A stretch of DNA of 64,000 bases from Streptomyces sp. TN58 (GTDB lineage Bacteria > Actinomycetota > Actinomycetes > Streptomycetales > Streptomycetaceae): positions 7,416,001 through 7,480,000 of the forward strand of contig NZ_CP018870.1 of assembly GCF_001941845.1 (NCBI RefSeq), written 5' to 3'. Position numbers and translations under genes: made by a program. This document shows positions 1 to 64,000 of the stretch, one piece after another (the stretch's first letter is position 1; every line of letters begins with the position of its first letter). Under the pieces are notes generated by a model. It was not told where the DNA came from. It searched no databases and worked only from the letters and a program-made list of their open reading frames with translations.

Positions 1-181
1 GGCCGCGCGATGTCCGTTTCTCCGCGGTCCGGCGCCGCCGCAACCGCGAGACGCCGTCCCGAAGACGACAGCCCGCGGGTCCACCCCGACGCGATCAGCC
101 TCGCGTCGCGCCGGTGCGACGACCGCGACCGACCGCGACCGACCCACCTGAAACACGACGATCGGACCCGACTTGACCCTC

Positions 182-733
182 ATGCCCGGATCACGCGTGC
201 CCGGCCGGACCTGGACGGTCCGGCTCACCGGCCACGCCGATCACAGCGCCTCCGTCTCCTGCAGCACCGAAGCCTGCCGCATGCCGCCCCGTTCGAAGGA
301 CACCGCGGCCCTGAAGCGGTTCGCCGCCGAGCACGTCCGGGCCCACGCACGGCTGGCCACCGTCCGCCCCGACACCTCGTGCGCCTGCCGGGCCGCACAG
401 TGCGCGCTCCACGAGACCCGCACCCACTGCACCGGCTCCACCCTCCTGGTCCTGGTCCACAACCCGGCCGTGGGACAGGTCTGGACGCTCGCCGAGATCT
501 GCCAGTCCTGCGCCCCGCTCATCCCGCACACCGCCATCCTCGGCCGCTCCCAGCCCCAGCCCCAGTCCCAGGGCCGCCAGGGCCCGCCCGCGGTCCCCGC
601 GCCGGCCACCGCGCCGACAGCCGCCCCACTGCCCGTCGCGGGCGGGTTCTCCTCACCGCAGGCCGCCCCGGAGGCCCCGGCCGCCCGCCGCCGCCCGCAG
701 CGCCGCACCGCCCGCCCCCGCCGCGCCTCCTGA
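182..733 (+). CDS. conserved hypothetical Cys/His-rich protein
   Basis: A 183-residue protein of unknown function. The N-terminal 120 residues look like a folded domain with seven cysteines and several histidines (for example TSCACRAAQCAL and EICQSCAP), which may bind metal or form disulfides. The last 60 residues are a Pro/Ala/Arg-rich disordered tail. The ATG at 182 fits the start of the conserved part; a TTG nine bases upstream is possible. No clear ribosome site precedes either, so the mRNA may be leaderless. A 30-bp tandem repeat begins just after the stop. I recognise the domain only as a Streptomyces hypothetical and assign no function. Confidence 0.7.
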   Translation: MPGSRVPGRTWTVRLTGHADHSASVSCSTEACRMPPRSKDTAALKRFAAEHVRAHARLATVRPDTSCACRAAQCALHETRTHCTGSTLLVLVHNPAVGQVWTLAEICQSCAPLIPHTAILGRSQPQPQSQGRQGPPAVPAPATAPTAAPLPVAGGFSSPQAAPEAPAARRRPQRRTARPRRAS

Positions 734-742
734 CCCCCCGAA

Positions 743-860
743 GGCAACCCCACCGACCCTGACCCGGTAGGGGCGACCCCCGCCGACCCTGAACCGGGTG
801 TGGGCAACGGCGCCGGTCCTGCCCCCCCGAAGGCAACCCCACCGACCCTGACCGCGCGCG
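743..860. repeat. four copies of a ~30-bp tandem repeat
   Basis: Units begin near 743, 772, 802 and 832. Units 1 and 4 are almost identical (GGCAACCCCACCGACCCTGA); units 2 and 3 are diverged. The array lies directly after the stop codon of the preceding gene and stops just before the palindromic element at 881. No coding function is apparent. Confidence 0.75.
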
Positions 861-880
861 GCGGCAGCGCCACCCGCCGC

Positions 881-1049
881 CTAGGGTCTGTATCGAGTTG
901 CCCCGCGGCGTCGCGACGCCCGGCACGCACCCTCGGCGCACGAGCCGAATGCCCTGGTAGCTCCGCTACGAGGACATTCGTCCCGCACGCCGAGGGCACG
1001 CACCGAACGCCGCTCCTTGCTCCACGGGGCAACTCGATACAGGCCCTAG
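881..1049. mobile_element. 169-bp palindromic element, long form
   Basis: The terminal 25-bp inverted repeats (881-905 and 1025-1049) match except for one position. Inside them lie a second perfect pair (CCCTCGGCG / CGCCGAGGG) and a small central hairpin (GTAGC TCC GCTAC), so the whole element can fold into one long hairpin. It has no ORF of its own. Both ends carry CTAG, which could be a 4-bp target duplication. A 58-bp short form with the same ends is at 47335-47392. This fits a MITE-like non-autonomous element mobilised by a transposase that is not in the window. Confidence 0.75.
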
Positions 1050-1187
1050 CCGCGGCCGCCGACCACGTGGAGCACCGCGCGGCCACCGGCCCGCTGCCCG
1101 AGGGCCTGGCCCGGCCCTGGCCCCGGCCACCGCCCGCCAGTGGGTGGCGTCGAAGTCCCGTCTGGGTGGCGGGGGTCCGGCACGCAC

Positions 1188-1312
1188 GCTCGCCGCGTTG
1201 TCGTCGGTCGCCGACGCCCGCGTCGGCTCCCTCCTGCGCCTTGCGAGCGCACGTACGGGACCCCGCCACCCCCGCCCTCACGGGCGGCCGACGCCACTTC
1301 GACGACACCCCC
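1188..1312 (+). repeat. dispersed repeat, copy A
   Basis: It shares the block CTCGCCGCGTTGTCG, the block CGCCTTGCGAG and the core GGCGGCCGACGCCACTT with copy B (reverse strand, near 2075-2190). It shares about 52 nearly identical bases (1261-1312) with copy C at 19351-19404. All three copies lie beside transposase relics or decayed genes, which suggests remains of insertion-sequence ends. No intact ORF is seen. Confidence 0.6.
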
Positions 1313-1797
1313 AGACCCCGACGCGGCCGGACCCGCCGCCCCGCGCACCGCCCGGACGCCGCCGCGCAGACGGCCGCCCGGCTGCGGCCGGACAAGCACG
1401 CCGCCGGACCCCTTCCGCGCAGGCTCACCGCGCAGACGCCCCCGGACAGAAGGCACCGCACCCCCGGGCCCGCTTCCGGCCGGGTCTCACACCACTCCGG
1501 GCGGGGCGGGACGCGGCGACCTCCTGCGCGCAAGCTCGCGTGGTAGCCGGTGAACCGCCCCTGGAGAGGCCGGGTCCACCCCGGCGCACCGCCCAAGCGC
1601 CCCCCGTACGCGGGGACTTCACACCCGGACGCCTGCGCACCCTCGCGGCCACCGCCCGCCGCGCCACCGGCCTCGACGCCCCGCCGTCCCGGCCGCCGAC
1701 CCCGACCGGGGCGGCCAAGTCCGTACCCTCGCCCGCGACTTCCCCCACGCCCCGCCCGGCGGGGGGCCGTAGCCCGGTTGGCCTTGCCCCTGGGGGG
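1313..1797. other. non-coding or decayed stretch
   Basis: Several long frames are open here only because of base composition. None has a ribosome site or a recognisable protein motif. Given the relics on both sides I read it as decayed sequence between repeat copies; I see no specific feature. Confidence 0.5.
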
Positions 1798-2074
1798 GGG
1801 AAGCACTGCTCGGCATCGGCGCGTTCGCCCGCCGGGCACGGCCCGCGCACAAGCCCCTACGGCTGTACGACCGCCACGGCCTGCTGCCGCCCGACCACTT
1901 CCACCCTCGCCGCCGCCGGGCTCCTCGTGCGGCCGCGCCGGAGGCGGCCCGGCTGTGGGCCGCGTACCGTGACGGCGTCGAGCGCCGTCACGCGGCCCGC
2001 CGCGAGCCGGCAGCGCACCCTGCGTATCCACCTGCCGGCGACGGCCCCGTGGAGCCCTGCGTCCGGGGGGACCT
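1798..2074 (+). pseudogene. relic of a MerR-family regulator
   Basis: One frame reads as a MerR helix-turn-helix (IGAFARRARPAHKPLRLYD, then HGLLPPD). It is followed by text like the junction to a GyrI-type effector domain (AARLWAAYRDGVERRHAARR and DGPVEPCV). It has no start codon or ribosome site, the helix-turn-helix is missing residues between recognisable blocks, and it ends where repeat copy B begins near 2075. The remains look internally deleted and truncated by insertion. Confidence 0.55.
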
Positions 2075-2190
2075 GGGGCGTGTTGCGAAAGTGGCGTCGT
2101 CCGCCCGCGGTGCCTCGCAAGGCGGAGGGTCGCCCGCGTACCGGTCGTACGGGGGCGATCCCGACAACGCGGCGAGGTGCCGTGCCAGGC
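2075..2190 (-). repeat. dispersed repeat, copy B
   Basis: Read on the minus strand it contains CTCGCCGCGTTGTCG, CGCCTTGCGAG and GACGACGCCACTTTCGCAAC, matching copy A at 1188-1312. It joins the truncated MerR relic on one side and the IS481 relic on the other. The repeat has therefore been the breakpoint of at least one insertion or rearrangement. Confidence 0.6.
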
Positions 2191-2290
2191 GCAGGCGTCC
2201 GGTCTCGGTCAAGGGTGCATACGGTGGGGCATGAGGGCCTTCTGATCGTTCGGTGGAGATGTCGCAATCCACACCGAACCCGGAAGGCCC
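2165..2290 (-). pseudogene. IS481-family transposase N-terminal relic
   Basis: From an ATG at 2232 the minus strand starts like Streptomyces IS481 transposases (MPHR-N-APLTETGRLRLAR). One A is missing from the fifth codon, so the frame breaks at once; in the shifted frame LTETGRLRLARHLA is readable. Only about 20 codons remain before the sequence passes into repeat copy B. The upstream part (2233-2290) contains the GAAGGCCCTC leader and an inverted repeat (GTTCGGTGTGG / CGGTGGAGA-like arms) of the element end. It cannot encode a functional protein. Confidence 0.7.
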
Positions 2291-2557
2291 TCACCCGTTC
2301 AAGAGGCCTCAGCCGAGACCTGCACCACCCGTCCACAACCTCCCGGGACAGAACACCTAGTCCGCGCCGGCCGGCTCCCGGCGACCTGCCGCACTGAACC
2401 GGCCCCCACGCAACGCCACCCGCTGGTCCACACCTGGGCAGAGCACGCGTCCCGCACGGGCGCCGGGGCACCCCGCGGGACCTGCGACTTCGCGGTCCCT
2501 GGCCGACTGGCCGCCCGACCCGGCCCGCCCGGCCCGGCCCGCCCCCGGCCGGCACGG

Positions 2558-3205
2558 CTACGCCGGCCCCGGCCCCGGTCCGGCTGCCGCGTCCGCCGGC
2601 TGCCGCGGGCCGGAGCCGGCCCGGGGGCGCCGCCCGGCCCGGTTCCGGTCGCGGTACCAGGCGCCCGCCCCTACCAGCACGGCCGCCCCGGCCCCGTACA
2701 GCGGCAGCCACAGGGTCGTCGTCGAGGCCAGGCAGTCGGCGACGGCCTCCTCCCGCCGGCTCTCCCGTACCGACGCCGGCACGGCGCCGCCGCCGGGCAG
2801 GCCAGCCACCGCGGCCCTGGTGCGCAGCACCTCGTACCGGCCGATCTCCCCGCAGCGGCTGCGGGTGCCCGGCATGGGGAACAGCCAGTCCCCGCGCTGA
2901 AGTACGGGGGCCACAGCGATCGCCACGCACAGGCCGACGACCAGCGCGTACGCGACCAGCGCGCGCATGTACGCCGTCCGGACGCCGGGCCTCCACGCCG
3001 GCCGGACCTGGAAGGCGAAGACCACCGCGAAGAGCGTCACCCCGATGTAGGTGGCGAACCACTGCCAGGAGCCCTGCGCGAGCGCGAACGTCAGGACCGC
3101 GGCGAGCCCGATGCCGATGACCCCGGCCTGGCCGGGGGTGTCGTCGCCCGCGCCCGCGCCCGGGGCCGCGGGCCTGCGCTCTTCGCGGGGGCGGGGGTCG
3201 CTCAC
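2558..3205 (-). CDS. four-helix membrane protein of unknown function
   Basis: A 215-residue protein. A Pro-rich cytosolic N-terminus is followed by three hydrophobic segments (roughly residues 29-46, 52-70, 85-106) and a fourth near residue 180. Between the third and fourth lies an extracytoplasmic loop of about 70 residues with two cysteines (SRCGEIG and VADCLAS) that could pair. The GTG at 3205 is chosen because AGGAGGGG lies seven bases upstream; longer readings lack a site. It is divergent from the secreted protein at 3520. No family was recognised. Confidence 0.75.
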   Translation of the reverse strand: MSDPRPREERRPAAPGAGAGDDTPGQAGVIGIGLAAVLTFALAQGSWQWFATYIGVTLFAVVFAFQVRPAWRPGVRTAYMRALVAYALVVGLCVAIAVAPVLQRGDWLFPMPGTRSRCGEIGRYEVLRTRAAVAGLPGGGAVPASVRESRREEAVADCLASTTTLWLPLYGAGAAVLVGAGAWYRDRNRAGRRPRAGSGPRQPADAAAGPGPGPA

Positions 3206-3519
3206 GGGCCCCTCCTGCGGGGTCTCGACAGGTCTCGGAGTCGGCCCCCCAGCATCCGCCGCGCCCCCCGGCGCGGCCCCGCCCGCCATGCCGGGGGCGG
3301 GCGGACGGGGCCCGGACGGGTTCGGGAAGGGGGCCCGGATGGGGGAGGCGGGCCCGGACGGAGGGGAGGCGCGCGGCCTGTCACGCGCCTGTGACAGTCG
3401 GCGGACAGGTTCGTGAAGTCCCGGAGCCAGTCTTTTAACCAGAGAACGAAACGGACATTTCGCCCCAAGTTCTCTGGACCCGATCCTCCCCCTCCCCCCT
3501 CTCACCTGGAGTCATCCTC
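3206..3519. promoter_or_regulatory. divergent promoter region with inverted repeat
   Basis: This 314-bp region between divergent genes holds a perfect 9-bp inverted repeat, CCAGAGAAC (3439-3447) and GTTCTCTGG (3469-3477). Nested within it is CGAAA/TTTCG. The repeat is 40 to 80 bases upstream of the secreted-protein start, suitable for an operator or a 5' leader hairpin. Near 3380-3415 there is a repeated CCTGTCACGC/CCTGTGACAG pair. Confidence 0.5.
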
Positions 3520-3978
3520 ATGTTCCGTTCCACCTCCCGGAAGCAGCGTTTCGCGATGTACGCCGTCTCGGCCGCGATCGTCGGAGGAGGCGTGCTGGTG
3601 CCCACCAGCGCTTTCGCCGCCCCCGCAGCCGCCGGTACGACCTCGGTCGCTGCCCAGGCGAAGAGCGGCCACGAGAGCGACCACAAGAAGGAGAAGTGGG
3701 AGAAGAAGGACAAGAAGCACGACAAGGGCAAGAAGCACCAGAAGCACGACAAGGGCAAGAAGCACGGCAAGGGCAAGAAGAACAAGGTCCGCGACGTGGA
3801 GAACATGCCGGGCTGCAAGTTCTACCAGGGCAAGGTCTACTGCGAGCACAAGCCCGACAAGCCCGCCCCCGCCCCCGCGCCGGCCCCGAACACCAACCCG
3901 GCGGACAAGGAGAACCCCGACAAGGTCCCCGCCAAGCCGAACCCGGCCCCTCCGTCCGCCCCCAAGGCCGCAAGCTGA
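3520..3978 (+). CDS. secreted Lys/His-rich repeat protein
   Basis: A 152-residue exported protein. The first 33 residues form a Sec signal peptide with a cut expected after TSAFA. Residues about 48-93 consist almost only of Lys, His, Gly and Asp in repeats of the type KKHDKGKKHQKHDKGKKHGK. A short segment with two cysteines follows (PGCKFYQGKVYCEH). The C-terminus is a Pro/Ala/Asn-rich tail. The basic block could bind DNA, teichoic acids or other polyanions, or metal through histidines; this is inference only. The codons are mostly Streptomyces-like. Confidence 0.8.
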   Translation: MFRSTSRKQRFAMYAVSAAIVGGGVLVPTSAFAAPAAAGTTSVAAQAKSGHESDHKKEKWEKKDKKHDKGKKHQKHDKGKKHGKGKKNKVRDVENMPGCKFYQGKVYCEHKPDKPAPAPAPAPNTNPADKENPDKVPAKPNPAPPSAPKAAS

Positions 3979-4064
3979 ACCACCCGCGCCCCGTGAACCG
4001 GCCCGGCCCCCGCCCGCACCCCCGCCCCCGGGGTGCGGCCGGGGGCCGCCGCACGTCCGCGGGA

Positions 4065-4139
4065 CGGAGCCGGCCGGATTCGAACCGGCGTCCTCACGGT
4101 TTTGGAGACCGCGCGCGACGACCTCTGCGCTACGACCCC
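4065..4139 (-). tRNA. tRNA-Trp (CCA), divergent form
   Basis: The minus strand folds as a tRNA. The acceptor arm is GGGGTCG with CGGCTCC (two G-U pairs) and the D stem is GCGC/GCGC. The anticodon stem GCGGT/ACCGT has loop CTCCAAA, giving anticodon CCA. The T arm is GCCGG-TTCGAAT-CCGGC. The discriminator base is G, as expected for tRNA-Trp, and the 3' CCA is not encoded. The body differs strongly from the usual Streptomyces tRNA-Trp (as I recall it) and the junction between the D and anticodon stems is tight. It may be a second, specialised copy. Confidence 0.8.
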
Positions 4140-4215
4140 GCCCCGCCCGGCATCCTAAGGGCCGTCCCGCAATCCCCGGCGGGCGCGCGGCGCCGCACCC
4201 CTCACCGCACCCCCC

Positions 4216-5121
4216 TCACCGCACCGGCGGGTGCGCCGACAGCCAGTGCCGGGCGATCTCCTCCCGCGTCGCCAGCCACGCCCCGCCCCGCTGTTCAAGG
4301 TGTCTCAGGAAGCCGTCCAGCGCACGGATGCGCCCCGGCCGCCCGATGATCCGGCAGTGCATGCCCACACTCATCATCCGCGGCCGCTCCCCGCCCTCGG
4401 CCCACAGCGTCTCGAAGGTGTCGACGAGATAGGCGAGCATGTCGTCGGCGGTCGTGAAGCCGTGGACGATCAGGAACTTGAAATCGTTCGCGTCCAGGCT
4501 GTACGGCACCACCAGGTGCGGGCGCCCACCCGTCTCGGCATAGAACGGCAGATCGTCGGAGTAGTCGTCGCTGTCATAGAGGAAACCGCCCCCGGCCACC
4601 AGGCGCCGCGTGTTCGCACTGGTCCGCCCGGTGTACCAGCCCACCGGCCGGCGCCCCACCAGCCGCCCGATCACCGCCGCCGTCTCCGCGATGTCGGCCC
4701 GCTCCACCTCCTCGGGCACCTGCCGGTAGTCGATCCACCGCCGGCCGTGGCCCGCCACCTCCCAGCCCGCCGCGCCCATCGCACGCGCCGCCTGCGGGTT
4801 GCGCTCCAACGCCTGCCCCACGGCGAAGACGGTCAGCGGCGCGCCGTACGCCGCCAGCGTGCGGTGGATCCGCCAGAAACCGGCACGCGCACCGTAGGCG
4901 AACATCGACTCCGCGTTCAGGTCCCGCCCGCCCCTCACGGGCGGCGCACCGACGATCTCATGGAGGTACCCCTCCGACGCCGCATCCCCCTCCAGGACGT
5001 TCTGCTCCCCGCCCTCCTCGTAGTTCAGCACCAGACTCACCGCGACACGGGCACCCCCCGGCCACGCGGCGTGCGGCGGCTCGGCCCCGTACCCCACCAG
5101 GTCACGCTGCAGCTCGGACAC
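4216..5121 (-). CDS. puuE: allantoinase PuuE
   Basis: A 301-residue polysaccharide-deacetylase-fold enzyme of the PuuE group, expected to hydrolyse allantoin to allantoate in purine breakdown in the cytoplasm. The N-terminal signature around residues 10-45 (YGAEPPHAAWPGG, then VLNYEEGGEQNVLEGD) is typical of PuuE and not of chitin or peptidoglycan deacetylases. Further blocks are GWEVAGHGRRWIDY near 120 and a GMHCRIIGRPGR block near 255. There is no signal peptide. No other purine-degradation gene is nearby, so it stands alone between a tRNA and a DUF3253 gene. Confidence 0.85.
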   Translation of the reverse strand: MSELQRDLVGYGAEPPHAAWPGGARVAVSLVLNYEEGGEQNVLEGDAASEGYLHEIVGAPPVRGGRDLNAESMFAYGARAGFWRIHRTLAAYGAPLTVFAVGQALERNPQAARAMGAAGWEVAGHGRRWIDYRQVPEEVERADIAETAAVIGRLVGRRPVGWYTGRTSANTRRLVAGGGFLYDSDDYSDDLPFYAETGGRPHLVVPYSLDANDFKFLIVHGFTTADDMLAYLVDTFETLWAEGGERPRMMSVGMHCRIIGRPGRIRALDGFLRHLEQRGGAWLATREEIARHWLSAHPPVR

Positions 5122-5253
5122 GGCCGCACCCTACCGCCGCCCACCGCGCCCACCGCGCCTCCCGCGCCCGCGTCCCCAGGGCCGGCTGCGCCTGGACTCG
5201 CTGCGCAGCGGTCCGCCGGGGCGGCAGGGGGCGGGCGGTGCGAGACTGGCGCC

Positions 5254-5538
5254 GTGACGGGCGGCAACCGGCAGACGGACCGGCAGACGGACCGGCAGCT
5301 GGAGCGGGCCATCCTCGAACTCCTCCGGCGCAGGGCCCCGACCGCGACGATCTGCCCCTCCGACGCCGCGCGGGCCGTGTACGAGGGGGACGGCGACGGC
5401 TGGCGCGCGCTCATGGAGCCGGCCCGCCGCGCGGCCCGGCGGCTGGTCGCCGCAGGGAAGGTCGAGATCACCCAGGGCGGCCGCCGAGTCGATCCGGCGA
5501 AGGCCCGCGGCCCGATCCGTATCCGCCGCACCCCCTGA
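5254..5538 (+). CDS. DUF3253 protein
   Basis: A 94-residue protein that matches the DUF3253 small winged-helix-like family (AILELLRRRAPTATICPSDA, then ARRLVAAGKVEITQGG and a basic C-terminus). The function is unknown, although the fold suggests nucleic-acid binding. The GTG start at 5254 is the best available. The N-terminus contains QTDRQTDRQ, produced by a perfect 12-bp tandem repeat that may vary between strains. Confidence 0.75.
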   Translation: MTGGNRQTDRQTDRQLERAILELLRRRAPTATICPSDAARAVYEGDGDGWRALMEPARRAARRLVAAGKVEITQGGRRVDPAKARGPIRIRRTP

Positions 5539-6001
5539 CCCGGCCCCCGGCTCCGCAGGGCAGCGGCCGGAGAACCCGAACCCCGAACCGCTTATCTCCT
5601 TGCATTCCGGTGTAATTCGGACATGGAGTCCGGCCTGTCGAAGGGTACGAGTGGTCACGCTCGGTGAGATCCGGGGGTCCCGGAGGTGAGCCGCCCCATA
5701 GGACCCACGTCACACACGAAGGTGGATAGTAGACCGCCAAAGCCTCGTATCGGCCCCTTCTGTGCGGCTCCCACCTGCGTGGATCCCCTGCCGCCCGCCC
5801 CCTGGCCCGGGGTGCCTGACTGCGAAGGCCCCTAGTAATGGCGGTCGTTGCCAGGGCTGCGGGGCGTCGGTAGAACTGGATGAGTCGCCGGGCGGCACGG
5901 GTTCCCACCCGCCGCTGACGAACCCCTCTCCACCGCGTGAGTGGCTCACGCATGCCCCGGGCATGCCGCGACCGCCCTTGTCCCCTGTGGAAGGTATCTC
6001 C
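5539..6001 (+). promoter_or_regulatory. 463-bp leader before a secreted lytic protein gene
   Basis: This long gap contains no gene. It is less G+C-rich around 5580-5640 and 5700-5760, where the promoter is likely. Leaders of Streptomyces cell-wall hydrolases often carry a c-di-AMP (ydaO) riboswitch. I looked for its conserved GGGGTGAATC and CCGACAGCTAACC blocks and did not find them. Confidence 0.35.
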
Positions 6002-6406
6002 GTGTCCAACACCGTCATCCGCCGCATCGCCGCCTCCAAGAAGGCCCTCGCGGGCACCGTCGTCGCCCTCGGTGTCGCCGGTTCCATGCTCGCCGCGGTT
6101 CCCGCCCAGGCGGCCCCGACGAGCGCCAAGGCGATCGCCCAGCAGATGATCAAGGACCCGGCGCAGTTCGCGGCCTTCAACAACATCGTTTCCCGCGAGA
6201 GCGGCTGGAACCACACCGCCACGAACGCCTCCTCCGGCGCGTACGGCCTGGTCCAGGCCCTGCCGGCCTCGAAGATGGCCTCCGCGGGCGCCGACTGGAA
6301 GACCAACCCGGCCACCCAGATCAAGTGGGGCCTGGACTACATGAACGAGCGCTACGGCAGCCCCGTCGGCGCCTGGAACTTCTGGCAGACCCACCACTGG
6401 TACTGA
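6002..6406 (+). CDS. secreted transglycosylase-like protein
   Basis: A 134-residue exported protein with a signal peptide (cut expected after AVPAQA, near residue 36). The mature part is a compact lysozyme-fold/SLT-like domain with the catalytic-Glu block NIVSRESGWNHTATN and the helix motifs SSGAYGLVQALPASKM and GLDYMNERYGSPVGAWNFW. It is predicted to cut peptidoglycan glycan strands outside the cell. The GTG at 6002 is preceded by GGAAGG at a suitable distance and starts the signal peptide. A strong terminator follows. Confidence 0.8.
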   Translation: MSNTVIRRIAASKKALAGTVVALGVAGSMLAAVPAQAAPTSAKAIAQQMIKDPAQFAAFNNIVSRESGWNHTATNASSGAYGLVQALPASKMASAGADWKTNPATQIKWGLDYMNERYGSPVGAWNFWQTHHWY

Positions 6407-6424
6407 GCCGCCACAGGGTAGTCG

Positions 6425-6488
6425 CCGCACGCATGCGAAAGCGCCCCGGCCGGGATCCCCCGGCCGGGGCGCTTTCGCATGCGTGCGG
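6425..6488 (+). terminator. 30-bp perfect-stem terminator
   Basis: The arms 6425-6454 and 6459-6488 are exact inverted complements with an ATCC loop. It sits 19 bases after the stop of the lytic protein gene and before the convergent STAS gene, so it can act in both directions. A stem this long and perfect is unusual. Confidence 0.85.
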
Positions 6489-6496
6489 CCCCCCAC

Positions 6497-6556
6497 CCGC
6501 CCGGATCCCAAGCCGCCCGCCCGGATCCCAAGCCGCCCGGCCGGGTCTCAAGCGGG
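6497..6556. repeat. three short tandem repeats
   Basis: A unit like CCGCCCGGATCCCAAG occurs twice, followed by a third altered copy (CCGCCCGGCCGGGTCTCAAG). The array runs from the terminator into the 3' end of the next gene. Confidence 0.6.
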
Positions 6557-6928
6557 CCGGGCGGGCGGTCCGTCCTCCCGGGGGAACAGGGGTGCCGCGC
6601 CGGTCATCTGCAGCAGGCGCTGGAGCTGGGGTGCCGGATCCGCCAGGTGGATCGCGGTGCCGGCCTCGACCGCCCGCAGCCGTGCGGCGAGCAGCGCGTT
6701 GAGTCCGGAGGAGTCGCAGAAGGTGACCCGGCTGCAGTCGGTGACGATGCGGTCGGCCTGCGCGGCGTCGACGTGGGCGAGGGCCCGGGTCAGGGCGCGG
6801 GTCAGGAACGGGGCGGTGACGATGTCGATCTCGCCTGCGGGCCGGACCGCGACCACGCGGCCGACGATCTCGACGACGGGCTCTGCACCGGTCTTCGCGC
6901 CGGTCTCCCGGTCGGGGTGTTCGGCCAT
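6548..6928 (-). CDS. STAS-domain anti-sigma factor antagonist
   Basis: A 126-residue STAS protein of the SpoIIAA/RsbV type. The phosphorylatable serine is in the intact block VTFCDSSGLNALL, preceded by RIVTDCSR. Such proteins bind an anti-sigma kinase and release a stress sigma factor; the kinase is not next to it. The ATG at 6928 follows GAGGAGG at six bases; an upstream reading lacks a site. It lies just downstream of the hsp18 regulator on the same strand (53-bp gap), so co-transcription is possible. Confidence 0.85.
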   Translation of the reverse strand: MAEHPDRETGAKTGAEPVVEIVGRVVAVRPAGEIDIVTAPFLTRALTRALAHVDAAQADRIVTDCSRVTFCDSSGLNALLAARLRAVEAGTAIHLADPAPQLQRLLQMTGAAPLFPREDGPPARPA

Positions 6929-6981
6929 GGGATCCCTCCTCGGATCGCGGCCGGTGGGCGAGGGTCGTTCGCACACGGGCT

Positions 6982-7674
6982 TCAGGAGTTGCGCTGGTCG
7001 TTGCTGTCGCGGCGGAGCCGGTCGGCGTGGCGGGTCATGGCGTCGATACGGTCGGCCAGTTCGGCGTCGCCGGGCCCCAGATGGGGCCGGGTGCCGGCCA
7101 GCGGGCCCACCAGGCGGGCGGCGTCGTCGCCGCCCAGGGCCAGGTTGAGTTCGCCGACGGCCCCCTCGGCGCCCGGCGGGAGGCCGGTGAGCGAGGTGAC
7201 CTGGCCCGCCAGGCGGCGCAGGTCGGCCGCGTTGTCGCGGGCCCAGGCGGTGACGCTGCGGTCGGCGGCCCGCGCGTCACGGGTGGCCTGCACCCGCTGT
7301 TCGCCGGTGCTCCCGGCGGCGCCGGGACGCAGCCGCAGGTAGCGGCGCTCGGCCGCCTGGCGGCTCGCGACCCCCAGGGGCCCGGCGAGCTCCGCCCAGC
7401 TGACGCCCTGGCCGCGGGCCGTTTCGATCAGGACGCTCTCCCAGCCGGTGATCCGCTCACGGACCTCGCGGAGCCTGCGCAGGGCCTCCAGGGCCTGCTC
7501 CGGACCGCCGCCCCCCGCCGCCGCGCCCGCCGCCGCGCCCGCCGTGTCCGCCGTGTCCGCCTCCGCGCCGCCGGAGGCGCGGTGCGCGTCCTCGACGGCC
7601 CGGTGGATGGCCTGCAGCGCCGCGGCGGCGTCCGGGGCGCGGACCGGTGGGACGGGGGGAGAAGTCTCGTTCAC
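6982..7674 (-). CDS. rheA: Hsp18 repressor, RheA-like
   Basis: A 230-residue protein divergent from the small heat-shock gene, the position known for RheA, the thermosensing repressor of hsp18 in Streptomyces albus. Residues about 70-130 contain a helix-turn-helix-like block (ITGWESVLIETARGQGVSWAEL, cut here for brevity, then LGVASRQAAERRYLRLRPG). The C-terminal half is helical. GTG at 7674 is preferred because GGAGG lies five bases upstream; an ATG at 7731 would add 19 residues. A perfect RheA-type operator is in the intergenic region. The exact orthology is inferred from context. Confidence 0.7.
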   Translation of the reverse strand: MNETSPPVPPVRAPDAAAALQAIHRAVEDAHRASGGAEADTADTAGAAAGAAAGGGGPEQALEALRRLREVRERITGWESVLIETARGQGVSWAELAGPLGVASRQAAERRYLRLRPGAAGSTGEQRVQATRDARAADRSVTAWARDNAADLRRLAGQVTSLTGLPPGAEGAVGELNLALGGDDAARLVGPLAGTRPHLGPGDAELADRIDAMTRHADRLRRDSNDQRNS

Positions 7675-7747
7675 GGTGCCCTCCGAAGGCTCGTCACCCG
7701 ACCCGACACGCACCACCGGCGCGTCATCCATCAGGTGACATTCTACT

Positions 7748-7766
7748 TGTCATCGCTTCGATGACA
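7748..7766. promoter_or_regulatory. RheA operator TGTCATC-N5-GATGACA
   Basis: TGTCATCGCTTCGATGACA lies between the two divergent genes. It is exactly the inverted repeat reported for RheA binding at hsp18. A TTGTCA/TACAAC pair with 17-bp spacing overlaps it and could be the hsp18 promoter, so binding would block transcription. Confidence 0.85.
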
Positions 7767-7833
7767 TGTTACAACGGAAGCACGTTGAAGCGCATTGGCA
7801 GTTCCTGCCTGAACCGACTGGAGGTGTTTCGCG

Positions 7834-8268
7834 ATGTTGATGCGCACCGACCCGTTCCGCGAGATGGACCGCATCGTCCAGCAGCTCTCGGGAGCGTCCG
7901 GGACCTGGTCGAAGCCGTCCGTCATGCCGATGGACGCCTACCGCGAGGACGACGTGTACGTGATCGCCTTCGACCTGCCCGGAGTGAGCACCGAGGCGAT
8001 CGACATCGACGTCGAGCGGAACATGCTGACCGTCAAGGCGGAGCGCCGTCCCGTAGCCAAGGGCGACACCGTGCAGATGGAGCTCTCCGAGCGGCCCCTG
8101 GGCGTCTTCTCCCGCCAGCTGATGCTGGCCGACACCCTCGACACCGAGCGCATCGAAGCCGACTACGACGCGGGTGTCCTGACCCTGCGGATCCCGATCG
8201 CCGAGCGTGCCAAGCCCCGGAAGATCGCCATCGGCGGCGAGTCCGGCCGCAAGCAGATCTCCGGCTGA
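7834..8268 (+). CDS. hsp18: small heat-shock protein Hsp18/Hsp20
   Basis: A 144-residue alpha-crystallin chaperone that holds unfolding proteins during heat stress in the cytoplasm. The N-terminus (MLMRTDPFREMDRIVQQL) and the block VIAFDLPGVSTEAIDIDVE are typical. The beta-strand signature DYDAGVLTLRIPIAE and the C-terminal I-x-I-like tail (RKIAIGG) are present. The first gene of a stress group followed by two DUF2267 genes. Expression is probably heat-induced through the RheA operator upstream. Confidence 0.92.
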   Translation: MLMRTDPFREMDRIVQQLSGASGTWSKPSVMPMDAYREDDVYVIAFDLPGVSTEAIDIDVERNMLTVKAERRPVAKGDTVQMELSERPLGVFSRQLMLADTLDTERIEADYDAGVLTLRIPIAERAKPRKIAIGGESGRKQISG

Positions 8269-8284
8269 GCACCCTCTGGCAGCG

Positions 8285-8334
8285 GCGGAGGGCGGGGAGA
8301 CCGACCCCCCTCCGGCACCCCGCCCCTCCGCCCT
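8285..8334 (+). terminator. GC-rich hairpin after hsp18
   Basis: GGCGGAGGGCGGGG pairs with CCCCGCCCCTCCGCC (one bulge) 16 bases after the hsp18 stop. It probably reduces read-through into the DUF2267 genes. Confidence 0.55.
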
Positions 8335-8409
8335 CCGTGCCCCGCCGCCTCCTCCTTCTCCTGCTTCTTCTCGCACCTCACCCCTGCCCCTGCCCCGGAG
8401 GTGATGTGG

Positions 8410-8805
8410 ATGCCGATGCGTCCGGACGCGTTCTTGGACCACGTCCGCGAAAGCGGCGAGTACCCCACCCGGGCCGAAGCCGAACGCGCGGCCCGCGTCG
8501 TCCTGGCCCTGCTCGGCGCCCACCTGGTGGGCACCGTACGAGCCGAGCTGGCCGCCAGGCTCCCCGAGACCTACGCCCTGATCCTGCTGAACCCGCTGCA
8601 GGCCGCCGAACCCCTCTCCCCGGAGCGCTTCGTCCGCGCGACCGCGGCCTGGATCGAAGGCGCCACCGAGAAGACCGCCCTGTGGGACATCGGCGCGGTC
8701 CTGTCCACCGTCGCCGACGCGGCCGGCGACACCCTCACCCGCGAGATCCTGCTCCAGCTCCCGGTCGGCTACGACGTCCTCTTCGGCCACCCCCGGCCCA
8801 CCTGA
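8410..8805 (+). CDS. DUF2267 protein, copy 1
   Basis: A 131-residue helical protein of the DUF2267 family (FLDHVRESGEYPTRAEAERA, then VVLALLGAHL). The family is common in stress gene groups and has no known biochemical role. The start is set by GGAGG at 8398-8402, seven bases before ATG 8410; other in-frame ATGs nearby (8404, 8416) are possible. A paralogue follows 68 bp downstream. Confidence 0.8.
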   Translation: MPMRPDAFLDHVRESGEYPTRAEAERAARVVLALLGAHLVGTVRAELAARLPETYALILLNPLQAAEPLSPERFVRATAAWIEGATEKTALWDIGAVLSTVADAAGDTLTREILLQLPVGYDVLFGHPRPT

Positions 8806-8873
8806 CCGCCCGCCCCGCCCCGTTCCCGCCGTCCCGACGCCGGACCTTCGAAGAGAAAGGCAACCGCAGCACC

Positions 8874-9320
8874 ATGTACGACCAGCCTCGCCCGAACCAG
8901 GCGCCGCCCGCCATGACGTTCGACCGGATGCTGGAGCGCGTGCGCTACGAAGGCGCCTACCCCACCGCCGAACGCGCCGAGGAAGCCGTCCGCGCCGTCC
9001 TGGCCGCCCTCGGCCGGCAGGTCACCGGAGACGAACGCGTCGACCTCGCCCAGGCCCTGCCCGTCGAGGCCGCCCTCGCCCTGACCGCCCAGATCCCCGG
9101 CGTCGAACAGCTCACCGGCTGGGGCTTCGTCAAGGACCTGGCCGCCCGCACCGGCACCACCCCCGCCATCGCCCGCTGGGACACCGGAGCCGTCCTCGCC
9201 GTCGTCGCCCGCCTCGCCGGACCCGACCTCCTCGCCCGGATCCTGAACCGGCTCCCCGACGGCTACGCCCTCCTCTTCGGGCAGGCACAGCTGCGCCGGC
9301 CCGAGCCCGCCGCCGCCTGA
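8874..9320 (+). CDS. DUF2267 protein, copy 2
   Basis: A 148-residue paralogue of the preceding protein, with the same order of helices (MLERVRYEGAYPTAERAEEA, VRAVLAALGRQV, ending LPDGYALLFGQ as copy 1 ends LPVGYDVLFGH). The two may form a heteromeric pair. The ribosome site is weak (GAAAGG far upstream), so translation may depend on the upstream gene. Tandem DUF2267 genes after a small heat-shock gene suggest a shared stress role. Confidence 0.8.
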   Translation: MYDQPRPNQAPPAMTFDRMLERVRYEGAYPTAERAEEAVRAVLAALGRQVTGDERVDLAQALPVEAALALTAQIPGVEQLTGWGFVKDLAARTGTTPAIARWDTGAVLAVVARLAGPDLLARILNRLPDGYALLFGQAQLRRPEPAAA

Positions 9321-9406
9321 CCCCGCCCCTGGCGCCCCGCCCGCCCCCCGGCGCCCCGCCCGCTCCCGGGGCGGCGGCGCCGGCCGCGGCGGGCGGGGCC
9401 ACGCCG

Positions 9407-10858
9407 TCAGCTCCCCGTCCCCGCCCGGCCCGCCGGCTCCTCCGGGGCGGCGCCGGCCAGCTTGGAGTGGCGGTAGGAGTAGCCGAAGTAGATGACCAGC
9501 CCGAGCAGGAACCACAGCGCGAAGCGGATCCACGTCTCCACCCGCAGGTAGGTGATGAGCCAGACGGAGGCGACCACACCGATGGCCGGGGTGAACGGCA
9601 TGAGCGGGGTGCGGAAGGTACGCGGCAGGTCGGGGCGCCGGTAGCGCAGCACGATGACCGCCGTACACACGACGGCGAAGGCGAGCAGGATGCCGATGTT
9701 CGTCAGCTCCGCCGCCTCCCCGATCGGGACGAGGCCGGCGATGGCCGCGGACGCCACACCGACGATCCACGTCACCCGGGTCGGCACGTGCCGGGTCGGA
9801 TGCGTCTTGGCGAACCAGCGCGGCAGCAGCCCGTCGCGGCTCATGGAGAACCACACCCGCGTCACACCCAGCATGAACGTGAACATCACCGTGAGGATGC
9901 CGATGATCGCCCCGACCGCGATGACGTTCGCGAGCGCGTCCAGCCCGACCGCCTTGAACGCGGTGGAGAAACCGCTCTCCGGGTCGATCTCCGTGTAGTT
10001 CTGCATACCCGTCAGGACCAGGCAGGCGAGCACGTACAGGGCCATGGCGATCGCCAGGGAGTACAGGATCGCCCGCGGCATGTGGCGCTGGGCGTCCTTG
10101 GACTCCTCCGCCGCCGTGCTCATCGCGTCGTAGCCGAAGACCGCGAAGAAGACCGTCGCCGCACCGGTGAACGCACCCCCCACCCCGTAGGGGAAGAAGG
10201 GCGTGTAGTTGGAGGTGTCGATGTGGAAGAAGCCCACGACGATGACCAGGAGGACCACCAGCACCTTCAAGACGACCACCACCGTCTCGAACCGCGCGGC
10301 GCTCTTGATCCCCAGATTCAGCAGGTACGCGGTGAACAGGCACAGGACGGCGGCGATCAGGTCGAAGCGGTGGCCCTCACCGGTCCCCGGCGCCCCCAGC
10401 ATCCAGGTCGGCAGCGCCGCGCCCGTCTCCACCAGCAGGAAGTTGAAGTAGCCCGAGATCCCGATGGCGACGACCGCCACGATGGCGGTGTACTCCAGCA
10501 GCAGGTCCCACCCGATGAACCAGCCCACCAGCTCGCCCAGGACGGCGTACCCGTAGGTGTAGGCGGAACCGGCCTTCGGGATCAGCCCGGCGAACTCCGC
10601 GTAGGAGAACGCCGCCGCGGCGCTGGCCACACCGGCGATCAGGAAGGAGACCAGCACGGCCGGGCCCGCGACACCGTTGGCGACCGTCCCCGCCAGGGTG
10701 AAGATCCCGGCGCCGATGATGCCGCCGACCCCGATCGCGGTGAGCTGCCACAGGCCCAGAGTGCGCGTGAGCTGCTCGCTGAGGGCCCCTTCCGGTTCCT
10801 CGATGTGCTCGATCGGTTTGCGGCGCAGCACTCCTTGCCCCGTGCCCAACCTGGCCAT
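9407..10858 (-). CDS. APC-family amino-acid permease
   Basis: A 483-residue inner-membrane transporter of the cationic amino acid transporter branch of the APC superfamily, with about 12 hydrophobic segments. TM1 carries the substrate-site motif GVGGIIGAGIFTLAG. TM3 and TM6 regions (AFSYAEFAGLIPKAGSAYTY and FFAVFGYDAMSTAAEESKD) are characteristic. It probably imports basic or neutral amino acids with protons. The ATG at 10858 is preferred over a GTG at 10864 because AAAGGA lies at a better distance. Confidence 0.88.
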   Translation of the reverse strand: MARLGTGQGVLRRKPIEHIEEPEGALSEQLTRTLGLWQLTAIGVGGIIGAGIFTLAGTVANGVAGPAVLVSFLIAGVASAAAAFSYAEFAGLIPKAGSAYTYGYAVLGELVGWFIGWDLLLEYTAIVAVVAIGISGYFNFLLVETGAALPTWMLGAPGTGEGHRFDLIAAVLCLFTAYLLNLGIKSAARFETVVVVLKVLVVLLVIVVGFFHIDTSNYTPFFPYGVGGAFTGAATVFFAVFGYDAMSTAAEESKDAQRHMPRAILYSLAIAMALYVLACLVLTGMQNYTEIDPESGFSTAFKAVGLDALANVIAVGAIIGILTVMFTFMLGVTRVWFSMSRDGLLPRWFAKTHPTRHVPTRVTWIVGVASAAIAGLVPIGEAAELTNIGILLAFAVVCTAVIVLRYRRPDLPRTFRTPLMPFTPAIGVVASVWLITYLRVETWIRFALWFLLGLVIYFGYSYRHSKLAGAAPEEPAGRAGTGS

Positions 10859-11044
10859 GCGCACGTCCTTTCCACAAAGGGGGGTGACGGCACGTCATCA
10901 TTCCGGCGCGGGCAGCCATACGGAACGAGGCGCCCCGTACGGCGCGGCCGCCGCACGCCGGGCGGCGTCACGGGGGAAAAGTCCCCGCCCCCGGCCGCCC
11001 CCGCCGCACGGGCCGCCGCCCGCCCCCCGCCGGCCGGGCCCGGG

Positions 11045-11785
11045 TCAGACCTGCGCGCCCGCGCCGGCCGGCGCCGGAACCGGGCCGCCCGCCATCGCAC
11101 GGGCCATCCGGCCCGAGCGGCGCAGGGTCTGCGCGACGAACGCGCCGCGGCCCACCCCCAGCTCCCGCAGGGCCGGGCCGTGGTCCACCGCGACCAGGGC
11201 GGCGGCGCCCGCCAGCAGCCCGCACCACCCGGCCGTCACGGCCTGCCGGGCGGGCCGCGGCAGCGCGGCCAGGCCCTCCCGCAGCCGCATGCAGTGGAAC
11301 GGGACGTGCCGCTCCTCGTCCGCCAGGATCCGCCCCGCGACCTCGCGGACCAGAGCGTCGGCGGTCCCGTCGCGCAGGGCCCGGTAGTACCCCAGCGCCA
11401 CCGCCTCGGCGACCATCAGCACCAGCAGCTCCACCCGCAGCCCGAGCAGCCGCCGCACCCGGACGAAGGCCGCGTCGCTCCAGTGCCCCTCCAGGGTCGC
11501 GGCCCCGGCCGCCGCCAGCAGCAGCTTCAGCATCCGCGCGTGGTTCTGCTCCTCGGCGACGAAGAGCCGCACCGCCTCACCGTAGAGCGGATCCCCCGCG
11601 CGATCGGCCTTGCCGCACAGCGCGGAGCCGTCACCGTCCTCCCCGACCTGAAACTTCTGGATGCTGCGCACGATCTCGGGGGACAGGCGCGCGCCCTGGC
11701 CCCACTCGGGATCGCCCAGCGCGGCCCGCCGCTCCCGCTCGGCCTCGAACTCGCGCACCCATGCCCCGTACCCAGTTTTGATCAT
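11045..11785 (-). CDS. ferritin-like diiron-type protein
   Basis: A 246-residue all-helical protein with two Glu-x-x-His motifs, in FVAEEQNHARML and ILADEERHVPFH, spaced as in diiron ferritin-like proteins. A diiron oxidase or hydroxylase role is possible, but the substrate is unknown. ATG at 11785 (TTG at 11791 in frame) has no ribosome site. A -10-like TAGATT ends seven bases before it, so a leaderless transcript is likely. Two 14-bp near-palindromes cover the promoter. Confidence 0.75.
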   Translation of the reverse strand: MIKTGYGAWVREFEAERERRAALGDPEWGQGARLSPEIVRSIQKFQVGEDGDGSALCGKADRAGDPLYGEAVRLFVAEEQNHARMLKLLLAAAGAATLEGHWSDAAFVRVRRLLGLRVELLVLMVAEAVALGYYRALRDGTADALVREVAGRILADEERHVPFHCMRLREGLAALPRPARQAVTAGWCGLLAGAAALVAVDHGPALRELGVGRGAFVAQTLRRSGRMARAMAGGPVPAPAGAGAQV

Positions 11786-11819
11786 GTTCAAGAATCTAGC
11801 GATGGTTGAGCATGTTCAA
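11778..11819. promoter_or_regulatory. promoter with twin 14-bp palindromic sites
   Basis: TTGATCATGTTCAA (11778-11791) and TTGAGCATGTTCAA (11806-11819) are 28 bp apart centre to centre. On the minus strand the second covers a -35-like TTGAAC and the first covers the start codon, flanking the TAGATT -10. This arrangement fits a repressor that binds as two dimers. Confidence 0.6.
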
Positions 11820-11883
11820 AAGTGTTGGGGTGTCATGGCCCCGTAACAGAAAGCACGCCGCCGCCCCGGGGCCGCCCGCCGTC

Positions 11884-12558
11884 TCAGACCCCGGCCGCCG
11901 CCCCCCGCCGGACCGCGGCCAGGGCGTTCTTGACGTCCTGCGCCACGCGGGCCGCGTCGTCGGGGTTGTGCACCACATCGGTGCGGTTCATGTCGACGAC
12001 GAGGACCTCGCTGGCCGAGTAGTGCCTGTGCACCCAGTCGTCGTAGCCGGACCACAGCGTCCGGTAGTACTCCACGAGGCTCTCGTCCTGCTCGAAATCA
12101 CGGCCCCGCAGGCCGATCCGGTGCAGCACCGTCTCGAAGTCCGCCTTGAGGTAGACCATCAGGTCGGGCGCCTTGCGGTACGGCAGGCCGTCGATCTCGC
12201 GCATCATCTCCCCGAGCAGCCCCTCGTAGACCTGCATCTCCAGGGAGCTGATCCGGCCCAGGCCGTGGTTGACCTTGGCGAAGTACCAGTCCTCGTAGAT
12301 GGAGCGGTCCAGGACGTTGTCGCCCTGCTTGTAGGCCTCCTTGATCGCGGCGAACCGCGTCTGCAGGAAGTAGAGCTGGAGCAGGAAGGGGTAGCGCCTG
12401 GCCTGGATCTCCTCGGGGCTCGCCGTGTAGAAGAGCGGAAGGATCGGATTGTCGTCCACGCTCTCGTAGAAGACCTCGCTGCCCAGCTCCTTGGCGAGCA
12501 GCTCGGCCACGCTCGTCTTCCCGATGCCGATCATGCCTCCGACGCAGATCACTGCCAT
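11884..12558 (-). CDS. deoxynucleoside kinase
   Basis: A 224-residue P-loop kinase of the deoxynucleoside kinase family, which phosphorylates deoxyadenosine/deoxyguanosine-type nucleosides in the salvage pathway. The P-loop is GMIGIGKTS (residues 8-16). The DRS motif with the substrate-binding Tyr follows (VLDRSIYEDWYFAK), and the lid arginines are in IGLRGRDFEQDE. The length is normal. It is separated from the ferritin-like gene by about 100 bp and is transcribed in the same direction. Confidence 0.87.
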   Translation of the reverse strand: MAVICVGGMIGIGKTSVAELLAKELGSEVFYESVDDNPILPLFYTASPEEIQARRYPFLLQLYFLQTRFAAIKEAYKQGDNVLDRSIYEDWYFAKVNHGLGRISSLEMQVYEGLLGEMMREIDGLPYRKAPDLMVYLKADFETVLHRIGLRGRDFEQDESLVEYYRTLWSGYDDWVHRHYSASEVLVVDMNRTDVVHNPDDAARVAQDVKNALAAVRRGAAAGV

Positions 12559-13289
12559 CCCTCACTTCTCCCTGGCGGTCCTATGTGCGTGGGCGTGCGG
12601 GCTGGGCATCTCACACCGCTCAGACCCGCGCCGACGGCACGCGATTCCTCTGGGAGTTCATGATCAGCGTCAGACGAATCCCCGCCCCGACGGAACGAAA
12701 AGCCCCCTGACGCGGGCCGCTCTCGTCGACCGGCCGGCCCGGCCCCTCCGCGGCCGCCACGCCGGCGGCGAGCCGCGGCCCCGCGGCCAGCCTGAATCTT
12801 AGATGACGATCCGCCCGCCCCCGCCCGTGCCGCCCGTGCGGCCGCGGCGCGGCCCGAGGACCGGCTCTGCCGTCGGGTCCGCTGCCCGGGGGCGGCGGTC
12901 TGAGCGCCGGCGCCGGGGGTTTACCGGACGTCCCCGGTCCCGGCCGGGGAGGAGGCCGGGCAGCGGGGTGTCCGGGTGCCGGGCGGACCCGGGCGGCAGC
13001 CCGTCGTGCGGGCGGGCCTGCCGCATGACGGGGAGGGAGGGCGCCATGCGGCGGGACCGCCTTTCCGAAAGCGACCCCACCACCGCAGGGGGTCCGCTTC
13101 CGGTCTCCACGCGTCTGTCCGCAGCGTCCGCCCCCAAACCCCCCGTCCTTCCGCCGTCCTGAGCCCCCGTCACCCGGGCCGCGTCCACCCGCACGGTACG
13201 GACGCGGCCGGCGCGGCCCCTTGCCCGCCGAGCGGTACGCAGGCGGGGCACCGGATGCCGGATGCGCCGGGTGCCCGCACCGTGGAGGT
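12559..13289. other. 731-bp gap without a supported gene
   Basis: Open frames on both strands are composition artefacts without ribosome sites or motifs. The part near 12620-12700 is less G+C-rich and probably holds the kinase promoter. I see no RNA fold or repeat that I can support. Confidence 0.4.
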
Positions 13290-13514
13290 ATGGCGGACCA
13301 GACGGAGATCGTGATCCACCCCGTGTCCCCGCAGGGCGGGCGCAAGGTCACCGTGCACGCGCTCGGCGTCGACGCCGACCTCGGCCGGGCGTACACCCCC
13401 GGGGACGTGTCGGAGCTCCTGCGCCGGGCCGGCCTGGAGGACGTGGACCTGTCCGAGGACGGCCCGATCCGCTGGGAGGGCGGCGGCCCCGAGGTGTGGA
13501 CCGGCGACATCTGA
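13290..13514 (+). CDS. small conserved hypothetical protein
   Basis: A 74-residue protein (MADQTEIVIHPVSPQGGRKV, ending EWGGGP-like EGGGPEVWTG). It resembles a conserved small Streptomyces family that I know only as hypothetical. GGAGG ends one base before the ATG, an unusually tight spacing; a short upstream extension is possible but has no better start. No partner gene is evident. Confidence 0.6.
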   Translation: MADQTEIVIHPVSPQGGRKVTVHALGVDADLGRAYTPGDVSELLRRAGLEDVDLSEDGPIRWEGGGPEVWTGDI

Positions 13515-13924
13515 CACCGGCCGGCGGGCCGGCGAGGGCACGGCCCGCCCCGCCCCCCCCCGGGATCCGGGGGGTACGGCAGCGCCCGGGAGGCGGCCGT
13601 ATGCCGCGCGCCGCACGAGCGGCCCCACCCCCGCGGCGCGCCCCCACGGGCAGCCCCGCCGTCAAGGCGCACGGCGGGGGCGCCCCCGGCGGACCCACCC
13701 CCAAGCCCATTCCTTAGAGTGACGGATGGTGGCTGTGCGTGTGTCCGCGGGTCGGGCGCGGAATGTTCGATCCCGAAAAGGAGGCCGCCGCGGACGCGCG
13801 ACGGCCTCACCACTCGGCGAGCCGGCCGGGCACAGGCGGGAGACCCACGCGACCCGCGGTGCGAGCGGTCGACCAGGGCGCCGCCCCGTCGACGCGGCCG
13901 GCCCGCACCCACGGAAGGAAACAC
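13515..13924. other. 410-bp gap before a secreted-protein gene
   Basis: No supported gene. The sequence near 13705-13770 (TTCCTTAGAGTG) is the least G+C-rich part and may contain the promoter for the gene at 13925. Confidence 0.35.
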
Positions 13925-14431
13925 ATGAGGAAGCTTGCTTGGGCTGCCCGGGGTACCGCCGCGGTCGCGGCCGCCCTGCTCGCCGGGGCGCTCGCGGCCC
14001 CGTCCGCACTCGCGAACGACGACCCCTCCGCCCAGGACACCCAGGCCCAGAGCGACACGTCGAGGGAGTGCTCGGTGGCACGGGACGTGAGCTCCACCGT
14101 CGTCGACTACTCCGGAGCCGGCGGCCTGTTCGAGACCGTCTTCCGCGCCGCGACCGACCGCAAGGGCCACGCCTTCCTCAACGACAGCCGCAACCCCGGC
14201 GTGTGGATCAACCTCGGCCTCCTGGCCGGGGCGCCCCGGTGCGTGTCGGGCACCGCCGTGTCGGTCACCGAGGAAGACCCCGGACACCTCTACATCACCC
14301 TCCTGGCCAGCAACGGAGTGATCCGCCAGGCCGTCTGCGCCACCACCTCCGGAACCCCCTTCACCCCGGCCAACCTTCCGGCCGCATGCGGCGTGGGCTT
14401 CACCCCCCTGTCCGACACCCCCGTCGCCTGA
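13925..14431 (+). CDS. secreted four-cysteine protein
   Basis: A 168-residue exported protein with a signal peptide (residues 1-31, cut expected after PSALA). The mature part has four cysteines (RECSVA, PRCVSG, QAVCATT, PAACGVG) that could form two disulfides, and a mixed beta-rich pattern. GGAAGGAAA stands eight bases before the ATG. I do not recognise the family. A role at the surface or in the medium is all that can be said. Confidence 0.75.
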   Translation: MRKLAWAARGTAAVAAALLAGALAAPSALANDDPSAQDTQAQSDTSRECSVARDVSSTVVDYSGAGGLFETVFRAATDRKGHAFLNDSRNPGVWINLGLLAGAPRCVSGTAVSVTEEDPGHLYITLLASNGVIRQAVCATTSGTPFTPANLPAACGVGFTPLSDTPVA

Positions 14432-14660
14432 CCCCACCGCGCCGCACGGCCCGCCGCTCCCGGCCGGCCACGGCGGGACCGGCCCCGGCGGGACCGGCGC
14501 ACAGTACGCGCCGGACCCGCCGACAGGCGCCGGCCGCCGGCTGAACGGGGCCGCCGTCCCAGGACGGCGGCCCCTCGGCACGCCCCCTCGCCCCCGCCCC
14601 GGCCCGACCACCGCGCGCAGCCCGCGCGGAGCCTCGTACGGCGGTACACACACCGGCGGT

Positions 14661-15482
14661 TCACCCACCCGGCGGGGGCCCCTCCGCCCCAGCCGCCGCC
14701 TGCGACGCCGGCCGCGGGGCACGGCCCGCCCGCGGCCCGGCGCCGCGCGCAGCAGGACACCCACCGCCCCCACCGCCCCCACCGCCCCCGGCGCGGACCC
14801 GCCGGCGCCTGAAAGCCGGGACGGCCGCCAGCCCGAAGCCCAGGCCCGCCGCCAGGAGATGACCGACCGTGGTGAAGTCCGGCAACGGCCCGGCCACCCA
14901 CTCGGCACCCCCCAGCGGCCATCCGAGAACGAAGACCGCCCACGGCGGCCGCCCCCACCGCGGCAGGGCGAGCGTGCCGACCGCCAGCACCGCCTGCGCC
15001 CCGTAGCTGACACCGAAGTCCAGGCCCTGCCGCACGGCCGGCGGATACCAGCCCTGCCGCAGCGCGACGGCGATGACGACCGCGGTGAGCAGGGTGGCCG
15101 CGACATGCCCCCCGAGGAACACCGCCATCGCCCGCGGCGCTCCCCACCGGTACTCCGCCCAGGCCAGGAAGCAGCACACCCCCAGCCCCAACGTGATCAA
15201 CGTGCCCACGAACCCGGTCGAGGCGACGTCCGTGAGCGTGCCGTCGAAGAACAGCGCACTGCCCGCCAGCGCGGCCAGCGGATGATCACGCAGGTTGTCC
15301 GGACTGGTGCTGACGTAGCCCAGCACCCCGGCCGCCCGGTCCGCGGACAGCCCGCGGCCGACCCAGACATGGGTGGCCAGCAGCAGACAGACGTAGCCGA
15401 AGGTCAGGGGCGCACGGCGCGGGTACCCCCACAGGGCGCGGAACACCCGCCCAGGGGGACCCGGCGGCGACGGCAGGTTCAT
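14661..15482 (-). CDS. rhomboid-like membrane protein
   Basis: A 273-residue protein with about six membrane helices, resembling the rhomboid-like group of actinobacteria. A Ser is in FGVSYGAQAVLAV, where an intramembrane protease would have Gly-x-Ser-Gly, and a His is in TVGHLLAAGLGFG in the last helix. The Ser-His pair might therefore be kept, but the residue after Ser is Tyr, so activity is uncertain. The C-terminus is a Gly/Ala/Pro-rich tail with a run of glycines. The ATG at 15482 is the conserved start. Confidence 0.7.
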   Translation of the reverse strand: MNLPSPPGPPGRVFRALWGYPRRAPLTFGYVCLLLATHVWVGRGLSADRAAGVLGYVSTSPDNLRDHPLAALAGSALFFDGTLTDVASTGFVGTLITLGLGVCCFLAWAEYRWGAPRAMAVFLGGHVAATLLTAVVIAVALRQGWYPPAVRQGLDFGVSYGAQAVLAVGTLALPRWGRPPWAVFVLGWPLGGAEWVAGPLPDFTTVGHLLAAGLGFGLAAVPAFRRRRVRAGGGGGGGGGGCPAARGAGPRAGRAPRPASQAAAGAEGPPPGG

Positions 15483-15847
15483 GTCGGGCACTCTCCAGGT
15501 CGGGTCGACAGCGGGGGGCCGGGCGGACGACGCCGACGTCTCTCCTCCGCCCCCTTGGAGGTGATGCGGTTCGCCGCGCCCGGGTTCCGGCGGCCCCGCA
15601 CCCGCAGCCTGTTGACGGGGCCTCAAAGCCCGCGGCGGAGCAGGGGTTTCCCAGGCGTTTCCCCGTTGCCCGTCGCAGTGGGCGACCCGCGCCTCCTCGA
15701 CACGCGAGGGCGCCGGGGGACAGTCTCGAACCGCCCGGCGGCCGACCGGTCCGTGCCCCTGCGACACGGACACCGCGACCAGCACGACGGGCACGACGGG
15801 TACGACGACCCGCGCGACACCGCGCGGCGGAAACGGGGGACCAGGCG
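15483..15847 (+). other. 365-bp gap; weak coupled small ORF
   Basis: Upstream region of the NlpC/P60 gene. An ORF at 15564-15851 begins just after TTGGAGGTG and ends in an ATGA overlap with the next gene. Its protein is Arg-rich with a His/Asp repeat (HRDQHDGHDGYDD) and no recognisable fold. I treat it as unproven. Confidence 0.3.
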
Positions 15848-16738
15848 ATGACGATGCGTACAGCGGCACCGGCGGCGATGGCCGCGCTCACCCTCCTGAC
15901 CGCGTGGGCGGGCGCCCACAGCGCCACCGCGGCCCCGACCGCCCCGGCGGCCCCGACGACGGCGAAGGCGGCGAAGGCGGCGAAGGCGGCCGGCACCTGC
16001 GCCGTCCTCGCCCCCGGAGCCTCCGCGGTGGCCGAGAAGGCCGTGGCGGCCGCGTGCGAACAGATCGGCGTCTGGTACACCTGGGGCGGCGGCCACGGAC
16101 CACAGCCCGGACCGACCTACGGACAGGTCGACCCCAGCGACCCCGACAGCGCCCACGACCCCGAACGGCTCGGCTTCGACTGCTCGGGACTGGTCCGCTA
16201 CGCCTACGCCCGCGCGGCCGGCGGCGACCCGCTGACCGGCAACGCCTACCACCAGTTCCACTCGCCGCAGGTGCGGCAGCGCTTCACCGCCGCCCAGGCG
16301 ACCGGCCCGCTGCTCCCGGGCGACCTCCTGGCCTGGGGCTCCGGGGGCGCCGTCCACCACATCGCGATCTACCTGGGCGCGGGAAAGATGGTCGAGGCCC
16401 GCGAATCGGGCACCCGGATCACCGTCAGCGACGTACGCCTGGGCGGCGACTACGCCGGAGCGGTCCGCATCGCCCCGCCGGCGGCCGCACCCGGCACGTT
16501 CAGCACCTGGGGCACGGACGTGTGGACCCACCAGGAACCGTCCACCACCAGCCCGCGGGTACACCGGTTCCCCGGCCCGACCACGGTGCGCATCGAGTGC
16601 CAGAAGCACGCCGAACCGGTGACCGCCGAGGGCTACACCAACGACGCCTGGTCCTACCTGCCCGAGTACGGGGCCTGGATCACCAACATCTACATCAAGG
16701 GCGCGGCCTGGCTGGACGGCGTACGCACCTGCCCCTGA
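15848..16738 (+). CDS. secreted NlpC/P60 endopeptidase
   Basis: A 296-residue exported peptidoglycan peptidase. Signal peptide residues 1-28, then an Ala/Lys stretch (TAKAAKAAKAAG). The NlpC/P60 domain covers about 60-215: catalytic Cys in GFDCSGLVRYAYA, catalytic His in AVHHIAIYLGAGKM, and a WGSGG-type turn between. The last 80 residues look like an SH3-type wall-binding domain (FSTWGTDVWTHQEP). It probably cuts stem peptides between D-Glu and meso-/LL-DAP. Confidence 0.85.
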   Translation: MTMRTAAPAAMAALTLLTAWAGAHSATAAPTAPAAPTTAKAAKAAKAAGTCAVLAPGASAVAEKAVAAACEQIGVWYTWGGGHGPQPGPTYGQVDPSDPDSAHDPERLGFDCSGLVRYAYARAAGGDPLTGNAYHQFHSPQVRQRFTAAQATGPLLPGDLLAWGSGGAVHHIAIYLGAGKMVEARESGTRITVSDVRLGGDYAGAVRIAPPAAAPGTFSTWGTDVWTHQEPSTTSPRVHRFPGPTTVRIECQKHAEPVTAEGYTNDAWSYLPEYGAWITNIYIKGAAWLDGVRTCP

Positions 16739-17493
16739 CCGGCCGGCGAGCCCCCGGCCCCGCCCCCTGCCCGGGCGCCCGCCGGCGGTGCTGGTGCCGC
16801 TCGGGCAGCCGGCTGTCCGGATGCGCGCCCACAGCAGCACGTTGTCCGGCCGCCGCCCCCACCGAAGAAGCCGAACACCTCCTGGTCGGATTGGCGCCTG
16901 AAGCGGGTGAGGACGAAGAGGGTCTGCCGATCGGCCTCCACCACCGGCTTCACGCGGTGATGAACCGCCGGCCCCGGGGTCCCGGGGGAGCGGTGCCCAG
17001 CCCCCGCCGCCCGTCACCGGGGCCGCCCCCGGTCGCGGGCCGCCCGCCGCGACGGCCCCGTCCCCGCCGCCGGCTGCGCCGGGCGTGCCCGGCCGCGCAA
17101 CCCGCCCCCGGCGGCGCCCCGTTCCGCCGGGCGTTCCCAACCGGTGCCCGGCCGCCGCCCCTTGCCCGCCGCGTGAGTGCCGCAGGAGCCGGATCCACCC
17201 AGGCGGACCCCGACTTCGAAAGAGCCGTTCCGGCCGCCCTTTTCCACCGCGGAGAAAAGGGAAAGGGAAACGATTTTCCGCCTGAGTTCCCAGAGGAGTC
17301 CCCCCGGCCGTAAATCGACTGCACAGATCGCACATTCAACAATTTACCCGTGCGGCCTGTTCTGCCGGTCGGCGCACCCGTCTCCAGCCTCCTGTGTCGA
17401 TCGTCCATATACGCCCGGATTCGTCGCATACTTCTCGGCGACTGCGCTACCGAGTCGTCCCTGATGCCCGTCCGGAGCCCGACGGAGGAAATC
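16739..17493. other. 755-bp gap; promoter of the tyrosinase gene
   Basis: No supported gene. A minus-strand stretch at 16860-16950 reads VKPVVEADRQTLFVLTRFRR and may be a fragment of an unrecognised protein. The part 17250-17490 is clearly richer in A+T than its surroundings and should hold the promoter of the next gene. Confidence 0.4.
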
Positions 17494-18996
17494 ATGACCC
17501 CGCCCGAGAACAGCCCGCTCGCCGAACAGGCCGTTGCGGCGCCGACTTATCTGGCAGATATCCGATTCTTCTTCCGGCCCGAAGACGTGGCGCACATGGC
17601 AGCCAAGGGAATCGAACTGGGCACCTACGACGGACTGAAGAGCAACGCCCTCTCGGTACACGCGCAGACCGCGCCGCCCAACTCGCTGATGCCCCCGGAC
17701 GCGGCCGGCAAATGGAGCACCGCCCGCTCGCAGACGTTCAAGAACTGGATCGTCAACGGATGCCCCCTCGGCACAGCCGCACCCGCCGAGCCGCCCACGG
17801 ACGGGCAGGCCCCCGGAACCCGGCTGCGCAAGGAAGTGACGAAGCTCGACGACGGCGAATTCGACCTGCTGGCCACGGCGTTCAGGGGCCTCATGGACCG
17901 GGCCCCGGAAGACCCCAACAGCTACTTCGCCCTGGCCGGGCAGCACGGCCTGCCGGACAGCTGGTGCCTGCACCACCAGGACCGCTACAACCCCTGGCAC
18001 CGGGAGTACCTGCGCGTCTTCGAAGACGCCCTGCGCTCCGTCCCGGGCTGCGAGGAGGTCACCCTTCCCTACTGGGACATCTCCACGGAGCTGCCGCAGC
18101 GGCTGCAACAGCCACCCTTCGACGCCTACGTCCTCCCGGCCGACCCCGGCGCCACCGTGACACCGCCGGTGACCGGGTTCTTCCCGTACACCACCCAGCG
18201 CTATCCCGCCGCCCAGATCGCGCAGAACGTCGCGGACTTCGAGGTCCTGGAAGACATCGCCACGTCGTTGACCCAGTCCCTGTGGGGCGCGTACAACGTC
18301 AACGGATACCAGGACTTCTCGATCCAGGCCCACGACAGCGGCCACGGATCGATCGGACCGACGATGGGCACCCAGGAAGTCGCCTCCTACGACCCGGTGT
18401 TCTGGTTCTTCCACTGCAACCTCGACCGCCTCTGGCTGAGCTGGCAGACCCGGGTCTCCGCGACCACGCTGACCGGCTTCCGCTCCACACTGGGGGAGAA
18501 CACCGACTGGCTGACGGCGCCGTTCAACGCACTGCCTCCGTTTGGCACGACCGCGGACCAGACCGTCGAAACCGAGGCCTCCTACGACCGGCTGGAACTC
18601 CTCAGCCCCGTGGAGGGCCCGCTGGAGAACCTCACCGGAAGCATCGACGCCATCCACCCCTTCACGTTCCGCAGCGCCAGCCCGGTCTCGGTGCGGGTGA
18701 AGGGGATCCACCGGCTCGACATCCCCGGGTCGTTCGTCGTCACCCTGCTCGCCGACGGGGAGCCGGTCGCCAAGCGCTTCTTCTTCCAACCGGTCAACCC
18801 GCCGGGCTGCGCGAACTGCGTCGAGCACGGCATCGTCAACATCGACTTCAGGATGACACCACAGCGGCTGCTCGACCGGACGCTGTCGGTCCGTATCGAT
18901 GTGCCCGGGCACGCCGACGAGATCGGCACGGCCTTCCCCCTCGCACGAGCCGGCAACCCCACCATCAACGCCCGCCTGCTGGTGGAGGAGGCGTAG
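17494..18996 (+). CDS. tyrosinase/polyphenol oxidase-like protein
   Basis: A 500-residue type-3 copper protein, nearly twice the length of Streptomyces MelC2 tyrosinase. CuA ligands are probably H151, H160 and H169 (QHG, then CLHHQDRYNPWHREYL). CuB ligands are H280, H284 and H307 (AHDSGHGS and DPVFWFFHCNLDRLW). A C-terminal domain of about 150 residues with ANCVEHG resembles the shielding domain of plant-type polyphenol oxidases. It likely oxidises phenols; the substrate is unknown. No signal peptide and no MelC1-like copper chaperone are seen. GGAGGAAATC before ATG 17494 sets the start. Confidence 0.85.
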   Translation: MTPPENSPLAEQAVAAPTYLADIRFFFRPEDVAHMAAKGIELGTYDGLKSNALSVHAQTAPPNSLMPPDAAGKWSTARSQTFKNWIVNGCPLGTAAPAEPPTDGQAPGTRLRKEVTKLDDGEFDLLATAFRGLMDRAPEDPNSYFALAGQHGLPDSWCLHHQDRYNPWHREYLRVFEDALRSVPGCEEVTLPYWDISTELPQRLQQPPFDAYVLPADPGATVTPPVTGFFPYTTQRYPAAQIAQNVADFEVLEDIATSLTQSLWGAYNVNGYQDFSIQAHDSGHGSIGPTMGTQEVASYDPVFWFFHCNLDRLWLSWQTRVSATTLTGFRSTLGENTDWLTAPFNALPPFGTTADQTVETEASYDRLELLSPVEGPLENLTGSIDAIHPFTFRSASPVSVRVKGIHRLDIPGSFVVTLLADGEPVAKRFFFQPVNPPGCANCVEHGIVNIDFRMTPQRLLDRTLSVRIDVPGHADEIGTAFPLARAGNPTINARLLVEEA

Positions 18997-19309
18997 GGCG
19001 CGCGTCGAGCGCGGCCAGGCCCTCGCTCCACCGCACCCGCCGCTCCTCGGCGGTCTGCTCCCACCACGGCGTGCCGCGCTCACCCAGCGCCACCTTGGCC
19101 GTCTGGACCCGGGCGCGGGCGGCGCGCTCGGCCCGCCGGTCCTGCGCGCGCCGGGCGGCGGCCACCGCCCGCCGGGCCGCCATGAGGTGGACCCGCAGAC
19201 GGGCACCGACCGCTTCGGGCAGGAGCGGATCGGTGGCACGCCAGCGGCGGCCGCCGATGACGACGTGATGCCCGTCGGCTGTGCTGACGGGCCGGGGTTT
19301 CGACGTCAC
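18965..19309 (-). CDS. small conserved basic protein (annotated Tol-like in related genomes)
   Basis: About 114 residues. The core (HHVVIGGRRWRATDP, then LMAARRAVAAARRAQDRR and KVALGERGTPWWEQ) matches a small conserved actinobacterial family that I recall under the label biopolymer transporter Tol, with no demonstrated function. The gene end overlaps the convergent tyrosinase gene by 32 bp. The GTG at 19309 has no clear ribosome site, and repeat copy C begins 40 bp upstream, so the original 5' end may have been lost. Confidence 0.6.
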   Translation of the reverse strand: MTSKPRPVSTADGHHVVIGGRRWRATDPLLPEAVGARLRVHLMAARRAVAAARRAQDRRAERAARARVQTAKVALGERGTPWWEQTAEERRVRWSEGLAALDARPTPPPPAGGR

Positions 19310-19350
19310 CGCAGGCACCTGCCCGCATCCGCCGCCCCCATACCCCCGGA

Positions 19351-19404
19351 CCCCGCCACCCCCGCCCTCACCGGGCGGCCGACGCCACTTTGACGACACC
19401 CCCC
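19351..19404 (+). repeat. dispersed repeat, copy C
   Basis: Nearly identical over about 52 bases to 1261-1312 (one indel, one mismatch), with core GGCGGCCGACGCCACTT. It separates the small conserved gene from the TnpB relic. Confidence 0.65.
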
Positions 19405-19458
19405 AACGGGCCGCGCGCCAGGCCTCGGCGAACAACTCGTGCGCCGGGACCGGCCCCC

Positions 19459-19745
19459 GCAGGCGCAGGAACGGCATCTCCGGCCTGACGATCCTGCACG
19501 CCAAGGCTGAAAGCGCCGGACGGGAAGTGATCGCCGTGGACCCCCGCAACACTTCCCGGACGTGCCCCGATTGCGGACACGTCGCGGCGGAGAACCGGCC
19601 CACACAGGAGAAGTTCCACTGCGCCGGATGCGGCCACCAGGCCCACGCCGACCACGTCGGGGCACTCAACGTCCTACGGGCCGGGCTGGCCCGTCGCCAA
19701 GAAACAAGCTTGACGAGAAGCCCCCGCATCGATGCGGGGGAGTAG
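19459..19745 (+). pseudogene. IS605-family TnpB C-terminal relic
   Basis: Only about the last 95 codons of an OrfB/TnpB nuclease remain. They include ILHAKAESAGREVIAVDPRN and the zinc finger CPDCGH with CAGCGH. The RuvC-III helix (ADHVGALNVLRAG) is also present. The RuvC-I and -II parts are missing, so it cannot cut DNA. The frame upstream runs into repeat copy C. The stop codon lies in the right-end hairpin of the former element, as is normal for this family. Confidence 0.85.
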
Positions 19746-19749
19746 TCAC
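19721..19749 (+). mobile_element. IS200/IS605 right-end hairpin
   Basis: CCCCCGCATCGATGCGGGGG is a perfect 20-base palindrome, followed by AGTAGTCAC, the usual right end of these elements in Streptomyces. In intact elements this region encodes the 3' scaffold of the guide RNA. The left end was not found. Confidence 0.75.
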
Positions 19750-19792
19750 GACCCGATCCTGCCACGCCCCTGTGACACCCCCGCCGCGTCCC

Positions 19793-21415
19793 TCACTTCA
19801 GGGCGAAGAGCAGACTGGCGGAGGGGCAGTCGTCAGGCAGGTGGACCAACTGCGAGCCCGGCCGCGGCGGGTCGGCCCTCGTCCGGTTCCGCGGGCCCAG
19901 CAGATGGCCGGCGGAGCCGCCGTGCCCCGCCGTCGCCGCGAACCGGACGCGGTAGGCGCCCGGCCGTGCGTCCGGTTCGAACCGCCACAGTTGCGCGGCG
20001 CCCTGCGCGCCGCTGCGGCAGGCGCCCAGGGCGACCCCGGCGCCGCCCCCGCCGGCGGACCCTTCCAGACAGGTGCCGGTCTCGGCGTTGCGGAGCTGGA
20101 AGGTGTTCTGCCGGGCCGGGAGCCGCTGCCAGGTCTGGGCCGGCTTCCCGGTGCACTTCTCCAACTGCACCGGGCCGTTCGGGCCGGCGCCGAGACCGAC
20201 GCACAGCCTGGAGCCCACGTTGACCAGGGCGGTGCCGCCGCCCGGCGCCGGCGACGCCACCGCCCCCGGCGAGGCGGAAGCGGAGCGGGTGGGGGAGGGG
20301 GTGGGGGTGGCGGGCGGTGCGGCGGTCGCGGACACCGCCGACCCGATGGCCACGACCGGAGCGGCCTGCGGGAGGGCGTCCTGCGCCGTCACGGCCGGGG
20401 CCGGGGCCGGGGCGGGGGAGGGGGCAGAGCCGTCGCCGGGGTGGGCCGGCAGCAGGGCGACCACGACGGCCGCCGCCCCCGCGACGGCCGCCGCCGCGGC
20501 CGACCACCTGACGCCGCCGGCCCCGGGGCGTGGTGCGAACGTCCCGTCCGGCGTGGCCGCGGCAGCCGGCTGCATGCCGTCCCCGCCCCCGGCCGACAGG
20601 AACGAGGCCGGGCTCCACAGCAGGATCCCGCCCAGCAGCAGCACGCCCAGACGGCCGTCGACGGCCCGCAGCTCCCGCTCGGCGCGGGCGCAGCCCTCGC
20701 ACCGCTGGAGATGGCGGCCCAGGTCCCGGGGGCGGCGCCGGCCCGGCCGGCACAGCACGGCGGCGAGCTGCCCCCCGTAGTGGCGGCACTCCTCGCTCGC
20801 GGCCCGCTCCAGATGGGCACGCACGTACGCCTCCCGCAGCCCCTCCCGGGCCCGCGCCAGCAGCGAGCCGACGCCACTGGCCGAGATCCCCAGGCGGGCG
20901 GCGGTCTCCTCCACCGCCTCCTGCTCGACCACGCGGTGCCACAGCACGGCCTGCCACCGCTCCGGCAGCGACCGGTAGGCCCGCAGGACCAGCGACGCCT
21001 CCTCCGCGCGGAAGACGGCCTCCTCGGCGTCCGGGCCGTCGGACAGGCCCGCGGCCCATTCCCCGAAGTCGTCGGAGAGCCGCGTACGGGCCCCCTCCCG
21101 CGCCCAGGCGGCCGCCAGCCGGCGCACACAGGCCAGCAGGTACGGCCGCCAGGCGTGCTCGGGTCCGGCCCCCCGGGCCACGGCCCGGTAGGTCTGCGCG
21201 AAGGCCTCGGCGGCCAGGTCCTGCGCGGTGGCCAGGTCCCGGCAGCAGGTACGGGCGTAGGCGAGCACCGGGGGATGGTGGCGGGCGAAGATCTCCCCCA
21301 TCACGTCGCTGACCCCCGTGTCGGGTTCCGAGGTGTACTCACGCAGCAGGGCGCAGAGCTCCCCGTCGCTGAGGCTTCGCAGATGCTGCCGGCGGGCAGT
21401 GCCCGGATCGCTCAA
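19793..21415 (-). CDS. ECF-type sigma factor fused to anti-sigma finger, TM and ricin lectin
   Basis: A 540-residue fusion. Residues about 40-110 are sigma region 2 (VLAYARTCCRDLATAQDLAA) and 145-200 region 4 (LPERWQAVLWHRVVEQ, ARLGISASGVGSLLARARE). A zinc-finger anti-sigma motif HLQRCEGCA lies near 240. One membrane helix is near 305-325. A Pro/Ser/Thr-rich linker leads to a ricin-type beta-trefoil (about 395-540, with LEKCTGKPAQTWQ and AQLWRFEP). The order suggests a membrane-held sigma factor with an outside sugar-binding domain. TTG at 21415 is chosen for its AGGAG seven to eight bases upstream. Confidence 0.85.
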   Translation of the reverse strand: MSDPGTARRQHLRSLSDGELCALLREYTSEPDTGVSDVMGEIFARHHPPVLAYARTCCRDLATAQDLAAEAFAQTYRAVARGAGPEHAWRPYLLACVRRLAAAWAREGARTRLSDDFGEWAAGLSDGPDAEEAVFRAEEASLVLRAYRSLPERWQAVLWHRVVEQEAVEETAARLGISASGVGSLLARAREGLREAYVRAHLERAASEECRHYGGQLAAVLCRPGRRRPRDLGRHLQRCEGCARAERELRAVDGRLGVLLLGGILLWSPASFLSAGGGDGMQPAAAATPDGTFAPRPGAGGVRWSAAAAAVAGAAAVVVALLPAHPGDGSAPSPAPAPAPAVTAQDALPQAAPVVAIGSAVSATAAPPATPTPSPTRSASASPGAVASPAPGGGTALVNVGSRLCVGLGAGPNGPVQLEKCTGKPAQTWQRLPARQNTFQLRNAETGTCLEGSAGGGGAGVALGACRSGAQGAAQLWRFEPDARPGAYRVRFAATAGHGGSAGHLLGPRNRTRADPPRPGSQLVHLPDDCPSASLLFALK

Positions 21416-21776
21416 CCCATGCTCCTGTGTGACGTGCTGACGTCCCGGAAGACGGATTCCGGGTGGGGCGGGACGGTACGCCCGAACCGGAATCCGCTCA
21501 AGTGCCCGACCCCGCCGGCCTGCGGGCAGACCCGCCCCCCCCCGGGAGGATCCCGCCAGCCGCAGGACCGCCCGGACCGCCCGGCGTGGTGCAGGCGGGT
21601 ACGGCCCACCGCCGTAGGACCTCCACGACGTGCCGGCGCGCCCAGCTCACGCTGTGGGGCGTTCGACGAGGGTCAACTGGCTGCGCAGGGGAGCCGGCTG
21701 CGACTGGCATGCCTCCCGGGGGAGAGATGCTTCACCGGGGTGACGCGCGCCGCGCCGGGGGCCGGCCGATGCGCGG
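21416..21776. other. intergenic region upstream of the sigma fusion gene
   Basis: No gene supported. It should contain the promoter of the minus-strand sigma fusion gene. I could not identify a GGAAC-type ECF promoter with confidence. Confidence 0.35.
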
Positions 21777-21824
21777 CCAGGGCGGGGGCGGGCGGCACGA
21801 CCGTGCCGCCCGCCCCCGCCCTGG
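21777..21824 (-). terminator. terminator after the TAXI operon
   Basis: A perfect G/C stem of about 22 bp (CCAGGGCGGGGGCGGGCGGC with its complement) around a four-base loop, 43 bases beyond the stop of the binding-protein gene. Confidence 0.8.
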
Positions 21825-21866
21825 ATGGCCCCCCGACCTGTGGTGCGTGTGACCGGACAGGCCGCG

Positions 21867-22862
21867 TCAGGGCTTCTGGGCGAGGGCCTTCAGCGCGGTG
21901 CGGGCACCGGCGTTCAGGGGGACGGGCGCGACGGCATCGGCCCGGGAGGGCTCGATCTCCTTCGCGGCCGCGTTCACCTTCTCCAGATCGCCCTTCTTCT
22001 CGTACAGCAGGTGGACGATCTTCTCGGCGAGTTCGGGGTCGAAGCCCTTCTTGACGAGCAGGACGTTCGGCACCGCGATCGTGGGGACGTCCTGCGGCTG
22101 GTGGTAGGCGGCCGCGGGGATGGCGGCCTTCTGGTAGACGTCGCCGTACTGCTGGTTCAGCGACGGCAGTTGGGCGGTGACGTCCAGGAAGCGGACCTCG
22201 TCCTTGAGGCTGGTGGTGAGGTCGGTGATGCCGCCGGTGGGCAGGCCCCCCGACCAGAACAGCGCCTGCACGGTGCCGTCCTTCATGGCGTCCACGGACT
22301 CCGCGAGTCCCAGGCGCTCGGCCGTGACGTCCGTGGGGGCCAGGCCGGCGGCCTTCAGCAGCCGGTGGGCGATGACCTCGGTGCCGGAGCCGGGCGCCCC
22401 GGTGGAGACGCGCTTGCCCTTCATGTCCTGGAGGGACTTGATACCGGAGTCCGCCCGGACCAGGACCTGGGTGTAGTTGGGGTAGAGCCGGGTCAGGGCC
22501 TCGATCTGCTGCGGCGAGGAGAACGACTCCCTGCCGTTGACGGCGTCGCCGGCGGTGTCCGCCAGGGAGAAGGCGATGTCGTAGGTGCCGGCCCCCAGCC
22601 CCTGGATGTTCTGCACGGACGCACCCGTGGTGGTGGCGGTGGCCCGGTAGCCGTCGAGGTCGTCGGAGATCAGCTTCGCCAGGCCGCCGCCGATCTGGTA
22701 GTAGACGCCCGTGGTGGGGCCGGTCGCGATCGTCAGACGCCCTCCCTTGCCGCTGCCGGCGCCCGCGCCCTGGGTCTGCTTCCCGCCACCGCAGGCGGTG
22801 ACGGCCAGAGCGGCCACGAGGGCGGCGACGGCCAGGCGCGGGGCCCGGATCCGGTACTTCAT
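21867..22862 (-). CDS. TAXI-family TRAP substrate-binding lipoprotein 1
   Basis: A 331-residue lipoprotein (lipobox LAVTAC near residue 24) of the TAXI family, which captures a ligand outside the membrane for a TRAP transporter. Conserved blocks include TIATGPTTGVYYQIGGGLAKL and VSTGAPGSGTEVIAHRLL, then FWSGGLPTGGITDL. The substrate is unknown; glutamate and dicarboxylates are known for relatives. The ATG overlaps the stop of the permease gene by 4 bp (ATGA), so the two are translationally coupled. Confidence 0.9.
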   Translation of the reverse strand: MKYRIRAPRLAVAALVAALAVTACGGGKQTQGAGAGSGKGGRLTIATGPTTGVYYQIGGGLAKLISDDLDGYRATATTTGASVQNIQGLGAGTYDIAFSLADTAGDAVNGRESFSSPQQIEALTRLYPNYTQVLVRADSGIKSLQDMKGKRVSTGAPGSGTEVIAHRLLKAAGLAPTDVTAERLGLAESVDAMKDGTVQALFWSGGLPTGGITDLTTSLKDEVRFLDVTAQLPSLNQQYGDVYQKAAIPAAAYHQPQDVPTIAVPNVLLVKKGFDPELAEKIVHLLYEKKGDLEKVNAAAKEIEPSRADAVAPVPLNAGARTALKALAQKP

Positions 22863-24961
22863 GACAGTCGTCCTTCCGTGAGGGTGGGCGCCGTGCAGAT
22901 CTCGTCGGCGGGAGCAGGCGCACGGCTGGGATGCCGGCGCAGCACGAGATGCACCCCGACCGCGCAGGCGAGTGCCACGAGACCGGCGGTGATCGCGACA
23001 GGTTCGAGATAGAGCAGGCAGAGCGCGGCGACGGCGCACAGCACCCGCTCCACGGGCCCCGCCGGGCCGGCGATCCGGCCGCCGGTGGCCGCGGCCAGCG
23101 CCGCGACCGCCAGGGCGGACACGGCAGTGGTCCACACGATGCCCCACAGGCTCCCCGTGCCCAGGAGCCGGCCGCCGTTGTCGGTCAGCACGAACGCGAA
23201 CGGCACCAGGAACGCCGGAAGGGAGTACTTCCAGGTCGCCACCATGGTCCGCATCGGATGGCCGCCGGTGACGGCGGCGGCGGCCGCCGCCGCCAGCGCC
23301 GTCGGCGGGCTCACCTCCGACAGCACCGCGTAGTAGAAGATGAACATGTACGCCTCATGGGTGGCCACCCCCAGCGACAGCAGCGCCGGCGCGATGATCA
23401 CTGCGGCGATGATGAAGGAGGCGGTGACGGGAACCGCCAGGCCCAGCAGGGACACCGACAGCGCCGCGAAGAGGACCGTCACCACCAGCTGCACCGTGGC
23501 GTTGTCGCCGAACACCGCGGCCGCGTCGACGATGACCGACGCCAGGTTCAGCCCGAGCCCGGTCTGGGTCACCACCGCGACGATGATGCCCGCGGCGGCA
23601 CAGGTGGCGACCACCGGCAGCACCGACCTGATGCCCTCGACGAGCGCCGCGTACAGCCGGCGCGGCGTCATCCGGTGCCGGGCGTCGAGGAAGGACAGCA
23701 GGAACTGCAGGACCGTCGCGTAGGCCACCGCCTTGAACGGGGGCAGCCCCATCGCCATGAAACCGACGATCATGAAGAGCGACAGGAAGTGGTAGCCGAA
23801 CCGGCCCAGCAGCCGCAGCGCCGAGACGCCCCCCTCCTCCCCGGCCACCGGCCGCGTCCGGTGCCTGCGGGAGTCGATCTCCACCGCCAGCAGGATGCCC
23901 AGGTAGTACAGGAGCGTCGGCACCATCGCGTACAGCAGCACGGTGAGATAGCTCTGCCGCAGGTAGTCGGCGATGATGAACGCCGCGGCGCCCAGGGTGG
24001 GCGGGGAGAGGATCGCGCCGATCCCCGCCGCCGCCAGCACCCCGCCGCCCTGCTCCCTGGTGTAGCCGGCCCGCCGCAGGACCGGCCAGGCCACCGACCC
24101 CAGGCTGACGGCGGTGGCCGTACCCGAACCGGAGACCGTGCCGAGGAGGAAGCCGGCCGCCGTCACGGTGCGGCCGGGCGCGCTGCGCGACCCGCGGAAC
24201 GCCGCGAAGGACAGGTCGATGAAGAACCTCCCCGCACCGGAAGCCTCCAGCACCGCCCCGAAGATGGTGAACAGCACGATGTAGGTGGCGGCCACGTTCA
24301 GCGGCACCCCGTACACACCGTCGGTGCCCATGAAGAAGTGGGCCGCGATCGCGTCGACGTCGAAGCCGCCGTGCGCCAGCGACCAGTCGTAGGGCAGCAG
24401 CCCGCCGTAGTACGCGTAGAGGAGGAACGCCGCACAGAACGCCGGCAGGACCCAGCCGGTGGTGCGCCGGCACGCCTCCAGGACGAGCACGATGAGCACG
24501 ATCCCGGCCACCACGTCCAGGGAGGTGGGCAGCTGCCGCCGCTCGATGAACGCGTCGAACCCCAGCAGCGGATACACGCACACCGCGAGCGCCGCCGCCG
24601 CGAGCAGCCAGTCCGCCCACCCCGGGTCGTCCCCGCGGGCGGCCCCCTCGCCGGGCCCGCGGCCACGGCGCCACGGCAGCAGCACCGCCGGCACCCGCAC
24701 GGTCCCGCGATGGGTCAGGAACACCAGCGGAAGCGTCGCGGCGAGGAACACCGTCAGGTAGTACTGCCCGCCCTTGGCCACCGGGAAGAAGACCACCCAG
24801 AACGCGAACACCGACATCGCGGCACACACCGCGGACACCGGCCCCGCCACCCGCGGGGAAAGCCTGCGCGCCGGCCGCTCCTGCTCGAACTCGGCCACCA
24901 GCTCCTCGGCCGTACGCTGCCGCGGCTCGGAAGGCGACTCAGCCATGCTCATCCCTGCCAT
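22859..24961 (-). CDS. TRAP transporter fused permease (TAXI type)
   Basis: A 700-residue membrane protein in which the small (DctQ-like) and large (DctM-like) TRAP subunits are fused. About 17 hydrophobic segments are visible. DctM signatures include GTVSGSGTATAVSLGSVAWP and GIGAILSPPTLGAAAFIIADY, and FYYAVLSEVSPPTALAA. It imports the ligand of the TAXI lipoprotein using an ion gradient. Three in-frame ATG codons (24961, 24952, 24946) are possible starts. A divergent regulator gene lies upstream. Confidence 0.9.
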   Translation of the reverse strand: MAGMSMAESPSEPRQRTAEELVAEFEQERPARRLSPRVAGPVSAVCAAMSVFAFWVVFFPVAKGGQYYLTVFLAATLPLVFLTHRGTVRVPAVLLPWRRGRGPGEGAARGDDPGWADWLLAAAALAVCVYPLLGFDAFIERRQLPTSLDVVAGIVLIVLVLEACRRTTGWVLPAFCAAFLLYAYYGGLLPYDWSLAHGGFDVDAIAAHFFMGTDGVYGVPLNVAATYIVLFTIFGAVLEASGAGRFFIDLSFAAFRGSRSAPGRTVTAAGFLLGTVSGSGTATAVSLGSVAWPVLRRAGYTREQGGGVLAAAGIGAILSPPTLGAAAFIIADYLRQSYLTVLLYAMVPTLLYYLGILLAVEIDSRRHRTRPVAGEEGGVSALRLLGRFGYHFLSLFMIVGFMAMGLPPFKAVAYATVLQFLLSFLDARHRMTPRRLYAALVEGIRSVLPVVATCAAAGIIVAVVTQTGLGLNLASVIVDAAAVFGDNATVQLVVTVLFAALSVSLLGLAVPVTASFIIAAVIIAPALLSLGVATHEAYMFIFYYAVLSEVSPPTALAAAAAAAVTGGHPMRTMVATWKYSLPAFLVPFAFVLTDNGGRLLGTGSLWGIVWTTAVSALAVAALAAATGGRIAGPAGPVERVLCAVAALCLLYLEPVAITAGLVALACAVGVHLVLRRHPSRAPAPADEICTAPTLTEGRLS

Positions 24962-25156
24962 CCCGGGGTCGGTGCCTGCCTCTGCCCCCGACGGTGGCAG
25001 CCGTGACGAGCCGGAAACAGGAAATGCCCGCGGTCTTAACCTGGGTTTAGGGTTCGCCCGCGGCGGGCGCTCCTTAAGCTCGTATCCGTTCCTGCGGCCC
25101 CGGCACGCGTGCCCTCCAGGGCGCGGGCCCGGCGTATGAGGATCCGGGAGACGGCC
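24962..25156. promoter_or_regulatory. divergent promoter of the transporter and two-component genes
   Basis: A near-palindrome CTTAACC-TG-GGTTTAG (25035-25050, one mismatch) and a further CTTAAGC at about 25073-25080 lie between the divergent genes. This is a plausible site for the response regulator. Confidence 0.5.
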
Positions 25157-25891
25157 TTGCGCATACTGCTGGTGGAGGACGACGACCGCGTGGCGGACGC
25201 CCTGGCGGGCGCCCTGCGCCGCAACGGCTACGAGGTACGGCGCGCGGCCAGCGCCGCCGACGCGCTGGCCGCACCCGCCGTCGACCTGGTCCTCCTCGAC
25301 CTCGGCCTGCCCGACCGGGACGGCATCGAGGTCTGCCGGGAACTACGCGCCCGCGACGCCGTCCCCGTGATCGCGGTGACCGCCCGGGGAGCCGAACCCG
25401 ACCGCGTACGGGGCCTGCGCAGCGGCGCCGACGACTACGTGGTGAAACCCTTCGGGACCGCCGAACTGCTCGCCCGGATCGAGGCGGTCCTGCGCCGCAG
25501 CGTGAGCCGGCGCGCCCACGACCACCGGACACTGAACCTGGGCGCCCTCACCGTCTGCCTCGGACAGCGCACCGTCACCCTGGACGGCCGCCCCATCGCC
25601 CTGACCCGCAAGGAATTCGACATCCTCGCCGTCCTGGTCCGCGCCGACGGCGCCGCCGTACCCCGCGAGCGCATCCTCGTGGAGGTGTGGCAGTCCACCT
25701 ACGACGGCATGTCGCGCACCCTCGACGTCCATGTGGCCACCCTGCGCGGCAAACTCGGCCCGGCGGGAGCCCTGGTACGCACCGTACGCGGCTTCGGCTA
25801 CCGGCTCGCCACCACCACCGACACCGCTGCCACCACCACCATCACCACCGCCGGCGCCGGTCCCGGCCCGGCCACGCCGGCCGGCGGCTGA
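25157..25891 (+). CDS. OmpR-family response regulator
   Basis: A 244-residue two-component regulator. The receiver domain has acidic residues in LVEDDDR, the phospho-acceptor Asp in LVLLDLGLPDRDG and the Lys in DDYVVKPFG. A winged-helix DNA-binding domain covers about 125-225 (LTRKEFDILAVLV, VHVATLRGKLG, RTVRGFGYRL). A Thr/Ala/Pro tail follows. TTG at 25157 is preferred because GGGAG is six bases upstream; ATG 25136 is an alternative. The kinase gene follows after 16 bp. Confidence 0.88.
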   Translation: MRILLVEDDDRVADALAGALRRNGYEVRRAASAADALAAPAVDLVLLDLGLPDRDGIEVCRELRARDAVPVIAVTARGAEPDRVRGLRSGADDYVVKPFGTAELLARIEAVLRRSVSRRAHDHRTLNLGALTVCLGQRTVTLDGRPIALTRKEFDILAVLVRADGAAVPRERILVEVWQSTYDGMSRTLDVHVATLRGKLGPAGALVRTVRGFGYRLATTTDTAATTTITTAGAGPGPATPAGG

Positions 25892-25907
25892 GGATACGAG
25901 ACACCGG

Positions 25908-27332
25908 ATGCGCCGCCGGCTCCTCGTCATCGTCTTCGCCCTGGTGGCGGGCCTGATCACCGCACTCAGCCTGCCCCTGGTCCGGGCCACCGCCGAGCGC
26001 ACCGTCCAGACCTCCTTCATCGGACGCGCCGAGGACGGAGCCTGGTTCGCCGACCTGGCCGCCACCGCCCTGGAGACAGGACGCACCGGCCGGCTGAAAG
26101 CCGCCGCCGAACGCTACGGCGAGCTCTACGACGCACAGATCGCGGTGGTCGACGCGGACAGCGAGACCGTCCTGGCATCCGCCCCCGTCGACCTCACCCG
26201 ACCCGGCATACGCTCAGCACTGCTCCACGCCCTCGCCGACCGGCCCGCACAGCGCCCCGGCGTGGTGTGGCCGTGGGACGACCGCCCCTTCGTCCTGGCC
26301 GAGCCCGTCAAACGCGACGGCCGGATCCTCGGCGCCGTACTGATCGTCTCGCCCACCGACCGCGTACGATCCGAGATCGCCGACCACCTGACCCTCCTGG
26401 TGATCGCCAGCCTCGCCGCCCTCGCCGCCATGCTCGTCGCGATCGCCGCTCCGGTGGTCCGCTGGGTCCTGCACCCGGTACACGACCTGGACCGGGCCAC
26501 CCACGAGGTCGCCTCGGGACAGCTGAAGACACGGGTCTCCGAGCGGGCCGGAGCACCCGAACTGCGCCGCCTCGCCTACAGCTTCAACGTGATGGCGGAC
26601 AGCATGCACGCCTCCCGGGAGCAGCAGCGGGCCTTCGTGGCCCAGGCCTCCCACCAGCTCCGCAACCCGCTGACCGCGCTGCGGCTGCGGGTGGAGAACC
26701 TCGAAGAGTTCGTCACCGACGCCCGCGGCCTGCGCGAGTTGAACCTCGCCGTGGAGGAGACCGGCCGGTTCGGCGAGATCCTCGACGGCCTCCTGCAGAT
26801 GGCCAGAGCCGAGGCGTCCGAGGCCGAACGCACCCCCGTCGACGTCTCGGCGGTCGTCGCGCACCGGGTCGATGCCTGGCAGGCGGCCTACGACGCCGGG
26901 AACGTACCGCTCACGACCCGGATCCCCGACGGGGTGGGCGCCCTGTCCCTGCCCGACTGCCTCGACCACGCACTGGACACCCTGCTCGACAACGCCCTCA
27001 AGTTCGGCGACGGCACACCCGTGACCGTGACCGTCACCCGGCCCCCGCACGGGGGCGGCGCCGACGGGCCGGACAGCGCGGTGGAGGTGACGGTACGCGA
27101 CGGCGGCCGCGGACTGACCGACGAGGAACTCGCCCTCGCGGGCGGCCGGTTCTGGCGCAGCACCCGGCACCAGAACGTCCGGGGCACCGGACTGGGCCTC
27201 GCCCTCACCCGGATGCTGGTGGAGGCGGGCGGCGGCGAACTGCACCTGGCGGCAGCCGAACCGCAGGGCCTGGCCGCGACGGTCCGGCTCCCGGCCGCCC
27301 CCCTCCCGCCGGCCGCCGCACTCCGGCCCTGA
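25908..27332 (+). CDS. sensor histidine kinase
   Basis: A 474-residue membrane kinase. TM1 is at residues 5-25 and TM2 near 160-185, with a periplasmic sensor region of about 130 residues between. HAMP follows, then the HisKA phospho-His in VAQASHQLRNPLTALRLR, and the ATPase N box LLDNALKFGDG and G box GTGLGLALTRM. It partners the regulator upstream. Lying between TRAP transporter genes and a second TAXI lipoprotein, it probably senses the transported compound, perhaps through that protein. Confidence 0.9.
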   Translation: MRRRLLVIVFALVAGLITALSLPLVRATAERTVQTSFIGRAEDGAWFADLAATALETGRTGRLKAAAERYGELYDAQIAVVDADSETVLASAPVDLTRPGIRSALLHALADRPAQRPGVVWPWDDRPFVLAEPVKRDGRILGAVLIVSPTDRVRSEIADHLTLLVIASLAALAAMLVAIAAPVVRWVLHPVHDLDRATHEVASGQLKTRVSERAGAPELRRLAYSFNVMADSMHASREQQRAFVAQASHQLRNPLTALRLRVENLEEFVTDARGLRELNLAVEETGRFGEILDGLLQMARAEASEAERTPVDVSAVVAHRVDAWQAAYDAGNVPLTTRIPDGVGALSLPDCLDHALDTLLDNALKFGDGTPVTVTVTRPPHGGGADGPDSAVEVTVRDGGRGLTDEELALAGGRFWRSTRHQNVRGTGLGLALTRMLVEAGGGELHLAAAEPQGLAATVRLPAAPLPPAAALRP

Positions 27333-27380
27333 AGCGTCACGGCCCGCAAGCGTCACGGCCCGGAAGCGTCCCGGCCCTGA
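27331..27380. repeat. three ~16-bp tandem repeats between convergent genes
   Basis: AAGCGTCACGGCCC recurs three times with small changes in the short space between the convergent kinase and TAXI genes. Confidence 0.6.
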
Positions 27381-27384
27381 GGCA

Positions 27385-28341
27385 TCACGGATGCGACTGG
27401 CGGTACCAGCGGGCGGCACCCGGGTGCAGGTCCAGCGGATGGCTGGCGATCGCGGTGCGGCGGTCCAGACGGCGGGCCTCCGGATGGGCCCGTATCAGCT
27501 GCGGCTGCCCCTCGAACAGCAGCCGGGTCAGCCAGTACGCCTGCGCGTCCGGCATGTCCCGCCGCACCACCAGGAAGTTCGGCACGCTCACCGTGGTCAC
27601 CGCGCTCTGCGCGCCGTAGACGACCGCAGGCACCGTGGTCTGGGTGTACAGCTCGCCGTAGGCCCGGGTCAGCGGCGGGACCACCTCGGCGAGGTCCACC
27701 AGACGGACCGGGGTCGACCGGCGCAGCTCGGTGATCGCCGCGGTGGGCAGGCCCCCGCTCCAGAAGAACGCGTCGATGCGCCCCTCGGCGAGGGCACGCG
27801 TCGACTCGCGGACGTCGAGCCGCTGGGTGGTGACGTCCTCGTCCCCCGAGAGCCCGGCGACCTCCAGGATGCGCTCGGCGGTCAGGGTGGTCCCCGAGCC
27901 CTCGGAGCCCACCGAGACCCGCGCCCCGCGCAGCTCCTTCACGCTGTGCACCGGGCTGTCCGCGCGGACCACGAGCTGCACGTAGTTGTCGTAGAGCGCC
28001 GCGAGGGCCACCACGGGCGACCGCCCGGAGAAGGGCGGGCGCCCGGCGACCGCGTCCGCGGCCGAATCCGCCAGGGCGAACGCCACCTGCGCCTTGCCCT
28101 GGTCCACCAAGTCCAGGTTCTCCACGCTGCCACCGGTGTGCAGAGCCCGGCCGGACACGTCCGGCAGGCGCTCGACGAGGCCCGCGTACCCGGCACCGTA
28201 CTCCGCGTAGACACCGCCCTGGTTGCCGGTGGCCACCGTGACCACCCCGGACAGGCGGGTCGGCTCGTCGGCGCCGGTGCACCCCGCGAGCGGCGCCGCG
28301 AGGGCCAGCACGGCGCCCAGCAGGAGGCGGGCCAACCGCAT
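27385..28341 (-). CDS. TAXI-family substrate-binding lipoprotein 2
   Basis: A 318-residue lipoprotein (lipobox APLAGC near residue 20) related to the protein at 21867: VTVATGNQGGVYAEYGAGYA, VSVGSEGSGTTLTAERIL and FWSGGLPTAAITEL line up with it. It has no permease of its own. It may be a second receptor for the same transporter or a ligand-sensing partner of the kinase beside it. ATG 28341 has AAGGAGG six bases upstream, stronger than the GTG at 28347. Confidence 0.88.
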   Translation of the reverse strand: MRLARLLLGAVLALAAPLAGCTGADEPTRLSGVVTVATGNQGGVYAEYGAGYAGLVERLPDVSGRALHTGGSVENLDLVDQGKAQVAFALADSAADAVAGRPPFSGRSPVVALAALYDNYVQLVVRADSPVHSVKELRGARVSVGSEGSGTTLTAERILEVAGLSGDEDVTTQRLDVRESTRALAEGRIDAFFWSGGLPTAAITELRRSTPVRLVDLAEVVPPLTRAYGELYTQTTVPAVVYGAQSAVTTVSVPNFLVVRRDMPDAQAYWLTRLLFEGQPQLIRAHPEARRLDRRTAIASHPLDLHPGAARWYRQSHP

Positions 28342-28461
28342 GGACACCTCCTTCGACCCGGGAGGCAGGATCGGCCTTCCGGCCGGCCCGTACGACAGGG
28401 CCGGACCACGCGTCAGCCTATCGGCGGGGCGGGCGCCGGTCGACGCCCGGAAAGGAGCCCG

Positions 28462-29445
28462 TCATCCGGGCCGCCCGGCACGGAGGGCGTTGAGGAGCGC
28501 CGCCCCCCGCTCGGCGTCGTCGACGCTCACGGCGAACTCGGCTCCCGTGCGGGGGCGGACGACCAGGCACTCGCCGGCCCGGAGCATCACGGTGGCGCCC
28601 GCGCCACTGAGCCGGTACCCCCAGCCGCCGACCTGGGCGGGAGTGCGCGACTCGGCGCGGGCGGACTCGATGTCCTGCGGCGTCCAGCGCCGCACCGGCC
28701 ACCCGAGCGGCCCGAAGGCCACCTCCAGGCCCTTCTCCGACACGCGGGCCTGCACGGAGCCGAAGGCCCAGGTCACGACCGAGGCGAGCGCGAAGGGGGC
28801 GACGACCGCCCCCTGCATGCCGGTGAGCAGGCCGCAGGCCGCGGCGAGGACGGCCGCCAGCGCCGCGACGCCGGTGACGGCCGCGACCAGGTGCAGCCAG
28901 GGGTTGGCGGCGCGGGAGAGCCAGACGAAGCGCTCCCCGGCCGGGATCACCATGGCCGCGCCCGCGCCCACGCCGGTTCCGGCGGCCGGGGAGGGCCGTT
29001 CGCCGCGCCGCCCGGCGAGCCGGCCCAGTACGCCGGCGGCCAGCGCGACCACGGACGTCAGGACCACCCCCGCACCCACGGAACCCGCCTCCCGCCAGTC
29101 GGCGCGGTCCAGGTTCGCGCGGACTGCCGAGGCCTGGAGGCCCGCCATGAAGACGCCCGTGAACGCCAGCGCCGCACCGGCCCACGACGGGGCCGGCGCG
29201 GCCGCGCGCCGCGTCGTGAGGACGGTGGCGCACGCCGACCCCGCCCATACGAGGGCTGGGAACACGGAAGCCGCCCACAGCGGCATCGACCCGTCGGGCG
29301 CCTCGCCGCCCCAGTGCGTGGCCACCCGCTCCGGCAGCCGCCCGCTCACGGCCAGGGGCAGCGCGGCCAGCAGCGCGAAGACGCCGGCGATCCACACGGC
29401 CGCCCCCCACCCGGCGCCGTCCGGTCGCTTCCCACAGCCGGTCAC
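28462..29445 (-). CDS. DUF1648-type membrane protein
   Basis: A 327-residue membrane protein. The N-terminal block (LPERVATHWGGEAPDGSMPL) is the DUF1648 signature. Several hydrophobic segments follow. The C-terminal 90 residues form a soluble domain (RRWTPQDIESARAE). The function is unknown. The GTG start overlaps the stop of the GntR gene by 4 bp (GTGA), so both are translated together. Confidence 0.8.
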   Translation of the reverse strand: MTGCGKRPDGAGWGAAVWIAGVFALLAALPLAVSGRLPERVATHWGGEAPDGSMPLWAASVFPALVWAGSACATVLTTRRAAAPAPSWAGAALAFTGVFMAGLQASAVRANLDRADWREAGSVGAGVVLTSVVALAAGVLGRLAGRRGERPSPAAGTGVGAGAAMVIPAGERFVWLSRAANPWLHLVAAVTGVAALAAVLAAACGLLTGMQGAVVAPFALASVVTWAFGSVQARVSEKGLEVAFGPLGWPVRRWTPQDIESARAESRTPAQVGGWGYRLSGAGATVMLRAGECLVVRPRTGAEFAVSVDDAERGAALLNALRAGRPG

Positions 29446-29789
29446 GCGAGCCCCCTGATCATCTCGATGAGATCGTTCCTGCCATAGCCCAGCCGTGCCG
29501 CCTCGGCCACCAGCGCGGAGGCCCGCTCCAGCAGCTCGGAGCGCTGTCCCGCGCCCTGGGCCACGGTGACCCCCCGGCCCCGGCGGAACTCCAGCACCCC
29601 CTCGTCCCGCAGGGCCCGCAGCCCGCGCAGCACGGTGTTGGCGTTCACCCCCAGCGCCAGGGACAGCTCCCGGGCCGACGGCAGCCGGTCTCCCGGCGCG
29701 CACTCCCCTTCGGCGACGGCGCGCCGGACGGCTCCCGCCACCTGCTCGTGGAGGGGCCGGCTGTCCGTGGTGTCCAGTCTCAGCAGCAT
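29442..29789 (-). CDS. GntR-family regulator, YtrA type
   Basis: A 115-residue repressor with an N-terminal winged helix (DSRPLHEQVAGAVRRAV, LPSARELSLALGVNANTVLR) and only a short C-terminal helical tail, as in YtrA. YtrA-type regulators usually control the operon they start. Here that operon includes the coupled DUF1648 membrane protein. A TTGCA-N6-TGCAA site lies 50 bp upstream. Confidence 0.88.
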   Translation of the reverse strand: MLLRLDTTDSRPLHEQVAGAVRRAVAEGECAPGDRLPSARELSLALGVNANTVLRGLRALRDEGVLEFRRGRGVTVAQGAGQRSELLERASALVAEAARLGYGRNDLIEMIRGLA

Positions 29790-29838
29790 GATGCCAATGA
29801 AAGTAGCACCAAGTGCTTCATGGAGGCATCCGCTAGAC

Positions 29839-29854
29839 TTGCAGAGTTATGCAA
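29839..29854. promoter_or_regulatory. TTGCA-N6-TGCAA site A
   Basis: TTGCAGAGTTATGCAA followed by TTTGCC. It matches the sites before the two ArsR genes (33659 and 36861). Flanking bases also match those of site C, giving about 26 similar bases. It lies between the GntR gene and the small gene at 29893. Confidence 0.6.
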
Positions 29855-29892
29855 TTTGCCAGTTCTGTATCCAGTGGACGGGGGGTCGGGAC

Positions 29893-30066
29893 GTGTCCGG
29901 GTTCGAGGAAGCGGCACTGGAACGTGTCCGCAGGGCACAGGACCGTCTCCAGGCCGCGCGGGAGGCCCGCGACGCCTTCGAGGAGGCGCAGGCCGCGGAG
30001 GAGCTGGAGGACGCCCTGCGGGTGGCCCGCGACCACGGCGTGGCCGCCGGCGGGGACAGCCGGTGA
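29893..30066 (+). CDS. small coiled-coil protein
   Basis: A 57-residue, highly charged helical protein (ALERVRRAQDRLQAAREARD, then FEEAQAAEELEDALRVAR) that probably forms a coiled coil. GTG 29893 follows a G-rich site. The function is unknown. It is followed by a DUF6126 gene, possibly in the same transcript. Confidence 0.6.
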   Translation: MSGFEEAALERVRRAQDRLQAAREARDAFEEAQAAEELEDALRVARDHGVAAGGDSR

Positions 30067-30183
30067 AGCCGGCGGCACCGAGGCCGGGCAGGTCGCCCGC
30101 CGTCGCCTACGCCGGCGGGCACGGCATACAGGTGCGCGTCCGCCCCTGCGCCCCCACTCATCGACCCGAGACGGAAGAACATC

Positions 30184-30336
30184 ATGACGGATGACACCCG
30201 CGCCGAAGAGTCGGCTCACGAGAAGTGGAAGGAGAAGGGCGTCGCACTGCGCGCCTTCTTCTACATCTTCGGCACCCACGTGTTCGCCGGGTTCATCTGG
30301 CTGCTGTTCTACCTGGGCCGGCACGCCCAGAAGTGA
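30184..30336 (+). CDS. DUF6126 small membrane protein
   Basis: A 50-residue protein with a charged N-terminus (SAHEKWKEKGVALR) and one membrane helix (FFYIFGTHVFAGFIWLLFYL). It matches the DUF6126 family of Streptomyces as I recall it. GGAAGAAC stands before the ATG. The function is unknown; a small inner-membrane regulator is possible. Confidence 0.7.
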   Translation: MTDDTRAEESAHEKWKEKGVALRAFFYIFGTHVFAGFIWLLFYLGRHAQK

Positions 30337-30737
30337 CCACGGCCCGGCCCGCCGGCGCGGGGCAGCGGTCCCGCCCCCGGAGCGGCGCCGGTGACACCCT
30401 GTCAGCCAAGGCGGTGACCTGCGGCGAACCGGTCCCGCGCCCCATCCTCACGCCGGGGGGCGGCAGTTGTCCATCCGTGTCGGCACCGAACCCCTGGCCA
30501 CCTGGATCGGCAGGCGCCGCACCCCGCCGGAGCCGGCCGCCCTGGCCGCCGTACCGGCCCGGCCGGGAAGCCGCGAGGACCTCCCGACGCAGGCGCAGGG
30601 CCCGGCCGGCCGCGCCCGAGCCACGACGCCCGGGGCGGCGGCCGGCCGGAGAACCGTGCCCGCCGCCCGCCGCCCGCCGCCCCGCCCGCCGGCCGGCCGT
30701 CGCCCGGCCGCCGCCCCCGGCGTCGGCCGCCTGTACC
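30337..30737. other. 401-bp gap without a supported gene
   Basis: Intergenic between a plus-strand small gene and the end of the antiporter gene (convergent). Very G+C-rich, with several weak hairpins. I see no gene or defined site. Confidence 0.35.
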
Positions 30738-32258
30738 TCACTCCGGCCCGCCCGCGGCGGGTTCGGACCTGCCGTGTTCGCCGAGCCAGCGGGCGAGCTT
30801 GCCCCGGCGGCCGACCGCGCGCAGCCGCCGCTCGGTGGCCTGCCGGGTGGCCGCGGTGGTGACCAGGAGCAGTTCGTCGCCGGCCGCGAGGACCGTGTCG
30901 GGCCCGGGGACCTGGGTGACGCCGTCACGGACCAGGAGGGTGACCACCGCCGGAGGAGGCAGCCGCAGCTCGAAGACGGCGACGCCGTGCAGGCGCGAGC
31001 CGGGCGGAACGGAGACGGTCAGCAGGTCGGCGTCGAGGACGTCCAGGGGCGCGCTCTCCACCTGGACCTCCCGCACGGCCCCGGGCCGGGTGATGCGCAG
31101 AAGGCGGGCGACGGCGGGCAGGGTGGGGCCCTGGACGAGGGTGAAGACCACCACGAGGACGAAGACGATGTTGAGCAGGTGGCGGGCGCCCTCGACCGCC
31201 GCGACGATCGGGAACGTGGCCAGCACGATCGGCACCGCCCCGCGCAGCCCCGCCCAGGAGATGAAGACCTGCTCCCGCCACGGGGTGCGGAAGGGCAGCA
31301 GGCAGGCGGCGACCGAGACCGGCCGGGCGACCAGCAGCAGGACCAGGCCGACCGCGAGGGCGGGCAGGATCGCCGAGGGCAGCTCGCCGGGGTCGACGAG
31401 CAGCCCGAGCATGACGAACAGGCCGATCTGGGCGAGCCATCCGGTGCCCTCGGCGAAGGAGCGGGTCGCCGCCCGGTGCGGCAGGCGCGAGTTGCCCAGG
31501 ACCAGCCCGGCCAGATAGGCGGCGATGATCCCGCTGGCGTTGACGAGACCGCCGGCGGCGAAGGCGATGATCCCGAACCCGACGGTGGCCAGCGGATACA
31601 GCCCGGTGGCCGGCAGCGCGATGTGCCGCAGCGCGGCCACCCCGGCCCGGCCCACGGCCAGGCCCAGCAGCCCGCCGGCGACCAGCTGGTAGACGACGCT
31701 GCCGAGGATCGCCACAGGGCCGGGCAGCTCGGCGGCGGCGGTGGAGAAGACCAGGACCAGGATGATCGTCGGAGCGTCGTTGAACCCCGACTCCGCCTCC
31801 AGCAGACCGGTGGTCCTGCGCGGAAGCGGCAGGGAGCGCAGAACGGCGAAGACCGCGGCGGCGTCGGTGGAGGAGACGATCGCACCCAGCAGCAGGGCCA
31901 GATGCCAGTCCATGCCGAGCAGGAAGTGGGCCCCCGCACCCGTGACCGCCACCGACACCGCGACACCCGCCGTGGCCAGTACGCCGGCAGGCGCGAGCCG
32001 ACGCCTGACGTCGGGCCAGCGGGTGCTCAGACCGCCCTCGACGAGGATGACCGCGAGGCCCGCGCTGCCCAGGGACTGGGCGAGCTGCGCGTCGTCGAAC
32101 TCGATACCGATCACGTCCTCGCCCGCGATCACACCGACGGCGAGGAAGAGCAGCAGGCTCGGCAGGCCGAGCCGGTGCGCCGCCCGGGCGGCCGCGATGC
32201 TGGCCATGAGGACGACGCCGCCCACCAGCAGCACCAGGTACAGCTGCTGCAGCGTCAC
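30738..32258 (-). CDS. potassium/proton antiporter, CPA1 with RCK-C domain
   Basis: A 506-residue transporter of the CPA1/NhaP2 group. About 12-13 membrane helices are followed by a cytosolic RCK-C (TrkA-C) domain at 400-485 (VPPGSRLHGVAVFELRLP). Ion-site residues are seen in VSSTDAAAVFAVLRSLPLP and LEAESGFNDAPTIILV. It exchanges K+ (or Na+) for H+. The nearest gene is the broken permease upstream, and it probably has its own promoter. Confidence 0.88.
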   Translation of the reverse strand: MTLQQLYLVLLVGGVVLMASIAAARAAHRLGLPSLLLFLAVGVIAGEDVIGIEFDDAQLAQSLGSAGLAVILVEGGLSTRWPDVRRRLAPAGVLATAGVAVSVAVTGAGAHFLLGMDWHLALLLGAIVSSTDAAAVFAVLRSLPLPRRTTGLLEAESGFNDAPTIILVLVFSTAAAELPGPVAILGSVVYQLVAGGLLGLAVGRAGVAALRHIALPATGLYPLATVGFGIIAFAAGGLVNASGIIAAYLAGLVLGNSRLPHRAATRSFAEGTGWLAQIGLFVMLGLLVDPGELPSAILPALAVGLVLLLVARPVSVAACLLPFRTPWREQVFISWAGLRGAVPIVLATFPIVAAVEGARHLLNIVFVLVVVFTLVQGPTLPAVARLLRITRPGAVREVQVESAPLDVLDADLLTVSVPPGSRLHGVAVFELRLPPPAVVTLLVRDGVTQVPGPDTVLAAGDELLLVTTAATRQATERRLRAVGRRGKLARWLGEHGRSEPAAGGPE

Positions 32259-32410
32259 AGCGCGCTCCCCTCTTCCGGGCGCCCGAGCCGGCCTCCGGCC
32301 GCCTCGTGCGGATCATGCCGGGCCCGCGGCGCCCGGCACCGCGCCCCGCCGCGCCGCCTACGGCCGCCGGCGCCCCGCACACCCCCCTCCTCCGCCCGCC
32401 GTCCACGGCC

Positions 32411-33008
32411 TCAGGGCCCGCGCCGGCACAGGGGCCGCCGGCGGCCGGCGTCGAGGAGGTCCACCGCAAGGGCGGCCAGGACCAGGCCGGCCGCGAGCAG
32501 GAGCCCGTGCGGCACCAGCGCCCCGGTGGCCACGGCGGCGACGGCCAGGACCGTCGCCGACCAGGGGCAGGCCATCACCTCGGCGATCAGCAGGACGGTG
32601 GTGACGTTGTCCAGCCACGCCGAGAGGAACGCGGTGACGAGGATCAGCAGCACCATCAGCCGGTACGGGCGGCCGCGCGACCGTTTGGCGGCCCCAGAAC
32701 GCCACGAACTCGAACAGCCCGGTGCGTCTGAGGACGGCGACGGCCAGCATCATGCCCAGGAGCAGGAAGACGACGTTCCAGTCGATCCCCGCGACCTCGG
32801 AGAAGAAGGCGTGCTCGGGACCGGTCGCCCCGATGGGCAGCATGACGACCGCACCGCCCAGGGCCGCGGCGACCCGGTGGACCTTCTCCGTGGCGATCAG
32901 TACGGAGACGGCCGCGAACACCGCCGCCGCCGGCCACGCGGTGACACTCACGGCGGCCCCGCCCAGCCGGTGCCGAGGAGACGCGGGGGCAGGCGGCGGG
33001 GTCGTCAT
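32411..33008 (-). pseudogene. broken SLC13/ArsB-type permease
   Basis: From ATG 33008 the N-terminus reads as an ion-transporter permease (FAAVSVLIATEKVHRVAAAL, then [17 protein letters not shown]). Near 32690 the run TGGGGCC has one G too many; after removing it the frame continues [20 protein letters not shown] and [16 protein letters not shown]. Then most of the protein is missing and the frame ends after about 50 unrelated hydrophobic residues. A single shift could be a sequencing error, but the deletion cannot. Confidence 0.75.
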
Positions 33009-33218
33009 CGGCGCGGCTCCGTTCACAGGTGCTGCCGTGAGCACCCGCACCCCTCAGGGGCCGCCCCCGACCGGAGGGTGCTCCAGTACACCCACCATCG
33101 CCTGCCGCCCCGGCCCGCCGCATCGGGGCCGGCACCCATCTTCAGGCCGCGGCCGCCACCCCGGGGCACCCGAGGGCGGGACCGGAGCCGCGGACCAGGC
33201 CCCCGCCGGACGCCCCCC

Positions 33219-33578
33219 TCAGGTGCGGCCGGCCCGGAGGTCGGCCAGGAGCTCGGCCTGGCCCTCCAGGACACCGGAGAGGATGCTGCGGGCGACCCGC
33301 AGGAGCTCGGCGACCTGCGAATCGGTCAGCGAGTAGTACACGTTCGAGCCCTCCCGGCGGGTGACCACCAGGTTGGCCTTGCGCAGCACGGCCAGCTGCT
33401 GGGAGAGGCTGGCCGCCTCCACCCCGACCTCCGGCAGCATCTCGGCGACCGCGTGCTCGCGTACCGACAGCAGTTCCAGGACGCGGATGCGGACCGGGTG
33501 CCCCAGCGTTTTGAAGAACTCCGACTTCAGCTGGTACAGCGGCGTGCTCGCCTGCGTGGCCCTGCCCTGACTGCCCAT
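33219..33578 (-). CDS. ArsR-family regulator 1
   Basis: A 119-residue winged-helix repressor (LYQLKSEFFKTLGHPVRIRV, VEAASLSQQLAVLRKANLVV). It has no cysteine pair of the arsenic type, so the signal is probably not a thiol-bound metal. It is 210 bp upstream of the broken permease, its likely former target. ATG 33578 is the family start. Its upstream region carries TTGCA site B. It is a paralogue of the regulator at 36419. Confidence 0.87.
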   Translation of the reverse strand: MGSQGRATQASTPLYQLKSEFFKTLGHPVRIRVLELLSVREHAVAEMLPEVGVEAASLSQQLAVLRKANLVVTRREGSNVYYSLTDSQVAELLRVARSILSGVLEGQAELLADLRAGRT

Positions 33579-33658
33579 CTCATCCACCCGGAACCGCTCC
33601 TTCGCGGGGGCGTCCGTCCGCCCCTTCCTCACACCTGCGACCTCTGTGACCTCCACAA

Positions 33659-33674
33659 TTGCAGATCCCTGCAA
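33659..33674. promoter_or_regulatory. TTGCA-N6-TGCAA site B
   Basis: TTGCAGATCCCTGCAA, a 6-bp inverted repeat with 4-bp spacer, about 80 bp upstream of the ATG of ArsR regulator 1. Probably its own operator. Confidence 0.7.
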
Positions 33675-33746
33675 CTCGCGGGCACCCTGGCCGGCACCCG
33701 CCGCGCCGCCCCGGCCGCCCGCGCGGGCCCGCCCGCCGGCCGGGCC

Positions 33747-34178
33747 TCAGACGAGGGCGGGCCCCGCGGGGCCCTGCCGGACGGGCCAGTCGTCGGTGCT
33801 CCAGTGCCTGCCCGCCCCGTCCCCGTCCCCGCCCGCGCCCTGCGCCCCGTGGGCGGCCAGGGCCGCGCCGAGGTCGCAGTGGACCGGTACGGGCGGACAG
33901 GCGGCGTCCGGGACGAGGGAGCCGTCCGCGGGGATCGCCGCGAGTTCGAGGCGGCGCCCGTTGTCGGCGAGGCGCCGGGCGGCCTGGGCGACGGCGATCT
34001 GCCCGCCGGCGGACCAGCCCAGCAGCCCCGTCAGGTCGAGGATGACCGGGCCGGTGCCCCGGGCCAGCGCCCAGCCGATCGCGCCGCTGAACCGGTCGGT
34101 GGCGTCCGCGCCGAGATACCCGGCCAGGGACAGTACGCCCAGCCGTGGTCCGGTGGTGTAGCGCCATTCGATCGTCAT
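33747..34178 (-). CDS. STAS-domain protein
   Basis: A 143-residue protein whose first 100 residues match a STAS domain (LGVLSLAGYLGADATDR, VILDLTGLLGWSAGGQIAVA). The serine that aligns with the phosphorylation site is kept in WSAGG, though the usual DSSG is altered. A disordered Gly/Asp/Ala tail follows. Last gene of a row with ArsR, SulP and flavin-binding proteins, so it may regulate the SulP carrier or a sigma pathway. Confidence 0.75.
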   Translation of the reverse strand: MTIEWRYTTGPRLGVLSLAGYLGADATDRFSGAIGWALARGTGPVILDLTGLLGWSAGGQIAVAQAARRLADNGRRLELAAIPADGSLVPDAACPPVPVHCDLGAALAAHGAQGAGGDGDGAGRHWSTDDWPVRQGPAGPALV

Positions 34179-34199
34179 CGTCGTGTCCTCGGCTTGTCG

Positions 34200-34250
34200 G
34201 TGGTCTCGTGGGCGGTACGCCGTCGGTCTCCTGGGCGGTACGCCGTCCCG
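34200..34250. repeat. direct repeat GGGCGGTACGCCGTC
   Basis: Two copies about 22 bp apart in the gap between the STAS gene and the oxidase gene. Each contains a small palindrome (GGCGTACCGCC-like). Confidence 0.5.
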
Positions 34251-34260
34251 GCCGGCGCGT

Positions 34261-34686
34261 TCACCGGCCCGCCTCGGCCACGGTGCGGGCCAGGCGGAAT
34301 CCGGACACCTGCTGGGGGTGCAGGCGCAGCAGGGTGTCGTGCGGGCCGTGGGCCCAGCCGGGCAGGGTGCGCCGGTAGTGGGCGGCCTCGTCCGGGTCGC
34401 AGATGACGTCCGCCGGGCCGTGGGCGCTGACCGTCCAGCCGGTCCCGGCCGGGCCGCGGATCTCGTCCACCTGGTAGGTCAGCATCGCCCGGCCGGGGAC
34501 GGCCGCGGCCTGCACGGGGGCGCGGACGACCAGGCGCCCGTACTCCATCACGTGGGCGGCGGGCCGGACGACGGCCAGGTCCCGCTGCACGTAGACGAGC
34601 CGGCCCTGGGCGGAGCCTTCGAGGAGCCACAGGGCCTCGGTGCCGGACACCTCGAACATGATGCGGCGGTCGGCGGGGACGGTCAT
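34261..34686 (-). CDS. pyridoxamine 5'-phosphate oxidase-like flavoprotein
   Basis: A 141-residue split-barrel protein of the PNPOx-like group (EALWLLEGSAQGRLVYVQRD, then VVRAPVQAAAVPGRAMLTYQ and DEAAHYRRTLPGW). It may bind FMN, F420 or heme; the sequence does not decide. The ATG overlaps the SulP stop by 4 bp (ATGA), so translation is coupled to the transporter. Confidence 0.82.
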   Translation of the reverse strand: MTVPADRRIMFEVSGTEALWLLEGSAQGRLVYVQRDLAVVRPAAHVMEYGRLVVRAPVQAAAVPGRAMLTYQVDEIRGPAGTGWTVSAHGPADVICDPDEAAHYRRTLPGWAHGPHDTLLRLHPQQVSGFRLARTVAEAGR

Positions 34687-36422
34687 CGTGCGGCCTTCCG
34701 GAAGCGGTGCGGTCGGTGATCGGGCGGGAGCAGGGGGAGCAGGCCCGCCCGCTCCAGGTGTTCGCGGGCGCCGGCGATCGCCTCGGGGGTGGTGGCGTAC
34801 TCGCGGCCCTGCGGGCGCAGCAGCTCCAGGGCGCCGACGGCGTCGAGGGCCTGGCGCTGGCCGGGCCGGATGCCGGAGGCCAGGACGGTGATGCCGCGCC
34901 GGTTCAGCTTCTCCACCGCGTCCTTGAGGACGAGGGCGCCGGTGGCGTCCAGGGTGGTCACCCGCGACATGCGCAGGATGACCACCCTGACGTCGCAGAC
35001 CTCGGAGAGTTCGAGGAGGAAGCGGTGCGCGCCGGCGAAGAAGAGGGGACCGTCGATGCGGTAGGCGACGATGTGCTCGGCCAGCAGGGCGTGTTCCTCG
35101 TCGCTGTGCTCGCCGGGCAGGTCCGGGCGGAGGTCGACCTGCTCCATCCGGGCCTGGCCCGCCACCGCCTTCAGGGCGAGGGCGCCTGCGACGACCAGCC
35201 CGATGATCACCGCGTACACGAGGTCGAGGGCCAGGGTGGCGGCGGCGGTGAGGGCGAGCACGGCGGCGTCGGAGCGGGTCGCCTTCGCCATCGCGCGCAG
35301 GGAGGCGACCTCCACCATGCGCACCGCGGTCGCCAGCAGTACGCCGGCCAGCGCGGCGAGGGGGATCTTCGAGACCAGCGGCGCCGCGGCGAACACGATC
35401 ACCGCGAGGACGGCGGCATGGGTGAGCGCGGCCAGGCGGGAGGAGGCGCCGGTGCGGACGTTGACGGCCGTGCGCGCGATGGCGGCGGTGGCGGGAACGC
35501 CGCCGAACAGGGGAGCGGCCAGGTTGGCGACGCCCTGCCCGAACAGCTCCCTGTCCGGGTCGTGCCGCTGTCCCACCGTCATCCCGTCCGCGACCGTCGC
35601 CGACAGCAGCGACTCCAGCGCGGCGAGTGCCGCGACCGCGACCGCCGGGGCGAGCAGCGAGCCGAGGGCGGAGGCGTCGAGGAAGGCCAGGGAGGGGGCG
35701 GGCAGCCCGGAGGGCAGGTCCCCGATCGGGGCCGCCGCCTCCAGGCGGAAGACCTGTGCGACCACGGTGGCCGCGACCACCGCGACGATGGAGAACGGGA
35801 CCGCCGGCTTCCACCGGGCGCCCGCCAGCATCACCGCCGCGACCCCGGCCGAGAGGCCGACCGCGGTCAGGTTGGGGGACGCCGCGCCCTCCGCGAGCGC
35901 CCGCCACGCCACCGCCACCACGTTCTCGCCCTCGGGCCTGTCGACCCCGAGCGCGGCGGGTATCTGCTGCAGGCCGATGACGCAGGCGATCCCGAGGGTG
36001 AACCCCTCCACCACCGGCGCCGGCACGTAGCGCATGTACCGCCCGGCCCGCAGCAGCGCCAGGCCGATCAGGAGCACGCCGGCCATCAGGCCGACGGTCA
36101 GGACACCGCCGGGCCCGTACCGGGCGACGATCGGCACCAGGACCACGGTCATCGCACCGGTCGGACCGGACACCTGGAGGTTCGACCCGCCCAGCAGCGC
36201 GGCGAGCGCGCCGGCGACCACCGCGGTGGCGAGCCCCGCCTCGGCGCCGAGCCCGGAGGAGACACCGAAGCCGAGCGCGAGGGGGAGCGCGACGATCGCC
36301 ACGGTCAGCCCGGCCAGGAGGTCCCGGCGGGGGCTGCGGCCCATCGCCGCGAAGTCGGCCCGGTCCGGCAGCAGCGAGCGGACCCGCCCGAGCGCGGAAG
36401 CCCAGAAGGCGTGCACGCTCAC
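34683..36422 (-). CDS. SulP-family anion permease with STAS domain
   Basis: A 579-residue transporter with about 12 membrane helices and a C-terminal STAS domain (about 450-550; VVILRMSRVTTLDATGALVL). The SulP motif appears in VAIVALPLALGFGVSSGLG and SNLQVSGPTGAMTVVLVP. It may carry sulfate, bicarbonate or dicarboxylate. The GTG start overlaps the stop of the ArsR gene upstream (GTGA). The pair is probably controlled through site C. Confidence 0.88.
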   Translation of the reverse strand: MSVHAFWASALGRVRSLLPDRADFAAMGRSPRRDLLAGLTVAIVALPLALGFGVSSGLGAEAGLATAVVAGALAALLGGSNLQVSGPTGAMTVVLVPIVARYGPGGVLTVGLMAGVLLIGLALLRAGRYMRYVPAPVVEGFTLGIACVIGLQQIPAALGVDRPEGENVVAVAWRALAEGAASPNLTAVGLSAGVAAVMLAGARWKPAVPFSIVAVVAATVVAQVFRLEAAAPIGDLPSGLPAPSLAFLDASALGSLLAPAVAVAALAALESLLSATVADGMTVGQRHDPDRELFGQGVANLAAPLFGGVPATAAIARTAVNVRTGASSRLAALTHAAVLAVIVFAAAPLVSKIPLAALAGVLLATAVRMVEVASLRAMAKATRSDAAVLALTAAATLALDLVYAVIIGLVVAGALALKAVAGQARMEQVDLRPDLPGEHSDEEHALLAEHIVAYRIDGPLFFAGAHRFLLELSEVCDVRVVILRMSRVTTLDATGALVLKDAVEKLNRRGITVLASGIRPGQRQALDAVGALELLRPQGREYATTPEAIAGAREHLERAGLLPLLPPDHRPHRFRKAAR

Positions 36423-36766
36423 GAGAGCGCGGCCCCGGCCCCGGACTCGCGCAGCTCCTCCAGCAGCTCGCTCTGCCCGGTCAGGACCTCGGTCAGGATC
36501 CGCCGCGCCGCCGCCATCAACTGCGCGACGTCCCCGCCCGCCAGCTCGTAGACGACCGTCGCGCCGTTGCGGGTGGAGGTGACGATCCCCGAACGGCGCA
36601 GGACCGCGAGCTGCTGCGACAGCGCGGACGGCTCGATCTCGATCGCCGCCAGCAGGCTCCGCACCGGCATCGGACCGTCCTGCAGCAGCTCCAGAACCCT
36701 TATCCGCACCGGGTGCCCGAGCATCCTGAAGAACTCGGCCTTGGCCTGGTACAGCGGAACCGGCAC
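36419..36766 (-). CDS. ArsR-family regulator 2
   Basis: A 115-residue paralogue of the regulator at 33219 (LYQAKAEFFRMLGHPVRIRV, IEPSALSQQLAVLRRSGIVT). No cysteine is present, so it must sense something other than a thiol-bound metal. First gene of an operon with SulP and the oxidase-like protein, linked by 4-bp overlaps. A long perfect palindrome (site C) lies about 90 bp upstream. Confidence 0.87.
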   Translation of the reverse strand: MPVPLYQAKAEFFRMLGHPVRIRVLELLQDGPMPVRSLLAAIEIEPSALSQQLAVLRRSGIVTSTRNGATVVYELAGGDVAQLMAAARRILTEVLTGQSELLEELRESGAGAALS

Positions 36767-36857
36767 GGTCTCGCACCCTTCTCACCACCCCGAGCGGGGC
36801 GCACGCCTGGCGCCGTGCCCGCGGCTACCTGCGAACACAGCCAACACAGCATCTATG

Positions 36858-36879
36858 AAATTGCAGAATTCTGCAATTT
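36858..36879. promoter_or_regulatory. TTGCA-N6-TGCAA site C, 22-bp perfect palindrome
   Basis: Centred on TTGCAGAATTCTGCAA and extended by three A/T pairs on each side. A further TTTGCAG follows. It lies between divergent arsR2 and katE and is the strongest of the three sites. Confidence 0.75.
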
Positions 36880-36933
36880 GCAGATTGCCCTGCTCCCGCG
36901 GAGCGGCCCGGCGCCGGGGGCCGCACACCCATC

Positions 36934-36951
36934 CGCTTTGTCGACAAAGCG
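36934..36951. promoter_or_regulatory. 18-bp palindrome before katE
   Basis: CGCTTTGTCGACAAAGCG is perfect and lies 65 bp upstream of the catalase start. It is a possible site for a redox regulator of the catalase gene. Confidence 0.6.
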
Positions 36952-37015
36952 CTGTTTGAGAGGTATGGGACGGGGTCACACGTGTATCGCCCGACCCCTA
37001 CGCCCTGGAGACGCG

Positions 37016-39298
<2,283 letters not shown>

Positions 39299-39319
39299 CC
39301 CCGGGCACCACCCGACCCC

Positions 39320-39347
39320 GGGCGCCGGCCCCCACCGGCCGGCGCCC
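39320..39347 (+). terminator. katE terminator
   Basis: GGGCGCCGGCC and GGCCGGCGCCC form a perfect 11-bp stem with a six-base loop, 22 bases after the katE stop. Confidence 0.75.
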
Positions 39348-39723
39348 GGAGCCGCAGCCGTCCGGGCCACGGGGCGCCCCGGCCGCCATCCGAGCCCGGA
39401 GGCGGCCGGAGGCCCCGCCGGCCACTGCTGCACATCGGACGGTTCAGGTCATTCTCCGAACTGGCGCTCCAGGGAGGGAGAGAGAGTCGGGCCGGGCGCG
39501 GCAGGTGCTCCGGTTCACCACACGCGGCACCCGTGGGGTGATCGGCGCGCCCGCGGTGCTTCTTCCGGTTGACCGGCCGGCGCAGGCGCCCGGGCCGGCG
39601 GGCGCCCGCTCCCGCGCTGGCCGGTGCCTGGCCGGTGCCTGTCCGGCCGGTGGCCGCACCGCCATAGCCTGTGGCCGCGTGCCGTACCCGGCGGTGCGCC
39701 CGCCCACGCGAGGAGAGATGTCC
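39348..39723. other. 376-bp gap; promoter of the lectin gene
   Basis: No supported gene. The section 39430-39480 is less G+C-rich and includes GGTTCAGGTCATTCTCCGAA, a possible promoter area. Confidence 0.35.
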
Positions 39724-40263
39724 ATGCCGTCCGTGCGCTCGTTGGTCCTTGGTACCGCTGTGGCAGTCGGCACGGTGGCCGCGACGGCGACCCTGGTGGT
39801 CGCACCCGCACAGGCGGATTCCGGGAAGTCGCCGGCCGCCGCGGCCGTGGCGACGCGCAGCCACTGGATGAACCTGGGCACCGGCAAGTGCCTCGACGTC
39901 CGGGGCGGGTCGATCTCGGACGCGGCGGTCATCCAGCAGTTCAGCTGCAAGCAGGAGCTGCACCAGGAGTTCTGGACGGACCCGCTCATCGGCGAGCCGT
40001 ACACCTTCCTCACCCCGGGGCACGCGACCGTCATGTGTCTGCAGCCGACCAGCGCGGGCGCCGGGGCCACGATCGTCCAGAGGGCCTGCAACTACAGCGA
40101 CGGCCAGAAGTGGGAGTTCACCTGGCAGAACGGAGGCGCCCTGATCAAGAACAAGGCCACCGGACTCTGCCTCGCCGACGCCGCCATGCCCAACGGCAGC
40201 CGCCGGGAGGTCCGGCAGCTTCCCTGCACCGGAGAGGCCGGCCAGCTCTGGGTCAACCGGTAA
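39724..40263 (+). CDS. secreted ricin-type lectin
   Basis: A 179-residue exported protein: signal peptide (cut after APAQA, near residue 33) and a single beta-trefoil domain with repeats GKCLDVRGGSISDAAVIQQ, VMCLQPTSAGAGAT and TGLCLADAAMPNGS. Each repeat ends in a Gln-x-Trp-like block (QEFW, QKWEF, QLWVN). It probably binds sugars. ATG 39724 has GAGGAG eight bases upstream, better than ATG 39718. No enzyme domain is attached. Confidence 0.85.
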   Translation: MPSVRSLVLGTAVAVGTVAATATLVVAPAQADSGKSPAAAAVATRSHWMNLGTGKCLDVRGGSISDAAVIQQFSCKQELHQEFWTDPLIGEPYTFLTPGHATVMCLQPTSAGAGATIVQRACNYSDGQKWEFTWQNGGALIKNKATGLCLADAAMPNGSRREVRQLPCTGEAGQLWVNR

Positions 40264-40291
40264 CCCGCGGGCCGCGCCGCGCCGGGGGCCG

Positions 40292-40843
40292 TCAGCCGGC
40301 GAGCCTGCCGAACAGGTGGTTGGCAGGGGCGTCGGGGTCGTCGCCGTAGAAGAACTCCGTGACCGCCTGGTGGAATTCGGCGCGGTCCAGCGTGCCGGAG
40401 CCGTCGAGGTCGAGGGCGGCGAAGACCGCGGCGCAGTCCTCGCCGGGAACGCCGGCCACCGCGTCGAACATCTGCCGGAACTCCGCCTGGTCGATCCTGC
40501 CGTCCCCGTTGAGGTCGACGAGGTCGAAGAAGCAGTCGGTCACCGGCTGGACCTGCTGCGGGTACAGGGCGGGGTCGGTCAGGACCCGCCTGAACCCCTC
40601 GGTCATCTCCCGCAGGTCCACCTTCCCGTCACCGTCCTGGTCCATCGGGGCGATCACGTTCGCCCAGAACCCGTCCATCCCCTCGGTGAGCAGGCGGGCC
40701 GCCGCGGAGTCCGGTGCGGTACCGCGGGCGGCGATGTAGCGCTCGCTCATCATCCGGACGTCCCGCCGGGTGATGAACCCGTCGCCGTCGACGTCGGCGC
40801 CCCTGAACCACTGGCCGTACTTGAGATTCTGAAGTGCAGTCAC
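40292..40843 (-). CDS. four EF-hand calcium-binding protein
   Basis: A 183-residue calmodulin/calerythrin-like cytosolic protein. EF-hand loops are DVDGDGFITRRD, DQDGDGKVDLRE, DLNGDGRIDQAE and DLDGSGTLDRAE, at about residues 17, 67, 109 and 143. All have the acidic positions for calcium. Related Streptomyces proteins (Cab group) affect spore germination and aerial growth; the role here is unknown. It is convergent with the lectin gene. Confidence 0.9.
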   Translation of the reverse strand: MTALQNLKYGQWFRGADVDGDGFITRRDVRMMSERYIAARGTAPDSAAARLLTEGMDGFWANVIAPMDQDGDGKVDLREMTEGFRRVLTDPALYPQQVQPVTDCFFDLVDLNGDGRIDQAEFRQMFDAVAGVPGEDCAAVFAALDLDGSGTLDRAEFHQAVTEFFYGDDPDAPANHLFGRLAG

Positions 40844-40914
40844 GATCGCGCACAGTATTCACGCCGTCACGCAACACGCAAACGGGCGGGTGGAGGGATG
40901 CCCGGTGTTCGGCG

Positions 40915-43227
40915 TCAGTGTTCGACTTCGGGCGGGGTGAAGGCGCGCACATCGGGAAGGGGGCCGGTGTAGGGCTCGACGTCGACCAGCGCACTGAGGG
41001 CGCTCGGCCCCTGGGACAGGCGCGAGCACGGCCGGTCCGCCGTCAGGACGTTCGGATTGCCGTGGCGGTCCAGTGTTCCGCTCAGCCCCGGCCGGACCGG
41101 ATCCCACCACGCTCCGGTGGGCAGTTGCACGACCCCCGGCATGACGTCGTCCGACAGGACCGCGCCCGCAAGGCAGCTGCCCCGGTCGTTGTGGACGCGT
41201 ACGACCATGCCGCTCTCGATGCCGCGGACGGCGGCGTCCGACGGGTTGAGCGTCACCGGCTCACGGCCGCGGATCTTCGTGCCGAGGCTGTGGCCGCCGT
41301 TGTCGTACTGGCTGTGCAGGCGTGCAGCGGGCTGGTTCGAGATCAGATGCAGCGGGAACCGCTCCGACAGACCGCCGCGGAGCCACTCGGCCGGTTCGAA
41401 CCACATCGGATGCCCGGCGCAGTCGTCGTAGCCGAACGAGTCGATCTCCTCGGAGAAGATCTCGATCCGGCCCGACGGCGTCGGCAGGGGGAACCGCTGC
41501 GGATCCGAGCGGAGCGCCTCGAAGCTGCCGGGGAACGGCCCCTCCAGCGGCGGCAGTTCGACGCCGGCGGAGCTTCGCCAGAACTCGTCGAAGCCCGGCA
41601 GCACGCCACCGTCGCCGAGTCCGGCCCGCGTCTGCTCGTAGAGGTGCCGGACCCATTCGATCTCGGAGCGCGACTGCGTGAACTCCTTCCCGTACCCGAG
41701 CCGGGAGGCCAGGTCGGTGAAGATACGGTGGTCGGTGCGCGACTCGCCCGCCGGCTCGCGGACTTTCGGCATCGCGACGAGGTGGGGGTCGCAGAATCCG
41801 GCGGCGAAGTCGTCGCGCTCCAGGCTCGTGGCGACGGGCAGGACGATGTCCGCGAACTTGGCCGTGGTGTTCCACCACGCCTCGTGCACCACCACCGTGT
41901 CAGGGGTCTGCCAGGCCCGCGCCAGCCGGTGCAGGTCCTGGTGGTGGTGGAACGGATTCCCCCCGCACCAGTAGACCAGGCGCAGTTCGGGCAGCGTGAG
42001 GCGCCGGCCGTCGTAGTCGATGGTCCTGCCCGGGTGCAGCAGGGTGTCGGCGATCCTCGCGACGGGGATGAAATCCGCGACGGGGTTGGGAACCCCGGGG
42101 AACGCCGCCACGACGGGCCGGCCCCGCGCGACGCCGGTCGCGTCCATCGTCGCGTACCCCGCGCCCCAGCCGCACCCCGACCGGCCCATCGAGCCCGCCA
42201 TCGCGGCCAGCACGACGGACATCCAGATCGGCTGCTCACCGTGGTCCGCCCGCTGCACCGCGTAGTTGACCATGATGAGGGAACGCTGCTCGGTGAGGCG
42301 GCGGGCGAGGCCGGTGATCGTGTCGCGGCCGATGCCCGTGATCCCCGCCGCCCACGCGGCGTCCTTGACGACGCCGTCGATCTCGCCGAGCACGTAGGAG
42401 GCGAAGCGGTCGAAGCCGACGCAGCACCGGCGAAGGAAGTCCTCGTCGTGCCACCCGTTGACCAGCATCGTGTGCGCGATGCCCAGCATCGCGGCGGTGT
42501 CGGTGTTGGGGACGACCGGCAGCCATTCGGCGTCGAGGAAGCCGGCTGCGTCGCTGCGGACGGGGCTGACGTTCACGAACCGCACCCCCGCCTCACGGCA
42601 CCGCCGCTGCAGGTCCCGCGTCCGGTGCCGCGCCAGCCCGCCCGGGTTGACCTGGCTGTTCTTCAGGGCCAGCCCCCCGAAGGCCACCACCAGCTCACAG
42701 TTCTCGGCGATCTCGTCCCACATCGGCATCCGGGACTGGTAGCTCCACGGGTGCCCGCCGATCACATGCGGGAGGATGACCTCCAACGCCGCGGTGCTGT
42801 ACGTGTTGCGGGAGTCGGTGTATCCCCCGCCCAGCGCCAGGAACCGGTGGAGCTGGGCCTGCGCGCCGTGGAAGGCGCCCGCACTCGCCCAGCCGTAGGA
42901 CCCGCCGAACACCGCGCCGTCCCCGTGCCGCGCCCGCACCCGGCGCAGCTCATCGCTCACCAGGGTGATCGCGTCGTCCCAGCTCACCTCGACGAACGCG
43001 TCCGCGCCCCGGGCCGTGTCCCGGACGCGCGGCAGACCGTCCAGCCAGCCCTTGCGGACCGCCGGCCGCAGCACGCGAGCGCTGTCGTCGGCGGCCGCCA
43101 CCATGCCCGGGCCGATGGGGGACGGCGCGGGGTCGTCACCCCTGGGCTCGATGCGCACCAACCGGCCGGATTCGACCACCGCGATGTAACTGCCCCAGTG
43201 CGTCGCCACCGACAAGCGTCGCTCCAC
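40915..43227 (-). CDS. molybdopterin oxidoreductase, BisC/DMSO-reductase type
   Basis: A 770-residue bis-MGD enzyme of the biotin sulfoxide/DMSO/TMAO reductase branch. The N-terminus has no Cys motif for an iron-sulfur cluster and no Tat signal, so it is cytosolic. Signature blocks are GGSYGWASAGAFHGAQAQLH and RNTYSTAALEVILPHVIGG (the Ser is the likely Mo ligand), with WWNTTAKFADIVLPVATSLE later. It probably reduces a sulfoxide or N-oxide. GTG 43227 is set by GGAG upstream. No molybdenum cofactor genes are nearby. Confidence 0.88.
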   Translation of the reverse strand: MERRLSVATHWGSYIAVVESGRLVRIEPRGDDPAPSPIGPGMVAAADDSARVLRPAVRKGWLDGLPRVRDTARGADAFVEVSWDDAITLVSDELRRVRARHGDGAVFGGSYGWASAGAFHGAQAQLHRFLALGGGYTDSRNTYSTAALEVILPHVIGGHPWSYQSRMPMWDEIAENCELVVAFGGLALKNSQVNPGGLARHRTRDLQRRCREAGVRFVNVSPVRSDAAGFLDAEWLPVVPNTDTAAMLGIAHTMLVNGWHDEDFLRRCCVGFDRFASYVLGEIDGVVKDAAWAAGITGIGRDTITGLARRLTEQRSLIMVNYAVQRADHGEQPIWMSVVLAAMAGSMGRSGCGWGAGYATMDATGVARGRPVVAAFPGVPNPVADFIPVARIADTLLHPGRTIDYDGRRLTLPELRLVYWCGGNPFHHHQDLHRLARAWQTPDTVVVHEAWWNTTAKFADIVLPVATSLERDDFAAGFCDPHLVAMPKVREPAGESRTDHRIFTDLASRLGYGKEFTQSRSEIEWVRHLYEQTRAGLGDGGVLPGFDEFWRSSAGVELPPLEGPFPGSFEALRSDPQRFPLPTPSGRIEIFSEEIDSFGYDDCAGHPMWFEPAEWLRGGLSERFPLHLISNQPAARLHSQYDNGGHSLGTKIRGREPVTLNPSDAAVRGIESGMVVRVHNDRGSCLAGAVLSDDVMPGVVQLPTGAWWDPVRPGLSGTLDRHGNPNVLTADRPCSRLSQGPSALSALVDVEPYTGPLPDVRAFTPPEVEH

Positions 43228-43949
43228 CGTGCATCCACTCCGTCCCTGGGCTCTGCGCTGCTCGGACGACGGCCGGCCGACGGCCCGCGGCACGGAGGCT
43301 TCCCCCCTGGCCTCCCGCCCAACCCCGCCGCCGCGCCCACGGCCCCCCCACCCCGCGCCGGGTTGAATCGCCGCCGTCGCCGAGGCCACCGCCCCGAGCG
43401 GGCGTTACCGGCCGTTCTCCACACGGCGACGGCCCGTGACGGAGCCGGAACGGGCGGTGAACCGACCAGGGCCCGAAGAGGGGAGTGGCGAAGACTGCGC
43501 GGTCCGCCACAGCGGCCGGCGGACGCCCCGACAGGAACCCCGCACGCCCCGGCCGGAGTTCCCGCATCCGTTTCCCCGCCGGCGCACGGCAATTCCCCGG
43601 CCCGGCCGAGCGCCGCCCCCCGCACCATTTCACGGGGCCTATCGGGGCGGCCGGCACCGGTGACGCCGCGAGACGCTGCGGCAGGAGGCGGAAGAACCCG
43701 CAAGAACCCCGCGACCGCACCTGCCGGCGGCGGGCAGCCACGCGCATGGCCGCGCATGACCGAATACCACCCCATCGGACGGCTGGCCGGTTCTGTAGCC
43801 GCCGTGTTGTCGGGCAATCGGCGCCAGGACATGATCACTTCTCGCGCCGCCTGACGCACCGTCGGCTCGGGCGCCTCCTTTTCTGCCGCCGCGCAGGAAA
43901 TTCACGCTCCGTCATACGAGTTTTCACCGCAAAGGAACCTCGGACTTCC
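43228..43949. other. 722-bp gap between divergent genes
   Basis: No supported gene. The last 90 bases before the transglutaminase gene are richer in A+T and contain TTCACGCTCCGTCATACGAG, a possible promoter. The rest is very G+C-rich. Confidence 0.4.
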
Positions 43950-45212
43950 ATGTACAAACGCTCTGGATTTCTCGCCCTCGCCACCGCGGGCATGGTGCTG
44001 TGCACCGCCGGTCTCGCCCCCTCCGTCAGCCAGGCAGCCGGCGCCGCCCCCGTCCGCGGCGACGGGAAGGGCTCCTACGCCGAGACGAACGGCCTGACGG
44101 CGGAAGACATCAGGCTCATCAACACACTGAACGAGAAGGCCCTGGACCTGGGCCGGCCGGACAAGACCGCGGGGGAGGGCCTGCCGAACGCCACCGCGTC
44201 CCTGCGGCCCTCCGCCGCGGCCGGCGGCCGGGTGACGCCGCCCGCCGAGCCCCTGGACCGCATGCCCGACCCGTACCGCGCCCACGGAGACAGGGCCACC
44301 ACCGGCATCAGCAACTACATACGCAAGTGGCAGCAGGCCTACAGCCACCGCGACGGCCAGGCACGGCAGATGACCGGGCAGCAGCGAGAACAGCTCTCCT
44401 ACGGGTGCGTCGGCGTCACCTGGGTCAATTCAGGCCCCTATCCGACGAACAGACTGGCCTTCGCGTCCTTCGACGAGGACAAGCACAAGAACGCTCTGGA
44501 GAACACCAGCCCCCGGCCGGGCGAGACGCGGGCCGAGTTCGAGGGGCGCATCGCCAAGCAGAGCTTCGACGAGGCAAAGGGATTCAACCGCGCCCGTGAC
44601 GTGGCAGCCGTCATGAACAAGGCACTGGAAAACTCCCACGACGAGAACGCCTACCTGAACAACCTCAAGGCGGAGCTCACGAAGAAGAACGACGCTCTCG
44701 CCGGCGAGGACAGCCGCTCCAACTTCTACGCGGCTCTGCGGAACACCCCCTCCTTCTGGGACAGCAGCGGGGGCGACCGCGACCCGTCCAAGATGAAGGC
44801 CGTCATCTACTCGAAGCACTTCTGGAGCGGACAGGACCCCTGGAGCCCCGCCGACAAGAGGAAGTACGGCGACCCCGACGCCTTCCGCCCCGACCGGGCC
44901 ACCGGCCTCGTCGACATGTCGAAGGACAGGAACACCTCACGCAGCCCCGCCAAGCCCGGCGAAGGCTACGTCAACTTCGACTACGGCTGGTTCGGGGACC
45001 AGAAGGAAGCAAACCCTGACCACACCATATGGACCCACGCCAACCACTACCACTCGCCGGAAGGCGGCATGGGGCCCATGCAGGTCTACGAGAGCAAGTT
45101 CCGCAGCTGGTCCGCCGGATACACCGACTTCGACCGCGGAACCTACGTCATCACCTTCATACCCAAGAGCTGGAACACCGCACCGGCCAAGGTGAAGCAG
45201 GGCTGGCCGTAG
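43950..45212 (+). CDS. pro-transglutaminase (microbial TGase)
   Basis: A 420-residue secreted protein-glutamine gamma-glutamyltransferase of the Streptomyces mobaraensis type. Signal peptide to about residue 31 (VSQA), then a pro-region of about 55-60 residues. The mature enzyme begins before RVTPPAEPLDRMPDPY. The catalytic triad is C153 (YGCVGVTWVNSG), D344 (NFDYGWFG) and H363 (WTHANHYH), with the same spacing as the known enzyme. It cross-links glutamine and lysine side chains during aerial growth. It is made as a zymogen; the activating protease is not in the window. Confidence 0.95.
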   Translation: MYKRSGFLALATAGMVLCTAGLAPSVSQAAGAAPVRGDGKGSYAETNGLTAEDIRLINTLNEKALDLGRPDKTAGEGLPNATASLRPSAAAGGRVTPPAEPLDRMPDPYRAHGDRATTGISNYIRKWQQAYSHRDGQARQMTGQQREQLSYGCVGVTWVNSGPYPTNRLAFASFDEDKHKNALENTSPRPGETRAEFEGRIAKQSFDEAKGFNRARDVAAVMNKALENSHDENAYLNNLKAELTKKNDALAGEDSRSNFYAALRNTPSFWDSSGGDRDPSKMKAVIYSKHFWSGQDPWSPADKRKYGDPDAFRPDRATGLVDMSKDRNTSRSPAKPGEGYVNFDYGWFGDQKEANPDHTIWTHANHYHSPEGGMGPMQVYESKFRSWSAGYTDFDRGTYVITFIPKSWNTAPAKVKQGWP

Positions 45213-45238
45213 GAAACCCCCGGCCCGTGCACCACCAC

Positions 45239-45289
45239 CCGCCGGCCGTGCGGCCCAGAGGCAGCGCCCTGGGACCGCACGGCCGGCGG
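45239..45289 (+). terminator. transglutaminase terminator
   Basis: CCGCCGGCCGTGCGG and CCGCACGGCCGGCGG form a 15-bp stem, extended by CCCAG/CTGGG with one bulge, 27 bases after the stop. Confidence 0.75.
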
Positions 45290-45376
45290 CCCGCGCCAGG
45301 ACCCGGGCCGGGCCGCGGAACCGCCGCGGAACTTTCGTCCAAGACAAGCGCCCGCGATCCGGGCGAACCTGGACCC

Positions 45377-46213
45377 ATGCCCAGAGACGACACCGGGGAC
45401 ACACCCCAGCAGCGCCGCACCGCCCACCCCCGCTGGGAGGTCGCCCGCCTCCCGCACGGAACCTCCCTCGACGGCGTACGGATGGCCGGCTACCGGGACC
45501 GCACCGGCGGCAGGCTGGACATGCGGGTACTGCCCCAGCCCGTCGTGGTCGTCGTCATCGGGCTCGGCACCGGCCCGATCACGGTGGAGAGCGCCTGCGG
45601 ACACCGGCGGCCGCTGCCGGGCCTCGTCGCCTCCCTCTCACCCCGTCCGGCCCGCATCAGCGGCGACGGCGTCGAATGCGTCGAGGTGGCGTTGCCACCC
45701 CCGGCCGCCTACGCCCTGCTGGGCGTACCCCCACGCGAACTGGACGGCTCCATCACCGGACTCGACGACCTGTGGGGGCACCCCGCCCGGCGGCTGCGCG
45801 AGCAGTTGGCCGACACACCCTCCTGGCAGGAACGCCTCGCGCTCACCGACCGATTCCTCAGACGGCGGGCCGCACAGGCCCCGCCCATGGCAGCCGAGGT
45901 CACCGCCGCCTGGCACGCCATCGTCGCCGGCCGCGGCCGCGTACGCGTCGGCGACCTCGCCGTGTCCTGCGGATGGAGCCGCAAGCGGCTCCGGGCCAGG
46001 TTCAGCGCCCAGGTCGGCCTGACCCCCAAGCGCGCCGCCATGCTGGTCCGCTTCGACCACGCCGCCCGGGCGCTCCTCGCCGGCGAACGCGCCGACGACG
46101 TCGCCATGGCATGCGGATACGCCGACCAGCCCCATCTCCACCGCGACATCCAGGCCCTCGCCGGCTGCACACCCCGTGCCCTGGCCGGCCTGACCGCGTC
46201 CACCCAGCCCTGA
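45377..46213 (+). CDS. AraC-family regulator
   Basis: A 278-residue regulator. The C-terminal double helix-turn-helix covers about 175-270 (VRVGDLAVSCGWSRKRLRAR, VAMACGYADQPHLHRDIQAL). The N-terminal half is an unassigned effector domain. The methyltransferase gene follows after 48 bp and is the likely target. ATG 45377 has no strong ribosome site. Confidence 0.85.
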   Translation: MPRDDTGDTPQQRRTAHPRWEVARLPHGTSLDGVRMAGYRDRTGGRLDMRVLPQPVVVVVIGLGTGPITVESACGHRRPLPGLVASLSPRPARISGDGVECVEVALPPPAAYALLGVPPRELDGSITGLDDLWGHPARRLREQLADTPSWQERLALTDRFLRRRAAQAPPMAAEVTAAWHAIVAGRGRVRVGDLAVSCGWSRKRLRARFSAQVGLTPKRAAMLVRFDHAARALLAGERADDVAMACGYADQPHLHRDIQALAGCTPRALAGLTASTQP

Positions 46214-46261
46214 CCGGCCCTGCCGGCGACCGGCCGATCCGAACGAAGGAGACCCACACCA

Positions 46262-47338
46262 GTGACGAACACCAAGGACCGGGCAGCACAGACAGCGGCA
46301 GGACGGGAGCTCATCGCCCGCCTCACGTTCGGGAGCATGGCCGCGCACACCCTGCGCGCGGCAGCCCGCCTGGAGGTCGCCCGACTCATCGGCGACCGGC
46401 CCGGCACAGCCGCCCAGGTGGCCGCCGCGGCCGGAACCGCGCACCAGCCCATGACCCGCCTGCTGCGCGCCCTGACCGCCCTCGGCCTCCTCACCCAGCA
46501 CACCCCCGACACGTTCTCGCTGACCCCGGCGGGCGCGCTCCTCGACCCCGCCCACCCCGACTCCCTCACGTCGTTCGTCCGCACCTTCACCGATCCGGCG
46601 ATCGTGCGCGCCTGGGAGCACCTGGACCACAGCGTCCGTACGGGAGACACCACGTTCGACTCCGTCTTCGGCACCGACTTCTTCAGCCATCTCGCCCGCC
46701 ACCCGGAGCTGTCCGCGGACTTCAACACGGCCATGAGCCAGGCCACCTCCGAGACCGCCGCCGTCCTGCCGAGAGCCTTCGACTTCAGCCGGTCCACCTC
46801 CGTCACGGACGTCGGCGGAGGCAACGGCACCCTCCTGGCCGCCGTCCTCGACGCCCACCCGCACCTGACCGGCGTGGTCTTCGACACCGCCGACGGCCTC
46901 GCGGACGCGGCGGGGACACTGGCCCGGCACGGGCTGCGCGACCGCTGCTCCCTCACCGCCGGGGACTTCTTCCAGTCGGTCCCGCACGGCTCGGACGTCT
47001 ACCTCGTCAAAAGCATCCTGCACGACTGGACGGACGCCCAGGCGGTCACGATCCTGCGCCACTGCCGGCAGGCACTGCCGCCCGCAGGCACCGTTTTGAT
47101 CGTGGAGCCCGTACTGCCCGAGGCCGTCGGCGCGCAGGACGAGGGCACCTACCTGAGCGACCTCAACATGATGGTGAACGTCGGCGGCAGGGAACGCACC
47201 CGCGCGGACTTCGAGGAGGTGTGCCGCCGGGCGGCCCTGCGCGTCACGTCGGTCACCCCTCTCGCCGGCGCCGCCCCGTACTCCCTGATCGAGGCCGTCG
47301 CCCACGAGGCCCCTGCCGGCGCCGAACCGCCGCGCTAG
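46262..47338 (+). CDS. family 2 O-methyltransferase
   Basis: A 358-residue SAM-dependent methyltransferase of the plant-like/hydroxyneurosporene type. An N-terminal dimerisation winged helix (TLRAAARLEVARLIGDRPGT) is followed by motif I (TDVGGGNGTLLAAVLDAHP) and the LKSILHDWTDAQAVTILRHC block. It probably methylates a hydroxyl of a small molecule; the substrate is unknown. GTG 46262 has GAAGGAGA upstream. Its TAG stop is part of the palindromic element that begins at 47335. Confidence 0.87.
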   Translation: MTNTKDRAAQTAAGRELIARLTFGSMAAHTLRAAARLEVARLIGDRPGTAAQVAAAAGTAHQPMTRLLRALTALGLLTQHTPDTFSLTPAGALLDPAHPDSLTSFVRTFTDPAIVRAWEHLDHSVRTGDTTFDSVFGTDFFSHLARHPELSADFNTAMSQATSETAAVLPRAFDFSRSTSVTDVGGGNGTLLAAVLDAHPHLTGVVFDTADGLADAAGTLARHGLRDRCSLTAGDFFQSVPHGSDVYLVKSILHDWTDAQAVTILRHCRQALPPAGTVLIVEPVLPEAVGAQDEGTYLSDLNMMVNVGGRERTRADFEEVCRRAALRVTSVTPLAGAAPYSLIEAVAHEAPAGAEPPR

Positions 47339-47392
47339 GGTCTGTATCGAGTTGCCCCGCGACGCCGCGGGGCAACTCGATACAGACCCTAG
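47335..47392. mobile_element. 58-bp palindromic element, short form
   Basis: Two perfect 27-bp arms (47335-47361, 47366-47392) around the loop ACGC. The ends are identical to those of the 169-bp element at 881-1049, with CTAG at both sides. It lies exactly between the convergent methyltransferase and DUF1266 genes, gives the first its stop codon and can act as a terminator in both directions. Confidence 0.85.
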
Positions 47393-47411
47393 GAGGCGCC
47401 CGGGCAGCTCC

Positions 47412-48686
47412 TCACTTCCAGGCGAGCGTGCGCCACGGGCTGGCCGGGTCCGAGGTCAGGACACGGTGGGTGGCCAGGACCGTCTCGTACCACTCGCCGA
47501 ACTCCTCCTCGTCGAAGTGGAGGCAGCGGCCCAGGACGTAGGCGGCGGAGAAGTCCTCCCACGAGCGGTAGTTGACCTGCACGAGGCGCCCGGCCCGGAC
47601 CACGGCCGCCTCCGCCTCCTGCAGCGAGCACAGCCGGGCGGCGAGCCCCCAGCGGGCCATGCCCGAGGCCCGGCCGTAGTCCCAGGCCTCGACGCTCCGC
47701 ACAAAACCCCCCTCGGGCAGCAGGCCGTCGGCACGGAACCGCGCCTCGTAGCGGGCGATACGGCCGATCAGCCGCTTGAGACCGGTCACCTGCCCCTCCA
47801 GCTCCTCCGCGCTGACGGCGCTGTCCGGGGTGACGCCGTCCGCACCCAGGCGGGGCTCGGCGGAGGCCTCGGCCCGCCGGCGCACCACGGTCGCCGCGGC
47901 CCGGCGCCAGTGGTCGATGTCGACGGGCCCCGCGAAGTCCAGCGCCATGGAGCGGCGAAGCTGCAGGACGAACTCCCACGGTCCGCTGACCATTCCGGCG
48001 CGCAGCAGCTGTTCCTGGGTCTCCTGCCACTCCGTACGGGTGGTGACGCCCCACCAGTGTTCCAGCGTGTGCTTCTCGGCGCGGTAGCCGCAGCCGTGGT
48101 AGGCCATCGAATTCCAGTAGCGCCCGTTGCGCACGTTGATGTGCGCGCCGACCGCGAGACCGAAGGCGACGGGGCCGGTGCGGGGGCCGCCCACCTCCAG
48201 GGTGTGGACGACGTCCCGGGCCAGCCCCGGCCGTTCGACCGGGGCGGAGTGACGCTGCCACAGGGCGCGCCCCTGCGGCCCGGCCGGCAGGACGCCCTCG
48301 CAGGGGCTGCCGGGGTTGACGACGAGGTAGGGCGGGTCGTCCTGGTTCCACACTTGCGCGAACCAGCCCAGGTCGTAGCAGTTGTAGACCGGGTCGGCGA
48401 CCGGCGGCGGCAGCATCCCGCCGGTGTAGACGGCCAGGCACATGCTCTGCGTCTGCGGGTTCCAGTACGGGTGGAAGCGGGTGCTGCCCGCGCTCGCGTC
48501 GGTGTACGCCCGCGACTGCATCATGTACAGGTCCGCGCGGGCGACGAGGTCGTAGTACGCGGGCCAGTCGCCGCGCGCCTTCGCCTCGTACAGCCCCCGC
48601 TCGACCGCGCTCGGTGCCTGCCATCCCGGCGCCGACGCCGCCGGACCGGGCAGGACCCCTTCCTCGTGACCCGCTGCCAGACTCAT
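47412..48686 (-). CDS. DUF1266 protein
   Basis: A 424-residue soluble protein whose C-terminal part (about 250-400) matches DUF1266 (EAWDYGRASGMARWGLAARL, SWEDFSAAYVLGRCLHF). The N-terminal half (ADLYMMQSRAYTDASAGSTR, WNPQTQSMCLAVYTGGMLPP) resembles secretion-associated SseB-like folds but is not clear. The function is unknown. It is the third gene downstream of a MerR gene on the same strand. The start ATG 48686 is the best conserved option but has a weak ribosome site. Confidence 0.78.
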   Translation of the reverse strand: MSLAAGHEEGVLPGPAASAPGWQAPSAVERGLYEAKARGDWPAYYDLVARADLYMMQSRAYTDASAGSTRFHPYWNPQTQSMCLAVYTGGMLPPPVADPVYNCYDLGWFAQVWNQDDPPYLVVNPGSPCEGVLPAGPQGRALWQRHSAPVERPGLARDVVHTLEVGGPRTGPVAFGLAVGAHINVRNGRYWNSMAYHGCGYRAEKHTLEHWWGVTTRTEWQETQEQLLRAGMVSGPWEFVLQLRRSMALDFAGPVDIDHWRRAAATVVRRRAEASAEPRLGADGVTPDSAVSAEELEGQVTGLKRLIGRIARYEARFRADGLLPEGGFVRSVEAWDYGRASGMARWGLAARLCSLQEAEAAVVRAGRLVQVNYRSWEDFSAAYVLGRCLHFDEEEFGEWYETVLATHRVLTSDPASPWRTLAWK

Positions 48687-48740
48687 GGGCAAAACCCTAA
48701 GGCCCGGCCCCACACGCCCCGCACGCCGGGCGCGGGCCGC

Positions 48741-49361
48741 CTACCCCCTGCGCCGGGCCTCGCGCGGGGAGAGGGCCGGGAGGGGTTCGCCGGGACCGGC
48801 CGGGCGGCCTTCGGACAGCCAGAAGAGGTAGTGGCGGAGGTCCTGCGCGAGGCCTTCGTCGATGTACGCGACGTACTCCCGTGCCCCGCCGGCCGCCTCG
48901 CGCTCGCCCGCCCCGTCCGAGACCGACCACCTCCGGTGAAGGGCGGCGGCCCACTCCCGCACCCGTCCCCGCTCCCGCCACCAGTCGCCAACGAGCTCCG
49001 CAGTCCAGTGGTCGTCACCGTCGCAGGCGTATCCGCCCATCGGGTCCTGCGCGGCGGCGCCCAGCAGGGCCAGCGCCTGCGCCGGGTCCCGGGGCTGGCG
49101 GTAGACGAACTCGGCGCCCCACTCGTCGTCGTAGAGCACGTGCGCGGGGGCGATCAGCCGGCCCGTCCAGCAGTTGTCGGTCCCGGCCCCGTAGAACGGC
49201 CCCGGCACGTTGCGCCAGTCGCGTTCCGCCCAGCGCTCGGGGCGGGGGTTCCACCAGCCGCCGCGGTGTTCCGGGGCGGGCCGCCACGTTCCGCCGTCCG
49301 GCGCGGGCAGCGGCCCGCTCTCCGCCGCGCGGACGGACGGCAGCGGATCCCAGTAGCTCAT
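48741..49361 (-). CDS. conserved hypothetical protein
   Basis: A 206-residue soluble protein with many Trp and Tyr residues (VPGPFYGAGTDNCWTGRLIA, GYACDGDDHWTAELVGDWW). I recall close relatives in many Streptomyces without a known function. It stands between the MerR and DUF1266 genes with short gaps (26 and 54 bp), so the three may form an operon. Confidence 0.75.
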   Translation of the reverse strand: MSYWDPLPSVRAAESGPLPAPDGGTWRPAPEHRGGWWNPRPERWAERDWRNVPGPFYGAGTDNCWTGRLIAPAHVLYDDEWGAEFVYRQPRDPAQALALLGAAAQDPMGGYACDGDDHWTAELVGDWWRERGRVREWAAALHRRWSVSDGAGEREAAGGAREYVAYIDEGLAQDLRHYLFWLSEGRPAGPGEPLPALSPREARRRG

Positions 49362-49387
49362 GGGTCCGCATCCTGTCAGACGGTCCC

Positions 49388-50305
49388 TCAGCCGTCGGTC
49401 GCGGCGATCGACATCGACAGTCCGTCGGTGAGCCACCGGTGCGCCACGGTCATGTTCAGGACGCGGCCGGCCGTGACGGTGCCGACCAGGGCCCAGTACC
49501 GCTCCAGGCGGGGGTCGAAGCCGGACGACCGCGACACCAGCCCGTGCAGGTGCGCGCGGAAGGCGGGGGTGTCCGACTCGCGCCGGGCTCGCGCGTGGGC
49601 GGACACGAACGCGTCCACCGCGTCGCCGGCGCCCGGCGGCAGGCCCCGGGCCAGAGCGGCGGCCGTCAGCGCGGCGGCTTCGTCGACCTCCGCGTAGAAG
49701 GCCGGCCCGTCGCGCATCTCCTCGTCGTGGTCCTGGGTCCAACGGGTGAAGCCGGGCGTGGAGATGAGCAGGTGCAGCTCGGCGTAGGCCAGGGCCGTGG
49801 CGGGCACGGGGTCCTGCGGCGGGGCGGGGGCCAGCATGGCGACCATCATGTCGAGCCGGGGCCTGGGCAGGGCCGCGGACAGCTCGCGATACCAGTGGTC
49901 GGTGAGCGTGCGGTGCGCCTCCGGGAGCCGCTGCACGCGGGAGAGTATCTCCAGGCGCCGCAGCCTCTCCTCACCCGGGCAGTCGTCCAGCGACTTCAAC
50001 GTGGCCTCCCGCCACCGCAGTTCCACCAGCCGTTCCTGCACCGCTGCCAGCTCGCCCGCCACCAGTTCGCCGAGCGAGCGCTCTCCCGTGACGACCCGCG
50101 TGATCGTCGCGATCGGGGTGTCCAGCGCCCGCAGGCGCCTGATGAGCGCGATCCGCTCGAACGCCTCGGGACCGTAGCGCCGGTGGCCGCCGGAGCTACG
50201 GGAGGCAACGGGCAGCAGACCGCTGTCGGAGTAGTAGCGGAGCGTTTTGACGGCAAGGCCCGTCCGGGCCGCGAGCTCACCGATGCTCCACGTGTCGTGC
50301 GTCAC
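49388..50305 (-). CDS. MerR-family regulator
   Basis: A 305-residue regulator with an N-terminal MerR winged helix (WSIGELAARTGLAVKTLRYY, SSGGHRRYGPEAFERIALIR) and a large helical C-terminal domain of about 200 residues that probably binds an organic ligand. GTG 50305 starts directly after the operator. It is divergent from an esterase gene, which it may control along with its own operon. Confidence 0.87.
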   Translation of the reverse strand: MTHDTWSIGELAARTGLAVKTLRYYSDSGLLPVASRSSGGHRRYGPEAFERIALIRRLRALDTPIATITRVVTGERSLGELVAGELAAVQERLVELRWREATLKSLDDCPGEERLRRLEILSRVQRLPEAHRTLTDHWYRELSAALPRPRLDMMVAMLAPAPPQDPVPATALAYAELHLLISTPGFTRWTQDHDEEMRDGPAFYAEVDEAAALTAAALARGLPPGAGDAVDAFVSAHARARRESDTPAFRAHLHGLVSRSSGFDPRLERYWALVGTVTAGRVLNMTVAHRWLTDGLSMSIAATDG

Positions 50306-50311
50306 AGTCCC

Positions 50312-50343
50312 TTGAACCTCCAGTGCGCGGGAGGTTCTAGCGT
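50312..50343. promoter_or_regulatory. MerR-type operator and divergent promoter
   Basis: GAACCTCC (50314-50321) and GGAGGTTC (50330-50337) are a perfect 8-bp dyad with 8-bp spacer. On the plus strand it fills the long 20-bp spacer between TTGAAC (-35) and TAGCGT (-10), the classic MerR layout in which the activator bends the DNA. Confidence 0.8.
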
Positions 50344-50529
50344 AGGGAGCGCTGACGGGCCGGTCCGCACCGTTCTCCCAGCTCAGATCTGCTTCCGGCC
50401 CGCCCGGACCGGTGTGGCGCGTCGTGGCCGCGTACCCCCGCGTGCCACCGCGCACCGCCTCGCGCTGCCGCGTGCCACCGCGTCCCTGTGCCGTCCCCAC
50501 CCCTCCCCGACCCCAGAACGGCGGTACCC

Positions 50530-52239
50530 ATGCCCCTGCCCCTGCCCCCGACGGCACCGCGCCGCCCGTACGCGAGAGCCGGACTCCGCGCGGCCCTCCT
50601 GCCCCTGCTGTGCGCGGCCGCACTGGTGCCGGCCACCGCCGTACCCGCCGCCGGCGCCGGCCCCGCGTCTCCCGACGCCGGCCGGCAGGACCGTACGGTC
50701 GTACGGACGGAGCAGGGCCTGGTACGCGGCGTGTCCCACGACGCGTACACCACCTTCGACGGCATCCCCTACGCCGCGCCGCCCACCGGACCGCTGCGCT
50801 GGCGCGCCCCCGTGCCCGCCGCCGCCTGGCAGGGCGTCCGGGACGCCACGAAGCCGGCTCAGCGCTGTGTGCAGATGCCGGTCCCCGGGGCGGACGGCGC
50901 GGGCAAGGTCGCCGGCTCGGAGGACTGCCTCTACCTCAACGTCACGGTGCCGGCGGCGAAGCCGGCCGCGAAGAAGCGCCCGGTGCTGGTGTGGATGCAC
51001 GGCGGCGCGTTCCTGGGCGGCTCCGGCAGTGACTACACCGCCGAGCGACTGGCGGCCCAGGGCGACGCCGTCGTCGTGACGGTCAACTACCGGCTGGGGA
51101 TCTTCGGCTACTTCGGCCACCCCGGGCTGGGCGCCGCCCCGCCGTTCGGCCTGGCGGACCAGCAGGCCGCCCTGCGCTGGGTGCGGGCGAACGCCGCGCG
51201 CTTCGGCGGCGATCCGGGCAGCGTCACGCTCTTCGGCGAGTCCGCGGGCGCCCTCGGCATCTGCGCACACCTCACCTCCCCGACGGCCGCCGGACTCTTC
51301 CAGCGGGCCGTCCTCCAGAGCGGTTCCTGCCTCACCTCCTTCCCGGCCGGCGCGCTCGCCCCCGGAACACCGGCGTACGAGCCGTTCGCCCCCCAGGCCG
51401 ACGTCCAGAAGGCCGGCGCGGAAGCCGCCCGGCAACTGGGCTGCACCGACGGCGGCAGGGACGAGGTCCTGGCATGCCTGCGCGCCCAGGGCACCGACCG
51501 CCTCGCCACCGCGCAGCTGATGCAGTCCTTCAACCGGCCCGCCTACGGCAACGGCCTGCTGCCCGCGGCACCCGCCCAGGCGCTGACGTCGGGCCGCTTC
51601 CACCGCCTGCCGGTCATCCTGGGCACCAACCGCGACGAGATGCGGATGTTCACCGGCCTGTCGCTCGCCGCGTTCCCCATCCGCACCGAGGACGACTACC
51701 GGGCCCGCCTGGCGGAGGCCTTCGGCGCCGCGGCCCCGGCCGTCGAGGCGCGCTACCCGGCAGCACGCCACCCCTCTCCCGCCCTGGCCTGGGCGGCGGC
51801 ACTGACCGACCGGTCCTTCACCTGCACCACACTGGCCGCCGGCCGGGCCATCACGGCGCACGCCCCCCGACTCCCCGTCTACGGCTACCAGTTCAACGAC
51901 CGGGACGCTCCCGCCCTCGCCGGCCTGCCGGCGAACCCGGACTTCCCCTACGGCGCGGCGCACGGCTTCGAGATGCCCTACCTGTTCACCTCCTTCCCCA
52001 CCGAACGACCGCTCGACGACAGCCGGCGCGCCCTGTCGGACCGGATGATCGGCTACTGGGCGAACTTCGCCCGCACCGGCAACCCCAACACCCCCGGCGC
52101 CCCGCGCTGGCCCGCCCTGCGCGCCTCCTCACCCCACACCCCGACGGTGCAGTCGCTGGCTCCGGGACCGGGCGGAATCCATCCCGTCGACGCGTACTCC
52201 GCACACCAGTGCTCGTTCTGGGACAGCCGGCCCCGATGA
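50530..52239 (+). CDS. secreted type-B carboxylesterase
   Basis: A 569-residue alpha/beta-hydrolase of the carboxylesterase/para-nitrobenzyl esterase group. A signal peptide covers about residues 1-42. The oxyanion block is VLVWMHGGAFLGGSG, the nucleophile is in LFGESAGALGICAHL, and the catalytic His is expected near GAAHGFEMPYLF. It hydrolyses carboxylic esters outside the cell. Cysteines in DATKPAQRCVQM and GSEDCLYLNV likely form a disulfide. Its promoter overlaps the MerR operator. Confidence 0.88.
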   Translation: MPLPLPPTAPRRPYARAGLRAALLPLLCAAALVPATAVPAAGAGPASPDAGRQDRTVVRTEQGLVRGVSHDAYTTFDGIPYAAPPTGPLRWRAPVPAAAWQGVRDATKPAQRCVQMPVPGADGAGKVAGSEDCLYLNVTVPAAKPAAKKRPVLVWMHGGAFLGGSGSDYTAERLAAQGDAVVVTVNYRLGIFGYFGHPGLGAAPPFGLADQQAALRWVRANAARFGGDPGSVTLFGESAGALGICAHLTSPTAAGLFQRAVLQSGSCLTSFPAGALAPGTPAYEPFAPQADVQKAGAEAARQLGCTDGGRDEVLACLRAQGTDRLATAQLMQSFNRPAYGNGLLPAAPAQALTSGRFHRLPVILGTNRDEMRMFTGLSLAAFPIRTEDDYRARLAEAFGAAAPAVEARYPAARHPSPALAWAAALTDRSFTCTTLAAGRAITAHAPRLPVYGYQFNDRDAPALAGLPANPDFPYGAAHGFEMPYLFTSFPTERPLDDSRRALSDRMIGYWANFARTGNPNTPGAPRWPALRASSPHTPTVQSLAPGPGGIHPVDAYSAHQCSFWDSRPR

Positions 52240-52251
52240 ACCACCTGTCCG

Positions 52252-52281
52252 CCCGCCCGCCCGTCTTCAAGGCGGGCGGGG
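52252..52281 (+). terminator. esterase terminator
   Basis: CCCGCCCG and CGGGCGGG around TCTTCAAGG, 13 to 42 bases after the esterase stop. The loop resembles that of IS605 right ends, but no element is attached. Confidence 0.6.
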
Positions 52282-52284
52282 CCC

Positions 52285-52375
52285 GGGCCTGCGTACGGCC
52301 GGGGGCCCCGCGTACGGGCGCGGAGTGGGCGTGCGTACGGGCCGCGGGCCTGCGTACGGGCCGGGGCCCCTGCCC
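52285..52375. repeat. four imperfect GCGTACGGGCC repeats
   Basis: GCGTACGG(G)CC-like words recur about every 20-28 bases between the convergent esterase and methyltransferase genes. Each contains GTAC. Confidence 0.55.
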
Positions 52376-52394
52376 TGCCGCGGCTGCGGTCAGC

Positions 52395-53255
52395 TCAGCT
52401 CCGTGCCGCCGCCTCGCCGCGCACGGCGGTGACCAGCCAGGAACTGCTCCGCAGCCACACCCCGCCGTCCGCTTCATGACGCTCCAGAGCGGCCGTCAGC
52501 CCCCGGCGCGCCGCGTCCTGCCGGGCCTCGCTCACCTGGTCGAGCACATGCCGTCCGGGACCGGAGTCCAGCAGGAACGCCGCGGCGTCCGCCGCGTCCG
52601 CGCCCCACTTCCCCGCCGCCTCGACGCGCCGCACCCCGACCCCGTCGAACCCGCCCGCGGTGAGCAGGCCGCGGATGCGGCCGGGATCGGTGAGGGAGAA
52701 CATGCCGGGGGCGCCGGCCTTTCCGAAGCCGCCGAGCGGCAGGACGTCGCCGAGGGAGGCCAGTGCGGCGAGCCACTCGTTGGCCTCGGCCTCGGCCGCG
52801 CAGACGAAGGCCAGCCGGCCGCCGGGGCGCAGCGCCCGGTGGAGGTTGGCGAACGCGGCGACCGGATCGGTGAAGAAGGTCATGCCGTACCGGCTGATGA
52901 CCGCATCGAACCCCTCGGCTTCCAGCGGGTGGACCTGGGCGTCGCCCTGGACGAAGGCGGCGTTCGCGACCCCTTCGCGCTCGGCGCTCTCGCGGGCCCT
53001 GGCGAGCATCGGATCCGACAGGTCCAGGCCGAGCGCCCGGCCGCGTACGGCGCGCCGGGCGGCGAGGCGGGTGGTGCGGCCGGCTCCGCAGCCGACGTCC
53101 AGGACGGTGTCGGTCCCGCGGATGGCCGCGGCGTCCAGGAGGGGCTGGTTGAAGCCGTCGTTGACGGCGTCCCAGCGCTCCTGGCTGCGGGCCCACTGCG
53201 CGCCCTCGTATCCGTTCCAGGCCTCGGCCTGCGCGGTGTTGGCGAAGTGCCCCAT
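52395..53255 (-). CDS. class I SAM-dependent methyltransferase
   Basis: A 286-residue methyltransferase of the UbiE-like type, with motif I VLDVGCGAGRTTRLAARR and the AFANLHRALRPGGRLAFVCA block. The N-terminus has WARSQERWDAVNDGFNQPLL, common in small-molecule methyltransferases. The substrate is unknown. It is divergent from a TetR gene with two operators between, so it is probably repressed by it. Confidence 0.87.
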   Translation of the reverse strand: MGHFANTAQAEAWNGYEGAQWARSQERWDAVNDGFNQPLLDAAAIRGTDTVLDVGCGAGRTTRLAARRAVRGRALGLDLSDPMLARARESAEREGVANAAFVQGDAQVHPLEAEGFDAVISRYGMTFFTDPVAAFANLHRALRPGGRLAFVCAAEAEANEWLAALASLGDVLPLGGFGKAGAPGMFSLTDPGRIRGLLTAGGFDGVGVRRVEAAGKWGADAADAAAFLLDSGPGRHVLDQVSEARQDAARRGLTAALERHEADGGVWLRSSSWLVTAVRGEAAARS

Positions 53256-53301
53256 GGGTGAACTCCCTCCCGCCGGGGCGCGGAAAGACGCCCCGACCCC
53301 T

Positions 53302-53344
53302 AGTATGGGCAAGTGCCCAAACAGTATGGGCGAGCGCCCATACT
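53302..53344. promoter_or_regulatory. tandem TetR operators
   Basis: A perfect 22-bp palindrome (AGTATGGGCG-AG-CGCCCATACT, 53323-53344) and a weaker copy (53302-53323, AGTATGGGCA-AG-TGCCCAAACA) lie 21 bp apart between the divergent genes. The spacing suits two dimers on neighbouring turns. Confidence 0.85.
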
Positions 53345-53372
53345 TGCAACGGGCCGAGTGGAAGGGGCTGTT

Positions 53373-53960
53373 GTGTCACCTCGTGGAGTGGCGATCCCGG
53401 ACCTGCGCGAGCGGCTGTTCGCGGCCGCCGAACGGGTCGTGGCCCGAGACGGCGCCGCCGCCCTGACCAGCCGCGCGGTCACCGCGGAGGCCGACTGCGC
53501 CAAGGGCGTCCTGCACACCCACTTCGCCGGCCTGGACGAGTTCGTCGCCGAACTGGTCCTCGACCGCTTCGCCCGCAGCGCCCGCCAGGCCGAGGCCCTG
53601 CGGGCCCACGTGGGACAGGCCACGGTCGCGGAGAACCTCCAGAAGGTCGTCGGGGCACTGTTGGACTCCCTGCCCCCCGCGGTCGTCGGCCTGGCGATGA
53701 CCCGCCCCGCGGCCGCCTCCCACACCCGCGAGGGCTTCCGGTCCGGCGCGCCCGCGTTCGACGCGATCCAGCACGCCGTCACCGCCTACCTCCAGGCGGA
53801 ACAGCACGCCGGCCGGATCCCCGCAGGCAGCGACACCGCCACCATCGCCCTCGCGCTCGTCGGCACCACCCACCACCTGCTGATGACCCGCAGCCCCGGA
53901 CCGGCCGCCGAAACCGAGGCGACCACGCAGCGGCTGCTGGCCGTACTCCTCGGCAACTGA
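53373..53960 (+). CDS. TetR-family regulator
   Basis: A 195-residue repressor: N-terminal helix-turn-helix (LRERLFAAAERVVARDGAAA, then CAKGVLHTHFAGLDEFVAEL) and a helical ligand domain. It likely controls its own gene and the divergent methyltransferase through the two operators upstream. GTG 53373 has a G-rich ribosome site. Confidence 0.88.
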   Translation: MSPRGVAIPDLRERLFAAAERVVARDGAAALTSRAVTAEADCAKGVLHTHFAGLDEFVAELVLDRFARSARQAEALRAHVGQATVAENLQKVVGALLDSLPPAVVGLAMTRPAAASHTREGFRSGAPAFDAIQHAVTAYLQAEQHAGRIPAGSDTATIALALVGTTHHLLMTRSPGPAAETEATTQRLLAVLLGN

Positions 53961-53984
53961 ACACCCCCGCCGACACACGCCCGC

Positions 53985-54175
53985 ATGAACCGCCCGCCCG
54001 CAGGCGGACCCCGTCCGCCCGGACCCGGCGCCCGGACCCGGCGCCCGTACCCGCCCGCCCGTACCCGCCCGCCCGGACCCGCGGTCCCGGACCCGGCGCC
54101 CGTACCCGCCCGCCCGCCCCGACCAGGGCCGGCCCGCCCGTCCCGACCCGGGGGCCCCGGCCCGCCCGTCCGGGC
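53985..54175. repeat. low-complexity C-rich repeats
   Basis: Many short copies of CCCGTACCCGCC and CCCGGACCCG between convergent genes. No regular unit is maintained. Confidence 0.5.
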
Positions 54176-54179
54176 CGCG

Positions 54180-54554
54180 TCAAGCGCCCATCCGATCGGC
54201 GGACCGGCCGGCGCCGCGGCCGCGCCCCAGAGCCCGACGGCCGAGGAGTACGGCGCCCAGCCCCAGCGGGACGGCCACGACGGCGCCGACCAGCCCGTTG
54301 CCGGTGCCGGGCCCGCCGCGGGCGGTGGCCAGATGCAACACCGCCAGCACCATGCCGACCACCCCCACCGCGACGGCCGCCATCGCGCCGGTGCGCGCCC
54401 CGCCGGCCCCGACCCGGCGGCCGGCACGCGCCAGGACCGACCAGCCGATGGCCACCCCGAGCGCCCCCGCTCCGAGGGCCAGGTTCGCCCCGGTACGCCC
54501 GTCCCCGACGATCCCGCCCTCGGCGGCCGCCACCAGTACGGCTGAAACGCCCAT
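54180..54554 (-). CDS. DUF6223 small membrane protein
   Basis: A 124-residue protein with three to four membrane helices (LALGAGALGVAIGWSVLA, AMAAVAVGVVGMVLAVLHLA, GLVGAVVAVPLGLGAVLLG). It matches the DUF6223 group of Streptomyces as I recall it. GAGGAG is ahead of the ATG. It is divergent from a two-component system, a common sign of a regulated target. Confidence 0.75.
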   Translation of the reverse strand: MGVSAVLVAAAEGGIVGDGRTGANLALGAGALGVAIGWSVLARAGRRVGAGGARTGAMAAVAVGVVGMVLAVLHLATARGGPGTGNGLVGAVVAVPLGLGAVLLGRRALGRGRGAGRSADRMGA

Positions 54555-54578
54555 GCCGCTCTCCTCCTTCTCCGTCGC

Positions 54579-54595
54579 CACGTCCGACCGACGTG
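54579..54595. promoter_or_regulatory. inverted repeat CACGTC-N5-GACGTG
   Basis: Located 25 bp upstream of the DUF6223 start codon in the region divergent to the two-component genes. It may bind the NarL-type regulator. Confidence 0.5.
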
Positions 54596-54782
54596 CCCTG
54601 AGAGCATGCGCCCCGGCCCTCCCGCCGGTCGTCCACCGGACGCGGTCACTTCCCGCTGCCACCCGCGCCGCACCCGCATACCGCGAACGCGGCAGACGGC
54701 ACGCGCGTACCGCACCCGCGGTAGCCGCCACCTCGTCCACAGGCCGGATCCGCCCACGACCACACCCGGCTACGGTGCCCCC

Positions 54783-55910
54783 ATGGACAAAGGGCGGTTC
54801 ACCGTCCCGGCCGGCGCCACCGACTGGGCGATCGCCGCGGGCGTGGCGGCACTGCTGCTGGGCACGGGGCTCTCCGGGCCCCACCCGGCCGGGAGCCGCG
54901 AGCTGCTCGGCTCCGCGCTGCTGGCGCTCGGCGGGCTGGCCCTGGCCGCACGCCGCCGCACGCCGCTCGCGGTACTGGCCGCCACCGGGCTGTGCGCGGC
55001 GGGATCCCTGGCATCCGGCTTCGACGTGCTCGCCGTCCCCTACCTGGTCGCCGTCTACGGCTCGGTACGCGCCGGGCACCGCCGCATCACACTGGCCGCC
55101 TCCGCGGGCCTGGTGGCCGTACTCCACCTCACCGCCCTCGTCCTCCACGACGGGCCCGCCCGCGAGGCCCTGGCACAGGCCCGGAGCACCCTTGAACTCG
55201 CCTGGCTGATCGCCGCGTTCGCCGCCGGAGAGGCGGTGCGGCAGGCCGAACGGCGCGCGGACGAAGCCGAACGCACCCGGGAGGAGACCGCCCGCCGCCG
55301 GGCCGACGAGGAGCGGCTGCGCATCGCCCGGGAACTGCACGACTCGCTCACCCACCAGATCTCGGTGATCAAGGTGCAGTCCGAGGTCGCCGTCCACGTG
55401 GCCCGGCGCCGCGGCGAGCAGGTGCCACAGGCCCTGCTCGCCATCCAGGAAGCCGGCCGGGAGGCGAGCCGGGAGCTGCGCGCGACCCTCCAGGCGCTGC
55501 GCGACGACGACACCACCCCGCCGCACGGACTCGACCACATCCCCCACCTGGTGAAACGGTTCCGGACCACCGGCCTGGAGACGACACTGACGATAGAAGG
55601 ACACCCGCACACCGTGCCGGCCGCGGTGAGCCGCACCGCCTACCGGATCGTCCAGGAGTCGCTCACCAACGTCGCCCGGCACGCCGCGGCCACCACAGCC
55701 TCGGTGCTCATCGACTACCGGCCCGGCGCTCTCACCATCCGCGTCGACGACAACGGAAAGGCCGCCGCGCAGCCCGCACCGACGCCCGGCCTCGGCCTGC
55801 TCGGCATGCGCGAACGCGTCACGGCCCTGGGCGGCCGCCTGCACACCGAACCGCGCCGCGAGGGCGGCTTCACCGTCCAGGCCGCACTCCCCACGAACGG
55901 AGCCTCGTGA
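54783..55910 (+). CDS. NarL-type sensor histidine kinase
   Basis: A 375-residue kinase with about four to five N-terminal membrane helices and almost no outside loops. The HisKA_3 phospho-His is in LRIARELHDSLTHQISVIKV, and the ATPase domain has SLTNVARHAAATTASV and LGLLGMRERVTALGGRL. It belongs to the DesK/LiaS-like type that often senses the membrane. The regulator gene overlaps its stop by 4 bp. Confidence 0.9.
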   Translation: MDKGRFTVPAGATDWAIAAGVAALLLGTGLSGPHPAGSRELLGSALLALGGLALAARRRTPLAVLAATGLCAAGSLASGFDVLAVPYLVAVYGSVRAGHRRITLAASAGLVAVLHLTALVLHDGPAREALAQARSTLELAWLIAAFAAGEAVRQAERRADEAERTREETARRRADEERLRIARELHDSLTHQISVIKVQSEVAVHVARRRGEQVPQALLAIQEAGREASRELRATLQALRDDDTTPPHGLDHIPHLVKRFRTTGLETTLTIEGHPHTVPAAVSRTAYRIVQESLTNVARHAAATTASVLIDYRPGALTIRVDDNGKAAAQPAPTPGLGLLGMRERVTALGGRLHTEPRREGGFTVQAALPTNGAS

Positions 55911-56575
55911 TCCGCGTCCTGCTCGTCGACGACCAGCCGCTCATCCGCAGCGGCTTCCGCGCACTGCTCGACCTGGAGGACGACATCGAGGTGGTGGCCG
56001 AAGCCGCCGACGGCCGGGAGGCCCTGGCACTCGTCAAGGAGCGGCTGCCCGACGTCGCGCTCATGGACGTCCAGATGCCCCTCATGGACGGCATCGAAGC
56101 GACCCGGCGCATCGCAGCCGACCCGGCCCTCGCCGACGTGCACGTCGTCATGCTCACCAACTACGGCATGGACGAGTACGTCCTGGAAGCACTGCGCGCC
56201 GGCGCCGCCGGCTTCCTGGTCAAGGACATCCTGCCGGAGGACTTCCTGCACGCCGTACGCGTCGCCGCCCGCGGTGACGCCCTGCTCGCGCCCACCATCA
56301 CCCGCAGACTCATCGACCGCTACGTCACCCAGCCACCGCCCGCCCGCACCGGCGGCGGCAGCGGGCTGAAGGAGCTGACGGACCGCGAACGCGAGGCCGT
56401 CGCCCTGGCCGCGCAGGGCCTGTCCAACGACGAGATCGCCGACCGGCTCCTCATCAGCCCCGCCACCGCCAAAACCCACGTCAACCGCGCCATGACCAAG
56501 GTCCACGCCCGCGACCGCGCCCAACTCGTGGTCCTCGCCTACGAATCCGGCCTGGTGACCCCCCGCACCCGATAG
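55907..56575 (+). CDS. NarL/LuxR-type response regulator
   Basis: A 222-residue regulator: receiver domain with the phospho-Asp in LPDVALMDVQMPLMDG and Lys in AAGFLVKDILPED, then a LuxR helix-turn-helix (LTDREREAVALAAQGLSNDE, PATAKTHVNRAMTKVHARD). GTG 55907 overlaps the kinase stop (GTGA). Probably acts on the divergent DUF6223 gene and its own operon. Confidence 0.92.
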   Translation: MIRVLLVDDQPLIRSGFRALLDLEDDIEVVAEAADGREALALVKERLPDVALMDVQMPLMDGIEATRRIAADPALADVHVVMLTNYGMDEYVLEALRAGAAGFLVKDILPEDFLHAVRVAARGDALLAPTITRRLIDRYVTQPPPARTGGGSGLKELTDREREAVALAAQGLSNDEIADRLLISPATAKTHVNRAMTKVHARDRAQLVVLAYESGLVTPRTR

Positions 56576-56675
56576 CACAGGCGAAGCACCCGGCTGCTCC
56601 CGATCACCACGTCAGCGTCGCCGCGACCGGACCCCCGTCCCGGCCGCGGCCACGCCGCTGTGAAGACCGCTCGCT

Positions 56676-58037
56676 TCAGCGGCCGTCGGCGCAGGCGGGA
56701 GCGGCGCCGATGGTGAGGGCGGCCGGGGCCGCGCAGCACCCGCCGCCGGTCTCCGCCGCGGCGGGCTCGTCGAAGAGGCCCGCGCCGCCGCACACGCCGG
56801 TCTCCGGGAGGGCGAGTTCGACGCGTTCGGCGGCTTCGTGGTCGCCGGCGAGGTGTGCGGCGACGGAGCGGACCTGCTCGTAGCCGGTCATGGCCAGGAA
56901 GGTCGGGGCGCGGCCGTAGGACTTCATGCCGACGAGGTAGAGGTCCTTCTCCGGGTGGGAGAGCTCGGCCCGGCCGTGGGGGTAGACGGTGCCGCAGGAG
57001 TGCTGGTTGGGGTCGATCAGCGGCGCGAGGGCGACCGGCGCCTGGAGGCGTTCGTCGAGTCCGAGGCGCAGCTCGTCGAGGAAGGCCAGGTCGGGGCGGA
57101 AGCCGGTCAGCACGATGACCTCGTCCACGGCGTCCAGGCGGCGTCCGTCCTCGCCGACCAGGACCAGGCGGCCGCCGGCGTCCCGCTCGAAGGCGTCGGT
57201 ACGGAATCCGGTGACCGCGTCGGCGTAGCCGCCGTCCACCGCGGCCTTCGCGGCCAGGCCGAGGGCGCCGCGGGCGGGCAGCTGGTCGGCCTCGCCGCCG
57301 CCGAAGGTGGAACCGGAGATCCCGCGGCGCAGGATCCACGTCGCGTGCGTGCCGGCCCCGTCGCCGGACTGGGCGAGGTCGGCGAGGTAGGCCAGCGCGG
57401 TGAAGGCGGAGGCGCCGGAGCCGATGACGGCGGTGCGCCTGCCCGCGTAGCGGGCCCGCACGGCGGGGTCCTTCAGGTCGGGGACGCGGTAGGTGATCCG
57501 GTCGGCGGCCGCCTTCTCGCCGAGGGCGGCGAGGCCGTCGGCGCCGGCGGGGCCGGGGGTGGACCAGGTGCCGGAGGCGTCGATGACGGCGCGGGCGAAG
57601 AGCCGCTCCTCACGGCCGTCGCCGGTTTCGGTGTGGACCACGAACGGCTGGGTGTCGCGGCCGGCGTCGACGATGCGGTCCCGGCCCGCCCGGGAGACGC
57701 CGGTGACGCGGGCGCCGTAGCGGACCCGGTCGCCGAGGGTGTCGGCGAGGGGCTGGAGGTAGCGGACGGCCCAGTCGCCGCCGGTGGGGTAGGCGGCCGG
57801 GTCGGGCTTCACCCAGCCGGCCTGCGCGAGGAGCTTCTCGGCGGCCGGGTCGACGACTTCGCCCCAGGTGGAGAACAGGCGCACGTGCGACCACTCGCGG
57901 GTCGCGGTCCCGGCGTGGGGGCCGGCTTCGAGGACGAGGAAGTCCAGGCCGCGCTCGTCGAGGTGGGCGGCGGCGGCCAGGCCGGCGGGGCCGGCCCCGA
58001 TCACGACGACGGGCAGCCCGGTGGTGGTCTCGCTCAT
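56676..58037 (-). CDS. arsO: ArsO flavin-dependent monooxygenase
   Basis: A 453-residue FAD/NADPH protein of the ArsO group found in Streptomyces arsenic islands. FAD motif VVIGAGPAGLAAAAHLDERG at residue 10. NADPH motif VIGSGASAFTALAYLADL near 200. A C-terminal tail holds cysteines (TGVCGGAG, TGGGCCAAP, PACADG) that could bind arsenite. The reaction is not firmly known. GGAGAC precedes ATG 58037. The CC-rich gene lies 71 bp upstream in the same direction. Confidence 0.87.
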   Translation of the reverse strand: MSETTTGLPVVVIGAGPAGLAAAAHLDERGLDFLVLEAGPHAGTATREWSHVRLFSTWGEVVDPAAEKLLAQAGWVKPDPAAYPTGGDWAVRYLQPLADTLGDRVRYGARVTGVSRAGRDRIVDAGRDTQPFVVHTETGDGREERLFARAVIDASGTWSTPGPAGADGLAALGEKAAADRITYRVPDLKDPAVRARYAGRRTAVIGSGASAFTALAYLADLAQSGDGAGTHATWILRRGISGSTFGGGEADQLPARGALGLAAKAAVDGGYADAVTGFRTDAFERDAGGRLVLVGEDGRRLDAVDEVIVLTGFRPDLAFLDELRLGLDERLQAPVALAPLIDPNQHSCGTVYPHGRAELSHPEKDLYLVGMKSYGRAPTFLAMTGYEQVRSVAAHLAGDHEAAERVELALPETGVCGGAGLFDEPAAAETGGGCCAAPAALTIGAAPACADGR

Positions 58038-58108
58038 GAAGTGTCTCCGATGTTCAGCGGCAGGCAGGCAGGCAGGCGGGCAGGCAGGCAGGGGAGGGGC
58101 GGGGTGGG

Positions 58109-58318
58109 TCAGCAGCAGCCGGCGCCGTCGGCGCCGGCCTCCCGCCTGGCCTGCGGGCCGCAGCAGGCGCCGGCCGCGTCCGCGTCCTCGCTGGTGCCGC
58201 AGCACGGGGAGGACACGGCGGGATCCGCCTCGGCGACGGGCCGGACGGGGACCGGGCCGCAGCAGGAAGCCGCGGTCCCGGCGCCGTCGGGGGTGGTGGG
58301 GGTGCCCTGCTCGTCCAT
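58109..58318 (-). CDS. small CC-rich protein in the arsenic island
   Basis: A 69-residue protein with four Cys-Cys pairs (SCCGPV, PCCGTS, ACCGPQ and a terminal GCC) in an acidic, disordered background. The pairs occur about every 15-19 residues. AGGAG is five bases before the ATG. First gene of a minus-strand pair with arsO and downstream of an ArsR operator. The vicinal cysteines suggest binding of trivalent arsenic (chaperone, donor to ArsO, or scavenger); this is inference. Confidence 0.75.
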   Translation of the reverse strand: MDEQGTPTTPDGAGTAASCCGPVPVRPVAEADPAVSSPCCGTSEDADAAGACCGPQARREAGADGAGCC

Positions 58319-58384
58319 GACGACTCCTGGTGTTTCGATGTCCGTCTATGTCTTACGTGATCAGCATGACGCCTGCATCGACAG

Positions 58385-58400
58385 ACGTCAACATAGACGT
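58385..58400. promoter_or_regulatory. ArsR operator before the CC-rich gene and arsO
   Basis: ACGTCAACATAGACGT, a perfect 5-bp dyad around AACATA. The core GTCAACATAGAC is identical to the one in front of arsR (59903-59914). A related minus-strand word (GACATAGACGGACAT) lies 40 bp further downstream and may be a second site. Confidence 0.75.
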
Positions 58401-58404
58401 TCAT

Positions 58405-58620
58405 CTAATTATTGGGAGAAGGTGGCGGCCCGCTGTCCGACTCGGCCCGTAGGGCCATCGGTTCGGGCGGTTCGGTGTCGTCGCCCTCGACGACTGCTGC
58501 GATCTGACGGGCGGCCTCGGCGGGTGTGAGGTGCGTGGTGTCGACGACCTCGGCCTCGGCGTGCAACCACGTGCGGGCCGCCTCGGTGTAGGCGCGAGCG
58601 GGGCGAGCGCGTCGACGGGC
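58405..58620 (-). pseudogene. C-terminal relic of a P-loop kinase-like protein
   Basis: The minus strand reads EAARTWLHAEAEVVDTTHLT and PAEAARQIAAVVEGDDTEPP, which resembles the end of small P-loop kinase/phosphotransferase proteins. The nucleotide-binding part is absent, and the upstream text to 58760 has no fold. It ends at 58405, next to the ArsR operator. Confidence 0.5.
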
Positions 58621-58764
58621 GCCCCGCTGGACTGCAGCGACGCCCGGCCGGCCGGGATCTGGGCGCACAGCGGGGGAGGCCCGCGGGATCCGGCGTCGGC
58701 GAGGCCCGCGCAGGGCCGCACCTCCCCCGGAGGGGGCGCAGTCAGCGCCGCTGCCGTCCGGGAT

Positions 58765-59505
58765 TCAAGCGATTGCCTCCTCGGTGATCCGGAGAGTCTC
58801 CTCGACCGCCGCGGCGTCGTAGGGAGCGAACCCGGAGAAGAGGACAGACTCGTTCTTTGCCGATCTGTAGTTCAGCAAGAAATCTCGGACGGTCGTGCGC
58901 AACTGAAGTGAGGCCTCTTTGCCGGCGATGAACAGAGGTGTCGGCAGGTGGTCTCTCCGGGCGATCGTACGAGTCGTTTCAGCGTAGGCCGGTTCTTTCA
59001 GCCACACGTCTTCCTGAATGAACGTCGCGTCCGCCGAACCTGCCACGACCGCCTCCACCTGCCCCTCGTAAGGCGGCGTGATGACGAGTTCACCGAAGAA
59101 CTCATCGATACGGCCTCCCAGGTCATGGACCAGCAGCATGGGCGCAAGAAAGCTCGTCGTGCAGAAGCGGTGCGCTATGGCCAGCCGCTTGCCGCGAAGA
59201 TCTCGGGCATCGGTAACCCCGCTACCCGCCGGGACGATGAGCACGCTCGGGATGCCGGTGGTGCCGTCCGCCGCGTAGACGGCGCTGGCGATCGGCTCGT
59301 ACACGGGGTCGGCGCGCAGGTGGAAATAGTTGAGTACGGGAAGATACGAGAACGTCGCCATATGCTCTTCGAGCTGCTTGGTCAGCGGAGCCATGTCGCC
59401 GTGATATCCGCAGGCGCGAATGCTGTGATCCTCAAGGAAAACGGACCATTCCGGGGAATCGACCTCCAGCCTCAGATTCGCATCGTACAAGAATGTCGCG
59501 GTCAT
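58765..59505 (-). CDS. cytosolic PhnD-like binding-fold protein
   Basis: A 246-residue protein of the phosphate/phosphonate-type periplasmic-binding fold (PhnD-like; PVYEPIASAVYAADG, GSGVTDARDLRGKRLAIAHR, GQVEAVVAGSADATFIQEDV). It has no signal peptide or lipobox and no ABC genes, so it should act inside the cell, as a sensor or an enzyme. GGGAGGATCG precedes ATG 59505. Its codons (TTT, AAA, ATA, many A/T third positions) and lower G+C differ clearly from all neighbours, which points to recent transfer. Confidence 0.8.
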   Translation of the reverse strand: MTATFLYDANLRLEVDSPEWSVFLEDHSIRACGYHGDMAPLTKQLEEHMATFSYLPVLNYFHLRADPVYEPIASAVYAADGTTGIPSVLIVPAGSGVTDARDLRGKRLAIAHRFCTTSFLAPMLLVHDLGGRIDEFFGELVITPPYEGQVEAVVAGSADATFIQEDVWLKEPAYAETTRTIARRDHLPTPLFIAGKEASLQLRTTVRDFLLNYRSAKNESVLFSGFAPYDAAAVEETLRITEEAIA

Positions 59506-59892
59506 CGATCCTCCCGTGAAGTGCGAGAGCCACCATCCAGTCTCACCCCTCGCGAAAAGGCCTGCAGGGCGTTGACGGCTCCGGCCTGCTCGCCCGGTTC
59601 CCGAGTGCAGGCCCGGCCCCGCTCGACCGCCGGCCCCGTGTCCGCGGCCCCCGGCCACGGCCGCGTACCCGCCCACCGGCAACAGTCACCTGGGTTGCGC
59701 GTGCCACGATCACGAGCGGCCGGCCGTCCTGGGGAAGGCGGTGTAGAAGCCGCGCACGTCGTTCTGTTGCCCCAGCAGGCCGCGCGGCGGGTACAGCCGG
59801 AACCGCTCAGCCGTCGGCCCGGTAGGCCACCGCATTGGCCGACGGGTGAACGGGCACCGCTGATGGCTTTCCGCCACCACCAGTACGACTGG

Positions 59893-59924
59893 TTCGACAT
59901 GTGTCAACATAGACACATGTCGAA
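59893..59924. promoter_or_regulatory. ArsR operator before arsR-arsN1
   Basis: TTCGACATGTGTC and GACACATGTCGAA are a perfect 13-bp inverted repeat around AACATA. It covers the arsR start codon at 59917 and so gives tight self-repression. Confidence 0.85.
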
Positions 59925-60285
59925 CGTGAAGGTCCTGCCGCTGCTGGATCCCGACGCCGTCGCGTGCTGCCCTCCGCTGACCGAGCGCCCCATGTCCGCG
60001 GACGAGGCCGAGGCCGCCGCGAAGATGTTCAAGGCCCTCGGCGACCCGGTCCGCCTGCGCCTGTTCTCCGCCGTCGCCTCCCACGAGGGCGGAGAGGCAT
60101 GCGTGTGCGACATCTCCGACGTCGGCGTCTCCCAGCCGACCGTCTCCCACCACCTCAAGAAGCTCAAGGAAGCCGGCCTGCTGTCCTCCGAGCGCCGCGG
60201 AACGTGGGTGTACTACCGCGTCGAGCCTGCCGTCCTCTCCGCCATGGGCGCGCTCCTGGCCGGCGCCGCGAAGGCGGCGGTGTGA
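59917..60285 (+). CDS. arsR: arsenic-type ArsR repressor
   Basis: A 122-residue ArsR repressor with an As(III)-binding motif EACVCDISD in the DNA-binding helix region and an extra AVACCPPL pair near residue 17. Helix-turn-helix: VGVSQPTVSHHLKKLKEAGL. Arsenite should release it from DNA. ATG 59917 is inside the operator; GTG 59926 is an alternative start. The arsN1 gene overlaps its stop (GTGA). Confidence 0.92.
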   Translation: MSNVKVLPLLDPDAVACCPPLTERPMSADEAEAAAKMFKALGDPVRLRLFSAVASHEGGEACVCDISDVGVSQPTVSHHLKKLKEAGLLSSERRGTWVYYRVEPAVLSAMGALLAGAAKAAV

Positions 60286-60779
60286 GCCAGGTGCGGATCG
60301 AGGCGCTGCTGCCTGAGCACGCCGATCAGGTCCTGGCGATCTACCAGGCCGGGATCGACGAGGGCAACGCCACCTTCGAGACGCGGGCGCCTGAGTGGAC
60401 GGCGTTCGACAAGGGCAGGCTGTCCCAGCACCGCTTCGCCGCCCTCGATGGCGACGGGCGGGTGCTGGGGTGGGTGGCGGCGAGCGCGGTCTCGGACCGC
60501 TGCGCGTACGCGGGCGTGGTCGAGCACTCCGTGTACGTCCACCCCGACGCCCGCGGCCGCGGCGTCGCCCGCGCCTTGCTGGACGCCCTGATCGCCTCCA
60601 CCGAAGCCGCCGGGATCTGGACCATCCAGTCCGGAATCTTCCCCGAGAACACCGCCAGCCTCGCCCTCCACCAGCGCGCCGGCTTCCGCGTCATCGGCAC
60701 CCGCGAACGCATCGGCCGCCACCACGGCACGTGGCGGGACGTGATCCTGCTGGAACGCCGCAGCACACTCGTGGAGTGA
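60282..60779 (+). CDS. arsN1: ArsN1-type N-acetyltransferase
   Basis: A 165-residue GNAT acetyltransferase close to ArsN1/phosphinothricin acetyltransferases (AIYQAGIDEGNATFETR, AYAGVVEHSVYVHPDARGRG, acetyl-CoA motif RGRGVARALLDAL, and FPENTASLALHQRAGFRVIG). ArsN1 acetylates the arsenic-containing antibiotic arsinothricin (and often phosphinothricin) and so gives resistance. It is translated together with arsR through a 4-bp overlap, so it should be arsenic-induced. Confidence 0.85.
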   Translation: MSQVRIEALLPEHADQVLAIYQAGIDEGNATFETRAPEWTAFDKGRLSQHRFAALDGDGRVLGWVAASAVSDRCAYAGVVEHSVYVHPDARGRGVARALLDALIASTEAAGIWTIQSGIFPENTASLALHQRAGFRVIGTRERIGRHHGTWRDVILLERRSTLVE

Positions 60780-61182
60780 ACGACCAGCGGACGACCCACG
60801 CGTCCTCGACAACGGCCACCGGCTGACGGGGGTAGACGCCCAAGGACGTCGAGGCCGCCGGCAGGACGGCCTCGAACACCGCACGGGCCGGACAGGCGAC
60901 GACATGGGCGCCCGCCCCCTGGTGCACCAGCGAGGGCGGCACCCCGGACATCAGCCCGGGGCTGAGCCGGCGGACGCCGGGCTGTTCGATCTGTGCAGCC
61001 TGTGCAGTCTCCGCAGCCTGCCGACCGCCGGGGCGTGCTCCGCGCCGACGGGCCAGTCGGCGGCGGCGCGCCGGAGCCGACCAACTCCGGGTCGAGTTCA
61101 CCGACATCGACTACTCCGACGTCTCCTTCTGCCCCCCGCCGGCAAGCCCGGGCCGACCGGCACCCGCACATGAGCACCCCGG
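60780..61182. other. 403-bp gap; no supported gene
   Basis: Convergent region between arsN1 and the glucanase gene. A minus-strand frame at 60800-60960 (AVFEAVLPAASTSLGVYPRQ) may be a fragment of an unrecognised protein. Nothing further can be supported. Confidence 0.35.
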
Positions 61183-62871
61183 CTAGGCGAAGGAGAACCA
61201 GTTGACGTTGACGAAGTCGGAGGACTGGCCGCTGTCGAAGGTCAGATAGACGTCGTGGGTTCCGGTGGTGCGGCGGATGTCGGCCGGGACGGTGCGCCAG
61301 GCCTGCCAGCCGCCGGTGTTGGCGACGGCGAAGCTGCCGACCGGGGTGGCCGTGGGGCTGCCGAGGCGGACCTGGACCAGGCCGCTGACTCCGCCGGCGG
61401 CCCCCGAGGCGACGCGGGCGTCGAAGCGGGTGGCGCCGGTGGAGCCGAAGGCGACGGCCGAGAACTTGAGCCAGTCGCCGTTGGACAGATGGCCGACGGC
61501 GGACCCGCCGCCGCTGTCGGAGCAGGACTCGACCTGTGCTCCGGACTGGGCACTGAACGCTTCGGCCTGGATGGTGGTGAAGGCGCCGACCCCGCCGCCC
61601 GGACCGGTGGCGGTCGGCGTCGGGGCCGGTGTGCCGCCGCCGGCCACACCGCCGACCGTGATGGTCCAGCGGCCGGGGGAGCCGGACTGCACCTTGCCCT
61701 CGAAGTCGACTCCGGCGGGGTGCACGTCGTCGTACGGGAAGGCGTACCCGAGATGGTCGGGGGTGGTGTCGTGCAGGATGCGGGAGTAGTGGTTGGTGCG
61801 CGGCCGGGTGTAGAAGGCGGCGGGATTCTCGCCGGTCGGCTGGTGGGGGTTGTCCAGCAGGGTGGTGCGGTTGAAGGCGGCGGCGAGCCGTGCGCTGAGA
61901 TTGCCCATCAGGTCGTTGCCCGTGGTGAAGGGCGCGTCGCTGCAGGAGAAGATCGAAAGGGTGGACGGCTTGGCGAAGCCGCCGACTCCGGGGAAGGCGA
62001 GGACATCGCCGTTCACCCGGCCGGTGACGGTCCCCCAGGTGAACTGGGTGTCGACACGCAGGTCGGTGGAGCGGTACTTGTTCCACACCTCGTCCACGTA
62101 GCTGTCGAAGTAACCGCGGAACAAGGCGTTGTTGCCGCGGATCGCCAGATTGGGGCTGAGTACGCGCACGTCGCGGCCGCCCGCGGTCACGATCAGCCGG
62201 CTCCAGTCGCTGCCGTCGGCGGCGGACTGGGCCCGCAGCGCGGCGGCGACCCGGGACAGTCCGTCGGCGGGCAGCCCGCGCACCGTCTGGGTGCCCTGGC
62301 CGGTCTCCAGTTGGAAGGCGATCGGCAGCGAGACCATGTCGACGAACGTGATGTTGGCGTACAACTGGTCGCTGTTGAAGGTGAATTCGCAGAAGTCGTG
62401 AGCGACGTTCGCGTTGGGGTCGGTGGGGTTGCTCACCGACGGCAGGGCCAGACCGCCGCCGCGGTTCACCAGGAAGGTCAGCTTCGCGCCGACGGAGAAG
62501 TAGATACGGCCGCTGTCCAGGCGCGGCAGCGTCACCCTCCGCGCTCCGGCGCCGGACGCGTTCAGCTCGATGGCACAGTCGACCCCGAGCGGGGTCTGGT
62601 CGTTGGCCGGAGCCGGCGGGTGGTACAGGCTGGAGCCGTTGGCCTGGATGAAGGCCCAGGCGCCGCCGGCCGCGGGGTCCCGGCCGAGCACATAGGCGTA
62701 CACCGTGTTGCTGCCGGTGGTGTTCACCAGGTCCAGGGGGAGCGTGGCGGCGGTGGTCGCGTTGGCGCCCATCTCCAGCCAGGCTGCCGCGGCGGGTACG
62801 GCCAGGGCCAGGCCCCCCGTCACGGCGAGGAGCTTTCTGCGGGACATGGTGCGTTGGTGGCGAGCCGTCAC
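61183..62871 (-). CDS. GH64 beta-1,3-glucanase with CBM6
   Basis: A 562-residue exported enzyme. The N-terminus has a Tat-type motif (MSRRKLLAVTGGLALAV). The GH64 domain (about 50-415) with a thaumatin-like fold is recognised by NTVYAYVLGRDPAAGGAWAF, DFCEFTFNSDQLYANITFVD and NHYSRILHDTTPDHLGYAF. A Pro/Thr linker leads to a CBM6-type sugar-binding domain (AFTTIQAEAFSAQSGAQVES, ending VNVNWFSF). It releases laminari-oligosaccharides from beta-1,3-glucan, such as fungal walls. GTG 62871 is the assumed start; ATG 62847 is possible. Confidence 0.88.
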   Translation of the reverse strand: MTARHQRTMSRRKLLAVTGGLALAVPAAAAWLEMGANATTAATLPLDLVNTTGSNTVYAYVLGRDPAAGGAWAFIQANGSSLYHPPAPANDQTPLGVDCAIELNASGAGARRVTLPRLDSGRIYFSVGAKLTFLVNRGGGLALPSVSNPTDPNANVAHDFCEFTFNSDQLYANITFVDMVSLPIAFQLETGQGTQTVRGLPADGLSRVAAALRAQSAADGSDWSRLIVTAGGRDVRVLSPNLAIRGNNALFRGYFDSYVDEVWNKYRSTDLRVDTQFTWGTVTGRVNGDVLAFPGVGGFAKPSTLSIFSCSDAPFTTGNDLMGNLSARLAAAFNRTTLLDNPHQPTGENPAAFYTRPRTNHYSRILHDTTPDHLGYAFPYDDVHPAGVDFEGKVQSGSPGRWTITVGGVAGGGTPAPTPTATGPGGGVGAFTTIQAEAFSAQSGAQVESCSDSGGGSAVGHLSNGDWLKFSAVAFGSTGATRFDARVASGAAGGVSGLVQVRLGSPTATPVGSFAVANTGGWQAWRTVPADIRRTTGTHDVYLTFDSGQSSDFVNVNWFSFA

Positions 62872-62977
62872 GGTGGGGGTCCGTTCTTCGTGAGGTCGGG
62901 CGGGGGAGCGGCCGGACGCAGGGGCGGGGGAGAAGGGGGGAGAAGGTGGGAGAAGGGAGCGGGGCGGGGCCGGTGGG

Positions 62978-64000
62978 TCAGCCGACCGTCCACTTCTGGT
63001 TGGCGCCGCCGGTGCAGGTCCAGGTCTGCAACCGGGTTCCGTCGGCGGAGGAGTTGCCCTTGGCGTCCAGGCACTTGCCCGCACCGGTGTTGGTGAGGTC
63101 ACGGGCGGCGGTGTACGTCCACTTCTGGGCGTTGGTGCCGTTGCAGGTGTAGAGCTGGACGACGGCCCCGTCGGCGGTGGAGCCGCCCGCGACGTCCAGG
63201 CACTTGCCGAGGGCGCGGACGGTGCCGTCACCCCCGATGGTCCACTGCTGGGCCGGACTGCCGGTGCAGTCGTGCAGCTGGATGGGGGTGCGGTCGGCGT
63301 CGGAGCCGCCGGCGACGTCGACGCACATGCCGCCGATGCCACGGATCGGGCGTGCGGCGGGGGCGTCGGCGGAGGAGGCACGGACGTAGTCGACGGTCAT
63401 CGTCTGCGGAAAGGACGTGGAGGCGTCCGGGCTGCCGGGCCAGTCCCCACCGACCGCCAGGTTGAGGATGACGAAGAACGGGTGGTCGAAGACCCACTTG
63501 TTGCCGCCGATGCCGGCCGGCGTGAGCGTCTTGTACGTGGTGCCGTCCACCGACCAGACGAGGGAGTTGGGGCTCCAGTCGACGGCGAACACGTGGAAGT
63601 CGTCGGCGAAGGCACGGCCACCGGGCAGGTTGTACGCGGCGCCGATGCCGCCCGCTCCGGAGTAGCCGGGGCCGTGCACCGTGCCGTGCACGGTGTTGGG
63701 TTCGCGGCCGATGTTCTCCATGATGTCGATCTCGCCGCTGCCCGGCCAGCCCACGCTGCCGAGGTCGTTGCCGAGCATCCAGAAGGCGGGCCAGATGCCC
63801 TGACCGCGCGGGATCTTGATGCGGGCCTCGAAGCGCCCGTACGCCTGGGTGAAGGTCTTGGCGGTGTTCAGCCGGGCCGAGGTGTACTGGCACTGCCCGT
63901 ACCAGCAGCCGAGGCCGGCGTCGGTGTTCTTCCGCGCGGTGATGACGAGGTTGCCCTGGCCGTCCAGCGCGGCGTTCGAGGTGCTGTTGGTGTAGTACTG
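62978..64000 (-). CDS. GH16 endo-beta-1,3-glucanase with ricin domain, partial
   Basis: At least 340 residues; the 5' end lies beyond the window. The GH16 catalytic motif is GSGEIDIMENIG, preceded by GRFEARIKIPRGQGIWPAFW and followed by VFAVDWSPNSLVWSVDGTTY. The C-terminal 130 residues are a ricin-type beta-trefoil with three repeats (CVDVAGGSDADRTPIQLHDC, KCLDVAGGSTADGAVVQLYT, KCLDAKGNSSADGTRLQTWT). It cuts laminarin-type glucan inside the chain. The GH64 gene follows after 106 bp, so both are probably expressed together. Confidence 0.92.
   Translation of the reverse strand, partial: QYYTNSTSNAALDGQGNLVITARKNTDAGLGCWYGQCQYTSARLNTAKTFTQAYGRFEARIKIPRGQGIWPAFWMLGNDLGSVGWPGSGEIDIMENIGREPNTVHGTVHGPGYSGAGGIGAAYNLPGGRAFADDFHVFAVDWSPNSLVWSVDGTTYKTLTPAGIGGNKWVFDHPFFVILNLAVGGDWPGSPDASTSFPQTMTVDYVRASSADAPAARPIRGIGGMCVDVAGGSDADRTPIQLHDCTGSPAQQWTIGGDGTVRALGKCLDVAGGSTADGAVVQLYTCNGTNAQKWTYTAARDLTNTGAGKCLDAKGNSSADGTRLQTWTCTGGANQKWTVG

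Follow-up and report, generated by a model that had tools for sequence, protein, structure and literature searches.

Three palindromes of one form, found in a window (the whole 64-kb stretch of DNA analysed, on a chromosome arm of a soil bacterium) that also encodes two small ArsR-family proteins, raise the question of which proteins bind them and which genes they control. Three TTGCA-N6-TGCAA sites and a small ArsR regulon had been proposed in a first-pass annotation, and both proposals were upheld: exact 16-mers start at 29839, 33659 and 36861, and sites B and C precede the two ArsR genes. Site C is, as claimed, a perfect 22-bp palindrome, with 36858 being the start of this longer palindrome and 36861 that of the 16-mer itself. 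The similarity of sites A and C stands, its claimed extent of about 26 bases being generous: 20 of 26 positions (22 of 31 over a longer span) are identical in ungapped comparison from 29836 and 36858. Judged from sequence comparison, the three sites are very probably operators of two paralogous ArsR autorepressors of the type of Rv0081, a low-oxygen regulator from M. tuberculosis. The sites and the two regulator genes are as follows.

29836..29857, no strand: site A, candidate operator of the 57-aa gene small57; 16-mer core at 29839-29854, TTGCAGAGTTATGCAA
33656..33677, no strand: site B, operator-like palindrome ahead of arsR1; 16-mer core at 33659-33674, TTGCAGATCCCTGCAA
36858..36879, no strand: site C, perfect 22-bp palindrome AAATTGCAGAATTCTGCAATTT, candidate operator of arsR2-sulP-PNPOx; 16-mer core at 36861-36876, TTGCAGAATTCTGCAA
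33219..33578, minus strand: arsR1, 119 aa, no Cys, Rv0081-type
36419..36766, minus strand: arsR2, 115 aa, no Cys, Rv0081-type ArsR repressor

By sequence, ArsR1 and ArsR2 are members of the ArsR/SmtB family, Rv0081 subfamily. The Pfam winged-helix domain HTH_5 scored 30.6 and 43.6 bits in the two proteins (cut-off 22), the generic ArsR/SmtB family model NF033788 was above its cut-off, and the predicted fold of ArsR2 matched ArsR structures, the best match being Rv0081 (PDB 6jmi). In sequence, too, Rv0081 was the best match for both proteins (E values 4.6e-31 and 2.4e-27), and both were closer to it than to other solved ArsR proteins. Two of the sites had been placed before ArsR paralogues without cysteine pairs, which was confirmed in a stronger form, there being no cysteine at all in either protein. 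The genome encodes a third paralogue, ArsR3, with a different operator type (TTGAAGA), which occurs with at most one mismatch at two places in the genome, before ArsR3 and at C1:6104753. (Note that the relationship to Rv0081 and the third paralogue with its different operator had both been missed earlier.)

ArsR copies were collected from 120 fetched regions, a subset of the places listed (in a separate set of 20 regions, one was a 100-base placeholder and was left out); 162 copies were found and 161 were counted after one duplicate. Three operator types occurred among the 161 copies, TTGCTAA, TTGCA and TTGAAGA, and the type broadly followed the protein lineage or clade and residue 48 of the recognition helix. 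Unsupervised detection placed palindromes of at least 27 bits ahead of 72 of the 110 ArsR2/3 copies and 10 of the 51 ArsR1 copies, with none in 483 dinucleotide shuffles. The pattern TTGC-N8-GCAA was upstream of 72/161 copies (10/3220 mononucleotide shuffles) and GAAGAnnTCTTC upstream of 48/161 (1/3220). The predicted recognition helix of ArsR2 spans residues 46-58, with Ala at residue 48; at the same position ArsR1 of this lineage has Ser, Rv0081 has Asn, and 40 of 51 ArsR1 copies have His. ArsR1 copies elsewhere, which mostly carry this His, have half-sites that, where present, are mostly TTGCTAA (24 of 36); no TTGC-N8-GCAA was found within 330 nt in 22 of the 40 His-bearing copies, and these site-less copies are perhaps located inside operons. 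The operator is not set by residue 48 alone, because Ser in the ArsR2/3 lineages goes with both types (11 TTGC, 9 GAAGA and 21 neither, by the strict pattern) and because the out-of-genus loci L209, L217 and L263, with Asn, have TTGC-type palindromes. (Note that the helix residue outside the genus was read automatically, two rows marked '?' being Asn by eye, and that, of the 58 copies from outside the genus, only 17 attain the 99% null.)

Regarding the ArsR2 operator, the 30 best loci in the genus were compared, and 28 of them have an equivalent palindrome that starts 67-125 nt before the ArsR2 match; these 28 sites served as training set for a site matrix. The two loci left out were L020, for which a larger region of the same genome (L050) contains a TTGC-N8-GCAA site, and L021, whose genome (G098) has the TTGAAGA type. 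The matrix scored site C at 42.6, site A at 32.2 and site B at 19.1. This order favours a reading in which each ArsR binds its own operator only, site A belonging to one of the two, as does the fact that the central bases of site B differ; that reading is a serious possibility, though not the preferred one. Against it, one half of site B, TTGCAGA, is the half-site of site C, and ArsR1 has Ser here, whereas other ArsR1 proteins mostly have His and TTGCTAA half-sites. The operator of ArsR1 in this lineage is thus ArsR2-like as far as its sequence goes and, because ArsR1 also lacks the usual His of its clade, the two proteins probably share sites. The cross-talk suggested earlier is plausible on the same grounds.

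The genes on either side of sites A and C, which bear on the question of targets, are listed here.

36850..36855, minus strand: TAGATG, putative -10-like element directly downstream of site C, often kept alongside it in the alignment
34683..36422, minus strand: sulP, SulP-family anion permease with STAS domain, start overlapping the arsR2 stop
34261..34686, minus strand: pyridoxamine 5'-phosphate oxidase-like (PNPOx), overlapping the sulP stop
33747..34178, minus strand: small STAS-like protein, STAS match below cut-off
37016..39298, plus strand: katE (catalase of the HPII type), divergent from arsR2 and without support for control by site C
29442..29789, minus strand: GntR-family regulator, without support for control by site A
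29893..30066, plus strand: small57, 57-aa protein, proposed regulon member
30184..30336, plus strand: DUF6126 gene, downstream of small57

Since their genes overlap, arsR2, sulP and PNPOx are taken as one operon, of which the small STAS-like gene is possibly the last member; the control of SulP that had been proposed is supported by this arrangement. Of 40 fetched regions, 39 contain an ArsR2-like gene, and in 30 a SulP gene lies next to it. (The sulP product was below the cut-offs of all three NCBIfam models DauA, SulP and BicA.)

On the other side of the locus, conservation around site A extends into the 57-aa gene, opposite to the GntR side. The small57 product, helical-looking by eye, yielded no match to Pfam or NCBIfam. 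Homologues were sought with a correct-frame homologue as query; of 23 close homologues, 17 have an operator of the class in front of them (own copy L183 included; L176 matched only the looser pattern TTGAA-N6-TTCAA), as against none of the seven distant ones. These operators start 46-85 nt before the first codon aligned and, where an ArsR gene is nearby, are of the type of this partner. A class site was absent in 6 of the 23 close homologues, in two of which (L172 and L186) an ArsR follows regardless. Site A thus tracks small57 rather than the GntR operon in the sequences compared, and small57 is possibly a recurrent regulon member, a partner or an output of these ArsR sensors. A DUF6126 match lies 0.7-0.9 kb from site A in four relatives (L032, L034, L035 and L036), making this gene a possible further target.

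Additional control of the GntR/DUF1648 operon by site A and of katE by site C, both proposed in the first-pass annotation, is improbable. Position speaks for it, since roughly 50 nt separate site A from the GntR start (29789) and roughly 140 nt separate site C from the katE start (37016), but neither the GntR flank of site A nor the katE flank of site C is conserved in close relatives (six close genomes for the latter). GntR yielded no match in the site A-bearing regions of the same four relatives and, in the 40 fetched regions, one partial match (40%, in L046) far from any such site; KatE yielded no match in any of the 40. The katE gene also has an 18-bp palindrome of its own (36934-36951). 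GntR as main target of site A and katE as main target of site C were both rejected for want of cross-genome conservation. (The katE palindrome was likewise rejected as a conserved element, its 16-bp core occurring in 2 of 199 genomes only, with two copies here, at katE, and in G177 inside a predicted reading frame.)

The metal sensors SmtB, CzrA and CmtR have palindromic operators near the promoter, and share with the ArsR proteins studied here the winged-helix fold and such near-promoter sites. Likeness to BigR and SqrR lies in the fold, second-tier sequence similarity and sulfur-linked neighbour genes. That ArsR1 and ArsR2 sense metal, arsenite or persulfide in the manner of CmtR, ArsR, BigR or SqrR would agree with the NF033788 score and with the sulfur or oxidant stress suggested by the SulP and catalase neighbours, yet it is very unlikely. 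Unlike the metal sensors named, both proteins are devoid of cysteine, an argument that covers Cys-type sites only, and the sequences rule out signal reading through cysteines. The persulfide sensors have two conserved cysteines, in alpha2 and alpha5, according to PMC10509353, and both are missing here. The BigR model scored 63.7 and 47.5 bits, where its cut-off is 155, and the CmtR (equivalog), TsoR and PagR models were also far below theirs.

A palindrome by itself does not identify its binder, and use of the sites by another transcription factor, with the ArsR association incidental, has to be weighed; it carries an even slighter probability, as the sites accompany ArsR genes genus-wide and their sequence shifts with ArsR clade and recognition helix. 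In an alignment of six close genomes the sites form islands of conservation, with invariant positions numbering 21/22 in site A versus 41/169 outside, 19/22 in site B versus 101/238, and 17/22 in site C versus 79/238. The 20-mer AATTGC-N8-GCAATT was present in 71 of 199 genus genomes, its backwards control in one (G043). Within the window, four matches to the 16-mer with at most one mismatch compare with 0.27 on average in 100 dinucleotide shuffles, none of which reached four. The genome search (7.6 Mb) for the 16-mer proposed in the first-pass annotation gave exact matches at seven places versus three for the backwards pattern, and 17 one-mismatch matches versus 19 for the control, which is no excess and indicates no extra sites. 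Six of the seven places are the three sites themselves and one mirror copy of each at the opposite end of the chromosome. (For the seventh, C1:5845192, no explanation was found, and it was counted against the best explanation.) Chance, for which the one-mismatch count would speak, is ruled out by the shuffles (0/100), the conservation across genomes and the confinement of exact AATTGC-N8-GCAA to the three sites and their mirror copies in the whole genome (control 0).

The two proteins are thus best read as Rv0081-type autorepressors. Rv0081 is reported to be a dimer that represses itself via an inverted repeat and has no defined metal site (PMC6177252), its locus is predicted to code for formate hydrogenlyase (from a title cited there), and the ArsR cluster containing it is described as largely uncharacterised (PMC10509353). 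Like the Rv0081 locus, some relatives have a hydrogenase-4-like gene cluster after ArsR1 (confirmed with Pfam for L068 and through clustering for the others). Such a cluster is absent from the window, and a search of the own genome with its 20-kDa subunit yielded only two matches, at 39%. Unlike Rv0081, the present proteins belong to a set of two to three paralogues that differ in operator, and here the link is to SulP and small57. The Rv0081 sites assayed in PMC4757040, as far as the excerpt gives them, are short, with no clear match to these operators. A loose DosR-like pattern occurred four times in the window versus 5.3 expected, which is no excess. Among the open-access matches listed, titles and abstract beginnings did not describe these operators, or these proteins in Streptomyces.

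Sites, uniqueness, conservation, comparative gene assignment and helix-operator association were obtained here; the mechanism inferred for binding, repression, cross-talk and signal would be the following. Each repressor dimer would sit on a palindrome, with a recognition helix in each TTGCA half-site, over or beside the promoter, and would shut off its own gene together with those downstream of it. Site C would act on arsR2-sulP-PNPOx (perhaps also on the STAS gene), site B on arsR1, and site A on small57 (perhaps also on DUF6126). Derepression would follow a signal not sensed through cysteines; the parallel with Rv0081 makes a respiratory or low-oxygen cue the first candidate.

A merger of regulons may tentatively be proposed to be under way, in which ArsR1 lost its helix His and moved to an ArsR2-type operator, so that formerly insulated repressors share a three-site regulon with small57. 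The analysis supplies candidate operators that shift with the recognition helix, as well as a small candidate target gene that recurs, and shows how paralogous repressors may diverge, and then re-merge, in specificity. Soil bacteria would thereby offer a non-pathogenic route to the signal of the Rv0081-type family.

The window corresponds to C1:105035-169034, reversed, in a 7.585-Mb genome consisting of one contig (C1). High GC and extended mirrored ends suggest a Streptomyces-like chromosome. Three sites matching TTGCA-N6-TGCAA within 7 kb had been reported in the first-pass annotation, and all three are exact. These candidate operators and the genes around them are as follows (window coordinates):

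29442..29789, minus strand: GntR gene
29839: site A; the small57 GTG follows after about 40 nt, and the start of GntR, on the opposite strand, is about 50 nt away
29893..30066, plus strand: small57, a gene of 57 codons for amino acids
30184..30336, plus strand: DUF6126 gene
33219..33578, minus strand: arsR1
33659: site B, some 80 nt before the arsR1 start codon, ATG (33578)
36419..36766, minus strand: arsR2, with sulP and a PNPOx gene downstream
36861: site C, some 95 nt before the arsR2 start codon, GTG (36766)
37016..39298, plus strand: katE

From arsR2 through sulP to the PNPOx gene, each gene shares four bases with the next, and the three thus form a single operon. The window apparently lies within a terminal inverted repeat, and its genes would therefore be present twice: sites A, B and C recur as exact mirror copies at the opposite end of the chromosome, and C1:168500-175500 shows 0 mismatches in 7001 bases against its mirror stretch. 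Assuming continuity between the tested stretches, the repeat probably extends over at least about 175 kb. Downstream of arsR1 (32411-33008) a CitMHS-type transporter gene is apparently broken into a first piece and a short second one, which lie in different frames.

Within the window, the 16-mer with up to one mismatch was found 4 times (0.27 expected), a number reached in 0 of 100 shuffles. The genome-wide search proposed in the first-pass annotation found the exact sequence in 7 places (A, B, C, the three mirror copies and one other) versus 3 for the same pattern read backwards; with one mismatch no excess over this control was seen (17 versus 19), and the loose 16-mer is thus not diagnostic by itself. 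The longer AATTGC-N8-GCAA was restricted to A, B, C and their mirror copies (control 0). The only other exact 16-mer, TTGCAACGGTATGCAA at C1:5845192-5845207 (position 993 of the fetched locus L266), is apparently intergenic and lacks the AATT flank.

Both proteins are ArsR members by their HTH_5 domain and, as annotated earlier, lack cysteine pairs; neither contains any cysteine. Rv0081 of M. tuberculosis is the best solved relative of both by sequence, and when ArsR2 was modelled with AlphaFold2 (mean pLDDT 84), Foldseek also placed Rv0081 first (E 3.0e-10; best chain other than Rv0081, 2.6e-7). ArsR1 and ArsR2 belong to the Rv0081 subfamily of the ArsR family. Rv0081 is reported to be a dimer without a defined metal site that represses itself by binding an inverted repeat in the promoter of its own gene (PMC6177252); a superfamily study puts it in a largely uncharacterised cluster (PMC10509353). 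Across the class, members of the Rv0081-type family were found in 55 of 137 genera (150 of 394 genomes), the present genus among them. A third paralogue at C1:504149-504490 (L031 8668-9024), about 80% identical to ArsR2, has its own operator-like site, GAGTTGAAGAAGTCTTCAACTC, and lies downstream of a 124-aa protein without Pfam match.

In relatives, arsR1 is followed by a hydrogenase-4-like gene cluster, which resembles the Rv0081-Rv0088 locus, termed a predicted formate hydrogenlyase in a title cited by PMC6177252. In L068, one such region, the cluster comprises PF01058, PF00361, PF00146, a second PF00361 and PF00346/NiFeSe-hydrogenase; the first PF00361 protein scored best, though below the cut-off, with 'hydrogenase 4 subunit B'. 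Clustering placed a member of the PF01058 family in 6 of the fetched regions and one of the large PF00361 family in 8. The cluster is absent from the window; when the genome was searched with the cluster's 20-kDa subunit, the result was two matches at 39%, which we take to be ordinary complex I.

Among the matches listed, the window and 120 fetched regions yielded 162 ArsR copies (161 after removal of one duplicate), and the best 20-bp palindrome was sought in the 330 nt upstream of each, with no motif supplied. ArsR1 copies with a clear palindrome mostly showed TTGCTAAT..TTAGCAA. Sites resembling TTGCAAAATTTTGCAA accompany ArsR2 copies, and TTGAAGAAnTCTTCAA accompanies a third lineage, to which the copy at about C1:504149-504490 belongs. 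Scores of at least 27 bits were reached by 72 of 110 ArsR2/3 and 10 of 51 ArsR1 copies (0 of 483 shuffles). TTGC-N8-GCAA was present upstream of 72 of 161 copies (10 of 3220 shuffles) and GAAGAnnTCTTC upstream of 48 of 161 (1 of 3220 shuffles); no ArsR2/3 copy had both.

The predicted recognition helix (46-58) and the candidate operator change together across copies, although the rule is imperfect. The third helix residue, residue 48, is His in 40 of 51 ArsR1 copies; 18 of these 40 have TTGC-N8-GCAA, with TAA as the next three bases in 24 of 36 half-sites. Every ArsR1 copy with Ser carries the site (6/6; 11 of their 12 half-sites continue with AGA or AGG), as does every one with Ala (3/3; ACA, GCA, AGG or AGA). 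Regarding ArsR2/3-type copies, the TTGC site was found with Ala (25/27) and Gly (9/9), mostly followed by AGA, AAA, GAA or ATA, and GAAGAnnTCTTC with Asn (25/33 by the strict pattern). Both types occur with Ser in the ArsR2/3 lineages (TTGC in 11 copies, GAAGA in 9, neither in 21), and three Asn copies from outside the genus (L209, L217, L263) carry TTGC-type palindromes. Seventeen of 58 copies from other genera reached the 99% null, which was set from 580 shuffles. Asn is present in 16 of the 17 (one assigned by eye), mostly together with TGAAnA...TTCA-like palindromes. Within ArsR1, His seems to have been lost at least twice, because the window's clade (7 members, support 0.95) and L137/L138 stand apart in the tree.

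An ArsR2 homologue at E 1e-15 or better, counting ArsR1- and ArsR3-like copies, was found in 102 of 199 genus genomes. In 28 of the 30 best loci the site-C-type palindrome lies upstream of ArsR2, starting 67-125 nt from the match; a TAGATG/TACATG element often follows it. Of the 199 genomes, 71 contain the 20-mer AATTGC-N8-GCAATT, whereas its backwards control matched only in G043. In six close genomes, 17 of 22 positions of site C are invariant, as against 79 of 238 in its surroundings; the conserved stretch continues on the arsR2 side but not on the katE side. The leader between site C and arsR2 (36800-36857) is well conserved in these genomes (TAGATGCTGTG...GGCTGTGTCCGTAGGTAGCC) and may possibly be a further regulatory element. 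Relatives have additional strong ArsR2-type sites (L034 10829-10850 and L036 9719-9740): one lies 5' of an aminotransferase-like gene, again with the TAGATGC element, and the other 5' of a phnA-looking gene, both genes being named by eye.

The earlier proposal that site C controls katE is disfavored by this unconserved katE flank, by the absence of any KatE match from 40 regions (L031-L070, mostly 18 kb, 39 with an ArsR2-like gene) and by a perfect 18-bp palindrome, CGCTTTGTCGACAAAGCG, upstream of katE (36934-36951), which suggests separate control. The 16-bp core of this palindrome occurs in 2 of 199 genomes, this one and G177, where it sits inside a predicted reading frame.

Control of the GntR operon by site A fared no better: the conserved block at site A runs into small57 and ends on the GntR side, and the same 40 regions yielded one partial GntR match (40%, in L046). 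The strongest evidence on the role of site A is the co-occurrence with small57. When the genus was searched with a homologue of the small57 protein, 23 close loci were obtained (L166-L188, including the copy in this genome), of which 17 have one of the operator types 5' of small57, starting 46-85 nt from the first aligned codon. The type upstream matches the partner ArsR: the nine loci that have a site and an ArsR3-like gene downstream show TTGAAGA or a close variant, the locus where small57 is divergent from ArsR1 (L168) shows TTGCTAA, and the window's lineage TTGCAGA. No class site was seen at six of the 23 loci, among them L172 and L186 although an ArsR lies behind them, or at any of the seven more distant homologues (L189-L195). 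Between small57 and the DUF6126 gene, 30067-30183 is an apparent remnant (by eye) of a 67-aa reading frame of L035.

By analogy with Rv0081, the most likely scheme is that ArsR1 and ArsR2 would repress their own genes through B and C, with sulP-PNPOx repressed through C and small57 through A. The suggested cross-talk between the two proteins is plausible in the window's lineage, since the ArsR1 helix and half-site are ArsR2-like there. SulP did not reach the NCBIfam cut-off of any of the models for sulfate, C4-dicarboxylate or bicarbonate transporters, and sulfate is therefore not to be assumed. The ArsR family and its Rv0081 subfamily were already known. Among the literature matches listed, none described the operator types, their association with the recognition helix, small57 as a proposed target or the apparent specificity change in ArsR1.
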